DNA of 64,000 nucleotides from Sinohyriopsis cumingii (taxonomy: Eukaryota > Mollusca > Bivalvia > Unionida > Unionidae). Where the stretch lies: positions 93,358,974-93,422,973 of the forward strand of contig CM068838.1 in the NCBI GenBank assembly GCA_028554795.2, in the 5' to 3' direction. The notes under the pieces were generated by a model. That model was not told the DNA's origin. It did no database searches and was given only the letters and a program-made list of their open reading frames with translations. Both the position numbers and the translations under genes were made by a program. Numbering within the stretch: the first letter of the stretch is position 1; every line of letters starts with the position of its first letter. Below are positions 1-64,000 of the stretch, piece after piece.

Positions 1-600
1 TACAACAGTCATCCGTTCCTCTTTCAGGTGAACCGGGCGATTGTGCATTACTGAGGCCTGGTTTTACGTCTATATAAAATCATACTGATTAGGCCATGGA
101 ATAATGTATGAAACGATCATTCTTTTCCTCGCTGAATAAATGTAGCACAGGCACGATTTTCTTTGTTAAATAACACAGAGATGTTTCTTTTGTTCAGATA
201 ATGATGGTCCAACTCAAAAGACGTAGAAGTAGCTCCTTGAAATTGCCGTGAGTTCATTCAATGAAACTTTGGACTATATTATTGAGTTACAGCAGGTATA
301 TTGGCACATCAGCACAAGATATTGGACTTCATTCGGAATAATACTGGAACGCATTTAGAATACTTGATACTTTTAGACTTGCAATATAACTTTTAGGACC
401 AATTCGAATTGTATTCACCATAATGTACGTTCTTTTTAATTTTTCACAAAACGTCTTTGTATTCACTTTTCCTGTTAATTAGTTTAAGACCATAGGGTCA
501 CAACACTATGCTAGTGCGATCTGGAGTGTGCGAACGTACTGTGCGGTGATTGGTGTGGACAAGTAACATACAATTCTGATTTAGCTGATGGGGTTGTAAT
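1..600. other. No recognised feature
   Basis: AT-rich unique-looking sequence. I see no coding region, RNA gene or repeat that I can support. Confidence 0.5.
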
Positions 601-602
601 CT

Positions 603-2790
603 TTGAGACAAAAGCACGGTGCGTCATTGACAGTAATTTCATCTAAATACATCATCGGTGTCTTCATTATCTGCTTCTATCAATACTCAAAACGTTTCCG
701 TGTTGATGATGTCATTGGTGAACAACCGTTGACAAATCGATACGGCCTCACTAATAACGTCTGGTGCGTTGTTACCCAGGAAAGTTTTCAACCTATTCAC
801 AACGTCGTGTGGGTCACACGGTTCACAAAGGATTTATCCTTTATCTTAATGCTTCTCTGGAAACATCTTTATTTCTTCTTGATGTCTTTGAAATTTTGTT
901 TGGACGAAATAGGTATTGGGGTGCAGATTGTTTATGTTTTGGTACTGATGCAGAATATCTTTGCTGGGGTTCTACATGCTACTTTTATTCTTGACTTTCT
1001 GGTATAGAAGGTCTTTCTTGTTTGGGGATTTTGGCGTATTTCAGGCCTTTGTTTTTCCTGTGTGGGTATAGGTTTTTCTTTTGGTCCTCTTGCTAAGTGT
1101 TTTAACTATATTTATGAAAATGTCCGCCTTTTGTTGATATTTCTTTTTTCTTGTAGCTGCTTCAGATTCTTTTATTCTTCGCATGACTACAGCCTTTTAG
1201 CTTGGAAAAAATGTTTACCTGTTTTTCGGGCCGTTGGTAGAACTGTGTCAGTGCAAGTTCTTCCCATGCTCTGGGTTCAGGTTCAGTTTTAAAAACAACA
1301 TTAATTTCCTGAATAACTGAAAATATTGTATGAAAATTAGGGAGAAATGGGTCCACTACGGCTTTGGATAGGTGGCCGAAATGAGATCATTTATCCTGTA
1401 AAATGGTTTGCCATAAGTTCTTTCTATTATTGAACACCTCTATTACGGTCATTGTATTGAAATTCCTTAGATATTTTATGTAACTTTTTCCTGTCATTAG
1501 CCTTATCGTTTAATATTTCTACGAGCTCCCAAAATACCCAATTCGGGCATTCATAACTCATGTGTTGAAAATGTATTTTCGTTGCCAGTTTAATCATCCG
1601 TGATTGCCACTTGAAGGGTGGAAGAATAGCGGCATATTATTTTCATGGATGCATGCGTCAGCGTCTTCTTCATTAAAGAATGAATGCTCAGTTTTTGTTT
1701 CTGACTTGTACCGGCTGGTTGTCATTGTAAAATATTTGTACGTGTACCTTAAAAGTTATGTTCTACTCCTTCAAGAGTCCTTGGCAGGGATTCAAGAGTA
1801 TAGGCTGCCATGAAGAGCAGATCCAATTCTTCATCTATTTCGATAACTGCCGCAACTATGTTCGCCTTTTCCGCCGTTTCATGTGTTGTTTAACCTAGCG
1901 GTGCAAACGTTGGTTCAAAGCAAACTCTCCAATATTTCAATATTGTTTGTTATGATTGTAACGTCTATAACATTATGGATCGTTGCCTGGTGTTTGTCTG
2001 CAGCTTTATGTTTTCGTCCCAATACTCTGTCATGATATGGCTGGAACGTTTTGACATTATATTTATGATGGTCATTTAAAATTGTTATGTACAAACCGAA
2101 TCGATATTTTTCTGAAGTTCTGATCAAGTGGATGGTGAGGAAACTATACGGGTCCTGTGTGACTACCGCAAAAAGATCTTGAAACAATCTCATTTGGTGG
2201 GTGCACACATGCTCCATTGTGTATTTGCAAGGTCGTGCGAGTCAAACCTCGAAATAAAATTAGCGTGTTACATTTGTCTCTGGTCACCAAAGGCACGTGT
2301 GCGTATCGTTGTGTTACATAGATAAGTATATAACATCTGTGCTGTTGTGTCGGCCTCGGAGTGATATTATGCGTGGTTATCTTGCATTCATAAGTAGTTT
2401 CGATAGGACAATGGAAATAAACTTCTTCCGTTTCGTTAGCTTTATTTTCGATCTGTGTATGGCAATGTGGCTACCATCGAATACCTTCTGGGACTCGAAT
2501 GCCGTTTGATAATATCCATGTTTTGTTTATCTTATACGTTGTTCCGAACAATTCTGATCCGTTGGCAGATGTTCTCTTATGTTATTCCAAACACGGCATT
2601 GTATTTGCGTTAATAAAATGTTCTTTTCCAATTATTCCGTTACCGGTGTACACAGGTGCATATTCATTGGTATGTAGGGCGCCAATCATGGGCTTAGAAA
2701 AATATAACACTCAATGGAATTTTCATATTCACATACACAATCGCAGATATATTTGGAGGTTTAGTACGTGTACTACATAGCCGCTGTCAG
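603..2790 (-). pseudogene. Decayed unidentified coding-like sequence
   Basis: Read on the minus strand, this stretch holds several short open stretches in changing frames that look more protein-like than random AT-rich DNA. Examples are one containing WILSNGIRVPEGIRW (about 2470-2520), one containing YTGNGIIGKEHFINANTM (about 2600-2660), a 100-residue stretch at 1915-2217, and one with DVISEAVSICQRLF (about 700-770). No frame stays open long enough for a gene. I do not recognise a family and no catalytic motif is visible. It could be one old mobile-element or viral gene broken by indels. The call rests on composition and peptide texture only. Confidence 0.25.
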
Positions 2791-2884
2791 TTCTCTGGAA
2801 CATAACGAGTTTGATGCGTTTCGTAAACCTGCGTCAAGTATCATTTATAATTCCGTACTTACACAAGAATATTTTGTGGAATAT

Positions 2885-3775
2885 TTGTCAGCCTTTTGCT
2901 TGAAAAACCCTTGACAACTAGGATGATCTATAATTGAAAGCAGATGCGTTTGGGAAATCTGGGTTACGGCCACTTGCGAGTACAGGTATTAAACCGCTCA
3001 CATCTTTCGTCACCGGAATTGGTTTGTCTTGGGTTTTTGAGGGAGTAGAACATACATTTTCAGATACACATACAAATAGATTTTGGTAAATGCATTAAAA
3101 AAACTCTAACTGGACTCACGTTTTATTCAACAACGCGTCCTAAGCCAAACCAATTCCGGTGAAGAAAGCTGTGAGCGTTTAATACTTGTACTCTCGAATG
3201 GCCATATCCCAGTTCGCCTCAAATACATCTGCTTTTATACAGCGTTTCTGGGGCCAGTGGGTAATTATTGTGGCTGCTCTGAATATGTTTAAAGGTATTA
3301 CAGGTCATTATAAATGATTCATCCGATGTCTCTGTTTTCATTATACTCTCGTATGCATTGTTCACTTGCACCAATGATCGTTCCATTTAAGTTCACCAAC
3401 CGGCATGGTATGCAGTATCGCCTACAAGTTGCATGTTTCAATTAGATGACGGAATCGTATAGGACAGCCGGATCGTGTCCGTGCACTAGTGGATTGTTGG
3501 AATCAGCGTATGGATGGCTCGCCATCAAAATCCCACCACAGAATCCACGTTACACAAACACAATTTTGTAAATGCACTGAAAAACTTCAGCTGGACTCAC
3601 GTTGTATTCAACAGTGCGTACCACGGGCAAGCCAATTCTGATGAAAAAAAAAATGTGAGCTGTTTAATGCTAGCAATCGTGGATGACCGTACCCCAGATC
3701 TCCTCAAATACATCCGCTTTCAAATATAGATCATGATAGTTGCCAAGGGTTTTACAAGCAAAAGGCTGACAATGC
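2885..3775. repeat. Triplicated segment with one inverted copy
   Basis: A segment occurs three times. Copies at about 3060-3235 and 3545-3775 are direct; a copy at about 2885-3025 is inverted. Shared landmarks are CCAATTCYGRTGA, the block around TGTGAGC(G)TTTAAT, and AGCAAAAGGCTGACAA. The longest matching arms (2885-3025 against 3625-3775) form an imperfect inverted repeat. The copy at 3514-3729 is open for 71 codons, so this may be a multiplied fragment of the decayed sequence just upstream. No terminal signature of a known transposon is seen. Confidence 0.6.
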
Positions 3776-3779
3776 ATTG

Positions 3780-5030
3780 TACGAGTTTACGATGTCTTTT
3801 GCGGACATACTTCAGGAGACAACCACGAAAGTATTGCCTATGTGGGTGTTAACAGGGTTCAGCAGACTTGTACATCCGCGCATGTATTCGTACGGATACC
3901 TGAATGTAAGGTGAATTACCTGAATGATCGATCGTAAGCATCACTGATTTGGCGTGTAATCTTTAAACGGTCATTGCTAAGGTTGCTAAATTTTGAAATA
4001 ATATATGCAGTAAGTGAATCAGTGACAAGAACAGCTGAATACTGGGATGACGTTCTCGATCATTACCAACCACATGTGTTTTTACGGCCTGTAAATCCGA
4101 CTTGGGAATCTTGATATAATAATGTGATGCTATTATATGTAATTGCTTCACGGTTAATTGAGGCGCTTCTGGAGAAAGTCAGAAAATTAAAAGTATATCA
4201 GATTGTCTCATTCTACTTTTTATTTGTATTTCCCGGTCTCTCCCGAGCTGTTTAGTTGATGTCGTCATTTAGTGCTACAATCATAAATTCGGTGAGTCTT
4301 CGTCAGCACGCAATAATACTTGCGGACAGATGTTTCTTGTAAGGACAGCTGAATAAGCCGCTATTCTCAGTTACCAACATTAAGGCATAATCTAGAATCA
4401 AATTCAACACACAACGCCAGCAAAATCACACTCATTTGTGTGAATACCATGTAGAGTAAGTTATTCAGTTATTGTAATCTGAAATAATAGGTTAATGACA
4501 TGCAAATAAATAGTCCCGAAGTCTGAATAATAAGTTGCAAGTATATCTGCAACATTTTGTTAAATTTGTCTTAAAACAATGTCGACCCGACTAATCTCAA
4601 TAACAGTTACATGGCTAAACCCTTTACTGGTGTGTAATAAACCGCCTCTAATAGTGGTCGGCTTGTTTACCACGCGAACTTTGATATAAATCATGACAGT
4701 TTTTAGTGGATAGTGGACGCGTATGTATTTGTATTTATACTCGCTTCATACTTGCTTATTACGAATGCCAGAACCTGTCACGTCAACGTTGGTTATGTCA
4801 CATTTCAGAAACGTGTATATAATAACCATTTGTTTGGTTACTTATCACCTTTGAAGTTTTCTAATCTTCACAATTAACCTCTGATATTTGTGCCTTATAA
4901 TAACTATGATTGGCGTGCATGAGTGGCCGTATGATGTGAGTACAACGTCATGAATTTGATGTAACACGCTTTGACATTAATTACCAACAAATGTGTATCA
5001 TGATGCATTCAATGTTATATTTTTGTCTTT
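3780..5030. other. No recognised feature
   Basis: I looked here for the upstream exons of the P450 fragment at 5034 and found none. No repeat or RNA gene is recognised. Confidence 0.5.
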
Positions 5031-5033
5031 CAG

Positions 5034-5474
5034 GGGATTACTTAGCAGCTATAGTAATGGATCTTTTTATTGCGGGAACGGAGACTACATCAACCACAGT
5101 CACATGGGCTTCATTCTACTTGACAACAAGACCTGATATACAAAAACGGATCTTTGAAGAAATTAAAGAAAATGTTGGGACTGAGAGACTCCCATCGATG
5201 CAGGATAAGCAGAGCCTCGTTTATACCGAGGCATTCATAATGGAAGTCTTAAGAATGTCCACCATCGTCATTTTAAGCATAGCACATGCTCCAGTGACGG
5301 ACGTTTGCATTCATGGTTACAACATTCCCAAAGGCATGCGAATTTTACCAGACATCCACTCTGTTCTGTCTGATCCTAGAATTTGGGGTGATCCTGAGAA
5401 CTTCAGACCGGAGAGGTTCGTCAGTGAGGAGGGAAGATTGTTGAGACCAGACGAATTCATACCGTTCTTCACTG
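5034..5474 (+). pseudogene. Cytochrome P450 (CYP2 clan) exon, I-helix to PERF region
   Basis: A 441-nt exon with clean splice sites: TTTTGTCTTTCAG before 5034 and GTAAGG after 5474. It codes for 147 residues of a microsomal P450 monooxygenase. Visible landmarks are the oxygen-binding I-helix AGTETT, the K-helix ExxR within EVLR, and FRPERF. By hand count it differs from the inverted copy at 39630-40070 at 28 of 147 residues, about 81% identity, with the same length and splice phases. This exon itself is intact, but the following exon has lost the haem ligand and no upstream exons were found, so the locus is called a pseudogene fragment. The substrate cannot be inferred. Confidence 0.85.
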
Positions 5475-5871
5475 GTAAGGATTGACTGAAAATTTGTATT
5501 TCCAAATTCCGAATCATTTCCTTTCTTCTTCCCGAATGGTGTATTTGAGCATGAAATCACATACATTAAATTTTCCACAAAAATGAACTGTAATGATGTT
5601 AGAGACAAAGTTAATCAGTTCTCCTTTGCAAATCAGACAAACGATCCAACATTAACATTGTTTGATCGAAATGAATGTTATTTTAGGATAAACTTTGTAT
5701 ATGTATTTCAATGTCGGACATTTGTTTAACGCTAGTTAGGTACAAATAAAGGACTAAATAACAACTTGCTAAAAAAATTACTAGCTTCAACAGCAACCTT
5801 GCATGGATTTTAAATTTGTCTACAACACGGTCGGTTCGATTTTGGGAACACAAGAATTTTAATTTTTGTAG

Positions 5872-5894
5872 CATGCACACGCGCACACACACAA

Positions 5895-5931
<37 letters not shown>

Positions 5932-5980
5932 TGGATCTATAATGTGTTTGTGTGTGAGTGAAAGAGAGAGAAAGAGAGAG
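5872..5980. repeat. (CA)n then (GA)n microsatellite
   Basis: Interrupted CA dinucleotide run at about 5872-5930, then a GA-rich run to about 5980. It lies inside the P450 fragment's intron. Reading frames through it on both strands are artefacts. Confidence 0.9.
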
Positions 5981-6137
5981 AGAGTCTCTGTCCATTTGCT
6001 GCAAACATCGCCGATTTAATGCTCTAATCGCATTCATGCATCGCCCGTTTAAGTCCCAAGACCGTTTTAAATTATGAATTCAAATAAACTATTTAATGTC
6101 TGACCAACCGCCTTATTGATCCTTTCTAAAATTTCAG

Positions 6138-6303
6138 GGAGAAGGAGTTGTTTCTTTTCATCAGTGCTCTTGTCCAGAGATTTGAGCTGATGCCACAGAA
6201 ACACGAGAAACTGGATATTAAAGATGTGGATGGAATCTTCGGCGCTACTCATTCACCTAAACCTTTCTACATCCGGGCTAATCCGAGACATGATGAAGCA
6301 TGA
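6138..6303 (+). pseudogene. Last exon of the + strand P450, haem-binding loop deleted
   Basis: Begins after an acceptor (TCTAAAATTTCAG) and ends at TGA 6301-6303. Its C-terminal coding matches the last exon of the minus-strand copy (38961-39157), including KPFYIRA. Compared with that copy, about 31 nt are missing a few bases inside the exon: GGAGAAG joins directly to the GAGYTRYTTCTTTTCATCAG block. The missing piece encodes the Cys-containing haem loop NCLGESLAR. A 31-nt loss also shifts the frame, so the spliced product would hit a stop early. This copy cannot make a working P450. A possible AATAAA lies near 6493. Confidence 0.85.
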
Positions 6304-6677
6304 TTCGGAACTCTTTATGGAATTATGACACACTTAACTGTCTGCATGTTGTATAGCATATTAGGTTTTACGTATCATGATATACATATTTATTAATGTT
6401 CGTTGTTCCATGTTTGGGTGTGTGTGTGTGTGTCCATTCTTCCGGCTAAACATTTTTGAGATGAGAAATAGGTTTACGTTATACACAACGTTTTAATAAA
6501 CATTTAAAACACGTGTCTTGAAATGTTCATCCATTTCTTAACTTTATTTGCCTTAGTACTATTTTCCCTCAACAAACTAGATGTTTCTAATTTAATTCCT
6601 TGACACCATCGTTTATGTCATCTCCCATTTACTGTTTCACTCTCTCGCACATGAGTATTTTGTACAGACATGTATTA

Positions 6678-6678
6678 G

Positions 6679-6734
<56 letters not shown>

Positions 6735-7440
6735 CTTTGTATAGCGCCTAATCTTTAGAAGCTGTAAGCGCTTTACAACATTAGACAACACGTATAAGAT
6801 AAAAACCATTTAATTATATGATTACAAAAGCAAACACCATGAAATTAGAAAACATACAAAACATGCTGAGAATATTTAAGGTAGGAACCATTATTAGGTC
6901 TTTAAGTTTGTTCTTGCAGTCGAAATAAGTGAGTTTTGAGAGCACTCTTGAATGAGATCACTGTGTCTTTGTGTTTAAGTTCAGTGTACAATTAATTCCA
7001 CGTTGGTGGGCCCGGTATTGAACCACATTAAGGCTGTATCATGAATGCCAAATGCATGCTGGAGTAATGAAGTAATGTATTATGGTCTATTGTGTCAAAT
7101 GCCGCAGATAAATCAAAGAGGGTGAGGACTGTAATCTTTCCGCTATCTTAAGCAGAGAGAATGTAATTAACTACTTTTAGAAGAGTAGTTTCAGTTTTGT
7201 GGCAAGGACGATATGCATATGGTACATTGTTGAAAATACTGTTTGAATACAGATGAGATACAGCTGGGATAGAACAACCTTTTCTAAGATTTTTTATATG
7301 AATGGGAGATTAGAAACTGGGCGGTAGTTCTTTAAATCGTTATATTCTAGTGTAGGTTTCTTCAGTAGAGGCTTTACAATGGCAGTTTTGAAAAATGACG
7401 GAAATGCAACTTTAGCCATCGTGGTATTTTCATATCTATG
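6678..7440 (-). mobile_element. CR1/L2-type LINE, 3' end with (ATT)n tail
   Basis: Read on the minus strand, about 7330-7020 carries a broken reverse transcriptase: an NYRPVSNLP-type block, then LFDLSAAFDT followed by DH. After that comes an ORF C-terminus with FKSALKTHLFRLQ (about 6960-6920), a 3' UTR containing AAGCGCTT and a GCGCTATA motif, and an (ATT)n tail at 6678-6732. This order is the classic end of CR1/L2-type non-LTR retrotransposons. Several stops and frameshifts make it inactive. Confidence 0.8.
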
Positions 7441-7786
7441 TCAAAACTGTCTAAATGCTACTTGTAATCAACGCGAGTAATATTGACTCTTTTAATGTAC
7501 AGCTGTACCTCCATTGCTTGTTAATGTTTAAGTAGATTGTACTATTCAACATTCTTTACATTCAGCATCTGTTACTTTCTTTTGATTCCATTTAATGTGT
7601 TACCACAATCAGTTCATGTATGTGAGCCTGGAATACTAGTTTGTTTTTAATTAGCCAATGGGATAAATACTTCCAGAGGGAACTGAACGCTTACAACATT
7701 ATCTTTGTGCGTTATGATGAAACCATCAGGAATTCCACCTACTACCGGAACATCTGCAATATACAATATATCCTCAATATATCTAA

Positions 7787-7910
<124 letters not shown>

Positions 7911-8093
7911 GCAGATCAATGTGAAATTTTTGTATTTCTCTGTTTGATTAAAAACAGGCAACTCCAACTGTCAACTCCTTGTGTACTGTTTTAAATCAAT
8001 TCTATTTTTGTAGAATCGTTCTCTGTTGACTGTGTAATGTTTACGATATTGTGGAGTTGGTGCCTTACTCCTGCATTTGCCAGCATTTATGTT

Positions 8094-8630
8094 TAGTTTC
8101 AATTTCAAAGTTTTTCTGCGTGATTTCGCACTAACATAGCTACAGACTTTATCTCAGTAATAAAGGTTGAATTGTATTTATTTTTGGTGTCTTTGATTTA
8201 ACAATTGGTTTCGACACTCGATGGCAGTTAGTTTTTGAATGTTTAGTCTCGAGAGCTCTGATACAAAGTCAACAATATGTATAGGTGTCCTCTCAATGTA
8301 CAGAGTAGAGGGTGAGGGAAGTTAGAAAGTAGAGAGAGGTGTGACAGTGTAAGCATTTCGAAACTTTAAAGTTAATAATTTTAAATTCACAGTTGAACAA
8401 AATGTTCCAGATTGGATCAACAACGAGTGAACTTTGGCGCATAGTATATATTGCATATTGTGAAACGAAATAAATGTATGTTTCGTCATAATTTCAAAGG
8501 TTTTGGTGCGTGATTTCCCACTACCGTAGTTACGGTATTTATCTGAACAAACAAATTTCCAAATTTGGTCAGCAGCGAAGAAAATGTTTTGCTCTGTGAT
8601 ATGTTATATATTGTGAAACTAGATATCTTC
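8094..8630. repeat. Diverged repeat pair
   Basis: A block around CTGCGTGATTTCGCACTA at about 8094-8165 recurs, diverged, at about 8481-8560 (GTGCGTGATTTCCCACTA). A second block with TATATTGYRTATTGTGAAAC at about 8385-8475 recurs at about 8545-8630. These appear to be fragments of one dispersed non-coding repeat. I cannot name the family. Confidence 0.5.
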
Positions 8631-8634
8631 TCTC

Positions 8635-10450
8635 TCCCTCTCTGTCAGATCGTACAACCCTCTCCGCGCACCACGAATCCATACATGTATTATGGATTAC
8701 CAGACAACTCTTGTACTATCCATTGCCAGAATAGGCCTAAATAGTTTTTCAAATTAAACAGCAGCAAGGAGTGTATTTATTCTGCACCTTCACTTTGCAT
8801 GGTGATGAAAGTATTTGTGATGTTGCTTATGAATAGTTTGGCTAACTGATATTGTTTAATGTAACATATATGAACAAAGATTTCCATCTTAGAGAATAAC
8901 ATGGTTTTAATGCCATTATGCAATTGAAGGATTTTGTATGATCTTGTTAACTGTTTCTGTTGTACAGCTTGCTTAATCATCTAGACAAGCGGGGCAAAAG
9001 GAACTCAAGGAATAAATTGTAAATAAACTAAAAAATTACAAATACGATAAGATGAATATTTCTCCTAAGAAAGGACTGAAACTAGTATTTAGGGAAACGT
9101 TTGTAACAAAATCGGCAATAATTATAACGATTGATATGATTGTATCAGCATTTCGTTGTTGAACTGTGATATTTTTAGATTTATTTTCCCTTGGTCTCAT
9201 GACCTGAACAAATTCGCACATTGTGTACATTTAGACTCCATTGTTTTATAATGCACTGTTTTACTACCTCTCGCACATTTCAGACATTGGTTGTCATTGC
9301 AAATTTCAACATTTGTATATCCTTGATACTAGTATAAATGTAGTTCCACCATTCATTTTCAATGATTCTGACTTCTGCAGGTTACTAAACATTGTGTTTA
9401 CTTTTTCATCGACTTCAGAATATGTTCTGCAATGTCCTATTGTTGTATAGCGATAGCTGTTGATCGTTAAATATGTTCACATTAATGTCGCCCTTTCAGT
9501 CTTCCAGTTTGAGGAGAACCGGACCGCCTGGTATAGAATCTCTTTTTTCGGAAAAATTAGGTCATTATCCCTTTTTCAGATATGTTTGCAGAATTTGGAA
9601 ATACTGGTTTTACTAGTTGTTGTTTTCCGAGTCGGAAGTTGTCTACTAAGATAATCGTCTGAGGTATACATTAGAAATAATTTCATTTTTGCTCACGTTT
9701 GATCTGTGATGAATGCAATTATGCCGACATAATTTTATATGCATATTTTGACAATTATGTATACAAAATACGTCTGACAACTGCATTTGATGGAGTGATT
9801 ACGTTTGATATTAAATTGGAAATGTACAGCATTCAGATGGTAAGACAAACAAACATAGGCGTAGAAAGTTTACCTCTCACAGGGTTCAACTTAATATAAC
9901 TGGATCAGTTTGCTATTTCCAGAAGTTAATTATTCTCAGAAGAAACATCACCACTATATAGATGGTACATGGGCCAACATTCTACTTTACACAGGCTCTA
10001 GACTAAATGGTGCCAGAGGCAAAGATCGGCCCCGGATCCCCCGTCTCCATTCCTCACATACCACACCTGTTCATGTCGTCAGTTTTGAATACCTTATTAT
10101 TAATTGCCTTAGATTTTTTCTAGCCCAATGCACATGGTTGTTTTTTTGTCGCCAACTGACAGAAAAGCGACTGTTGAAACGAAATATTACAACATATAAA
10201 ACATAATGTAAAAAATACAATACTAATATTTAATTGTACCGTGATTTGACTATAATATGTGTTCCGTTTCGTACAGGAGTTCAACATATGGAACTCAGAA
10301 TAGAGAGTGGCAAAGCTGTAAATATTACATCCATAAAAGCAAGGTTTGGTATTTCTGATATGTTCATAAAACGACATTTTAAATAATAATTCATTTGTTG
10401 TCATCTCATCATCTGAAGTCCCCTATTCCGATAAAATGAATGTGCTCTGA
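8635..10450. other. No recognised feature
   Basis: AT-rich with scattered short open frames lacking family motifs, splice context or repeats. I support no gene here. Confidence 0.45.
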
Positions 10451-10451
10451 A

Positions 10452-10622
10452 TTGGGTGTAGTGTTAAATTTTTACCCTCGTTGAATTCTGACCCTCCGGG
10501 TCTGCTTTTAACGTTGAAAGTTGACCTAGGGTCAGTTCTTAACGTTGAATTTTGATTTTCAAAGTCGTTGAAAACTGATCGCAGCGTTGAATTTTGATCA
10601 GATTTCCGGGACATTTTTAACG
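10452..10622. repeat. AACGTTGAA-rich modular repeat, copy 1
   Basis: Contains repeated modules of the form TTAACGTTGAA next to GACCC/GGGTC, and starts with TGTAGTGTTAAATTTTT. It is the reverse complement of the family at 17078-17320, which ends in AAATTTAACACTACA. No coding capacity is seen. Confidence 0.6.
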
Positions 10623-10624
10623 GA

Positions 10625-11069
10625 TATTGTTTTAAGTTAGCATATATGGGTTTATGAATCGGCAATAAGGAAATGCTTAGTATGTACAAAATCAACAAAA
10701 GCAATGTAATGCAGTACATGTAGTAATGAAATTATGAATATAGCTATCTTCCATATTTGAAATGGATATAATGTAATTTTGTTTGTACTTCGCCTGCTGC
10801 GTTCCATCAAACAATCAATGACCCTCTTAGAGCCATAACCAAACAAAATCAACCGTGGGAATGGAGTGAAAAACGATAAAGCGTTTGAAAAACTCAAACA
10901 GAATTTAATAAAATAACCCAATAATAGCGTAATTCGATCCTGATAAGGAATCGCAATTGCTTGTACATGCAGTTCCTGTCGGTCTAGGCACATTGTTAAC
11001 TAATAATGGAAAGATTATTGCCTACGCCTGTAGAGCACTTTCAGATGTAGACCAACATTTAAAGAAAGA
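10625..11069. other. No recognised feature
   Basis: Flank of Polinton copy B. Nothing supported. Confidence 0.45.
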
Positions 11070-11075
11070 CATCAG

Positions 11076-11390
11076 AGTAGTATAGTGGGACGATAGGGCG
11101 ATAATGGGAATTAGCATTGCAAACCAGCCTGGGACGTTATGGCGACAAGGTTTATAGCGACAATGTGAATTAGCATTACAAACCATGCTGGGACGATATG
11201 GCGACAATAGTTATAGCGACAGTGGGAATTACCATTACAAGGTCCCGTTGGACGATATAGCGACACGTACTTTGAAGTACAACCTGGGCCTGTATAGCGT
11301 CAAGGGAAAATTAACATAGGAATATATCATGGGCCTGCCTAGCGTCAAGGGGAAATAAACATGGGAATATATCGTGGATTATAAACACTG
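11076..11390. repeat. Polinton B terminal repeat made of tandem subrepeats
   Basis: Six to seven diverged subunits about 42-60 bp apart, each with (T)GGGACGATATGGCGACA followed by GGGAATTAGCATTACAAA or a variant. The same vocabulary, in the same direction from the terminus inward, makes up the ends of copies A and D. Confidence 0.75.
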
Positions 11391-11464
11391 ATACCACATT
11401 TAAAAATTATTTTTTTTTGAGTATTAGGCAGGAAAGTCATTTGGTTCTTCTGCTTTTCCTTCTT

Positions 11465-12046
11465 CTACTTTCTCCATTTCTTTATCCATCTCCTAAATTT
11501 TCCCAATATTCCATTCTTTTTGTGTTCCGACTCAGGAATCCAGTCTGGATGACCTATAGCTCTACATTTCTCCTGAACATTCACCCAGTTTTTGTTCATT
11601 CTCTCAAATGCTTCTTTTTTCTTTCTGTTCTCTTGTTCTTTCCTATCTTTTGCCCATGTGTCTTTAACGTTCTTGACTTCTTCTTCCAAGACCCTTTTCA
11701 TAATTTCTTCTGCTTTTTGGACTTGGTCTCGTCCCTTTTTGACAAAAGCCCACCTTGTCAAATTGAAGATATTTTCCAAAAAACACCTGACTTTGATAAC
11801 AATTTCAAGAGACTGCTTCAGTGTTCCGACTCTTACATATTCAGGCGAGACGAAACCTCTCAACTTCTTTATGTCTTCTTCTATCATTCCTTCAATGTTC
11901 TCCCTGGCTATTTGCAGATTGTTTGCAAAGTCCAAGCTGCCTGGGAACTTCCATTCTCTTTCAAGTCTTTCCACTACATACTCCGCATATATCATCCAAT
12001 ACAAACTCTTCTTCAACTGGTTAAACAAGTCAGATACTGCTACCAT
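11465..12046 (-). CDS. Polinton coiled-coil protein with basic C-terminus
   Basis: Intact 193-codon frame starting at ATG 12046, about 50 nt downstream of a TATA box. I do not recognise a named family. The middle and C-terminal half is rich in Lys/Glu with likely coiled-coil character (for example KDRKEQENRKKKEAFE), and the protein ends in a short basic/aromatic tail, KFRRWIKKWRK. It is the gene nearest this element terminus. Copy A has a broken homologue in the same place (53613-54029) ending in a similar basic, Trp-containing stretch, so this is a conserved Polinton gene. A virion-core or nucleic-acid-binding role is possible but inferred only from charge. No histone-like 3' end follows it. 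Confidence 0.7.
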   Translation of the reverse strand: MVAVSDLFNQLKKSLYWMIYAEYVVERLEREWKFPGSLDFANNLQIARENIEGMIEEDIKKLRGFVSPEYVRVGTLKQSLEIVIKVRCFLENIFNLTRWAFVKKGRDQVQKAEEIMKRVLEEEVKNVKDTWAKDRKEQENRKKKEAFERMNKNWVNVQEKCRAIGHPDWIPESEHKKNGILGKFRRWIKKWRK

Positions 12047-12096
12047 CTTCTTTTCGCTTATTCCGTAGAATGGCGCGAATGACGGGCCCTTTTTAC

Positions 12097-12136
12097 ATTT
12101 ATATCTAAAGCACGGACGTGAAGGAAAACATCCCCT
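12097..12136 (-). promoter_or_regulatory. Shared Polinton promoter module, coiled-coil gene of B
   Basis: On the minus strand: GGGGATGTTTTCCTTCACG, then TCCGTGCTTT, then AGATATAAAT (TATA box at 12097-12106), about 50 nt before the start codon. The same module lies upstream of three other Polinton genes (14245, 52424, 53529). Confidence 0.75.
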
Positions 12137-12144
12137 ACTTTTGT

Positions 12145-13400
12145 CTTCTCATATTATCTACTATTCACACAAAGGTAATAAGACAAAAAACTAACCATAT
12201 TATATACTATCCACACACGCAGAAATGCCAAATCAAACACCAAAATTTACCATCCACACACGAGAGAAGCTAACAACATAACCACAATCTACTATCCACA
12301 CACGCTGAGAAGCCGAAACATAACCATAATATACTGTCCACACACGGTGAGAAGCCAAATCAAACCCAAAAGTTACCATTCACACACGTCAAGAAGCAGA
12401 AATAAACACAACATTTACTATCCACACACACAGAGATGCCAAATTAAACACAAAGTCTACTATCCACACACGCGGAGAAGTCAAATCAAACCCAAACTAT
12501 ACTATCCGCACATTATCCAAATTAAACCCTAACTATACTATTCACACACACCGAGAAGCAAAAACAAACCCAATTATAATATTAACACAAAAGGAAAGTT
12601 AAACAAGCACACACTCTACTATCCACACAAACCTACGTGAGCACTTACAAACCCCAATAATCTACTATCCACACACGAGAAGCAGAAACATAACCATAAT
12701 ATACTATCCACACACGCTGAGAAGCCAAAACATAATCACAATCTACTATCCACACACGAGAAGAAGGCAAATCAAACCCAAAATTTACCATTCACACACG
12801 TCAAGAAGCAGAAACAAACCCACCATTTACTATCCACACACACAGATATGCCAAATCAAACCATACAATCTACCATCCACACACGCCAAGAAGCAGAAAC
12901 AAATCCACCATTTACTACCTACACACGCAGAGATGCCAAATCAAACCCCCAAATCTACCATCCACACACGGGAGAAGCTAAAAACATAACCACGATCTAC
13001 TATCCACACACGGAGAAGCAGAAACATAACCATAATATACTATCCACACACGTTGAGAAGCCAAAACATAACCACAATATACTATCCACACACGAGAAGA
13101 AGTCAAATCAAACCCAAACTTTACCATTCACACACGCCAAGAAGCAAAAACAAACCCACCATTTACTACCCACACACGCAGATATGCCAAATCAAACCCC
13201 AAAATCTACCATCAACACACGGGAGAAGCTAAAAACATAACCACAATCTACTATCCACACACGGAAAAGCAGAAACATAACCATAATACACTATCCACAC
13301 CCGTGAAGGTTTAAAAAAACATACTCTCTACTATCTACACAAAGGTACTTCAGCACTTACAAAATCCAACAATCTATCATCCACACAAACGTACGTGAGC
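12145..13400. repeat. ACTATCCACACACG minisatellite
   Basis: About 1.25 kb of short units built on CTACTATCCACACACG plus a variable 20-40 nt spacer (GAGAAGCCAAAACATAACC-like and similar). Two or three spacer types recur in higher-order blocks. Open frames through it are repeat artefacts. The same unit occurs inside copy A (53220-53515, opposite strand) and at the right edge (63290-64000). Confidence 0.9.
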
Positions 13401-13411
13401 GCTTACAAACA

Positions 13412-13414
13412 CAT

Positions 13415-13455
<41 letters not shown>

Positions 13456-13485
13456 GACACACACAAACACACACACGCACACAAT
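13412..13485. repeat. (CA)n microsatellite
   Basis: CA dinucleotide run with a few interruptions, grading out of the minisatellite. Confidence 0.9.
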
Positions 13486-13555
13486 TACACCAGGAAAGGA
13501 GGAAGTGTTTATATAAACACTACTCCACATTCTCACATTGGCAAATTGAAAAGTG

Positions 13556-13594
13556 TTTCTTTTCTAGAGTTTTTGGTTAGCCCTGAAAAGGGCT
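13556..13594 (-). terminator. Histone-type mRNA 3' end signal, gene of Polinton B
   Basis: On the minus strand, 26 nt after the stop of the 138-codon gene, lies AGCCCTTTTCAGGGCT (13579-13594): a perfect 6-bp stem with loop TTTC. It is followed by AACCA, a plausible cleavage site, and 9 nt after the stem by CTCTAGAAAAGAAAC, a purine-rich block in the position of the histone downstream element that pairs with U7 snRNA. This fits the metazoan replication-dependent histone 3' end. No histone gene is present. Weaker versions sit in the same position in copies A and C. Confidence 0.8.
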
Positions 13595-13620
13595 GATCTT
13601 TGGAATTCCACATACACCTG

Positions 13621-14037
13621 TTAGTGATGGCACATTCCAGGTCTTGCTCCACAAACACATCTTCTGCTCCAGTAATTATCCCAGTTTACTGTAGCATATG
13701 GGAGTGCAGAGGCTTGAAGATTAGCCTCAGCACCCCAATCTTCTGTCTCTGGGATAATATAAACTTCCCTCTCTTTTCTTCTATGTCGCAGTCTAGGATG
13801 TTGGGGCCTCCTTATTTCTTCTTCCCAGCTTTCAGTTGGGCGAACCACAGGTAATTGTACTACTGATGGAAGAGTCTGTGGCTGTGGTTGACGTTGTGGT
13901 ACTGTTACTGTTGTTTGTGGAGGCGTCCTCGCCTCAGGTTTCACGTCACACTTAGGTTTCATCATAGGGTGAGACCTGATCCCTCTATTCTTTTCCTGCT
14001 CTTCTTTCTTTCTTCTCTGCTCCTCCTCCTCTTCCAT
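13621..14037 (-). CDS. Polinton Gln/Pro-rich protein, N-terminally truncated frame
   Basis: A 138-codon frame from ATG 14037 to TAA. The N-terminus is an acidic/basic run (MEEEEEQRRKKEEQEK), then a Pro/Gln-rich linker, then a C-terminal module with NWDNYWSRRCVCGARPG. I do not recognise a family. Copy A carries a broken homologue (52552-53000) in which the linker and the SRRCVC module can still be aligned. The start seen here may be secondary: an upstream ATG at 14106 is in frame but meets TAA at 14095-14097, where copy A has GAA, so the gene has probably lost its first segment. It is preceded by the shared promoter module and followed by the histone-like 3' end. The function is unknown. A virion component is a guess from its position. 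Confidence 0.6.
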   Translation of the reverse strand: MEEEEEQRRKKEEQEKNRGIRSHPMMKPKCDVKPEARTPPQTTVTVPQRQPQPQTLPSVVQLPVVRPTESWEEEIRRPQHPRLRHRRKEREVYIIPETEDWGAEANLQASALPYATVNWDNYWSRRCVCGARPGMCHH

Positions 14038-14193
14038 TCTTCCTTCTTCTACAATGGCCTCCTCTGCCAGCTCATTCAGGAGGCGCCTGGCATATTACAG
14101 GTGCATCTGGAGTTCCAACAGTTTGCTTATTCTGCTACTCATTCTTCACTGATGTCTCGTCGACAATGGGTAGCCAGACTGGCGAGTGTTTCC

Positions 14194-14196
<3 letters not shown>

Positions 14197-14243
<47 letters not shown>

Positions 14244-14275
14244 TTGAAGCACGGACGTGAAGGAAAACATCCCCT
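14197..14275 (-). promoter_or_regulatory. Shared Polinton promoter module with TATA box replaced by (TA)n
   Basis: 14245-14275 on the minus strand reads GGGGATGTTTTCCTTCACG then TCCGTGCTTC, identical in most positions to the module at 12097. Where the other three copies have ATATAAA, this one has a pure TA tract of about 45 bp (14197-14243). Confidence 0.7.
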
Positions 14276-14397
14276 AAGGCCCAAATCTTACATTACCTAT
14301 ACAATTACCAAACAAAAAAAAAACGCTCGGACCTAAAATAAACACTCACTTTTTTTCTACTAATAATTACTTATTCAACATTCCAAAAGGAAATCAG
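14276..14397. other. Junction between Polinton B and LINE
   Basis: Short A-rich stretch with no clear match to either neighbour. Confidence 0.3.
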
Positions 14398-14410
14398 ACA
14401 CGAACCTCAT

Positions 14411-15175
14411 AGCGGTATTCATAGACTTTGAAAAGGCATTCGACCTAGTGTGAACTAAATGCTTATTAGCCAAATTAAATCACTACGCCATAACAGGCCG
14501 AATGTTCAACTTCATCGAATACTTCCTAACGAACCGCAAGATAATAACTAGAGTCGGTGACACTCACTCTGATTTACAACCCTTAGAAAACGGAACTCCA
14601 CAAGGGAGTGTACTCAGTCCCACTCTGTTCAACCTCATGATCAATCACCTAGATAAGAACTTGGCATCTAACTTAACTGAAATATCGCAATTTGCCGATG
14701 ACAGTGGAATATGGAGAGCAGGAAACCCTTCCAACCACAAAATAATTAAAGACTTACAAGACAGCTTAAACAACATAGGAAAGTGGGCTGGCAAACGGGG
14801 TTTCAAACTAGTACACGAAAAAACTATAGCCGTAATATTTACCCCAAAACGTAAAATAAACAAGCATCTCCCTACACTGACAGTACAAAATCATGAAATT
14901 AAGTACGAAAAATTTGTATGATTCCTGGGAATCTATTACGATGAGCACTTAAGCTGGGGACACCACATCCAAGAATTAATTAAAAGATGCAATAGGGACC
15001 TCAACCTCCTCAAAAACCTTAAAGGGACCGACTGGGGATCCAATCAAGAAACACTGCTTACCCTATACAGGGCACTGATTAGATCCAAACTAGACTACGG
15101 ATGCCAAATATACAACTCAGCACCTAAACAGCATCTTAGAAAAACTAGACAATATACAAAGAAAAACCCTCATTA
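14411..15175 (+). pseudogene. LINE reverse transcriptase fragment
   Basis: Starts within RT motif A, visible as FIDFEKAFDLV with a TGA where Trp is expected (14451-14453). It continues with NGTPQGSVLSPTLFN and the catalytic FADD box at 14691-14702, then FLGIYYD and thumb-like sequence LDYGCQIYNSA. A TGA after KYEKFV (about 14919) and a frame change near 15120-15180 break the frame. Confidence 0.8.
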
Positions 15176-15561
15176 CAATCACTGGCGCGCTACCATCAAC
15201 ATCTCTAGCGAACTCCTAGTACTAACCGAAGAACTCACACGCTGTCTCCGACGACAAGAACTGATTCTAAGATACGCAGCCAGATTAACATCCCACTCAA
15301 ATTCCCACCCCACTAGAATAGCGATAGAAAAATGTGACAAACCATTTAGCAATAAACTCAACACCTAACCCCTACAGAGAATTAGTGAACGAACTTATAG
15401 AGCAACTCTACATTGGAAATCTCAAACATGAAACAAACAAACACTTCGGAACCGAACCTTGGACCAACGAAGAGCCAAAAATCAGTATCTCCCTCACCAA
15501 ATATGGTAATAAAAAGGATCAAGAACATCAACTGCACACCATCGCAACAGAAGAAATTGAC

Positions 15562-16313
15562 ACCAACTACTCAGATTTCCTTAAGATATAAACTGATGGA
15601 TCAAAAACTAAAGGACCAGACAAAACGGCAGCCGCATTTGTCATCCCTGAATTAAACATCAAAGTAGGACATAGACTACCCGACCACTGCTCAATATATA
15701 CGGCGGAATTCTGGGCCATAAAAGAAGCACTTAAATGGGTCGAGCCTAACAACACTCCAATGACAGTAATTATAAGCGACTCACTTAGCGTCATCTCCTC
15801 AATACGTAAAAACAATACCAAATACGGAGAAAATTTCCTGAAACAAACCAACTTAACGCTAAAAAGCTTAAACAACAATAAACAGCACATAGAATTCATA
15901 TGGATTCCATTCCATATAAATATACCAGGCAATGACCTAGCAGATTTAATAGCTAAACAAAAACTTAACGAACCTAGCCACGTCCAATTCGACTACAGTG
16001 TTAGCGAAATATACAGCCTAACAACATCATTAATAACAAAAAAATGGCAGCAAAAAATGGAATGAGAGTACCCAAGGTAGGAAACTTTACAACATCATTA
16101 ATGAAGTCAAAAGAAACAGGAAATCACCCGTACTCCAAAGTAAAGATCAAAAGATAATTAATAGAATATATACAGGTCAAACCAAACCGGCTACCAGTTA
16201 TGACAAGCACATAGGACCATTCCCACACAATCCTAATTGCTATTATTGCCAGGTGCCTGATGACCTACCGCACATATTCAATGTATGCCTTAAATTTAAA
16301 AAGAAAGGGACGT
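15562..16313 (+). pseudogene. LINE RNase H domain and C-terminal Cys/His segment
   Basis: The four acidic/His landmarks of RNase H type 1 are readable: TDGS (15594), TAEFWAIKEAL, IISDSLSVI, and FIWIPFHINIPGNDLADLI. A TAA sits just before TDGS where a Tyr codon is expected, and another frame change lies near 16065. The segment ends with CYYC and HIFNVC. It degraded the RNA strand of the RT hybrid when the element was live. Confidence 0.75.
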
Positions 16314-16329
16314 AGCTAGTATATGATTG

Positions 16330-17077
16330 ATGATTAGGCATGTTAAACGGCGAAGCCTCGAACTGCTAGAGGAGTGGGGTGTGTGTGGGTACAGGGCAAC
16401 ATTGTTGCAATCTAGACGGTCTGAGATAGCATTTCATGCATCTTGTTGAGACTTTCTGAACCTTGGTACTGTTTTAATACTGTAAAAAATAAAAAGAAAA
16501 CATCAAATTCTTATGAACAGACTCAATAAAATCGAGTTTGCTACTATCTTGTTCGTGTTTTTGCTTCTAATGAATCCTCTTTTCCGTATGTATTGTATTA
16601 TATAAATATAGATTTCATATCGGTTTCGTGAGTGAAACTTACACCATAGAAAAAAATCGTCAAAATTCTGTGAAGGCAGCTACCTTTCTGCCTTGCAGGC
16701 AGCTACGCTCCTTATCATCGCTAATATACTGTTGAGTTGTTTACCTGCCCTGTTGAACCTTGCCACTTTACCGAAGTGAAACATAGTCATGCATTTATCA
16801 GTTTGTTCAATATGTCCAAAGCAAAGTTCAGATATTCTGAAAATGTTCCGCATTTTGGGACATTTAAAAAAAAGTATAACGGAGAGAATTACGATAGTGA
16901 CAGATTAACAACGTTCCATTGCACACAATTGTTTCCTTAAAAGATAAAAGAAAAACATTAAGAAAGACACAGCTCAGTGAGTAATAAGTTGATTTCATTT
17001 TAGAAGTGGTTCAAAAATCAACGCTGAGTTTTGATAACAAAACATTTTACCCTAAGGTCATAATTTCACCTGAACGG
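16330..17077. other. No recognised feature
   Basis: Nothing supported. The ORF at 16737-16940 has no recognisable domain. Confidence 0.45.
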
Positions 17078-17320
17078 GTCGTTATTTAACAGGACATTAA
17101 AAAAGGGTCAGTTTTTAACGTGAAATTTTGATCACGTTGAAAAATTACCGACCGGGTCAGAATTCAACGAGGGTCAAAATGTGATACTACATCTGGGTCG
17201 TTATTTAACAGGACATTTAAAAAAGGGTCAGATTTTAACGTGAAATTTTGATCACGGTCGTTGAAAAATGATTCGGCGGGTCAGAATTCAACGAGAGTCA
17301 AAATTTAACACTACATGGGC
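17078..17320. repeat. AACGTTGAA/GGGTC modular repeat, two tandem copies
   Basis: Two tandem copies of about 120 bp (17078-17193 and 17194-17317), each beginning GGGTCGTTATTTAACAGGAC and ending TCAAAAT(N)TRAYACTACAT. It is related, inverted, to 10452-10622. Confidence 0.7.
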
Positions 17321-17329
17321 TCTCTCTTT

Positions 17330-17875
17330 TCCTTACATTCGACTCATGTTATTTGATAGACACTGTAATCTATTAGCAATTATTATATAATGACTGGAAA
17401 GACAAGCTTAGCTACTGTCAAATTGTTCACTTGACATTCTTAATATTCCTCGCTTATATTCACTGGTCTGTGCGTTTTTCTGTCCGCATAACATCTCAGT
17501 TCAGCAGTATGTTTGTCCGTGTGTGATCGTGTCCGTCTTAATTTTCACCCAGCTGTTAGGAGGCGCTTTCATCGTTTCAAGTTTTAAGCATGAATGCCCA
17601 TCATATCCAGGACCATCCATTCGCCAATTATCAGTCAGTTCGTTGTTTGCCCCTCCATCCCTTGCTCTGTTAATCTCGTAGTTGCGTCCGTTTTGGTTTA
17701 CAATCATTGAACCATATTCCAGTTATCCGTTCCCTTCTATGTCGTTAGATTTATATCTGCCAGCGCATCCTATTTACATTCATGCTTTCTCGGTGTTTGT
17801 CAATCAAACCAACCGTCTTTTGCCTATTCAAAATTCTAACTGATTATGTCGTCTTCCTTTATATCTTGTCCAAAC
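17330..17875. other. No recognised feature
   Basis: Nothing supported. Confidence 0.4.
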
Positions 17876-18150
17876 AAGGGGCCCAGTGTGGCCCAGCGAT
17901 CTAAATCCCCGGGGAGTCCAGTAGTCTACAGCACTTGCGTGTTCTGATCACTGCTGTTTGAGCTCACTCCTGGTGAGTTCGATTCTTACGCTCGGCCTGG
18001 GTGGGTAAGTGTAAACGTTTTCCAGTAGTTTAACGTAGGTTGGTGGTCCTTCAAGGTTTCTTCCGGGTTCTTCTTCTACCAGTTAGGCCAGCTGACATGT
18101 GCAGCCTATCATGTGAAGATAATTGGCGTTCAAAGCACAATCACAATTGC
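17876..18150 (+). mobile_element. SINE1, tRNA-derived
   Basis: The head has an A-box-like GTGGCCCAGCGATCTAA and a B-box-like GGTGAGTTCGATTCTTA, the layout of a tRNA-Ser/Leu-type promoter. The body carries GGTTGGTGGTCCTTCAAGG and TTCCGGGTTCTTCTTCTACCA, matching the copy at 55543-55765. Confidence 0.75.
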
Positions 18151-18265
18151 TCGAACAAAAGATCTATAAGAAGAGGAGTAGCGTTAACTACAAAAGAGAG
18201 AAGGGAATTCAATAACAATCATTTTAAAGAATTGTTATTCCTTCTATCCTATGTCCGTCGGTTTG

Positions 18266-18367
<102 letters not shown>

Positions 18368-18369
18368 CC

Positions 18370-19768
18370 ACTAAATGTTTACCAGTTGTCCATGTGCTTT
18401 ACAGATACACTGAGTATTGTGTGGGTTACACATGACTAGTAGTCACGTATGTTTAGTCGCTGACGGTTTCCATAATGCATGTACACAAATAGTATTTTGT
18501 CTAAGCAAGTTGAGACGTACCCAATAGTTTTGTTTTTTAACCAATCCTTTTAGTTATTGTTGTAAAACTGTTTTCCTTCATCAACTATATCCTTCCTGAA
18601 ATATTTTCTTTAAATATTTCCTTGAAATTATCCCGATTGTCATCTCCCGATTTTGTTGTACGCTCTATGCACATGCGTAATTTGACAAGACGTATCTCAC
18701 TATCAATATATGCACTATCTAAATACGCTTACTGTATGTTTTCTAATGGTTATCAACAGGAATAGCAGGTACTCGTTTAAATGAAAATCGTTTTAGTGAT
18801 TGCTTGTATAGTATATGTAGATTATATTAATCAGTATTCCTTTACATTAGCATATACTATTGTTTCATTTGTGCGGTTTAGTTTGCTCCAACGATGGATC
18901 GTTTATCAAAATGAACTGGATTGTTAATATCTCACAACTTCGAAACTCAGCATTAGTCTGTAGATTTGCAATTGACGTCCCCTTTGACTTCCCATATAAT
19001 GCACCCCTGGAACAATTAAAAATCGAGATTGTTCTCCGACTGCTCTGATTTGTATGCTACCGGTTAGTTTTGATTGGCTAAGATGGTGAAACTTCCGCCC
19101 ATAACATACGAAGCTTGAAATCAAGTAAGCGTCCGCAATACGAGAAGCCCCCTAAAATTGTTTTACGGTTCAGTATAACTCATAAACTGGATACATGCAG
19201 TCAATAAGGTCTTATGTTACACAATGCAATTGGTATATTACTTGACAATATTTACTTTTCGAGTTTACAAAAAAAGTGTAATACTGTCCTGCATTAAACG
19301 TCTGATATTTTTGTCATATCATAGTAACAAAATATAAGGAAACGTGTGATCTATATGTAATTTACTATCATTTGTTTTCACTGGGGCGACAAAACAGTCC
19401 CCTTATAACGTATGCACACAGATGGTCTCTGTGGAAACATACACACACATTTGTTCGTTTTTGTTTTATGAATATATTTGTAATGCGCAAAATGAATTTG
19501 ATTAATTTTACCTGCGCTGCGCTTCTTAAGAATGCTAAGATCTAGGTAGTTTCTACTTGTGCCGAGCTTGCATATTTGTAGAGATGGAAATCAAAATATA
19601 CAATATATGTTCATTTCATAGTCCACTAATTCTTTTTGAATAGGAAACACATCATGATGACACCAAATAATTTGGTTGAAAAGATCGATTCAGTTTAATG
19701 ACTTTCCATACTAGAAAGGGTTTGTCTCCTGCTGTTATAGTCAAATTATACTCATCATATATCTGTTT
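18370..19768. other. No recognised feature
   Basis: Nothing supported. Confidence 0.4.
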
Positions 19769-19769
19769 T

Positions 19770-20226
19770 TACAAAGATGTTAGATATATCTGTAAATACA
19801 AAAATGTAAGATATACCTATAAGTACAAAGATGTAATATATACTTATAAGAACAAAGATGTAATATATACCTGTAAATATAAAGATGTAATATATACCTG
19901 TAAGAAAAAAGATGTAGGACATAACTCTAAGTAAAATGATGTAAGATATGCCTATAGGTGCAAAGATGTGAGATATAAATATTAGTAGAAACAAATAAGA
20001 TATACTTATAAGTACAAAGATGTAAGATAGTCACATCCACGTTTCAAGATATACATGTAAGTACAAATACGTAGGATATTCATGTAAGAAAAAATGTAAG
20101 ATGTACCTGTAAGTACAGACATGTAAAACACATACATGCAAGATAAACGATATACATATAAGTACAAAGATTCAATATGTACTAGTAAATACCAAGGTGT
20201 AAGATATACATACAAGTACAAGTAAG
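19770..20226. repeat. 28-29 bp minisatellite
   Basis: About 16 diverged units of the form ACAAAGATGTAAGATATACC plus TGTAAGT. Units are most regular at 19800-19900 and decay to the right. Confidence 0.85.
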
Positions 20227-20229
20227 TGA

Positions 20230-20990
20230 TAATTGCAAACTATTTGTCTTCTATCACATGAACTTGCTCAGATGTCATCTTGTTGAAAATAAATTGCAAC
20301 ATTCCTGCACAGATTACAGGCACACATTCGTATGGAAATGTACGTTGAACATACATTTAGAAGCAATACATCTTGATTTTCTGCAAGTTTGTGTTACGCT
20401 CATTCAGTAAATACATGCTTTGTTTTCCAGGGCATTCACTGAACGGAAAACATATTGTCGTAAACATTAACGTTGCTATCAACAGAAATCAGTGGACAGA
20501 GCGAGATAACTAAATGCTTTGTGAACTTTATGTTCGTGTTGGTGGATCGTGTAAACGTATTGTGATTAGTCAATGAGGGATTTGTCTGAGCATATGCAAA
20601 AAAGTACGATACTTATTTATATCCATGTCTGATGAATATTCTGTATTGTATGTGTGTCAACACCGTTAACAATAATCAACAAAATACAGTTGTCTCTGAT
20701 CACCTTGGGGGATTTTAGTGTACGTATGTGTAACATAAATGACATCTGTGTTGTATGTATACCTCGTGAAATAATTCCGGATTGATTTGTTTGGTTGTCA
20801 AACATGACATCATCGTAAACCACAAGATTATTCACACAAGCACAAGTGCGTTTTACCATGCCAAAATTTGACCAAATATTGTTGACTCGAATATAATATT
20901 TTAACATTGGATTATGCTTGACCAGTGCTGCCTTGCGCGTTTATGAAAAGTCAGTCTCATTCATATTGCACGAATGCAGTATTTTTTATG
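20230..20990. other. No recognised feature
   Basis: Nothing supported. Confidence 0.4.
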
Positions 20991-21083
20991 GTCATGAGTT
21001 TATATTGTGTTTGATGCAAGACGGTCGCGGATACAACCGGGTAAAAGCAACAACGTCGTAAAGGCGATCAGTTACCTGCAAGT

Positions 21084-21318
21084 ATGCCAAATCTGGCTTT
21101 TAACAAAAAGTTTGTGCGAAGCTTCACAGTCACTGGCGATGATATTGCTGAGACACTCGGGAAATTACCAGGAACGCCATGGGCTAAGGACCCAGGGGAA
21201 AAGCATCTTCCAGGATATAATTATTGTGGCCATGGAACACGACTTGATATTAGACTTGACGAAAAAATGTCAACCAAAAGCAGATGAATTTCCAGTAAAT
21301 GCGATTGATTACGCGTGA
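21084..21318 (+). pseudogene. Phospholipase-A2-like fragment of virus/Polinton type
   Basis: A frame from ATG 21084 contains LPGYNYCGHGTRLD, which fits the calcium-binding loop (Y-x-G-x-G) of the PLA2 domain known from parvovirus VP1 and found in some adintovirus/Polinton genomes. A frame change follows, after which FPVNAIDYA matches the next part of the helix that should carry the His-Asp catalytic pair. That pair is not visible: a TGA follows at once. The next recognisable sequence is integrase-like, consistent with a decayed Polinton-related insertion. The family call rests on this short motif and spacing. Confidence 0.5.
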
Positions 21319-21489
21319 AATACTAAATAGAAAAATAAAGATCTGTATCAACGTCATATCAAGCTGACTCACATGTTGAAATCTATAAAAAAATGAACAT
21401 ATTAGAGAATCACTCGCAAACTTATTGCTAAGATCAGCGATGAGTGGTAAGTTAGCCGTGCGCGCAGGTAAGTAATTGTCCAATAGTTA

Positions 21490-22540
21490 ATAATAATGGA
21501 GTCGATTTATTATAGTCCAAGATGAAACTGGAAGGGCACAACAACCATTAGCAAACTCTCCGGTGCAGCAGTTGTCACATCTTCAGGTGCCGCAGATTGG
21601 TTGCTTTGATAGGCAATATGGCAAATGTATTTGCAATGTACCAAAACTATCGAGTACGGAAGGATTGATGTCAGCACGTCGAACCAAAATCTTGAGGCAG
21701 ATATCTTGATTTTGCCAAAATGCCGTCATTGCCACATCACGTAAACTGCACACATACAAATACGCTTGACAGTCCTTGATATTACAAGTAGATACACATA
21801 GGAGGATGCGCTATGGACTAAAACAGCAACTGAAGTCTCAGCCGCGTTTGAACGATCTTATTTACGTGGTGGCCTGCAATGACCACAGCTGTTACTGGTT
21901 CATCCTGGCAAAAAATTTCTCGGTGTAGTAAGATTGCTGAGACAACACCATAACGTTAAAATTAGACGTGGACACATCGCGGTACATCGTGATAAGGTAA
22001 TAGTTTAATGATTTAATTTAACACTTGCTGAGCCATTGTCAGGACATCCGTACGCACCAGAATTACAGACCATGGACAGATCTCATGAACGGGCTACCAG
22101 ACTAACTCACGTGATTACCGCGCTCAACAGTGAAGTCACTCGTGAAATTGCTATGAAACCCATCGATGCGATCGTGGAAAAACACATCCTGATTATAACA
22201 ATCTGTTGAACTTGAGGGTGATGCGAGTTACTGATCTCGTATGGACTGTAACCACACATGAAATTTCCAAGATGGCAAAATCAACTGACAGGCCTTCAAT
22301 TTACAGTCTAGATTCAATAGTTTCTCAACGTAGATTTGTCTGTGGACGATTACAGGTAATTCCGGAATATATACAATTACCAACAGCTTGGATTCGCTCT
22401 AGGAAAGAAAGTAAGCTCGAAGGTTGTTACTCGAGGGAGCTCGCTCCCTTAAGTCTGTTGCATTCAAGACATGTCATAGCGAAATTTTCGCGTGCGGCAG
22501 AGACAATTATCAATTATGCGCACGGTAAAGTGTCATGATA
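21490..22540 (+). pseudogene. Retroviral-type integrase remnant, Polinton-like
   Basis: Broken into several frames. TKTATEVSAAFER (about 21818-21856) resembles the part of an rve integrase core between the first two acidic motifs. The next stretch has GKKFLGVVRLLRQHHNVKIR where the second acidic motif would lie. RLTHVITALN...MKPIDAI (about 22100-22170) resembles the helix after the core, and EGCYSRELAPL (about 22420-22450) resembles the end of an SH3-like C-terminal domain. The catalytic D,D-35-E set cannot be read. An LTR-element integrase is the main alternative. Confidence 0.4.
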
Positions 22541-22559
22541 AATTAAACATCACAATCAA

Positions 22560-23110
22560 ACTGACTCTTTTTGTGTTCTCGCGCATAACCAGCTAATTGT
22601 TTGTTTAACGTGGATAGATGCACCAGTCGTTGGCGGATAAAATAGCGTCTTTACAATCACTCGACGATTGTTGTGACAGAGCCCGCTCAATAAACTATAC
22701 GGAAACTTGAACACTTTCAATGAGAGCTAGATGTCCTTGTGTATCCCTTCCTGGAATCGTGACTAAACTATTTTGTCTACGTGATCAGTAGAACCGGAAG
22801 AGTTGGAAAGCTCAAATAGTCTACGTTGAGGGGAATAATTCAAGTGAATAATCTATTGGCGACTCTACAGCGTCAATTAGAAATCTGTTAAGCATCGATA
22901 ACAGGTTTATTGACGAATATGTCATTATTGAAGACCTCAAGTAAATGAACTGCACCTAATCACCATCATAGTAGTTAACGACCGTGCCAGTATTTGTACC
23001 GTCGTGTAAAAACGTATTTATTGACATCAATACACCACGCGACGCCGTATCTATAGTTCTGCGGGGCCCATAATTAGTCTTGTACAACCGCATTTATTGT
23101 CAGATATATA
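22560..23110. other. No recognised feature
   Basis: Nothing supported. Confidence 0.35.
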
Positions 23111-23129
23111 TATTTGGCCAGTGTTCCAC

Positions 23130-23302
23130 GATGCAGTGCTGGACAAAATCCTTGCGTGAACTGTGGCGTGTGCATTAAGTGGAAAACATATTTATGTGTA
23201 TCTTGTGGAGGCAGAAAATACCGAATGCTCAAAAGATATTTTGAAATAACAGACGCCTCATACGAAAGTAAAAGAAACGACAGATATATTAAAAATTACT
23301 AT
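23130..23302 (+). other. Cys-rich zinc-ribbon-like fragment
   Basis: Open stretch with CVNCGVC and CVSCGGRKY, giving closely spaced CxxC pairs as in a zinc ribbon. No ATG fits well and no family is recognised. It may belong to the same decayed element as the integrase remnant. Confidence 0.3.
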
Positions 23303-23309
23303 TAAAGAA

Positions 23310-24610
23310 AAGTTAATAATATAATGGGACAAGTTGAAAACAAGTATTGATCTAGATGAATTTAAGAAGCATATTTACTCTAGATGAAGCTAACAGAGCT
23401 GGTGTTATCAGGAATTGTCGACTGAACAACCTTTTGGGTACGTCATTAATGGTGATTATATGCGAGGTTGTGTCGAAAACATATCTCCCACATATTTGTG
23501 TATGACTGCTTCCATGTTGTGATAGGTGACCGTCTTGTTACTGATCATTTTAGTTCCCATAAGCAAGATAATATTTTTTAACAAATCTTGAAAGCCAAAA
23601 CCCAGAGGGAGAACAGCGGACGAGGAAAAGCAAGGAAGCACCAAAAACAAAAAAAAAGAACAACAACAACAACACAACGACCGGTTAAAACTATTATTCT
23701 TGATACAGGAAAAGCAAAAGAATTAAATCAATCACAGCTGCTGGAAAGTATCTTGATAGTAAGTCAGATTCTCTATAGAACATATAAAATTGTATATATA
23801 AGTCGGTCACATCAAAGCTGTTTAATAAAAAGAAATAATTCAGTATACACAGTAATATAATGTAATTTTTTTAAACTACAAATAAATATCCGATAAAGCT
23901 CTACGTTCTTCTTGCAATTTAGGAATTCACATAGCGTATTATTGAGCCTAAAGTAGCGCGTTATATTATACATGTACACGCCTACAGATATACTGGTGCA
24001 TTATGCGATGGGATATGTGAGACTATGCAGCTGATAGCTGAACCATTCAAACAAACCTGTCCACGCGTAGTGTGTTTTAAATCACGTATAAAATCAGCCA
24101 GTAACAGCACATATTTAGTCTTATAAGCTGTACAGGCCAATGGATAAGATTATAATTGCCACCGTAGTACTCTCAACAGACGACAAGGTCTACACATACT
24201 AACTGTTAAGCGGATGGCATGTGCACAGTCCCACATGTATGTTTCAAATGCACGGATATTGATAGACCATCGTTTGAGAATAGCGCAATGCATACAATGC
24301 ACAATCACCCAGCAAGTTTATATTGAAGTAAAAAAACGGAATAGAGTGTATGATAAGCAAGCAATGTACACGTGACAATAATTTTCAAATTAGGTCAGAT
24401 TGAACAGTAATCAGTACCAGTACTTTTCCATTCAGCTTATAATGGTGTTAATGCATACATTAATATTGATCAGTACATATCCATTTGCCATTATTTTAAG
24501 CTTGGATTACACAATGGTACCTTGATGGGTGGTCCCCTCAAGATCGACGCCACCTTTTTTAGGGTCGTTTGCTTCTTTTCTGCTACTATTTAGAACACGC
24601 CAACTTCACA
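23310..24610. other. No recognised feature
   Basis: Contains a short (CAA)-rich stretch near 23660. Nothing else is supported. Confidence 0.4.
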
Positions 24611-24614
24611 GATT

Positions 24615-24870
24615 AGTCCTTTTTAATATGACTACCACGAGTACTTATTAGATCTGTCTTTCGTACAATTTTCTAAATGTGACTACTACGGGAGTGCTTC
24701 ATAGAAAACTCTTTAACGGCAGTGTTTTATTAATGTGATTACTAGATGAGTATTTCAAAGTATAGTCGTTACTGGCAGTTCTTTTATAGTGACTAAAATA
24801 TGTGCATTTCGTAGAATAGTCTTTGCTGGCTGTGTTTCTTTGTATTAATGTGACTAGAACTACATCATAG
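24615..24870. repeat. 55-60 bp tandem repeat
   Basis: About four and a half diverged units beginning AATGTGACTACTACG with a middle like AGAATAGTCTTTACTGGCAG. Confidence 0.7.
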
Positions 24871-25129
24871 CATGAGCAGATTCGACTCTGCATTGAGTCA
24901 GTGTTTTTCAAAGGCAAATACAAAACAGAGACAATACAAATAAATAAAACAGACAAACGGTTATGGTTGCAAAACTTTACATGACTGTTCGTACAGGAAT
25001 TAAAACTTTAACTTTTTTATGTTTCACCTAGCTTGTTTTTAGTGTTGCCTTGCAGCCAATAAATAAATCAGAGGAAAATATAAGCTGCGACCAACCCATA
25101 TTCATAAACAAAGGTAATTGGATCCCACA

Positions 25130-26425
25130 AAAAAAAGTTAAATTGCAAATCTAATAGCCTTTCTCAACTCAGTTGATAACGACACTTCTAGACACACCAA
25201 GCATACTTAGAGATAATCTAATTTGACAAAGAAGAGACAGATGCTATAAACTCCAAGAAACGCAGAACATAATATAACATATTCTGCAGATAAGGGTTCC
25301 GCTATGGTCGTTATGAATAGGGAAGACTTCATCAGTGAAGCAATTAGCAAACTAAGTTACAGTAAGTTCTTCCAAACACTAGACCATGATCCATCATGTC
25401 AATAATATTGTTGACGACTCGTACAAAATCTGGCACATATACCAGCAAACGAGAAACTACTTAAGCCCAGAAAACCCAAAGAAAGGTAGATCGAATCTTC
25501 TTCATAAAATCAGCATACAAGGAAACCAGGGCAGACCTATAATCTCTGGTAACGGCATCACACAGAAAGGATATCAGTATATTTGGATCATTTATTAGAC
25601 CACATGTCCACAAATGATCATCATATTTTCAGGTTGCGACAGATTTCGTCATAAAGAGCAAATCAAGCGAACCATTACTGCCAGATAGATTGCAAGAACT
25701 TTGGACAATCCAACCACACACGTCCTAGTCCAAAAACTCAATAACTTTGATTTTAATGAAGAAAACTACCACCAAAATCAATGGGATCGAAATGAGTACA
25801 AAAATGTCCCCTTCGAATAGCTAATACTTTTATGGGAAAACTGGAGGGTCAACTTTTAGCATAGATTGAACTTTCACCATTCCAGTTAATACGCTTTATC
25901 GATGATATTGGAATGAAGAGGCAACATGGAAGAGAAAGTCTGGATGATTAAATATCAAAGGCAAATAACTTCCATCCCTCAATAAAATTTACGGCGGAAA
26001 TCTCCAACTCAAACCATGTTTTCCTGGACACAAAACAACCAGACTTGTAGAAAACAAACCCCATACAGACATATACCCGAAACCATCCGGTAAACAACAT
26101 CTCTTCCCATGCACCTGTCATCCAAAACACTGCATGATGAACATCCCATAGAGCTAGACACTGAGGATACGCAGAATTTGCTCCGATGATGAAACATTCC
26201 TAAAAAGGTCTGAATTGCTATCTATACATTTAATTTAATGAGGCTACGAAAAAGACTTGATTACGGAGGCAACCCAGATGGCTAAACAAAAAACCTCGAT
26301 GACCTACTAAAATACGGAAACAAGGAAAAGGCTGATAGGACACCATTTATCCTGATCTAACATCCAGACAATTCCAAAGTAAATAAAATCATCGGAAAAC
26401 ACTGGCCCACCGTAGAATCGTCGGA
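25130..26425 (+). mobile_element. Penelope-like element reverse transcriptase, decayed
   Basis: Peptide landmarks in order: ADKGSAMVVMNREDFI (about 25287-25335), FIDDIGMKR (about 25890-25925; FxDD is the catalytic box), NFHPSIKFTAEIS and FLDT (about 25970-26040), DIYPKPSGKQH, and HPDNSKVNKIIGKHWPT (about 26360-26410). This order and wording fit the RT of Penelope-like elements, not LINEs. Many stops and frameshifts are present. The GIY-YIG endonuclease is not seen. A SINE2 tail follows directly. Confidence 0.75.
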
Positions 26426-26431
26426 TGTACT

Positions 26432-26560
26432 AAAGTTAATGTTAGGCCTGGTGTTAGGATAATGTGACTGGGTGGGATATTATGCTTCATGTCTGCGGCA
26501 TGATGCCCCAGTGTTAGATATTACAATAAACTGCAGCACTTCAGACATGGCAGCGACATG
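26432..26560 (+). mobile_element. SINE2 tail fragment
   Basis: Matches the 3' part of the SINE at 42838-43067 (TGTTAGGATAATGTGACTGG, then CTGCGGCATGATGCCCCAG). The tRNA-like head is absent. Confidence 0.75.
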
Positions 26561-29500
26561 ACTGAACAAAAGTTAAAACGTTACAAATCCAAATCACACA
26601 CACACTCATTTATATATTAATCTATTTATATCTACATATACCAGCATGTAATTGTATTCCTGTGTAGTTAATAGTTCAACACTTTCATGAAATATCTTTT
26701 CCAATTTGCATTAATATTAATATGCAACAATGAAATTTTAATATGACCATGTGGCTTAAATAAGAAATAGGAATAAATCGCATTAGTTAATATTTTCTTG
26801 TGTGCAAGATTTATGTAGCTTCAACACATATCATCCATTTAACAGCACAGTGTCCTCCAACTTGATCTAGTACTAAACATTAAAATGAGTAACTAGTAAG
26901 ACACAAAGAAAACAACATAAAATACACAATACAGCTAAATACCCAGAATGTTCTAATTAATAAACTTCCTTCATAGTTGCTTGCAATGAAGATTTAGAAG
27001 GAAAAACAAAAACACGACTGCAAATACCCATCACAGCATATCCCTTCATCCCACTTATTGGTCGAAAGGCATGCGCAGTTTATCGAGTCATTATTACAAG
27101 CTGACCTATTTGCGAGAGAGCGTTGTTAGGTTATGTAGCAGACAGTATTGTTCTCAGAGTCAATTAATTTGTTCCTTCCATCTTATGTTGAATACTAGCG
27201 AAACTACATCTTGTGAATTGAACACTGCTGCGAACGCTGCTGCGATATTTGTAACTTAAAATAATTATTTAAAACTCGCCAAACTAAATCACTGAGTATC
27301 TCTGACCTAATTCAGTGATTTTCCTTAGTTATAAATTAACGGTTGTGTAGCATACTGGATATATATAACTCATTTTGGAATTATACTTTCCATGTTTCTT
27401 GGATTACTGATTGTAAGATTATTCTATATCCTATTCTTGAGACTGTCTAATCGTGGCAAAGTACACTCTACACCGCTCCTACCTGGTCTGCCCGTATCAG
27501 TCAGGTGAGTAATATAACATAGCCGATGAGTGACCCAAATTGACGATTATCCCTTTAAATGTGGAACATCTACAACTTGTGCATAGGACACTGACAAACC
27601 ATTACCTTATGTGGTTATCAGGCCGTAAGTGAGATCATCATCATACGTGGGTTAGAATGCTCAGACAGACCAGCTATACTTATTTGGTCAATTACCGTTA
27701 ATAGCGTAAAAGGTCACCCTTTCTTTTGTGTCCCTCTCTGTCTTTCTCTCTTGGTTGCCTTATTCTATTGAATGTGATAGTCAGTGTTCAATAATGGTGT
27801 GATAAAACTCCAGATCTATTTGGTCTGGAACTAGCAGTAGCAGGATGTCAGTTAGTGTAGGCTGGAAACGACATTTTTGCCTCAGTATTTTACTTCCGTG
27901 TGGTTTTGAACCCGCGGCAGTTGTATCTAAGAGCTAACTACGTTAGGCATGCGTTTTAGATGTATCGTCTTTGTGTGCTTACATTATTACAATAAATAAA
28001 TTCGTACTCATGTTCTGCACACATGTTATGTTCATTGTGTACTTGCTATTACGCAACAATTATTATCTTCAATATTTATCAAACTATCGTCTTAAGAATC
28101 TTTGGTTCATGGCAAATAATGAATATGTATTAGGTGCATGGAAAATAACTCATTTGCACCATAGAGTAAGTATGGCGACAGACAGTCCAGGAATTTCCTC
28201 AACCTGTCTACGCAACAACACTCGCCTTTGAATCTTCTCCGCCAATACAGCTGTGTAGTTTATCGTATTCACTGTCATGAACAGAGTAATCTGATCCAGA
28301 GTTTCAAATGTTTTCCATTGTTTTTTTCTGAACAAGGCATTGCTTTTGCGTTTTAAAAATGTTCATTTGAAACTCTTCAGTTACCTCTGTAAGTGGACGA
28401 AAGAGAAATGTCCTCGTATTGAAGTAATGATGTGGTGGTGTACGTAAAAATATCACTCAATAGCCAGACTATTAACCTCCAAAGTATACTGAAGGAATTC
28501 ATGGAATCTTCAGACTGTGACATAAAAGTGCCTAATGAACTTGCTTGTTTTACGCATTTATGACATATTTTCATACAGATATAAAACGTTTCCTGATGCA
28601 GATGCATTTGGCGGCTATTCATAAGTAAATCACGTAAATAAGACATGAATACATTCTTCGTGAAAAGAACGAAATTGTATTTAAAGCATCCAATTTTGAT
28701 GGGTATTTCGTGTACTAGCCTTGTACAACCAACACATAAGAATGATATATACTTGGAAATGTATGTCAAATAGTGGATAAATTTAAAGTACTCTTGCATA
28801 ACGCGTAAGCTGATGAGCTTGTAAACAACTACAGAGCAATTCTTAGCGAAAATGTAGTCACTTTGCACAGCATATTGTGTTAATGGGATTATAATCAGCA
28901 TTATTATAATTAATTTGTGTACATCATTGAGTGATAGTGAAAATTGTTTACAGTTCTGTCGGGTACCAACGAATACTATTTTATATGATTAGTTTTTAAT
29001 AGTCAATAGTCAATTGACAAAGGTTCAAAAAGTGTACAGAAAAATACATTGCAATATAGAGTATGATAACAATAAATAGTCAATATTAATGGAAGGAAGC
29101 GGTAAAGACAGATAAAGACGCAGGTGAAAGTATGAACTAGACGAACATACCGATGGAGAGAGACAGATGATGATGATGATGAATATGATGATGAAGATAA
29201 TGATGATGATGAGACATAAACTTGATAGACTGATAAAATGAGAGCTTATTTAAATGACGTAAAAAGAGATTTGCACAGAACAAAGAATTAACAAAGAAGA
29301 AAGGAAGTACAGAGAAACTTGTTTCATAACATACATCGATCTATTACTATATTAAGACTAAACACTCGGATAACAATTGGAATGGTTCTTTTCATGCCAT
29401 AGGAGGGTCAGAAACAACGGGTTTATCTTATTTAAAGTTGAGCATAAAATATTGCGGCAAATTATATTTTTTATGTTGTGTAGGAACGAAATCCATCATT

Positions 29501-32500
29501 TTTTTAGCGACGGATATTGAAAGTGGATTCATGTAAAGATGCCCGAAGAAATTAAAAATAACAGACTAAATTAGTTTCGGATGAGCGTTAACATTGTATA
29601 CGACAAAATGTTTGATAGGAGGTTAGACGTTCACTTTATTTCAAAGAAACATGTGACGTGATACGTCAACGGAGGTAAAATATGATGATTTAAGCGATAC
29701 AAGTGGCATCTGGGATTAACGTCAGCAATACTTCCGGGATTAAATGTGGCATTTACAAAACGAACTAATTCCTTCGCTTGGATAAAAGGACGTTTACTTG
29801 TCTTGAAAGACGATTTTTAAAAAAGTTACGGTAAAACAGGGCGGAATAAGGTAACTAGAAACTGAATTAAGAGAATTGTTGGAAGAGATGCATATCTAAC
29901 AATATGTCCGTAATACTAATTAAAAGACCCTTTAAGAAAGGTCACCTAGCTCACACGAATATCAAATCGTGTGGAGAAAACAATTTCAGAAGCAAAATCG
30001 ACAGACATAGAAGAGGACATGAAGAAGCTACTGCTTAAACATAGAAACGTTAAAATTATAAATAAAGCAAAATAATGAACACATAAACATGACTTAAAGA
30101 ATAAGTTGGGCAACAAGCGAATATTAACGAGGTGACAAAATGGAACTCATCTCCAGAGGAGAGATTGCAAGTATTCAAGGAAAAGGGTGTAACAATAGCA
30201 GCAATTACTACAACGATACTTATGCTTGCATGAACTTTTCATTGACTCGTATGTTTATGGAGGTCGTTCTCTCTTCCCTTCCCCCTCGTGATAAAAACAG
30301 TTTGATATACGAGTTAACCTCTGTCAGTTTTTTCTGATACAGTTTTCCTACATCATACACGTTCTAGAAATTGGTAATCATTGAATAATTAAAATTTGTA
30401 GAACTATTATATATAGCCATCTATCTATTGTGATATCGCCATTTATTGTAAGTGAATTGTACATTCTGCTGGCTTTCAATATTCGTTCTGTCATTTCCAT
30501 TTGACAAGTACACGGCATTTTCATTTTCATAATCGTCAAAATAGTTTAAACCGTATAAACATCATGATGTTTGTTGTGCAGAGATAGACCTGATCGGTAG
30601 AGATTCCCACAACATTTATCCCGTTTAGTCTCCCAGATTGAAGAAACACGGTCGCCCTGGATTGCCAGTCTGATATTGGTTTAAACCTACGTAGAAATAT
30701 GTGGGTATCACTTTGCACTTAGCATAATTTTAAATGCAAACTCTTCGCACATTTTGAAATTAGGAGTTTTTCAAGTAACATTTGTCAAACAACCGAATAG
30801 ATTGATCAAAACATTTGGGATATTTCCCCATAACTTCGAGTGGGCAGATGTGTGTTGATGATTGACGAGTGTTATTGTATTGATCAATTAGGTTTAATTA
30901 AGTGCCCGCCCATTTTCTGCTCTCCTTTTGAATCAAGCGGTTCCACGTTCTAGTATTTACAGTGATGCTAACATTTTTCACAATAGACGATTATTTTGTC
31001 TGAGTACCTGAAATAGTACCCATAATTCTTCATTTCCAGCTAATGTTGAACATTCCTGTCGTAGAACTACTTTCCATGAAACTGTTTTTCAATTTTTCTT
31101 TCTTTGAAATGTTTTCAAAATGTATCGTGTATGTTACATCCTGTTTTCTCTTAGTGACCGCGTTCTTTTGAAAACAAAACATAGTTCACTGTCAATATAT
31201 ATTTTGTAATTATCGCTATATTCTGCACATGCTTGCGTGTCTTCAATGTCTGCTTGCCACTGGCTATACATGTCAGTAGTTTATGCCCTTCTGAACTCAC
31301 GTTTTTTTTTTTTTTTTTTGTCGAGTGCTTGTGCAATATCTTAATAGATAGTCAGATAGAAATTCTTCAAAATTCAGAATGATTCGTTTTCTGATTTTCC
31401 CGATGATTCTTTATCATAATAGAATAATATTTATGTAACTGTTGACAACTGTTTTTGAAGCCTATTGTGAAATTAATAAGACATCAGCTGATAGCTTCAC
31501 ATTTGATAAATTATATTTTGGTGCTATAAACATGCCATAAAGCCGTATGGCAGTGGCACTAACATCCTTTCGAAATTTGGAAGTTATTAATTTTTGGGTT
31601 CACAGTTATACCAATGTTCTTACTGTTTTTGTCTTAAGTTTTAATTCCTTTTGACTAATTAGGCATCTAGTGATATGCATCTTTTCCTGCATAAGCCATT
31701 GCACTGTCAACTATTCCCACCCCCAAAATTAGTATCGGTTTACTGTCTCTTGTCCTAATGTCGTTCCAGAACAGTACAAAACAGTTTCCCAAACTATAAG
31801 AGTAATTAGCTACCAGAAGCGTATTTATCTCGCAGGCTGACCGTGAGTTTGGATGGTGAGAAAGGTATTTATAAAGCCACATGTGAATATTTATGGTAAC
31901 TGATATTAAATAAAAGAGCATATTTCCAATAGAGGTCTCACTTTAGAGTAGAGTGGTTTTAATATGACTTTTTTAATATCAATGAGTAAAAGAAATGTTG
32001 ATGACTTTGTTGAGAATGTTATGATGTAAACGGAGCTATTTTTGTTGATAACTACAGATATGAGGACATACAAGAAATTCGTCCAGGAAGCACTGAAGAT
32101 TTTGTAATGATTCCAGCAAAATATAGACAAAAGGTATCTAATGTTTAGGGCATTAGTATAAGAGATACAGAGTTGCCTCAATGACAGACAGAGAGAGAAA
32201 GAGACAGAGACAGAAAGACAAAGTGTACATAAATCATCGGCATTCATTGGCCCTCTCCAACGTTGCTTTCGTTCTTTCTTTGTATGGCGGATTCTGTCGT
32301 GAAAAGTGTTACAATTTGTATGGTGAGTGCAACGTCACACTTCACGCATCCTCTCTCTCCTCTAAACAATGGAATAAAAGCTAAATAGTATAACTTTTTA
32401 CCACTGGGTTATATATATGGAAACATTTTTTTACATTAGAGGAAAATTTATTTCCAATTGTTCAGCTGTACGTAGCGGCAGTTGTAGAAACATCTTCATG

Positions 32501-35500
32501 GGATCATACCAAAATGACTATTCGTGATCACATTATGGGAAAGTATAGCCACTTCTAATATCTAAATGTATAGTAGTTGAATGAAGTATGTCCGAATTTA
32601 GTCTGGTTTCTGTCTACATTCGTCTGTGGACAAGCTGGAGTTTTATTTGTTAATATTTAGACTACGCTTCTGAACATAGTGGAATCGGTGCTACAGACAT
32701 TAAATTCACCATACCCTCATACTCACTATCAACTAAACTATACCTTTAATTTTACTTTCTGTTGTTCTTGTCTTGCGGCTTTACATCATTTTTCTTAGCA
32801 TAATCTATACACGGAGTAACGTCCCCATGTGTTGACATGTATTTAACCGGACGTATACTCTTTTCCACAATTCTCTCAGGGCAGTCGATCTGAAAATATG
32901 GCCGACAAAACGTTAGGTGCAAAAGAGAAATTTAAACAGTCCCAGTAAGCGGGGCAATTACATTTTCCCAAGATCGCAAACAATCGTAGAAGAGAATACC
33001 TACCAAGTATTTGGCATTTTTTTTTTGGTCCAGACAGAATCGCATATTGAGATACTGAACGTATTGACATGTAAAAAAATGAAACTGAATATACTATATG
33101 TAAAATGGACCGCCATTTTGATAAATGGAATATTAAATAGATAATTAGTGTATTAGTTCTAACCTATATTATCTAACAAACAAACACGGGAAAAAAGCTG
33201 AACAATGATACAAAGTCTTTATCATAACACCTCAATAAGATTCATTTCATTGATTCATTTTCCATAGACATCAATAATATTGTCAGAGAAAAAGAAATAT
33301 TACATTTGTGAGCACTTGATGGCTCAGTAAATAACACGTTTATTACTGACTGAATTTGACGCAGACATTACGTAATAAATCTAATGTGCTTCCTCTCTAC
33401 ATGTCTTCACGATGAATGTCCGAAAAGCTGTATACCTGTAAAAGGCACCTTAATCAAACGTTGTAAAACAGGAACTACTTTGCCGCGAATAGAGGATTAT
33501 TGGGGTAAGTGTAAGACGGTATCTATGTGGAATTTGAAATGTGTTGATCAAAGTCCACATACATTTCAGAAAGGACAGTTGTCATGTCAAATTGTTTTTA
33601 AAATGGTCCATTCTCGAAGTATTGAGTACGGTATCAGATGTTACGCATTTCTAAGGATGCTGGTCCTCTCAATGAAAATGTAATGGTCGAAGTCCATTAA
33701 ATGTGTATCCCCATGTAATTTAAATGCTTACAATGAAAAATAATAAAGAAAACGTGGTCTAAATTAAACGATAATCCATGTGATTCATAAGTGAATTTAA
33801 AGATAATATACAATCCCAGTATTACTATTTTTACGTCTCTGTGATATTGAAATACGTAATCGAAAAGAGCGAAAACGAGCACGTTTGGTACAATTCAACA
33901 AATAATATATTTCCCTATAACACAAAGTGAATATTAAGAATAACTTGCGGCATCGCAATTTAAATCATAAATAATTTAAGAATCACTAACACATATAATA
34001 ATGAATAAAGTTCTGAATAAACTTTAAAGGTATTCAAAATATTTGCAACGTTAACGGTATTGATGTGACAGTAATGGTCGGTAATCTCTAATGTACTAGT
34101 GTACCAAAGGCCTGTATTGTTATGATATATTTTTTATATTAAAAATCACATTATATAGTCTATGGTTTCCATGTTTGAATTCACTATCCCAACCTGTTAA
34201 TATCTTTCTACAAGCATATTATAAGGCGCGTTGTATTTCCAGAGTAGACTGCCCATCACTGAATATTTTTCAACGGACATCAGTAAATACATCTACTAAT
34301 TTCTGTACTAAACGTATATCTAAACGACATGATTATACATAATTTGCATTGATGAAATCGGTCACAAATTATATCTGGATTGAAAGATGTAAAAATTAAT
34401 TTCGTTTTCTATTTGATGACGTCATAAGAGTTATAGTTTTATTATGCTGTTTAATGGTGTTAAATATATTTATATTTGAGTGCTTTGACTTACAAATAAC
34501 CCATTTCCATTATAAACTATATCCTGATATTGGGATTATAATGAACTCATTCAAAGACATTCTGGATAATATCGTGATACGTCACGGCTGTCGGCAAATC
34601 AGCCATTTCAAGGGTATTGGTATATCAGGAATATTGGAATTCATTCGGAATGCTCTATACGTTTGGACTTGTGTTAGAAAGTGTGTATTATGTAGGATTT
34701 ATTTCACGATGCTGTGAGTTCCGTTTAAATTTTCACTTTGTAATTTAGAGAATTTTTACATTTCGCATGTAAGAAGATAGGTGGTTTCACTTCTTTCTGT
34801 CACTTAGTTTAAACAACCATTTCAACACACAACACGTCTACAGCTAAACACCCGCTTTATGACTACATTCCAGACGTAAACATGTACTATCCATGCATGA
34901 TCCAAGAATAGGATGTAACAGACGGGGGTGAAATAGACACATTTCAATAAAAATATGCTTTCTCACACGATGAAAGTACAAAGTGTTTATAAATACGGTA
35001 CTAATCCCTCAAATAAAGTACACGATCAAACGCGAGGATATCAAATATATATATACACACTACTATACACTACCATACTTTCCACAAAACACAATATAAC
35101 ACAAAAGAGCGAAGTATTAATGGAAGTGTTTCTTTGTCACAAACATAAAGCAGAATTGTTTTGGTAACTAAGATTAGTATCGCTCTTTCCTAGATATTTT
35201 GATTACCTCAGAAACGGCTGTTGGGTCTTTGTTAACCATTAAAGTTAACATAAGTCGTATCGCTTGAAACTTGGCTCCACTGTGGTTCCGTCCAGTAAGG
35301 CCCCGATACATGTTTTCTTGCATGCCCGCATATTCTTTTGTTCTATAATGCTGTCTATGTCATCCTGATAATTGTCACTATGCATTAGCATACATGGGGT
35401 AGTTTGGATTATGCAGCACACCAGAAACGATGCCTGACTGGTAGAAAAGACCACTAATCGTTTGAGTTGTCTTGAGGCATTGAAAGAACATGGAGAATGC

Positions 35501-38500
35501 GCTATTACTAATAGCCAAATGCTAAAATGAATGTTATTCAAATAGCAAGAGAGCGCACGCATGACATTTTGGCTGAGTAATAGTTCATGAGACAAGTGCA
35601 TTAGACGTCTATAAATAAAATAAACACAGGAGAAAGACACCTTCACGTGCCACAATTTATAAACTTTCCATCACTCTCGCAGCCACTGAGATGCAACAGC
35701 AGGAACGTCTACTACCAGGGCAGTCACAGCATATGCGTATGAGTTGAACATGGTCCTTCAAAGGACTCGGACATCTAAAGCTGATGATATCTAGTCGATT
35801 TTGTTTCAAAAACAAACAAACATATGTCTTTTTTAGGGCCACTCATAAACTACTCAGTGACTGCCTAATCACGTAAACATCAATCCATTTCCCCAAGATT
35901 TAATGGTGTTCGTGTATGTGTGTGTGTTCAAGAATCGTATTAACAGTTAAAAGGGCCAATACAAATATACAGAGTTATTTTTTCTTTTGAAGCTGAATTA
36001 ATCTCAATGAAAATGTCAAAATACATCACAAAAGCCCATTTTCCCTATCTCTATTTTCAATTTCTTCACTGACGTGAGTTCTTCCTCTTCATTGTATCCC
36101 AGTTGTCTTGACGTCATGCATATGTTGACAGGTGTGTTTTCTTCTTATTTGTCCTGAGACCTCTCACCCTATCGCTACTCTTCCTTGTTCTATTTTTATA
36201 AGGACATTCGGAAGACTAGTGCCGTTTCTACTGACATTGATATTAGGTTTCTTTACCTTTACATCTATTTTCTTACCTCGTTACTTTGCAGGACTCGGAG
36301 CAGAAGGGTGATCTGTGACTCTTGATTCTCTTTCTTCAGAGTCTGAAACCTGAGTGAATTGTATATTCTTAGGGTGAGACAGTCTCTCTATATACAGTGA
36401 GCAAGTTTGGGTACAACTTACTCAAATGAAATAATGGAATCAAACTGAAACAAATATAAAAAACCAGCGTCAAATCAGAAGAAGTCGAGAGACTAACATA
36501 ATGACTTTCGGTGACCGTTCATATGCTAACAAACATTTTAGCCCAAGTACATTCCAGTGATTTGGAAGATGATATGAATGAGCATGAACCAACACCCTCA
36601 CCTTCTGTCACAAGAACAAGATAGCTCAGAAAGCCAACAATGAAACTCATTCAGTGGATCTAAAGATTATCTTCAAACTCGTGAAACGCAAAATGTGATT
36701 TCCAAAACGTTTAGCTCATTTGAATCAACAAGTGTGTAGTTGGCCTTTCTGAAGAGTATTCGTTATGTTCATGTGTATATAGTGATTAATGCATTTCATG
36801 AAGCAATTCATTTAATTTGTTTGTTAGTTGTTTGTTCCGCTGATAACTTTCAATCTTAACGCTTTTATAAAATATAATTCCCCGATCTATCTCTCGTTTG
36901 AACTATTTCAGTTTTCTACTAGCATACGGATTATTCCTTAGATCGGCCGTATGAGTGTATCTGCTTCTTGGTTTGTTCCAATCTTCACCATTGCTATCTC
37001 TACGCAATATCTTGAGTTTTGTCGTACATTGTTCGTGCTTAAAAGATATCAAGAATTGTTGAAAGTTTCTTAAATTTAATTTCATTTTATTTAATATCGT
37101 AAGCATCAAGGTTGTTCACTTCAAGACCACCAGCAAGATTTACAATCCGATATTTTTTTTTAATGCATTTGTTTATACACAGCATAGTGACCTTCAAATG
37201 CAGGAACCTTCGCTACTCTCGGACATTTGTCTTCTATTAAATAATAAAGAAATCACATCAAGATAAGGAAGGCTGTTAAAGCGGGACAAGGATTTCTCCG
37301 TAAGGGCGACGACACTGCTTGATTTTGCACGACAAAAAAAGTCACAGGTATCTAGCAAATGAAAAATACGAAATGGAATTCAAAATTTTAATTGAGAATG
37401 GAAAGTACAAAGAGATAAACGTTATAAATATGACTCGGTACACGTCATATGAGACAGAATAGAACAAAAATTGTAACAAATATGCAGTTTCTCAAAATGC
37501 TACCACTGCTGAAATGTGTAAGTCATTGTCGGATGTTTTAATGTGCAGTGTGACATTTGTGATAAGCATATTGCTTCAAATCCACAACTAATACAGTTTA
37601 TAAACTGAACTGAAAGATTACTAACTTGTATCAAAGTGACTTACATACTACAATGAAATAAATTCATTTAGGCTACGCATATCTCAATCTGCAATGAGTG
37701 CTAGGTTGATAACATTTTTAAAAAAAATTCATTAGAAGACAACCGAACAAAGTGATCGGAAAAGACATGTCGAAGATTGTGCAGAAATGCTTGACAAAAT
37801 ATTTGACAAAAGGATATATACTGGTCACTTTCTTCTTGCTGCGTTTGTGCCTTTAGTAAAAAAAAAAAAACTAGTTGCAACAGTTATCTATAGAGCAGTA
37901 GCCGATTACAATGTCATAAATGTGTTCATAGAACTTAGGCTAGACACAAGTAAAGATCTCGCCACCAATGGAATAACAATCTTTGATGATTGAACATTTT
38001 CTCGTGTGCTTTTTCTCTTTATTATGTTAAAGTGGGCATTATGACCAACAACAAACAAGTCCAAACGCTTGAACAGAATGAAGCGTAGAGTGTAATATAT
38101 GACTATGTTTTATTCGTTGCGATGTGTATACGTGAACATGTTTCCCTCTTACGTCGATATGTTGAACACTTTATAGTTGGAAAACGTCAAGAAACATGAG
38201 TTTATCCTCGTCCAATGGGGGCAAAACTGAAAACGTAGTAACACTGGTATTGCCAGAGATTAATTCTGCAGCATGAATGCTGTGAGTTTACACGATGATT
38301 TGACTAATAAATTTATTCAAAGTACTGACAAATAACTCAAAGCAAGGCAGGTTCACATATGGTTTACTTTCTCGAGAATAAAATATTTTCAAATTTGAAC
38401 GTATACTAATTTTTTCTGTAATTTTGAACGCATCGATTGAATTATGTCCACGTTATGCGCTTCAGAGAACAATAACATAGCTTTCATAGCACCGATCATA

Positions 38501-38960
38501 TGGCCAATGCGGAATATGTTTTACGTTTTCAAAATGTATGTGTTACTGGTGGAAATTCAATCAATGTGAAAAATCGGACCTGATGCTTGGCATATACATT
38601 TTCATGCTTCTAATCCCACAGCAATAAAATCCTGGCATAAAGAAGCGTCAGCTACATTTATATGCCATGTTAATGGTTTGTCATGTTGTAGCCGTCTCAA
38701 GACCCAAAACTATTTCAACTTCAGACTGCCCAAACAACACTCAACATCTATCCGAAGGACACATGGTCGGCAAAACTCATCAAAAGTTGTTTATGCTGCG
38801 ACAATAGGTCCACCTTGTCAAAGATAATATGATACAATAATGGACGTACAGAGAAAACGAGGAAAGAATAAAATTAATCACTCTATATATGGTGACAACG
38901 TGATATAGGAAATCCAGACGCAGTCGTTTATACTGAACCTATAGAACAAAATGTTCGCGA
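26561..38960. other. 12-kb interval without recognised genes
   Basis: AT-rich. The only clear feature is the small GAT array noted separately and a T-run at about 31300. ORFs here (for example 28377-28901 -, 33384-33683 +, 34454-34717 +, 35245-35655 -) have no domain, no repeat partner in the window and no convincing splice context. Host introns or short exons could be hidden here. Confidence 0.45.
29167..29213. repeat. (GAT)n microsatellite
   Basis: Interrupted GAT/GAA trinucleotide run. Confidence 0.85.
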
Positions 38961-39157
38961 TCATGCTTTGTCATGTCTCCGAATAGCGCGGATGTAGAAA
39001 GGTTTAGGTGCATGAGTGCCACCAAAAGTCCCGTCCACATCCTTAATATCAAGTATCTGTTCTTCTGGTGGCATCAGCTCAAAACGCTGGACAACAGCGC
39101 TGATGAAAAGAAGTAGCTCCATTCTTGCCAACGACTCCCCAAGACAGTTTCTTCTCC
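38961..39157 (-). CDS. Cytochrome P450 last exon with haem-binding Cys
   Basis: Minus-strand exon after acceptor TCAATTTCTAG, ending at TGA 38961-38963. With one base carried over from the previous exon it reads GRRNCLGESLARME, containing the Cys that ligates the haem iron, then FELMP and KPFYIRA near the C-terminus. Reading frame and splice phase match exon 39630-40070. This exon is undamaged, unlike its + strand counterpart at 6138-6303. Whether the gene works depends on the frameshift in 41290-41809 and on unseen N-terminal exons. Confidence 0.85.
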
Positions 39158-39629
39158 CTAGAAATTGATAAAGTTTTAAAAGGATTATTGATAAAATGCA
39201 TGCTGTTCAACGCAAAAACGTTAATGTAGACAGTGTAGAATCTGATCTGCTTGCTCAGAAAAACGACTAAAGCATTTTGCAGAAAAACGTCCAACACATG
39301 CACATAAAGATACACAACAAAGCAAAGATTCCTGCAATATAAATGTGTCCTTTAAAAACAGAGTTTTCTCAAACTAGTTTTTAAGTTCTTTGTTTTACCT
39401 TGAGTATTATTAAAGATATATAAAGGTTTATACCCAAGATTGATGACGGTCGTTATTTTGACCATTTGGAAGGATCGATTTGTTATCGTTCTTCAGCTAT
39501 GATTAGTACTACAATTAATTTTGATTGCAAAGATATAATATAGGCGTTTTAATATGTAATCAAATGGTTCGATGACATGACACAACATGGGATGATCCAG
39601 ACTTTAAAAAAGCATAAATCAAGCCTTAC

Positions 39630-40070
39630 CAGTGAAGAACGGAGTAAATTCATCTGGTTTTAACAGAGTTCCCTTGTCACTGACGAACCTCTCAGGTCTG
39701 AAGTTCTCAGGGTCACCCCAAATTTTAGGGTCCGACAAAACCGAGTGTATGTCCGGTAAAAGTTTCATTCCTTTGGGAATGTCGTAGTCCCGAAAGGAAA
39801 CATCCGTCACAGGAGCATGAGAAACGCTTATAATAACAATGCTGCTCATTCGCAACACTTCCATTATGAAAGCCTCGGTGTAAACCAGGTTCTGCTTATC
39901 CTGCATTGATGGAAGTCTTTCCATTCCAACGCTTGCTTTGATTTCCTCAAAGATCCGACTTTGGATATCGGGTCTTTTTGCCAGATAGAATGAAGCCCAT
40001 GTGACTGTGATTGCTGTAGTCTCCGTTCCCGCAAGAAATAGATCCATTACTATAGCCGCTAAATATTCCT
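39630..40070 (-). CDS. Cytochrome P450 (CYP2 clan) exon, I-helix to PERF region
   Basis: 441-nt exon bounded by TTTTGTCTTGCAG and GTAAGG. It encodes the oxygen-activating I-helix AGTETT, the ExxR K-helix (EVLR) and FRPERF, with no stops. Length and phases equal those of the + strand copy at 5034-5474. P450s of this clan are endoplasmic-reticulum monooxygenases using NADPH-P450 reductase. The substrate cannot be told from sequence. Next exon downstream: 38961-39157; upstream: 41290-41809. Confidence 0.9.
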
Positions 40071-41289
40071 CTGCAAGACAAAAATAAAAAGAAAGTATAT
40101 CCCCTCTTACAAGTAATTTTTATTTGTCAGAAATTACTCATCTTTTACCAAAGACACGCTGTCCCGAAAGTATTGGAACGGTCTGGTCTTTTGTTATATG
40201 TATTTTCATAAATTTACAACTTATAAAATTCTGATAGTGTATGGAAGAATTTTCACACATAAATCCTTGTCTAAATCAATACGTTGAGAGGTCGGCTTAT
40301 TTATAAAGGAATTATTTCGCTGTTTCAAACTTAAACTGCACCGACAGGTGAGATAGGCTGTCAGATACGTGTATTGGTATGGGCCCCTCTGCGCCCTCCA
40401 CCAATGGTTAAGGTGGCAAGCATTTATGGAACCTTTCAGTCCGAAAGATTTAAAGAATTGTATGTATTCTGTGTCTTACCGAAAAAATCAAAATTAATTT
40501 AGAAAATTTTAACATTATTTCTGTGATTAATGATCTAGCTGCTCTTCAGAATCATATGTTGATTCATAAGGCTCGTACTTCCATGGGTGCTTTTCGATGC
40601 CTTGTTGCTTTACTTAGTGATCCTTACCAGGAGTCAACTTAATTCCTCTGTATGCTATATGCATGCTGCTATAAGGCATTGATTGTAGTTATATCCCTTG
40701 TGAACATGTAAGGACTGACTTAAAAGAAAGGGTCAAATTAGAATAAGATTCGCCTTCATTATTTTATTTGGAGACCTATCTACAAAAGGTAACATTTAAT
40801 CTTGCTAGAGGGGCCCATGATCCAAATGTTGTAGTGACTGATAGCTATTCAGCAAGCTCCCTAATGGTTTCGGCCCTATCTGGTTCCACTACAGAGGTCG
40901 ATCACTTCGTCCGTATGACTGTTATCCCTATCTAAATATGATATTTTGCTATAATAGACAAAAAAGAATATAGGCGTAGGTTCCATACACTTCAACAACT
41001 GGTCAGCGCCTGTTATAACAGGCTGGAGATCTCGACCCATAACGGATCGTAACAAAGTCGACCCATCACAGATTCCGCTCATACAAATTAAATAATGAAA
41101 TCTGCACGTAACATACTTGGCCCATTACCTAGTCAGCTCACAACAAACTCTGCCTTACATAAAGGGTATTGTTCCTACTAAGAAGTACACCTGCTCGTAT
41201 GGGACAAAGGTTATTAGTTTATTCTATTATTTTCCCTTTCTTAATATTGACAATAACAGTTTTAAATTGACGATTAAATATATTCTTAC

Positions 41290-41809
41290 TTGTAAAAATA
41301 TTATTTTTTCCGTCGCTCTGTTTCTTCATTTCTGATATAAAAGCATCGATAAAATCATCGATATTTCCTTCATCGAATTTGTTCATGTGTTCCTCAATGA
41401 GTTCATTCACAAAATCTTTGACCACTTGTATTTTTCGACTTATGTTTTTGATCCCCAAAAAATCGCCTGGGACGAATCTTAATACAGGCATGAACATAAC
41501 TGGAGATCCAACTGAGACGTAATGTAGAAAAGGAATTGAATCCATCCATAAGTGTTTTAAACCTAGGATCATCGTGGCTGAAATGGCCACCGAAAACGAG
41601 ATGCGAAATCACATTTCCGACACTTGTCTGAATAGGGGCCATCATTTGGAACGGCGTTTCGTTAAATCCTTCTATTTCAGAGAGAAAGAGCTTCACTTCC
41701 GTTTGAATTTTATCTTCAAGTTTGGACTTTCCAAGTCCGTAATTTCTAAGTGTCACTAAAATGAATTTCCTTTGGTTCTTCCATAGGTCTCCAGAAACTG
41801 ATGTGATAC
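41290..41809 (-). pseudogene. Cytochrome P450 upstream exon with internal frameshift
   Basis: 520-nt exon bounded by acceptor TTTTTTACAG and donor GTAAG. The first part reads GDLWKNQRKFIL and LRNYGLGKSKLE, then SVGNVISHLVFGGHF, all typical CYP2-clan helix C to F sequence. Near 41525-41550 the frame changes: the first frame runs to about FKTLMDGFNS, the second continues from about FLHYVSVGSPVMF to the donor. The second frame is the one in phase with exon 39630-40070. A one-base indel explains this, either a real mutation or an assembly error. The N-terminal anchor exon was not found upstream within the window. Confidence 0.8.
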
Positions 41810-41814
41810 CTGTA

Positions 41815-42835
41815 AAAAATAATTATGCAATAACTAATGTTTGAGCTTTTCTTTGATAAACAAATTATATATGCTTGAACAGACGACAACCATATCGGAC
41901 AAAGCGAAATATTCCGTCTCCTCTGGTTTCCTCCCGTTGGTTTAAAATAAACAAACATGTTGTTTTACTGCTTACATTAACTGAAAATTATCTGAATATT
42001 TTGTTAATTTTATCAAAGCTGGATAGTAATCTCAATATATTGAAGAATTACCACAATTACCCCAAATAACTCATATTAAAAAGAGTTAAATGCTATTTAT
42101 AGGATATTCATAAGAAGCCATTAGATATGAATGAAATGTTTAAACAAATAAAGAAGCAAATAAAGAAAGACAGAACATTAACAAATTCTGGTTAACTTAA
42201 GTACTTTGGATGTGAAATATTTGTTTCAACACGAAGTATCCAGGCTTCATATTTTTTTTGGTACTTTATTGCTTTCCTAAGGACGTAAGAAAGTATTCTC
42301 GCCTTTATTTACTTATAACTTTACTTCTAAATTTACATTTACCGCCTATATTCGCTTATAGATCGGGCCTAACCTCACACTTCTCAGACCCAGACCTGCC
42401 GTCAAATATTGCGCCAACAGAGAGGGATCTGTGCACTTTTTAGAAGTGCAAGATGAAGAAGCAACATAGATCCTTATATACCGGTGCGTTATGTGATGGC
42501 AGTTCGGGACCTGGGCTATTTGCAGTTTGTCCGATTTATATGCGAGCACATACGGTAATATATGCTGAATACTTTTCAGTATCTCTTCGTACAGAAATGA
42601 CACAATAACGTGAAAGGTCAGCATAAACATTGGGATTTATTATTCGCTTCATGATATTTCTGGAAAATGTAATACAAAAGTCACATCAATATTTTAAACA
42701 TGTATATAATATATCTTAATTAATTACTGCTGTTTCATACAAGATGTCATGTGATGTGATTTTGATTTTTAACGAAACTTTAACAATTTTTCAGTCATAT
42801 CGCTAAGATGTCTGCAGTGTGGCAGTTTATAGTGA
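41815..42835. other. No recognised feature
   Basis: Searched for the P450 N-terminal exon (membrane anchor plus proline-rich hinge) on the minus strand without success. Confidence 0.4.
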
Positions 42836-42837
42836 TG

Positions 42838-43067
42838 TCTAGCACTGGGGCATCATGCCGCAGACATGTAGCATGATGTCCCACCCAGTCACATTATCCT
42901 GACACCAGGCCGACCAGTCCTAACACTAACCTCTTAATGCTGAACGCCAAGCGAGGCAGCTGTTAGTATCATTTTTTAAGTATCTGGTTTGACTCGGCCG
43001 GGGATCGAACCCACGACCTCCCGCATCCGAGGCGGACGCTCTAACCACTAGGCCACCGGAGCGGTCT
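42838..43067 (-). mobile_element. SINE2, tRNA-derived head with conserved tail
   Basis: On the minus strand the head reads GGTGGCCTAGTGGTTAGAGC (A box) and GTGGGTTCGATCCCCGG (B box). A linker follows, then the tail also found at 26432-26560, containing TGACTGGGTGGGACATCATG. The head folds like a tRNA, but the fused tail makes it a SINE and not a tRNA gene. Confidence 0.85.
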
Positions 43068-43069
43068 TC

Positions 43070-44379
<1,310 letters not shown>

Positions 44380-44507
44380 TAGTATCTAACTGGTTTTGCA
44401 CTGTTCGTTGTCAGTTTATTATATTTCAATCTCTGACACACGAGATCCCTTGCTGGATCCAGTGCACTGGTAAGGATTGTAGTTCGCCGTGTATTTTGTA
44501 TTCTTGA

Positions 44508-44660
<153 letters not shown>

Positions 44661-44988
44661 AGAGATAAATATACACCATTTAGGACGAAAAGTGCTAACC
44701 CTGGATTATACAGGTAGGTGCTTGATAATACTATTGTACATGTAGGCAATCAACACCAATTATTTCACTAACGGGGTTACATTTTAGAATTTGTTTCTAC
44801 ATACCTTGAAGTTGCAGGTATTCACTTTATTTGGATTGGTTTTCATCCATATTCCTTTGGAAGGTCATTATTGAGACGCCTCGATAGGTGCATACGGGAA
44901 ACGCTATGTTAAATTACGTCGACATTTCCGGGCGAAATTAACCAGAACGTGTTATCTAGTACAATCAGGATTGAAAGTCGCGCGCAGT

Positions 44989-44994
44989 GATGTC
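44989..44994. repeat. Polinton A target-site duplication, left
   Basis: GATGTC; the right partner GATATC is at 54422-54427, one mismatch in six. Confidence 0.7.
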
Positions 44995-45200
44995 AGTAGT
45001 TACTGGGGGCGATATAGTGACACTGAGACATAATTAGAATACGAACTGAGGCGATACAGGGACAATATTTATAGAGACAATGAGACTTAGCATTCAAATA
45101 TACCCTCGGGCGAGATAGGGACAAGATGCATAGGGACAACGGGAATTGAACATTGGGAATTTTAACATGGATGGGACAATAGAAGGACCAAATTGTATTT
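44995..45200 (+). repeat. Polinton A left terminal inverted repeat
   Basis: Matches the reverse complement of about 54215-54421 along its length. Shared blocks include GGGACAAKATKYATAGRGAC and GGGAATTTTAACATGG. It has the same subrepeat style as 11076-11390. Confidence 0.85.
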
Positions 45201-45718
45201 TATTGGGCAATAAAATGGGCCTGAAAAGTGCCTTTGCTTTTTCTGTTTACATCATGCCATTAACAAAGAGGGCGTCGCATATGTCTTTTTCTCTTCCTCA
45301 AACTTCTTCTGACTTTTTGACCGTAATGAGGACTCGCGTCAGACAACCTTGTCTCTCGACATGAATTATTTTCCAAATGCTCGTATAAGTGATCTGAATG
45401 AGTGTCCATGATGATTTTGCATACATGGGTAAGTCGGTGCAGAACAGCATCGACGATACAAGGGTAGATGATTCAGCATAAGTCAACATGTTGTGACGAG
45501 AAAAGGTGAAGGAAATGAAGTGAACTGCGATCATTTATAGTGGAAGAGCGGATCGAAACAGATTGAGTTCTTTAACCAATCCTAACACGCATTGCAAGGT
45601 AGAGTTACAGTGAGGAGTCTGTCTTCCAATCCTAAGAGAGCTGACTTTTTCGTCACATTCTCTATATAGGTGCGCTAGCATCTGTGCGCAGAGAATCAAT
45701 GCGACATAGCTTTCAAAC

Positions 45719-46141
45719 ATGACGGTAATTAAGAAGACGATGGATTGGGTACGCCGGCCGTGGAGACGAGAAGCGATGGCATTGCAGTAGCTACCAAAGT
45801 CAACACAAACATACTTCCAGAAGAGACAGATTTTAATTGTCATTTAGTTTATATTCTCTCTTTTTCACATGAATTGGTTTGGGTATTAGCACCTTCACGA
45901 CCTTCTCCTTTCTTACTACACGGGAATGATTTGAAACAGAGACAGAAAGAAGAATCTGAAAAATTGTACAGTAGCAGACATAAGCAGAAAAAGCTTTTCT
46001 CCTTCATTATAAATAGCGAGAAGAAGTAGCTGAAAGAGCGTAACGACAAGAAGGAGAATCATCATTGGAGAAACAAGTCTAAGAGAGAAGGAGAACAGTG
46101 ATAGTCAAACGGTGACGTTACTCTTAGACATGTTGGCATAG
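45719..46141 (+). pseudogene. Polinton gene X (Lys/Glu-rich), copy A
   Basis: ATG 45719, after a TATATA at about 45663 and a leader matching copy C (GTGCGCAG). The start reads KKTMDWV, then the frame is lost. Further on, LKQRQKEESEKL and a downstream SQTVTLLLD block match the copy in Polinton C (61727-62280), separated by frame changes. The frame stops at TAG 46139-46141, well short of copy C. The function is unknown. A charged, probably coiled-coil middle is the only visible character. No histone-like 3' end is visible here, unlike copy C. Confidence 0.6.
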
Positions 46142-46238
46142 TCCAACACCGCCACAAGTAAAGCATTTAAAGTACTAACACATTCGAGAGACGGAGAAGT
46201 GCTCATCTAGAAAATTTTAGAACCTCGGCCTACACGTA

Positions 46239-49200
46239 GCGGTGAAGTTTAAAGATTTCAAATCCTACGCATCGCTGCAGAAAATAGAAGAGGTTATAAC
46301 CAAGGTGTGGGCTTCTTTGTTAACCACTTTGAAACAGCAACCTGAAGCCATAGGGGACGATCGCTTGAGAATTCCTTTTCATCACGACAGTTTGAAGTCT
46401 TCCGTTAGGATCGAGTTTAGCAGCTCAGCAGAATTAACACCTTCCAAAGTCAAGGACAAGATTCAACACGTGCAACAATCACCGATGGAAAAGCGACACT
46501 GTTAATGACCCACGTGTCTCTTCCCAAAAAACCGGACAGCATAAAAAAGTGTTATTGGTGGACGACCTTCGCAGCATCAAGCATAGCCTTGTTCAAATTA
46601 ACAACACTCAAGACCGGATGTGTGTACCCTGTGCCATCGTGGTTCGACGAACGTATGCTGACCAGAACGACACGGCAGAATGGAAAATATATAGAAGAAC
46701 ATTCGAGATTAAAAAGAGCCAAACAACAAAGAGAGACAAAAGTCCTTTTACATCTAGCGGGACAATCCAAAGACACACCCGGTGGCATTCTTGAAAGGTA
46801 AAAATGGCAAGACCTCTTGGCTCCAAGTTAAACGTTGAAGGTGCACCATCAAGAAGTGCGGTGGCCCTCTGTTGTTTCGAAGCAGCAGTTTCACGATGAA
46901 CGTTTCGGTGCCGTAACCCGTATCACCGCATTCCTGGGATACAGCTATTATTGTGTAAAATGTGACTATGACTATAACAATCGAGACCAACACAAGCACT
47001 GAGGATCGAAATGTTCATGATAGTTTGCCTCACAATCCTGTCTGGACGAACGAAATGAACGAGTGCTTTGCACTGCTTGTCTGCGTACTTTTATCAGTCC
47101 TGCCTGTTACAAAGAACGTCTAAAGACACAAGGTTCACAGAAGAATAGTGCTTGTCAATTTTTGAGATTGTGCCCTACTTGTGGACAAGGCATACGTACC
47201 AACAGTGCTACATCAAAACATACCATTGCAAACAAGAGGAAGATAATGACAACAAGGGAATTTCATCTTTTTCGATTTCGAATGCATGTAAGAGACTGGC
47301 ATTCACATTCCTAATTTCTGTGTGGCCCATCGAAGTACGAGAAGTGCATACAAGAGTCTTTCTCTGGTCATTTCCCTCACTGCAGCAATATTCATGGAGG
47401 ACATGGAGGACGTAAAAAAATGTTTCGGGGACCTAACATACTAGTCGATTTTTCCCGGTGGATCTTAGACCCTATCGACAAGATGTGGAGCCAAGAGGAC
47501 ATCGAACATTATGGAGATAGCCTTCTCCATGTCACGGTAATGGCTCACAATTTATCGGGATATGATGGACAATTTATTTTGAGATACTATAAGGACCAAC
47601 GTACCGAACGTCCTAAAGTGACTTTGAACGGAGCCAAAAACCGTTTGGAATGACAGAAATAGCCAAAGGCTGTTTCCGCACTTTGTTCGTGATAGATCAA
47701 ACCGAAGCCATTTAACACACTGTTCTACCCCATTTACCCGAGGCTCACTACTATGACCCCGACAACAATGGCACCGAAGAACGAGAAGCCTTCTACGCTT
47801 GGTACTAAATTCACGCCTCGGACCCCATCGGATTTCAGGATGAAATGTGAAAGTAATGTTGTTCCGACGTACAGATTTTTCGGCGTTGCTGTGGAAAAGA
47901 TCGAGAACTGTTCATTGAACACGGATGAATCGATCCTTTGAAAGAAGCCAGCACCATTGCCAAAGCATGTTCCTTAGTGTACCGCCAACGATTCATGCCC
48001 AAAAATACCATGGCTGTCATAATCCCCAAACGACGAACTTTGTCAAAAATCAGTACTCGTTCAGAGCCCTATGATGGGTACATTACTTGTGCCACAAGGA
48101 AGGAAAACAAATTGATTTGACATGCCCGCAACACATCAGGCAAAACACCATCGGAAGGTATTCGATGTAAGGATGGGACAAGTAAAACCCCAAGGTTTTG
48201 TATGAGTTTCACGAATGCTTTTTTCACGGATGTCCTTTTTGCTACTTTCAACGTGACACTAAAAACCAGTTTTTACAACGTACCATGAAAGACTCGTACA
48301 AGGCCACTTGTCTGCGGTGCATGAAATTAGAACTGCAAGGATACCAAGTGGTGGAAATGTGGGAACACGGTACGATCACCGTTTGAAAACTGATCCCGAG
48401 TTTAAACGCATAGGATAATTACAGGTTGGTGGACCCACTGAACCCGAGGGACAGTTTGTACGGTGGACGGACACATGCGGCCTCTTAGCTGTACCAAGTC
48501 GAAGGGAAGAAAGGATAAAAAATCATATACTTGGACTTGTGTTCATTGTATCCTTACGTGAGCAAATATTGTCACCTTTCCGCAGGGCACCCACAATTGC
48601 GACCGAATCACACTGACCTCGACAACATTCGCCAATACGAAGGATTGATCAAGTGCAAAGTCTTGCACCCTCTGACTTCTACCATACAATTTTACCTCAC
48701 GATTGCAAACGAAAACTGATGTTTCCCTTGTTCCATACATGTGACAAAGCGTGCAAACAATACCGACCTCAACAGAACACCCAGGAAGAACGCTCCTTGA
48801 CGGGAACATGTGTCAGCGTGGAATTGTTCAAAGATTTGTATTTGGGATACAAAATGTTAGAAGAGTACAAAATTTACTGCTTTCCCAAGTCAGAACTATA
48901 ACACAAGGGCGACGAGACTCAGAAAGGCATTTTCGCAGACTACGTGGATTCCTTTTTTATACTGGCGGCACTCTCACAAAACAGAAAAGAAATTCAGAGC
49001 TAAATACTGGGAGCAGGAAGGCATCACTTTAGCCCACGTGGAGGAAAACGAAGGACGGCGATCGTTTGCCAAAGTGATGTTAAATTACTTATGGGGAAAT
49101 CTGGCACAATGACCAAAGACGGAGTATTTGACAAAACCTTCCCGCTACTTCCAGATGATTCACGACAAAACCAAATACATAAAACACGTGGATGTCCTTC

Positions 49201-49803
49201 GTGAGGACTTGATGTTAGACAATAAAGAAGAAGAACTCGACTTTTTAGAAGCCGACGATTTTGGAAATGTCATCATTGCGGCTTAAGTGACAGCACATAC
49301 TCGCTTAATATTGTACAAAGGTTTATAACTTAGGAGATCGCGGCCTTGTGTTGTGACACGGACAATTGCATCTACATCGATCGCATGGGTCAATGTCACC
49401 CTGACATCGAATGAGACCGTTTAGGTTCCTGGCCGGGCGAGCACCTTGATAACATGATTCTAAGTTTTGCAAGTAGCGGTCCTAAAAATTACGGTTACAA
49501 TTACCGGGAACCAAAAGGAAAAGTGCACAGAGAGAGCAAATGTGAAAGGATTGACTCTCAATTATGGCACCATTCGTGTGGTGAACTTTAACGCGTTGAA
49601 AGAAGCCTTGCAGTCTGGAGAGGATGAAAACTTTAAAGTGACCACCTACGAACCGCACAAGATTGTACGTGTTTACCCACACATGTATCGAATCGTGTAC
49701 CATAAAGGAGTGCGGCTTCCCAACCACTTTACTTTGCCATACGGACACGGCGATATTGGTCGGCGTATAAAGGTGAAAACTTTGAAGAAAGGTTGTACAT
49801 TGT
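46239..49803 (+). pseudogene. Polinton protein-primed DNA polymerase B, pseudogene
   Basis: A family B, protein-primed replicative polymerase spread over many frames. Landmarks in order: N-terminal region (46242-46505), a second N-terminal block with VDDLRSIKHSLVQINNTQDR, a Cys/His-rich zinc-binding region (about 46960-47240), the exonuclease motif FFDFEC (47268-47285), AHNLSGYDGQFIL (about 47543-47581), the FHECFFHGCPFC block (about 48207), polymerase motif A DLCSLYPY (48534-48557), a motif-B-like KVMLNYLWGNLAQ (about 49071-49109), motif C with DTD (49355-49363), and the C-terminal GPKNYGY and GLTLNYGTIR blocks. At least ten stops or frame changes break it. Length is close to a complete gene, so decay was mainly by point changes and small indels. 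Confidence 0.9.
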
Positions 49804-49818
49804 GAATAGAAACTTCAG

Positions 49819-50085
49819 GTGAGAAAGATAAATACTTTTAAACAGATATCATTCAAGCTGGATGACTCTCAAGTTGAATGCGATGCTGTGCCTTGTGATG
49901 AGAGCGATGCCAAACGCTGTAACAGCAGCGATTCAGTACCACCTAATGGGAGTTTTGCTACGACTACTTCAGCAGGACATCATGGCGACTTTGCTATGAC
50001 TACTACTACCACTATACCTACCATGGAAAGTGATGCTGTGCGTTTCAATCCTGATGGATACGAAAGAGATGTCACTCGTTACTGA
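49819..50085 (+). other. Unrecognised Thr/Ser-rich ORF after PolB
   Basis: An 88-codon frame directly after the PolB remnant, with a low-complexity Ser/Thr/Ala middle. It has no homologue elsewhere in the window. It could be a separate small gene or a frame-shifted tail. Confidence 0.35.
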
Positions 50086-50254
50086 ACATTTTACTGGTTT
50101 TTAATTTGGATGTCATCCTCCACGTGAAACCATGAGCCTACCACCCTACGGATGTCATCCAAAAAGGAGTAAACTCCTGCGGATTTCACCGTATCCTCAT
50201 TTAAATGAGGCCGTGAAAGACAAGCATTAGTTCCCTATGCGTTTGCCTGAATAT

Positions 50255-50494
50255 TGCAACTTTGAAAGTTGTTTTCGAACGTTCCAAAGAAAATGACCTA
50301 ACTATCTGGGAGGACCTACCTCCTAAGAATTAGCCAGAGCCGGATTTCTCTACTTGGGCAAAGAAGATCAATTCCAGTGCTTCAGTAGCGGTGTGTCACA
50401 TCACGAGCGGGGACAGAAATATTCGGCCTACCTGGAACATGCTCAATGGTCTCCGGATTGTCACTATCTACTTTTAGTGCAACAACCTCAGTAA
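50255..50494 (+). pseudogene. BIR domain (IAP-type) in Polinton A
   Basis: One frame, interrupted by TGA and TAA in its first third, reads as a baculoviral-IAP-repeat domain. It has an N-terminal FRTFQ block, ELARAGFLYLGKEDQFQCF, and a C-terminal LEHAQWSPDCHYL. The zinc ligands Cys, His and the last Cys (H-x6-C) are in place. The second Cys of the CxxC pair is Ser (CFSS), so zinc binding would be weakened. BIR proteins block caspase-dependent cell death in animals and several DNA viruses carry them, so capture from a host IAP gene is plausible. The stops show that this copy is dead. Confidence 0.8.
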
Positions 50495-50499
50495 TCTGT

Positions 50500-51790
50500 G
50501 GATGGATACTTAACAAGTGAACATTCGTTATTTGACTGTGGAGATGAGATAACGAATTTAACGAATGCCGGTGAAAATTCAAATGAAACGCAATGAACAA
50601 TTGCATCAGTAACGTCACCGAAGTTTAAATCACTGGTACGTGAATGATCTACGAGGACTGATTCAGATGAAAGTGTTCCAATGGTCAGACTCTCTTAAAC
50701 TGGACGTGGGCGAGAAGGATTGGTTTGTTGTTACTCATTTTTTACACTATAAGGTAGACATACTGAACGAATTTCAGAAGAAGAGTTAGAGGATTACCAA
50801 AATCGTTTACACGATAGAAACTTAGTTTAACAGGTACATTTTGAGCAGAGTGTGATGTGCAAGTTAGTGACAAAACCATTTAGATTAGACACTGGAGTAC
50901 AATCATCTCTGTGTAGAAAGTACACTTATTGCCTCTGACATAAAGAGATATAAAAATAGCCAACCATGCCACGACCTTTATCAGTGGTGATATAACATAT
51001 TCCGTGGAAGGAAATCAACGAGTGTATTCAAACGGTGGATGATTACCAACACTTACTACGAGAACTGTGTCCATTGAATCGGGGTCGACGAATGGTGCGT
51101 GTCTTAATGACTTGCTTTCTGGGATTTCATTTACCAACCGATTCCTTGTCGGCTAGGCACGTCCTCTACTGTACCAAACAAAAAACATGATAGCGTTTTC
51201 TTTAAATATCCAGGAGAAACTTGTTCTGTTAAAAGTTTTGCGCTTTCATTTAAAAACTTCACGACCTATGTCTGAAGAAATGTTTCTTTGTGAAATTTTA
51301 GTCACTCCAAACGCTTACGAAGATGTGTGTATAGTTTATGACTTAAAGTGAAATTGTAGTCATTCCGGATGCTTACGAAGACGTATGTATAGTTTATGCC
51401 TTACACTCTTACTGAAAAGATTACGTGACTGGAAACGTTGGGGTTTCGAGGCTTGGACAAAAGAAGTGGTTTAATTGGACGAGATTTGTATTATACATTC
51501 ATAGGAAAAGGTAAACTTATAGTGTCCAGTGGAAAAATTAACTTTTAAGCCTGTGTTATTGATAGTGTCAGAAGAAAAAAGAACCCGACACAGGGGGCAA
51601 CCACCCCCTCCAAGACAGTTCGGTCATTAACATTCCTGAAAGATCATTCTGGGAGGATACTGTGTGACATTCCCTGCAGTATGGCAGACTCTACTGTCTC
51701 TACACCCTCTTCACCCTCTTCCTCCACTTTCAAAGTCATCGACGAACACATATATCGCTATAGTCGGAGGCCTTGTATCTTTTCCATCCC
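50500..51790 (+). other. Decayed Polinton interior, unidentified
   Basis: By position this should hold middle-region Polinton genes. One open stretch at about 51030-51190 contains DDYQHLLRELCPLNRGRR and a hydrophobic run, with no family recognised. A unit of about 57 bp (ACGCTTACGAAGATGTGTGT) is tandemly duplicated at 51297-51405. A capsid or protease assignment is not supported. Confidence 0.35.
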
Positions 51791-51796
51791 TATAAC

Positions 51797-51832
51797 ATGT
51801 TAATTGCCGGACCTAGCTCTTCAGGCAAAACC
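51797..51832 (+). pseudogene. Polinton packaging ATPase, only the Walker A region left
   Basis: Codons from ATG 51797 read MLIAGPSSSGKT, a full P-loop (GxxxxGKT) as at the start of FtsK/HerA-type DNA-packaging ATPases of Polintons. Directly after the Thr codon the sequence becomes an inverted SINE1 fragment, whose TAA ends the frame. Walker B and the rest are absent. The family assignment rests on this motif and the element context. Confidence 0.6.
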
Positions 51833-51915
51833 GAACTCTAACCCACGCATACAGAGGTAAGATGGCAGTGATACGGAACGGTGAGCACTTTAGACCACTC
51901 GGCCACTCGGGGCCC
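51833..51915 (-). mobile_element. SINE1 head fragment inside Polinton A
   Basis: Reverse complement matches the head of the SINE at 55543, including GTGGCCGAGTGGTCTAAAG and ATCACTGCCATCT. The body and tail are missing. It separates the ATPase start from gene Y. Confidence 0.75.
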
Positions 51916-52135
51916 CAAGAAAGAGAGTGAAGAATGGACGTATAAATACAGACTTCAGAAGCAAAGAGAACAGATAGATCAGCAGCAGCAACAACATGAT
52001 CCAGACAGAGGATTTATAGACGCGAAAGAGTTAGCCTTCTCTTTCCGAAGAAGCAGGCCCTATCCTGTGGGAAAGGCTGTCGCCGGACGTGGAAGCATTC
52101 TTAGACGACACAAAATTGCCATAACTTCACCTTGA
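51916..52135 (+). pseudogene. Polinton gene Y, C-terminal part
   Basis: About 72 codons open after the SINE fragment: a charged, Gln-rich helix (RLQKQREQIDQQQQQ), then FSFRRSRPYP and a basic end with GRGSILRRHKIAI. The end resembles that of gene X in copy C (GRGKGLRRLKLIAS), pointing to related C-termini. The N-terminus is lost. A decayed histone-like 3' end begins 8 nt after the stop. Confidence 0.5.
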
Positions 52136-52143
52136 CAACAAAC

Positions 52144-52181
52144 TGCCTTTTTCAAAGTTATCCCAATACTCTAGAAAATAT
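52144..52181 (+). terminator. Decayed histone-type 3' end signal, gene Y
   Basis: TGCCTTTTTCAAAGTT (52144-52159) aligns with the intact AGCCCTTTTCAGGGCT of copy B. The loop TTTC is kept and the stem largely broken. ATCCCA follows, and 9 nt after the stem comes CTCTAGAAAATAT. Alignment to copy B is better than the surviving pairing. Confidence 0.55.
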
Positions 52182-52423
52182 ACTAGTTCAATTACCAGTT
52201 GTATGTTAGTAAGTTAAATAAATAAACGTGTGTCTATAAGCACTTCAATATTTTCTTCTTTTTTTTAAAAGTGTGTATATAAGCATTTCATTTCTTTGTT
52301 TAATGAAAAAATATAATTTGTTTGTAGTTAGTGTTTGTAATTACAAAAGTGAGTGAGTGATTCTTAATGGTCCGTCCTTTCCATGTTTTTGTGATAATAT
52401 GGGTCTTGTAAGTTTTTCTAACA

Positions 52424-52463
52424 GGGGATGTTTCCGTCACGTCCGCGCTTCACAGATATAAAG
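52424..52463 (+). promoter_or_regulatory. Shared Polinton promoter module, Gln/Pro-rich gene of A
   Basis: GGGGATGTTTCCGTCACGTC, CGCGCTTC, then CAGATATAAAG (TATA box). Aligns with 12097-12136 and 14245-14275; the sequence after it (CATTCGTCATTCTGGCTAC) also matches copy B. Confidence 0.75.
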
Positions 52464-52551
52464 AGAAAGCATTCGTCATTCTGGCTACACGTCGTTGTTT
52501 CGTGAACTACAAAGAATGAATAACATAATTAAAAAATTGCATGAACACTAA

Positions 52552-53000
52552 ATGTACCTGGAATATGCCAGGCTCCTCCTGATTTTGCTGGTCATGGAGG
52601 CAATCCAGGAAAGTGCAAGACTCGAAGAGGGAGGAGGAGGAGAGAACAAAGAAAGATAATGAAAAATTAATCATTCCTCACGGTGTGAGGTCAAGCCTGA
52701 AGTGAGGACGCCTACACAACCAATACGATGTCAGCTACAGCCACATCCACAACTTCCACAGCAGCCACAACAACCACTGCAACCAGTACCAGCACCGCGG
52801 CCACTACCATCACCGCAACCTCATCGTCCACGGGTGTGGCATTGGAGAAGGAGGAAAGTCTTCACTATTTTACAAAGTGACAACTGGACGATCAGGCTAC
52901 TCATCCCCTTTCTGAGCTTCCGACTACTCAAATCAACTGGAATAACGATTAGAGCCGTCGATGTGTCTGTGATGTCCGGCCTGATAGGTGCAACAATTAA
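52552..53000 (+). pseudogene. Polinton Gln/Pro-rich gene, copy A
   Basis: Homologue of 13621-14037 (-). ATG 52552 begins MYLEYARLLL, where copy B has a stop in the fourth codon. The Pro/Gln-rich linker follows in other frames (QPHPQLPQQPQQP at about 52740-52780). The SRRCVC-type module is recognisable near 52945-52975, after an in-frame stop. The TAA at 52998-53000 aligns with the stop of copy B. Function unknown. Confidence 0.65.
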
Positions 53001-53027
53001 TCAGGTGCATCTGGAGTTCATATTAAC

Positions 53028-53067
53028 AACCTTTATCAGGGATACACAAATACTCTAGAAAAGAGAC
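53028..53067 (+). terminator. Decayed histone-type 3' end signal, Gln/Pro-rich gene of A
   Basis: AACCTTTATCAGGGAT (53028-53043) matches 12 of 16 positions of the intact signal in copy B. Then comes ACACA, and 9 nt after the stem CTCTAGAAAAGAGAC, nearly identical to copy B. Distance from the aligned stop is 27 nt, against 26 nt in copy B. Confidence 0.65.
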
Positions 53068-53219
53068 TATTAAAGGTGCCAATTTGTGTGCATGTGGAGA
53101 AGTGTGACTATAAACAGTCACTCTTTTCCTGGTTTGATTATGTGGGTGTGGGTGTCTGTGTGTGTGTGTGTGTGTTTGTTTTGTATGCGTTCGCGTACGT
53201 TTGTATGGAAAGTAGATAA

Positions 53220-53515
53220 TGTGGTTTTTACCATCTTCCCTTGTGTGGATAGCATATTTTGGGGTTTGTGGATAGTATATAATTTGTCTTCTTCATGTGT
53301 GTGGATAGTATTTGTGTGATTTTTTTCTTTCTTTTTTTCCTCGTGTGTGGATAGTAGGTTTTAGGGTTTGTGGATAGCTAATGCTAGTTTTTCTTCTTAG
53401 CATGTGTGGATAGTATATTTGAAATTGTTTTTTCGTCTTCTTCTCGTGTGTGGATAATAGATTTTGTGTTTGTATGGATTCCCGTACGGTTGCGTGGATA
53501 GTAGATACTATGCGA
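53220..53515. repeat. ACTATCCACAC minisatellite (opposite strand) in Polinton A
   Basis: About eight units built on GTGTGTGGATAGTA with variable spacers, preceded by a (TG)n run at about 53155-53173. Same position, between the Gln/Pro-rich and coiled-coil genes, as 12145-13400 in copy B. Confidence 0.85.
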
Positions 53516-53528
53516 AGTGAGTGTAAGT

Positions 53529-53565
53529 GATGTTTTAGTTCACGTCTGTGCTAGACATAAATAAA
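53529..53565 (+). promoter_or_regulatory. Shared Polinton promoter module, coiled-coil gene of A
   Basis: GATGTTTTAGTTCACGTC, TGTGCTAG, ACATAAATAAAA; the TATA-like box is about 50 nt before ATG 53613, the same distance as in copy B. Confidence 0.65.
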
Positions 53566-53612
53566 ATCAAGCGTTCGTAATTCCCTCCAATCAACATTGA
53601 ATACTCAACAAA

Positions 53613-54029
53613 ATGGGTAGTAATCATTTGGACAAAATTATAAAGCTGCAATAAATGATTTGTTCTATTGGGATGGTGGAGGAAATATTGGTGAGATTGG
53701 AGGATTGTTATGGCTATACTCACCACCGTCTCGAATTGGAGATACATAATATAGGGAAGGCAAAGGAAATGTGAAGAGAAATAATAAAGGAGGAAAACAT
53801 AAGAAAAGGACGATGAAGAGAACATAAAACCAACGAGGGAGTGGAATGAAAAAATAGAAAAGGTAGAGGAAAATGAAAAGAGGAAGAAAGAGGAGGATGA
53901 AAATAAAAAGCAGAATGAGGAAAAGAATCAGAAGAAGAAGGCAAAGAGTGTAGGGCAGAAAATAATAAGCTGGTGGAGTAATATAAGGAATCAAAAGAAG
54001 AAAACCATAGGCTCTTTTCTAGGCCACTG
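53613..54029 (+). pseudogene. Polinton coiled-coil gene, copy A
   Basis: Homologue of 11465-12046 (-). The frame from ATG 53613 stops within about a dozen codons. A long Lys/Glu-rich stretch in one frame (about 53800-54029) includes EKVEENEKRKKEE and ends with IISWWSNIRNQKKK, matching the basic, aromatic C-terminus of copy B. Last gene before the right terminal repeat. Function unknown. Confidence 0.6.
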
Positions 54030-54214
54030 ATATGCCTCGTAAAGATTTGATTTCCTGCCTATTTTTTTCTATTTTTATTTAGTATTCTACATGTGTTTAC
54101 CAAAGACGCCACGTATTCACGTCATCCACTTCCCACATTGTTGCCAAAAGCCTTTAATGTGACGTCACCCACCTGTTCGTTTTTCCCTTTGTCCCTACAA
54201 ATGCCAAATACTTG

Positions 54215-54421
54215 CTTTTGTTCCTCTATAGTTCCAACCATGTTAAAATTCCCCATGTTCAATTTCCATTGTCCCTATACATCCTGTCCGTATATCGCCT
54301 CAGGGTATATTTTAATCATAAGTCACATTGTCTCTATAAATCTTGTCCCTATATCGCCCGGGGGGGGGAGGATATTTTAATGGCAAGTCGTTTCGTCCCA
54401 ATATCGCCCCCACTAACTACT
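54215..54421 (-). repeat. Polinton A right terminal inverted repeat
   Basis: Reverse complement of the left repeat, with small indels and a run of nine or more G at about 54361. Ends CT at 54421. Confidence 0.85.
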
Positions 54422-54427
54422 GATATC
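54422..54427. repeat. Polinton A target-site duplication, right
   Basis: GATATC, partner of GATGTC at 44989-44994. Confidence 0.7.
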
Positions 54428-54429
54428 AC

Positions 54430-55540
54430 ACATATTGATAAACAAATTCGTAATACCCTCGATTGTGACGATTCCACCCGATGCGCTCTTTTGTTGACCC
54501 AAGTTTAGTTTATTGCTACCGTTGTAAAGGTCAATTGCGATAGATAACTTTTGCCTGGAAGATTCTTGGTGAAAGTCCATGTACAGAACATTCAATAATC
54601 TGGATCGAATATATTTTGTTTACAGAAATTTTTTGTTAAATTTTAAAAGAACAATTTATATTTAATTTGAAATGAGTAAATATGCATACATGACCCATGT
54701 GACTTTTATTATAGGCATAATCAATATTTAACACCAATTCTATTATCGTACATATTAGATACCTTTCGATTCGTACTATACGGATATTTGAATCCAGGTC
54801 CGCGGGTAAACGGCACCCAACTACTTGCCTCCACGCACCAGTCCATATTCCATTACGTCTACGCATACATCAAAACACAAGGAAGCAACACCAGTCGGTG
54901 CTACATGCACTCGTGCGTATCAGACACACTGTAATTTCAACCTAGTAATAATTCTCATCTATCTACACAATCATTCCGGAATAATACGAAATAAATAGAG
55001 GTATATAAGATTAAGTACATTGTATTACAAATATACCTGATATTCCAATCAAAATATTTATAATATTTCACTGAAGAGAAATAATTTCATTACCGCGCTG
55101 ATCACAAGACAATCGTGAAAATCGAAGTTATTCCTAGATGCAGACTTAGCCAAGTGGTGCAAATGCCCGTTTCCCGATACAGACAAATCCACTCCAACTC
55201 CAATAAGGCACGAATTATTATTTTTTCTTAAAGTGCTATTTTACTTTGAATTGGGAATGAGAGTTATTTATTAATATTTTCTGTGGCACCAAATGATTTA
55301 TATACAGTTCAAATCAAACAAAGCTCGAATTGTTTGTTCTTGATGTGCAGTTTTACTTAGATTTTCTGTGAATACTCACAAGTGGCAGCAAAAAAATAAA
55401 CGGTAAACCTCGGAGATAACGCGTGATCCCTAAGAAAATGTCATTTCAATATGTTATAAAGAATAAACTTTCCTTGCACTCATGAAAATACGGAGTTTTC
55501 ACCCACTCGATGAAATATATCAGTTATTCAGTCGTTGCAG
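54430..55540. other. No recognised feature
   Basis: Nothing supported. Confidence 0.4.
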
Positions 55541-55542
55541 GG

Positions 55543-55765
55543 GCCATTAGTGGCCGAGTGGTCTAAAGCGCTCTCCGTTACGGATCACTGCCATCTCACC
55601 TCTGTCTGCGTGAGTTCGAGTCTCGGATTCAGCCAATGTGTGTATGTGCGAAAGCTTGCCAGTAGCTCCTCGTGGGTCGGTGGTTGTTTCCGGGGTTTTC
55701 CCGGGTTCTTCCTCCACCATTAATACTGGCCGCAAAACGGCGTTAAACCCTACAGCAGCAGCAGC
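55543..55765 (+). mobile_element. SINE1, tRNA-Ser/Leu-like head, near full length
   Basis: A box GTGGCCGAGTGGTCTAAAG, B box GTGAGTTCGAGTCTC, body with GGTCGGTGGTTGTTTCC and TTCCCGGGTTCTTCCTCC, ending in a (CAG)(CAA) tail. It matches 17876-18150 and the fragment at 51833-51915. Confidence 0.85.
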
Positions 55766-55784
55766 AACAACAACAAGGAGGGAG

Positions 55785-55935
55785 AGAGAGAGGGACGTGG
55801 TAGCGTATCTATCTATCTATCTATCTATCGAGAGGGACGTGTTAGCGTATATATCTATCTATCTATCTATCTATCGAGAGGGACGTGTTAGCGTATCTAT
55901 ATATATATATCTATCTATCTATCGAGAGGGAGAGA
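55785..55935. repeat. (TATC)n in a higher-order repeat of about 50 bp
   Basis: Three copies of GAGAGGGACGTGKTAGCGTA, each followed by a TATC run, directly after the SINE tail. Confidence 0.85.
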
Positions 55936-56852
55936 GACAGAGACCTTTTCCGCCATTAAGAATTATCATCGGAAGTGTGGCAGCTGGTCTGTCCGAAAAG
56001 TCTTCCCCACGTTTGATGAAGAGCTCTCTTATGGCGTCAAAACCACAGACGACAATCGTTGGAGTGGGTCCCAGGTACAATTTGTAGATGTCGCCATATC
56101 TCTTTTGTAACCTTCTTAGACATATTCTTAAATCGGGTCGGCAGTCAGCTCCAGCATATTACCCACCAGAGGTATCCAGGTGGGCCCCGGGGGAAATTTG
56201 CCATGATAGCGATTTCTAAAGAATAGGATTGCCAGGAAACTAACGACAAGGAATCCAAGTGATGTGGAAAATATGTCAAGTCCAAAGAGAAGTGAAGACA
56301 TTGCACTGATAATCCAATGTTATCTTAGAACCAAGACAATAAATCGAAAAGACCCGAGTTACACAATGAATTAAACAGGTGTGGTTTGTATTATTTAAGC
56401 TGTAAATATCTTCACAGTCTTAAATTCACAACATAAATCTCTAATGACTTTCACCATTACATCGAACTGAACAAGTGCATTAACTCGAAGGTACAAATCG
56501 TCTGCTGCGTACCGTAGCAACACTGACTTATATACGAAATGGTAATGTATAGTCGACAATTCTGGTCAATCCATGACATTGATTGCACCTATGTGCGCAT
56601 GCATGTCGAACATAAAGTAGGAAGCATTGCTGTTGGAATGTTTATATTTTAGGTTGTTGTTAATTCCAGTCTTTAGTAAAACAAATTTAGAAACAGCATT
56701 AATAAACCGTGCATTCCTGATGACATCATTCAACTTTAACCAACAATTTATTTTTTAGGAAGGATGTGTGGTTAATATTGCTGTTCTTTGCTTTTTTAAA
56801 ATATCGAAGTTACTATTATAAACAAAAATAACCGCAATGTTTCGTAACATTC
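55936..56852. other. No recognised feature
   Basis: Nothing supported. Confidence 0.4.
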
Positions 56853-56854
<2 letters not shown>

Positions 56855-56915
<61 letters not shown>

Positions 56916-57200
56916 CTTTTTTAAAGAGGGTAACACAATTAGCTGAAGAACTAATCTACATTGAGGCCATCATGCAAAGGAATTTATTTATTCTAACCGC
57001 TTCTCTCTAGCCACTGGATATATTGGGTTTGGAAGAAAGAAATAGTATGGATATTTCTAATATCAGCTGGAATACCATTCCAGAGCAAAGTTACGGAGTA
57101 TTGGATACTGTTTTTGAATGATCTCCTATATGGTTTGAAAATTTTATAATGTTTGGTAGACATCGATCGCAGATGTGGAGAATTACCAGTTAGCCTATAA
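56855..57200 (-). mobile_element. LINE ORF2 C-terminal fragment with (ATT)n tail
   Basis: On the minus strand one frame reads RRSFKNSIQYSVTLLWNGIP then ADIRNI and QYIQWLERSG followed by a stop, the usual last segment of LINE ORF2 proteins. A 3' part and an (ATT)n tail (56857-56912) follow. The RT core is not present. Confidence 0.65.
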
Positions 57201-57383
57201 TGGAATAGCGATTGTTAATATTCAGGACCACACTAACTGGATATCCTGTACATTAATTTAGCTTTTCTCAATCGGATTCGGTCTTTGATATAATATTAAA
57301 TATTCTAATTATTATTGCAATATTTTAATTTATATCATATTAAATATTCTACTTCATCTACTTTCTTACATTAATTAATAATT

Positions 57384-57498
<115 letters not shown>

Positions 57499-57768
57499 TT
57501 AATGAACGCCTCATATCCCCGATTGTGTCTGCTACAAAATGTAGTTATATGCTTTTTATGGCTGTTTACAATCACCTTTGCATATTGATAAGTTGATTGT
57601 TTTCAGTTTATAGTTTCTATTTGTCTTCACAATGATTAAATCAATATAATAAACACTTATGATTTAAAGATGAACGATGGTTTTAATGATAAACGTAGAG
57701 CCCTACAAACACATGGTTAGCTACCCCATTAATATGAAAGCTTGGCAATTCAAGTACCGGCGGATGGA

Positions 57769-58242
57769 GGACACACGGTACTAATTATACGGAAGAACTG
57801 TGAACCAGTCTAGAAATGGGTGAATAAATAATAGAGTATTTACAGGTTTGGTGGTCCATAATTGGTTAATAATGAAAATTAAAATTTTAGGAAAAATATC
57901 TTTTGAGAGCTTATCCTATGTGTAATGTAAAAAAAATATTGACAAATTTCTACTGATGCAATTTTAGCATTTTTACAGGCTTGACTCAGGAGTACTCAAT
58001 AATGAAAGTAGCACCTGATTCATTTGGTGCAGAATCAATAACACGTGTTTCATGCACATGTATGTAAACAAATTGCCGCGGGTCATATGGTGTTCTCCAC
58101 ACATAAGCTTGCACCAAGGTTAGATGTGCACGAAAAATTATAGGTGTCATTATCAGCACCCATAAATTTTAAGTTACTGAATTTTGAATATGATAGTGTT
58201 TCCATATGTTTACCATTGGAGTGGAATTAGTACCGTGAGTCC
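57769..58242 (+). repeat. Direct repeat 1 of the HNH element
   Basis: 474 bp, with 17-bp terminal inverted repeats. Contains CCGCGGGTCATATGGTG and GCACCTGATTCATTTGGTGC, itself a short hairpin. Confidence 0.9.
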
Positions 58243-58327
58243 TATATGCGACCTATACCATAATAGGAGTTTGCTGTTTCCATGGTTACCACGTGCATAC
58301 AGGGTATCAATTTGGTGGTTTTTACAT

Positions 58328-58792
58328 ATGACAATCATAATGGAGTCTTTTTATCATGGTTTGAATGTGGTTTTGGAGAAAAATTCTATACAAAAGACAG
58401 ATGGGGATGGTTTTATACACTGGAGAGAGGAAGTAGATAGCTCAGGCCATAGGGAAAAGAGCATAGTATGGCCTGATGGCAGAATTTCATATGATGGTAC
58501 CCATAGATTGGCCTATATGGTTAAATACCATTTAACACATGCAACAATTCCCCAAAAGGGGGTGGGGGTGGGGGAGATTTTATATGTAACCAACTTATGT
58601 CACAATCACTTATGCATCAGTACTGATCATTTAACTTTAGAGACACACTCAGCAGATCAAAGCAGAGAACATTGTAAAAACAAGGACTGTGCACAAAACT
58701 GCACATGCTGCATTGCCTCAACCTGTAAATTGAATTATTATATGTCGAGTCACATTGAATATCAATTATACCGGTCTTATTTCTTATCCTAG
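58328..58792 (+). CDS. HNH/His-Me-finger endonuclease-like protein
   Basis: From ATG 58328 to TAG 58790-58792, 154 codons (the open frame extends upstream into repeat 1, with another ATG at 58190). The core reads HRLAYMVK, then VTNLCHNHLCISTDHLTLE, then a Cys pair (EHCKNKDC). This matches the zinc-binding His-Me-finger endonuclease fold of the I-PpoI type, a nuclease family of homing endonucleases and some transposons. Two expected active-site positions look changed: the catalytic His before LCHN is Asn (TNLCHN), and the later metal-binding Asn is replaced (SADQSR). The protein may be inactive as a nuclease, or a DNA-binding relative. It is the only recognisable gene in the element. Confidence 0.7.
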   Translation: MTIIMESFYHGLNVVLEKNSIQKTDGDGFIHWREEVDSSGHREKSIVWPDGRISYDGTHRLAYMVKYHLTHATIPQKGVGVGEILYVTNLCHNHLCISTDHLTLETHSADQSREHCKNKDCAQNCTCCIASTCKLNYYMSSHIEYQLYRSYFLS

Positions 58793-60711
58793 AATTAAAC
58801 TCCTTGACACCTATTCTATGTTCAGCATGGTTCTCATATTGGTACATTACATTTTTGGGTAAACAGTATTGGAACTTTTCTGCATTCCTTTTGTTGAGGG
58901 AGCAGGGAGGGATATTTTCACTTAAAATAATAGTTTTCAACCCTTCATTCCAAATATAACTCTGCAAAAGTCCTATCTGTATTGCATTCTTTACACAGGC
59001 AGTTTTTCTTCCCCAACCTCTCTTCATACAGTTGAAACATTCTTGATGTATAACTGCGTGGTGAACATACTGCTCTCTCCCACCAAACCAGATCTCTTTT
59101 TTCTTCATGTACCAAGTCCCATGATAGAAAACCTTCATACTCAGGGTGTTGCAACTTGTGGTCTCAGAACACATTATTCCAAATCTCAGCATTTGATTAC
59201 TGCGTGCACTAAGTGATATGTGTTTTGTTCACCATATATGTTTTTGTGAATAAATGAAAACAAGCTTCATGTCAGAAATATGGTTTCATATTTGAAACAA
59301 AAGCTATTTATAAAACCTACATTGCTCTGTTCTTACCATCAAGTAATAGTAAGGAATCATTTAGCTGTAAATTAGAGCTTGCTATTTGGTTTGCCAAATC
59401 AAGGTGTATTACCTCCCCTTTGACTGTAATTGAGTGATTGCAATGTTTGCTTTGTTTCTCTTTCTTCAATAATGTATGCATTTTTCAGCTTTATATTAAA
59501 AAGTAAGTAATTTAACACTGCTTATAGTGGAAAGCAGCCACAGTAATGATTTTTAGACTTTTTCTTAACTTTTTATGAGCTTTGGGTAAATGTAGGTATA
59601 TGTTTATGTATCAGACAACTTCAATATGCAATTCAATTCTATTACTTAAATTTAACAAGTAGTGTATTCAGTGACAATTTTTATTAGTGTCTGCATATTG
59701 CATAGAGACATGAACTTGTCTTGGCATAGCAAAGTTTTTCACACATTTCTCCACCTCCAGCATACTTAACAGCTTGAGTCGTAACAGTTTGTGTATACAC
59801 TTTCTGTCTCCAACATCAATGTCAGCATTATAGGAACTTTGGGTAGCTTTTTCAAATTTGTCTCTTGATGTCCTTATGTAACATACCTCATGTTGATGTG
59901 TTATTTGGGTTGATACACATTCCCCCCCACCCCTTTGTTGTGGGGAACATTACCAGGCTTGAAGAAATTACTCTGTCTATTCTTTGCTTATTCACCCTTC
60001 CCCATAGTTTTATACTAAAATGTAGCACTATGTTATTTAATTATTCAGTATAATACAGCTTATGGAACTCTTCCTTGGCTTTTATACCTTTTTATTAACA
60101 TTTGGGGGTCATGAATCACATGTGATGATAGTTTAAATAAGTTTGGAATATCAGTATCTCTTGATGCTTCATGGGTGTGTGTATTTGTTTTAGTCACAAA
60201 AGGGCAATGGCCTTGTATCATTTTGACCTGTCATGTGGCACACTTATTTGTTTTGTTTGATTGATGTGAATAGGGATGCACTGTATGTTATTTCTGTGAG
60301 AGTCAGCAAGAAAAGAAATGCAATTTTGAAATTTAAAACATTTAAAACTTGTCTTATAGCCAGTGAGAGATGAAAATACAGTGCGTCATGTAATTTGATA
60401 CCCTGTGATGTCATACTTGCTGATGTCAGCATGCTTGTGTTTCTTTTGTGTAGCATGCATGCCATAGAAAGATAACATGAAGATACAAAGGCAGAAAACA
60501 ATTATTGTAATAACAAGAATAAGCCATTAATAAGTACAATACAACACAGCAACATGTAATGCGGATGCAATTTAACTACAGATATTGGTATCACATAAAA
60601 TGCTATTGCACTATTATCCATGCACAAGCATGGCCAATTCTTTCTTACAATTATGCTCTAATATCAAGGAGCAAAATACAACTTTTTAAAAAAAAATTAA
60701 ATCTGGTTATA
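58793..60711. other. Interior of HNH element, mostly unexplained
   Basis: The minus strand has an open frame at 58945-59154 (DLVWWERAVCSPRSY, then CLCKECN) that looks protein-like, overlapped by a second minus-strand frame at 58617-59192. I recognise neither. 59200-60711 is AT-rich with no frame I can support. Confidence 0.4.
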
Positions 60712-61182
60712 GGACACACGGTACTAATTATACGGAAGAACTGTGAACCAGTCTAGAAATGGGTGAAGAAATAATAGAGTATTTACAGGTTTGGTGGTCC
60801 ATAATTGGTTAATAATGAAAACTAAAATTTTAGGAAAAATATCTTTTGAGAGCTTATCCTATGTGTAATGTAAAAAAAATATTGACAAATTTCTACTGAT
60901 GCAATTTTAGCATTTTTACAGGCTTGACTCGGGAGTACTCAATAATGAAAGTAGCACCTGATTCATTTGGTGCAGAATCAATAACACGTGTTTCATGCAC
61001 ATGTATGTAAACAAATTGCCGCGGGTCATATGGTGTTCTCCACACATAAGCTTGCACCAAGGTTAGATGTGCACGAAAAAAAGGTGTCATTATCAGCACC
61101 CATAAATTTTAAGTTATTGAATTTTGAATATGATAGTGTTTCCATATGTTTACCATTGGAGTGGAATTAGTACCGTGAGTCC
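60712..61182 (+). repeat. Direct repeat 2 of the HNH element
   Basis: 471 bp; differs from repeat 1 by a 3-bp indel near 61080 and about five substitutions. Confidence 0.9.
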
Positions 61183-61186
61183 TGGA

Positions 61187-61360
61187 AGTTAATGTCGGAA
61201 TAGAAACTAAGCGAAATGATGAACCAACAAGAGGTAATTAAAATATTTTAATATATTTACAGTTGATCTAAGTGATTACTCTGTTTTAGTAACAATAACA
61301 CCGACCATAAATTCTGTCTCTCTCTGTCTGTCTCTCTGTGTGGTCGGTTTCCTTTACAAT

Positions 61361-61395
<35 letters not shown>

Positions 61396-61650
61396 AACAC
61401 ACACATCCTTTGGTCGGTGTGACTTAACTTTAACCATCGTTCGTAAGTCCATAGATATTGTGGGATGGAAACAAACCAAACGAAAATCTCTAATATCGTC
61501 ATTATATAGATTTTATCCCGTATCTTGCTACGATTGTCCTTACTCACACAGACACACACAATTTTTAGAATAAGAATCTACACTCACACATCCACACGTA
61601 CACCAGGGTAAATAAAATCGGTTTTTGAGTTTTAATTGATTTTTATTGAA
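61187..61650. other. Simple-repeat-rich stretch
   Basis: (TC)n/(CA)n runs at about 61315-61405 and a CA stretch near 61545. The part from about 61550 to 61650 may be the continuation of Polinton copy C, since it holds sequence like GTGTGGATGTG on the minus strand. Confidence 0.4.
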
Positions 61651-61654
61651 ATAC

Positions 61655-61694
61655 TATCTCTTTTCGAGAGACATGGGTGGCCCTGCAAAGGGCC
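61655..61694 (-). terminator. Histone-type 3' end signal, gene X of Polinton C
   Basis: On the minus strand GGCCCTTTGCAGGGCC (61679-61694): perfect 6-bp stem with loop TTGC (canonical would be TTTC). ACCCA follows, the classic histone cleavage context, and 8 nt after the stem comes CTCTCGAAAAGAGAT. It lies 32 nt after the gene X stop. Confidence 0.7.
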
Positions 61695-61726
61695 TTTGAG
61701 TCTTGGTGGGTTTTAAATAACAAAAC

Positions 61727-62280
61727 TTAGGAAGCAATCAACTTTAACCGCCTTAAGCCTTTGCCGCGGCCAAGGCCTACTTCTGGACTGCGTAGTGTCG
61801 ATGATGATGATGATGATGATTTTTTGGTAGAAATTACTAAGGGTTTTATGGTTGGTGTTGTCACAGGGTTGGGTTGTTTAGCTCTGGAAGGTCTTTTTCC
61901 CTTCGGTCGTAATAAAGAAGTCTGATAGATTTGTTTCAGACTTCTTAACTCCGCTAAAATTGTCTAACAGTACCGTCACGGTTTGACTTTCACCGTCTTG
62001 TTTCTTGGCTGCTTCTTGTTGTTTTCTTTTTTTTTCTTACCTCTTCTTCTTGCTGTTGATGTAGGAGAAAAGCCTGTTCCTCTTCCTTTTGCTTCTGTTT
62101 AAAATTCTCCACATGTGTTAAAGAATGAGAAGGTGGCAAAGGTACTGGTTCCGGAACAAATTCTTGCGAAAGAAAATCCACAAAATCCCAGTTTACCTCT
62201 TCTGGAAGTAACTCCGGGTTCCCTTGGGTAGTCTCCACGGTCGGTGCACCCCAATTCATGGTCTTCTGAGTTTTCGCCAT
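61727..62280 (-). pseudogene. Polinton gene X (Lys/Glu-rich, basic C-terminus), copy C
   Basis: Start ATG 62278-62280, chosen because it aligns with the start in copy A (45719). The first frame runs to 61990: KTMNWGAPTVETTQG, an acidic stretch, then a Gln/Lys/Glu-rich helix KQKQKEEEQAFLL. A SQTVTVLLD block matching copy A follows in another frame, then a basic stretch with a Ser run ending GRGKGLRRLKLIAS and TAA at 61727-61729 in a third. At least two frame changes break it. I do not know the family. The acidic-to-basic layout suggests a nucleic-acid-binding or virion-core role, but this is inference. A histone-like 3' end follows and Polinton D is inserted just upstream. Confidence 0.6.
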
Positions 62281-62324
62281 GTTTATGCTCATTGTGTCGC
62301 TTGGCTTGACTGCGCACAAACGCT

Positions 62325-62575
62325 AGTAGTAAATGGGGATACCCTAGCGACAATGGGAATTAGCATTACAAACACCCCTGGGACAATCTGGCGACAAGGG
62401 AAAATTAACATGGAGAAAAATCGTGGGACAATCTGGCGACAAGGGAAATTAACATGGGAAATAGATTTTGGGACTGTTGAGCGACAAGGGGAAATTGAAT
62501 ATGGGAATAAATCATGGGACTGTCTAGCGTCAAGGGGAATTGAACATGGTGGGATTGTCTAGGGACAATGATGGT
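62325..62575 (+). repeat. Polinton D terminal repeat
   Basis: Subrepeats with GGGACAATCTGGCGACAAGG and GAAATTAACATGGGAA; closest to the terminal repeat of copy B. Confidence 0.75.
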
Positions 62576-62579
62576 AGAG

Positions 62580-62894
62580 GGTCAAACACAACACAGACAG
62601 AAACATACATACACTAGTACAAGCGTGAGATTTATATATAAAGCATTACGAAGACCTGAAATCTTGCTGGGGTGTTCAAAAATTTGCATAATTGTAATGA
62701 TGCTATAAATAGCTATAATCAAGGAAATGCTCAACGACAAAATGGATGTGACTAAAAGTAACGTTAAAATGACGAAATTGTCCTAGAATTTAAAGGAAAA
62801 TAAACATATCCCCGAAAATTAAGTTACAATGGTTTAGACTAAAATGGATAAAATTAGTAACTACTTACAATATCAACTTCTGTGACGATAGTGG
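62580..62894. other. No recognised feature in Polinton D
   Basis: AT-rich, in the place where A and B have the coiled-coil gene. No such gene is readable. Confidence 0.4.
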
Positions 62895-63110
62895 ATAAAT
62901 ACCTATGTATCTATAATCAGCTGAAATTCCTATGAAATCCCACTATCTATTTATAGCTCCAACTTGTGGGTTTTTCCTTTGGAAAATCCCACTATCTTTT
63001 TATAGCCTCAGCTTGAGTGACGTTCCTGTTTATGAATTCTAGTATATATGTATAGCTACAAAATGTGGAAATCCCCAAGTCGATATTTATAGTCAGTGAC
63101 GTCACTGTAC
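62895..63110. repeat. Degenerate tandem repeat carrying TATA-like boxes
   Basis: Four to five units of about 50 bp. On the minus strand each carries TATAAA(A/T)AGATAGTGGG or a variant. Next to it at 63095-63106 is the palindrome CAGTGACGTCACTG. Confidence 0.5.
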
Positions 63111-63237
63111 TGAACACTAGGGGATAAATGGCAACAGTGTTGCAAGTGGCTGACCTGAATACGCGCTACTGTAGGTAGGTAGGTAAAGTGTATCTGATAG
63201 GGATAAAGTGAGCTTTATAGGGACAAACAGAGACCAA

Positions 63238-63384
63238 TACACACACACACAACATACGCGCGCAGACTCACACACACACACACACATAAAGAGGGAAGAG
63301 GAAAAAACAAACCCCAAAATATACTATCCACACTCGGGAGGAAGAAAAAAAAACCAAATATACGATCTACACAACGTACGCGAA

Positions 63385-63431
<47 letters not shown>

Positions 63432-64000
63432 CATACGCGCGCATACAAACACACACGCACACACACACCCACACACACACACAGAAGGAAGAGGAAAAAA
63501 CAAACCCCAAATATACTATCCACACTCGGGAGGAAGAAAAAAAAACAACCAAATATACGATCTACACAACGTACGCGAACAAACACACACACATACACAC
63601 ACAACATACGCGCGCAGACTCACACACACACACACACACAGAGGGAAGAGGAAAAAAACAAACCCCAAATATACTATCCACACTCGGGAGGAAAAAAAAA
63701 AACAACCAAATATACGATCTACACAACGTACGCGAACACACACACATACACACACACACACACACCCACAGAGGGAAGAGGAAAAAACAAACCCCAAATA
63801 TACTATCAACACAGAAGGGAGATAATACAAACCCCAAATAAACTATCCACACAAACGTACGCGAACGCATACAAACCCCAAATAAACTATCCACACAAAC
63901 GTATGCGAACGCATACAAACCCCAAATATACTATCCACACAACGTCGCTAACGCATACAAACCGCAAATATACTATTCACACTCGGGAGGAAGAAGAAAA
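63238..64000. repeat. Higher-order minisatellite, CA runs plus ACTATCCACAC
   Basis: About four copies of a block of roughly 130-240 bp: CA run, GAGGGAAGAGGAAAAAACAA, ACCCCAAATATACTATCCAC, TCGGGAGGAAG, then CGATCTACACAACGTACGCG. Simpler ACTATCCACAC units follow to the edge. All open frames here are repeat artefacts. Confidence 0.9.

Follow-up and report, generated by a model that had tools for sequence, protein, structure and literature searches.

Several genes in a large family of Polinton/adintovirus-like elements carry, a short distance past their ends, a stem-loop and a purine block with the form of a histone mRNA 3′ end. Based on comparison with the histone genes of the same host genome, we regard this pair of signals with considerable confidence as a histone-type pre-mRNA 3′ processing signal of the family. 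The earlier note had suggested a histone-type mRNA 3′ end on a single Polinton gene. This suggestion is now supported by a model built from host histone ends, by several different element genes, and by many copies of them. Two more stem-loops of the window (61694-61679, minus strand, and 53028-53043, plus strand) and the promoter box at 14271-14249 (minus strand) had escaped the earlier note.

Stem-loops and purine blocks in the window

The window (i.e., the whole stretch of 64,000 nt analyzed here) contains fragments of the element with the following genes and 3′ signals.

11465..12046, minus strand: gene G copy with a 193-aa open reading frame; homologs P0001 and P0002 are about 50% identical
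13558..13567, minus strand: purine block CTAGAAAAGA of the histone downstream element type; host H3, H4, and H2B have the identical ten letters
13579..13594, minus strand: histone-type 3′ stem-loop AGCCCT TTTC AGGGCT, 26 nt past the gene E stop
13621..14142, minus strand: gene E copy (Gln/Pro-rich), interrupted by a single in-frame stop close to its N terminus; 47% identity to homolog P0003
46221..47650, plus strand: degenerate PolB region of a second element fragment, includes MAHNLSGYDGQF; PF03175 was found in a relative
53028..53043, plus strand: third, decayed stem-loop AACCTTTATCAGGGAT, behind a diverged second gene E copy
53054..53066, plus strand: purine block TCTAGAAAAGAGA, intact behind the decayed stem-loop
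61654..61668, minus strand: purine block CTCGAAAAGAGATAG behind the second stem-loop
61679..61694, minus strand: second histone-type stem-loop GGCCCT TTGC AGGGCC, flanked by CAAA (5′) and ACCCA (3′); distance to the NWGAP end about 36 nt
61731..62280, minus strand: NWGAP copy, in pieces (frame broken)

The stop codon of gene E (TAA at 13623-13621, minus strand) is followed 26 nt on by AGCCCTTTTCAGGGCT at 13594-13579, a perfect 6-bp stem with the loop TTTC, then by AACCA and by CTAGAAAAGA (13567-13558, minus strand), which is the layout that the earlier note had described at 13594-13556. Two hallmarks of a histone-type 3′ end are present, namely a 6-bp stem with a 4-nt U-rich loop and its conserved letters, and a purine-rich downstream element at about 10–15 nt. 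The gene E copy itself is broken by its in-frame stop (14097-14095) and is thus a decayed copy. The Rfam Histone3 model aligned with the gene E stem-loop over its full length at 21.6 bits, below the gathering score of 34 (against 4227 families, the E-value is 0.0012 when 401 nt are searched and 0.2 when 64 kb are). The second stem-loop also stayed below that score (26.8 bits; 61699-61654, minus strand), and its flanks are textbook (CAAAGGCCC...GGGCCACCCA). The gene G copy has neither a stem-loop nor a purine block downstream (11465-11380, minus strand).

The histone genes of the host served as the yardstick. The single host genome in this comparison (G000; 2.9 Gb in 1138 contigs) has them in repeats of about 8.3 kb. 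In one such unit (L064), H3, H4, H2B, and H2A all carry GGCCCTTTT(T/C/A)AGGGCC 27–35 nt past the stop, and GAAAAGA (GAAAAGG in H2A) starts 13–14 nt behind the stem. The H1 3′ end is a weaker match (26.4 bits). Under Rfam Histone3, host H3 and H4 scored 35.9 and 37.7 bits, respectively, compared with up to 45.6 bits for the best element copies.

A model termed R1 was built from the H3, H4, H2B, and H2A ends only and run against 273,764 nt, comprising the window, 20 element loci, and five unrelated viral contigs. At E ≤ 0.1, R1 gave 60 matches, of which 57 are in the 20 element loci and three in the window, with none in the five unrelated viral contigs. The gene E stem-loop of the window scored 29.2 bits (E = 0.0018 for 273,764 nt), the second stem-loop did better (37.0 bits), and the decayed third one scored 29.4. 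A descriptor that combines the stem-loop with GAAAAGA occurs twice in the window and never in 200 shuffled windows, with its stem-loop part alone averaging 0.155 per shuffle. On these descriptor counts and the R1 matches, a chance hairpin is rejected. In isolation, the 49-nt stretch folds only moderately better than shuffled versions of it (z = −1.74; 11 of 200 as good).

Other features of the window include a BIR (inhibitor of apoptosis) domain at 50327-50491 (plus strand; PF00653, E = 2.4e-9) inside the second element fragment, and the element may carry an IAP-like gene. A minisatellite with units of about 42 nt (CTATCCACACACG...) lies at 12150-13400 between element genes E and G, and related repeats occur in other fragments at 53200-53600 and 63200-64000. 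A non-LTR retrotransposon remnant with broken frames is located at 14454-16315 (plus strand; RVT_1 7e-14, RNase H 5.9e-12), and a tRNA match (35.5 bits) at 42990-43062 (minus strand). The segments 4940-5482 (plus strand), 39622-40119, and 41222-41822 (both minus strand) are what we take to be cytochrome P450-like exons in two places on opposite strands.

Distribution of the signal in the element family

A whole-genome search with Rfam Histone3 gave at least 75 matches (75 scored of 589,472 first-look candidates), and all 75 exceed the 34-bit cut-off. Host histone genes were dismissed as their source because none of the 75 lie in the listed histone repeats (150 of 662 repeat candidates scored). 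The 20 top-scoring matches among the 75 were inspected with 8 kb of surrounding sequence, and all 20 proved to be inside copies of one element family. Taken over these 20 loci, the element genes comprise a PolB fragment, an adenain-like protease, a zinc-knuckle gene, an MCP-like gene, NWGAP, K, D, E, F, and G, and the full set is found in no single locus. The family B DNA polymerase is recognized by PF03175 (6.3e-13; L054:6502-7035). The protease has 236 homologs, with PF00770 in 10 of the 120 listed, and the protease query itself has no Pfam match and weak PDB matches to S273R (E = 0.0039) and adenain (E = 0.33). The MCP-like gene, which we presume to resemble a double jelly-roll major capsid protein, has no Pfam match and no meaningful PDB match. 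This gene content fits Polintons/adintoviruses. As in Polintons/Mavericks and adintoviruses, the PolB fragment (PF03175) and the adenain-like protease are found in one set of loci; unlike in those groups, there is a row of lysine/glutamate-rich small proteins, and one window fragment has the BIR domain.

Searches of IMG/VR with the PolB piece, gene G, the alignment of gene G relatives, and the protease alignment found no relatives. A strict stem-loop pattern search returned no places, and the five places given by a looser pattern were set aside since they look like chance. The closest pair of copies found is 97.7% identical over 4463 nt. Four NWGAP copies are placed on one strand in steps of about 11.85 kb at G000:C7:136341781-136377886, perhaps a head-to-tail array of the element.

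For 44 of the 60 R1 matches, the preceding gene is NWGAP (13), E (10), F (10), D (6), or G (5). The distance from gene end to stem-loop is 11–46 nt in 43 of these 44, with some ends extrapolated from partial matches, and in the remaining case the gene end could not be placed. Another 13 matches lie 24–25 nt past the end of gene K. The last three are the decayed gene E copy of the window and two unplaced matches, one of which is the weakest of all.

These loci were found by their stem-loops, and the stem-loop that brought in each locus was therefore left out of a second count to avoid circularity. Among such non-anchor copies, the stem-loop is present in E (12/12), NWGAP (11/11), F (10/11), K (4/4), and D (4/8), and absent from the single G copy (0/1). 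The comparison genes PRO (the protease; 0/7), MEDC (0/7), and MCP-like (0/7) lack it, and the zinc-knuckle gene has it once (1/14), in a copy that is a 36% cross-match. Random positions have a stem-loop in 482 of 20,000 cases. The difference between the six families (41/47) and the others (1/35) has a Fisher value of 1e-15, with the reservation that the copies share descent and are not independent. PolB_N (0/11) was left out of this test; its reference is not a true gene end, such that its count is uninformative on PolB.

The polyadenylation signals AATAAA/ATTAAA are found in all seven PRO copies, 95–114 nt past the end. Within 250 nt, these signals are present in 8 of 17 zinc-knuckle copies and behind some of the stem-loop genes (NWGAP 6/13, K 4/13, D 5/16, F 3/11, E 2/12, and G 2/8). 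It is likely that the element has two kinds of 3′ end, although the split is not clean given the signals behind some stem-loop genes and their presence in only 8 of 17 zinc-knuckle copies.

The association is also seen when the protein is taken as the starting point. A search with the NWGAP protein gave at least 150 copies (150 scored of 33,703 candidates) that are 93–100% identical, and 140 of them have no internal stop. For the first 20 plus-strand places of this list, with just 90 nt past the match taken, 19 have both an R1 match and the exact 16-nt stem-loop, and GAAAAGA is 13 nt behind the stem in 16 of the 19. These NWGAP copies are closely related, and the 19 are thus not independent events. 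The one miss (L090) has lost the loop and kept the purine block. The enrichment after stop codons that the earlier note had proposed to look for is therefore found for several element genes and in many copies, with the host histone genes as yardstick. The lack of any such enrichment in Polintons, which would have spoken against the idea, is rejected for the element family in this one genome.

Conservation was assessed with 10–13 copies per gene. Identity among copies is 0.94–0.99 over the 16 letters of the stem-loop, compared with 0.67–0.87 for the spacer between stop and loop. The purine block has 0.78–0.98, the next 20 nt have 0.80–0.89, and the following 40 nt have 0.54–0.93. For gene E, the far-downstream 40 nt (0.93) are as conserved as the loop. 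For gene K, the purine block (0.78) is below the spacer (0.87), and 9 of the 13 K copies are anchors, such that conservation there is biased toward the loop.

Among 53 distinct rows of element and host sequences, 96.5% of the pair cells are paired. The first stem pair is G-C in 31 rows and A-U in 17, and the A-U form is mostly found with genes E and F. Covariation is 0.163 versus 0.098, and none of 500 shuffles is as high, in an alignment that was fitted to the structure. Two of the five covariation measures are unremarkable (pair types 489/500; both-side changes 26/500). The descriptor of stem-loop plus purine block has 39 occurrences in the 20 loci, up to 20 of which are anchors by construction, and none in 200 shuffles. 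The purine block of NWGAP, D, G, and K is nearly palindromic and can form its own hairpin (e.g., window 61654-61668, minus strand, and L063:3987-4030).

Promoter box and U7 candidates

Some of the genes with the stem-loop also share a promoter element with host histone genes. Upstream of host H2B is a box of 23 nt, GATGTTTTCCATCACGTCCGCGC, which is present with one mismatch at host H1 and inverted with four mismatches at host H2A. The promoters of host H3 and H4 have no box at up to six mismatches. For the motif ACGTCCGC, a HINFP-like factor is conceivable. Four box sites were identified in the window.

12110..12132, minus strand: promoter box upstream of gene G, 2 mismatches to the host H2B 23-mer
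14249..14271, minus strand: promoter box upstream of gene E, 2 mismatches to the host H2B 23-mer
52427..52448, plus strand: diverged promoter box of 22 nt (host: 23 nt) ahead of the second gene E copy
53529..53551, plus strand: diverged promoter box upstream of a gene D copy, 5 mismatches

The window and the 20 element loci (224,020 nt) contain 41 box sites at four or fewer mismatches (four exact and 18 with one mismatch), whereas 100 shuffled boxes gave none in the same sequences. The box is upstream of 28 of 34 copies of four genes, namely D (7/10), E (10/11), F (7/9), and G (4/4). It is absent upstream of all 64 copies of six other references, namely NWGAP (0/14), K (0/14), zinc knuckle (0/11), PolB_N (0/12), PRO (0/6), and MEDC (0/7).

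Genome-wide, there are 6,101 exact matches to the 23-mer and none to the reversed control. The 100 occurrences that were listed are all on contig C1 and outside the listed histone repeats. This abundance, together with the missing box at host H3 and H4, may be explained by a move of the box from the element into the histone repeat, where it was retained as part of histone promoters. We consider such a move unlikely, though worth keeping in mind, because the presence of the box at H2B and H1 and its inverted form at H2A fit an old histone element.

The processing that we propose would also require U7 RNA. A genome scan with the Rfam U7 model found nothing in the host, and control genomes gave no match either. 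A pattern of the purine-block complement followed by an Sm-like site was found at 19 places, compared with 17 for the reversed pattern, a count that proves nothing. Among the 12 of these 19 places that were fetched, L070, L071, and L072 have in common TCTTTTCAAGTTTCTCTAG, followed by the hairpin GGCAG-ATAAA-(C/T)TGCC, and the Sm-like site AAGTTTCTCTAG. Based on this common Sm-like site and hairpin, the three loci are probable U7 genes. The Rfam U7 model scored two of them below its threshold (17.9 and 15.1 bits). The other nine places were dropped, with one on C13 that looks antisense to the end of element gene E, and with those on C4, C5 (two), C6, C7, C12, C17 (39 Mb), and C19 having no shared hairpin.

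The 5′ ends of the three U7-like loci are predicted to pair with the purine block of NWGAP, D, G, and K at −11.0, −11.2, and −13.9 kcal/mol, and with that of E and F at −9.0, −8.2, and −7.9 kcal/mol. The values for the host genes are −7.3, −10.5, and −10.9 (H3), −8.4, −7.3, and −8.4 (H4), −14.0, −7.5, and −10.9 (H2B), and −6.3, −8.7, and −6.6 kcal/mol (H2A). These energies indicate compatibility only, since the search pattern contains part of the complement and since L065, which is not U7, pairs equally well or better.

Interpretation and relation to known systems

The element signals resemble the 3′ ends of replication-dependent histone mRNAs (RF00032; SLBP and U7 snRNP) in the 6-bp stem, the 4-nt U-rich loop, the A-rich 5′ flank, the purine block at equal spacing, and the position just past the stop. 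A further likeness to replication-dependent histone genes is the related promoter box at host H2B, H1, and, inverted, H2A. However, the stem-loop genes of the element are small mobile-element genes and not histones; no Pfam Histone match was obtained for the scanned E, G, F, D, and NWGAP proteins.

By analogy with histone mRNAs, host SLBP would bind the loop, U7 snRNP would pair with the purine block, and cleavage a few nucleotides behind the stem would leave mRNAs without poly(A). Together, the 3′ signal and the promoter box would limit the small proteins to S-phase cells, in which nucleotides and replication factors are provided by the host. The polyadenylated genes of the element would be expressed on a different schedule. 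PRO, MEDC, and the zinc-knuckle gene have neither stem-loop (apart from the one zinc-knuckle copy) nor box, and the MCP-like gene has no stem-loop. Most likely, D, E, F, and G each form a complete cassette in the manner of a histone gene, NWGAP and K have the same 3′ end with another (divergent) promoter, and the protease row is polyadenylated. We lean toward the further proposal of a split expression program, in which histone-cassette genes (box, SLBP stem-loop, and U7 block) would be expressed in S phase only, with histone-like mRNA ends, and the virion genes would be polyadenylated.

The stem-loop could alternatively bind SLBP without cleavage and have a role in translation, export, or mRNA stability, or serve as a decoy for SLBP, with poly(A) added further downstream. 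The AATAAA/ATTAAA signals within 250 nt behind some copies are compatible with this explanation, as is the ability of the purine block to form a hairpin in one class. We nevertheless consider it improbable: the purine block has the letters and spacing of the host and can pair with the U7-like genes, and most E and F copies have no AATAAA/ATTAAA in that range.

There is very little room for the view that the signals are functionless passengers, shared through descent alone. The copies are indeed related, and many have decayed, including those in the window. However, six different genes of one element have the signal on the coding strand past the stop, the stem-loop is better conserved than the adjoining spacer, a double compensating change separates the two stem variants, and the protease gene, which has no stem-loop, has a polyadenylation signal instead. 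As an inverted repeat within a mobile element, the stem-loop might also act at the DNA level or in replication, or might be a simple terminator hairpin. This is the least credible of the explanations considered, because the stem-loop is strand-specific, positioned past stops, missing behind the protease, matched to histone mRNAs in its loop and flank letters, and recovered by a model of host histone ends.

Animal viruses that touch host histone biology have precedents. Bracoviruses carry an H4 histone gene. The Histoid gene of adomaviruses is a viral histone or histone-like gene (PMC11071296). In both of these systems the protein is a histone or histone-like, whereas in the element the expression signals are histone-like and the proteins are not.

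The nearest precedent found is a count in PMC12220804, which gives n = 6 histone 3′UTR stem-loops among polinton-like virus and virophage genomes, without comment in that section, and none of these among its 1107 cryptophyte PLVs. The likeness is in the Rfam-type histone stem-loops in related virus genomes. In the section concerned, however, the count stands without hosts, gene context, purine block, promoter, or function, whereas the element family, found in an animal, has the signal regularly on several of its genes and in a form that matches the host histone genes. The six stem-loops hint that histone-type ends may extend beyond one family. The main text of an adintovirus survey (PMC11071296) has no occurrence of "stem-loop", "SLBP", or "polyadenylation", and the accessible text of PMC2646287 has nothing relevant to histone-type ends. 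Within the literature covered, which mostly excluded subscription journals, we found no report that Polinton or adintovirus genes have ends of the histone type. The statement in the earlier note that no such report was known needs to be qualified by the six stem-loops counted in polinton-like viruses and virophages (PMC12220804).

Histone mRNAs are held to be the sole animal protein-coding mRNAs with a stem-loop end instead of poly(A) (PMC6303110). If the element genes are processed as proposed, non-histone genes with histone signals would break this histone-only rule, and they would offer a natural set of RNAs on which recognition by SLBP and U7 can be studied. Transcripts of this kind would escape RNA-seq with poly(A) selection, such that Polinton expression may have been underestimated. 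The combined evidence from sequence suggests that the element times its stem-loop and box genes to host DNA replication. If the split program holds, the element would sense the host cell cycle without a regulator of its own, which hints at how an integrating DNA virus could follow the cell cycle of its host.
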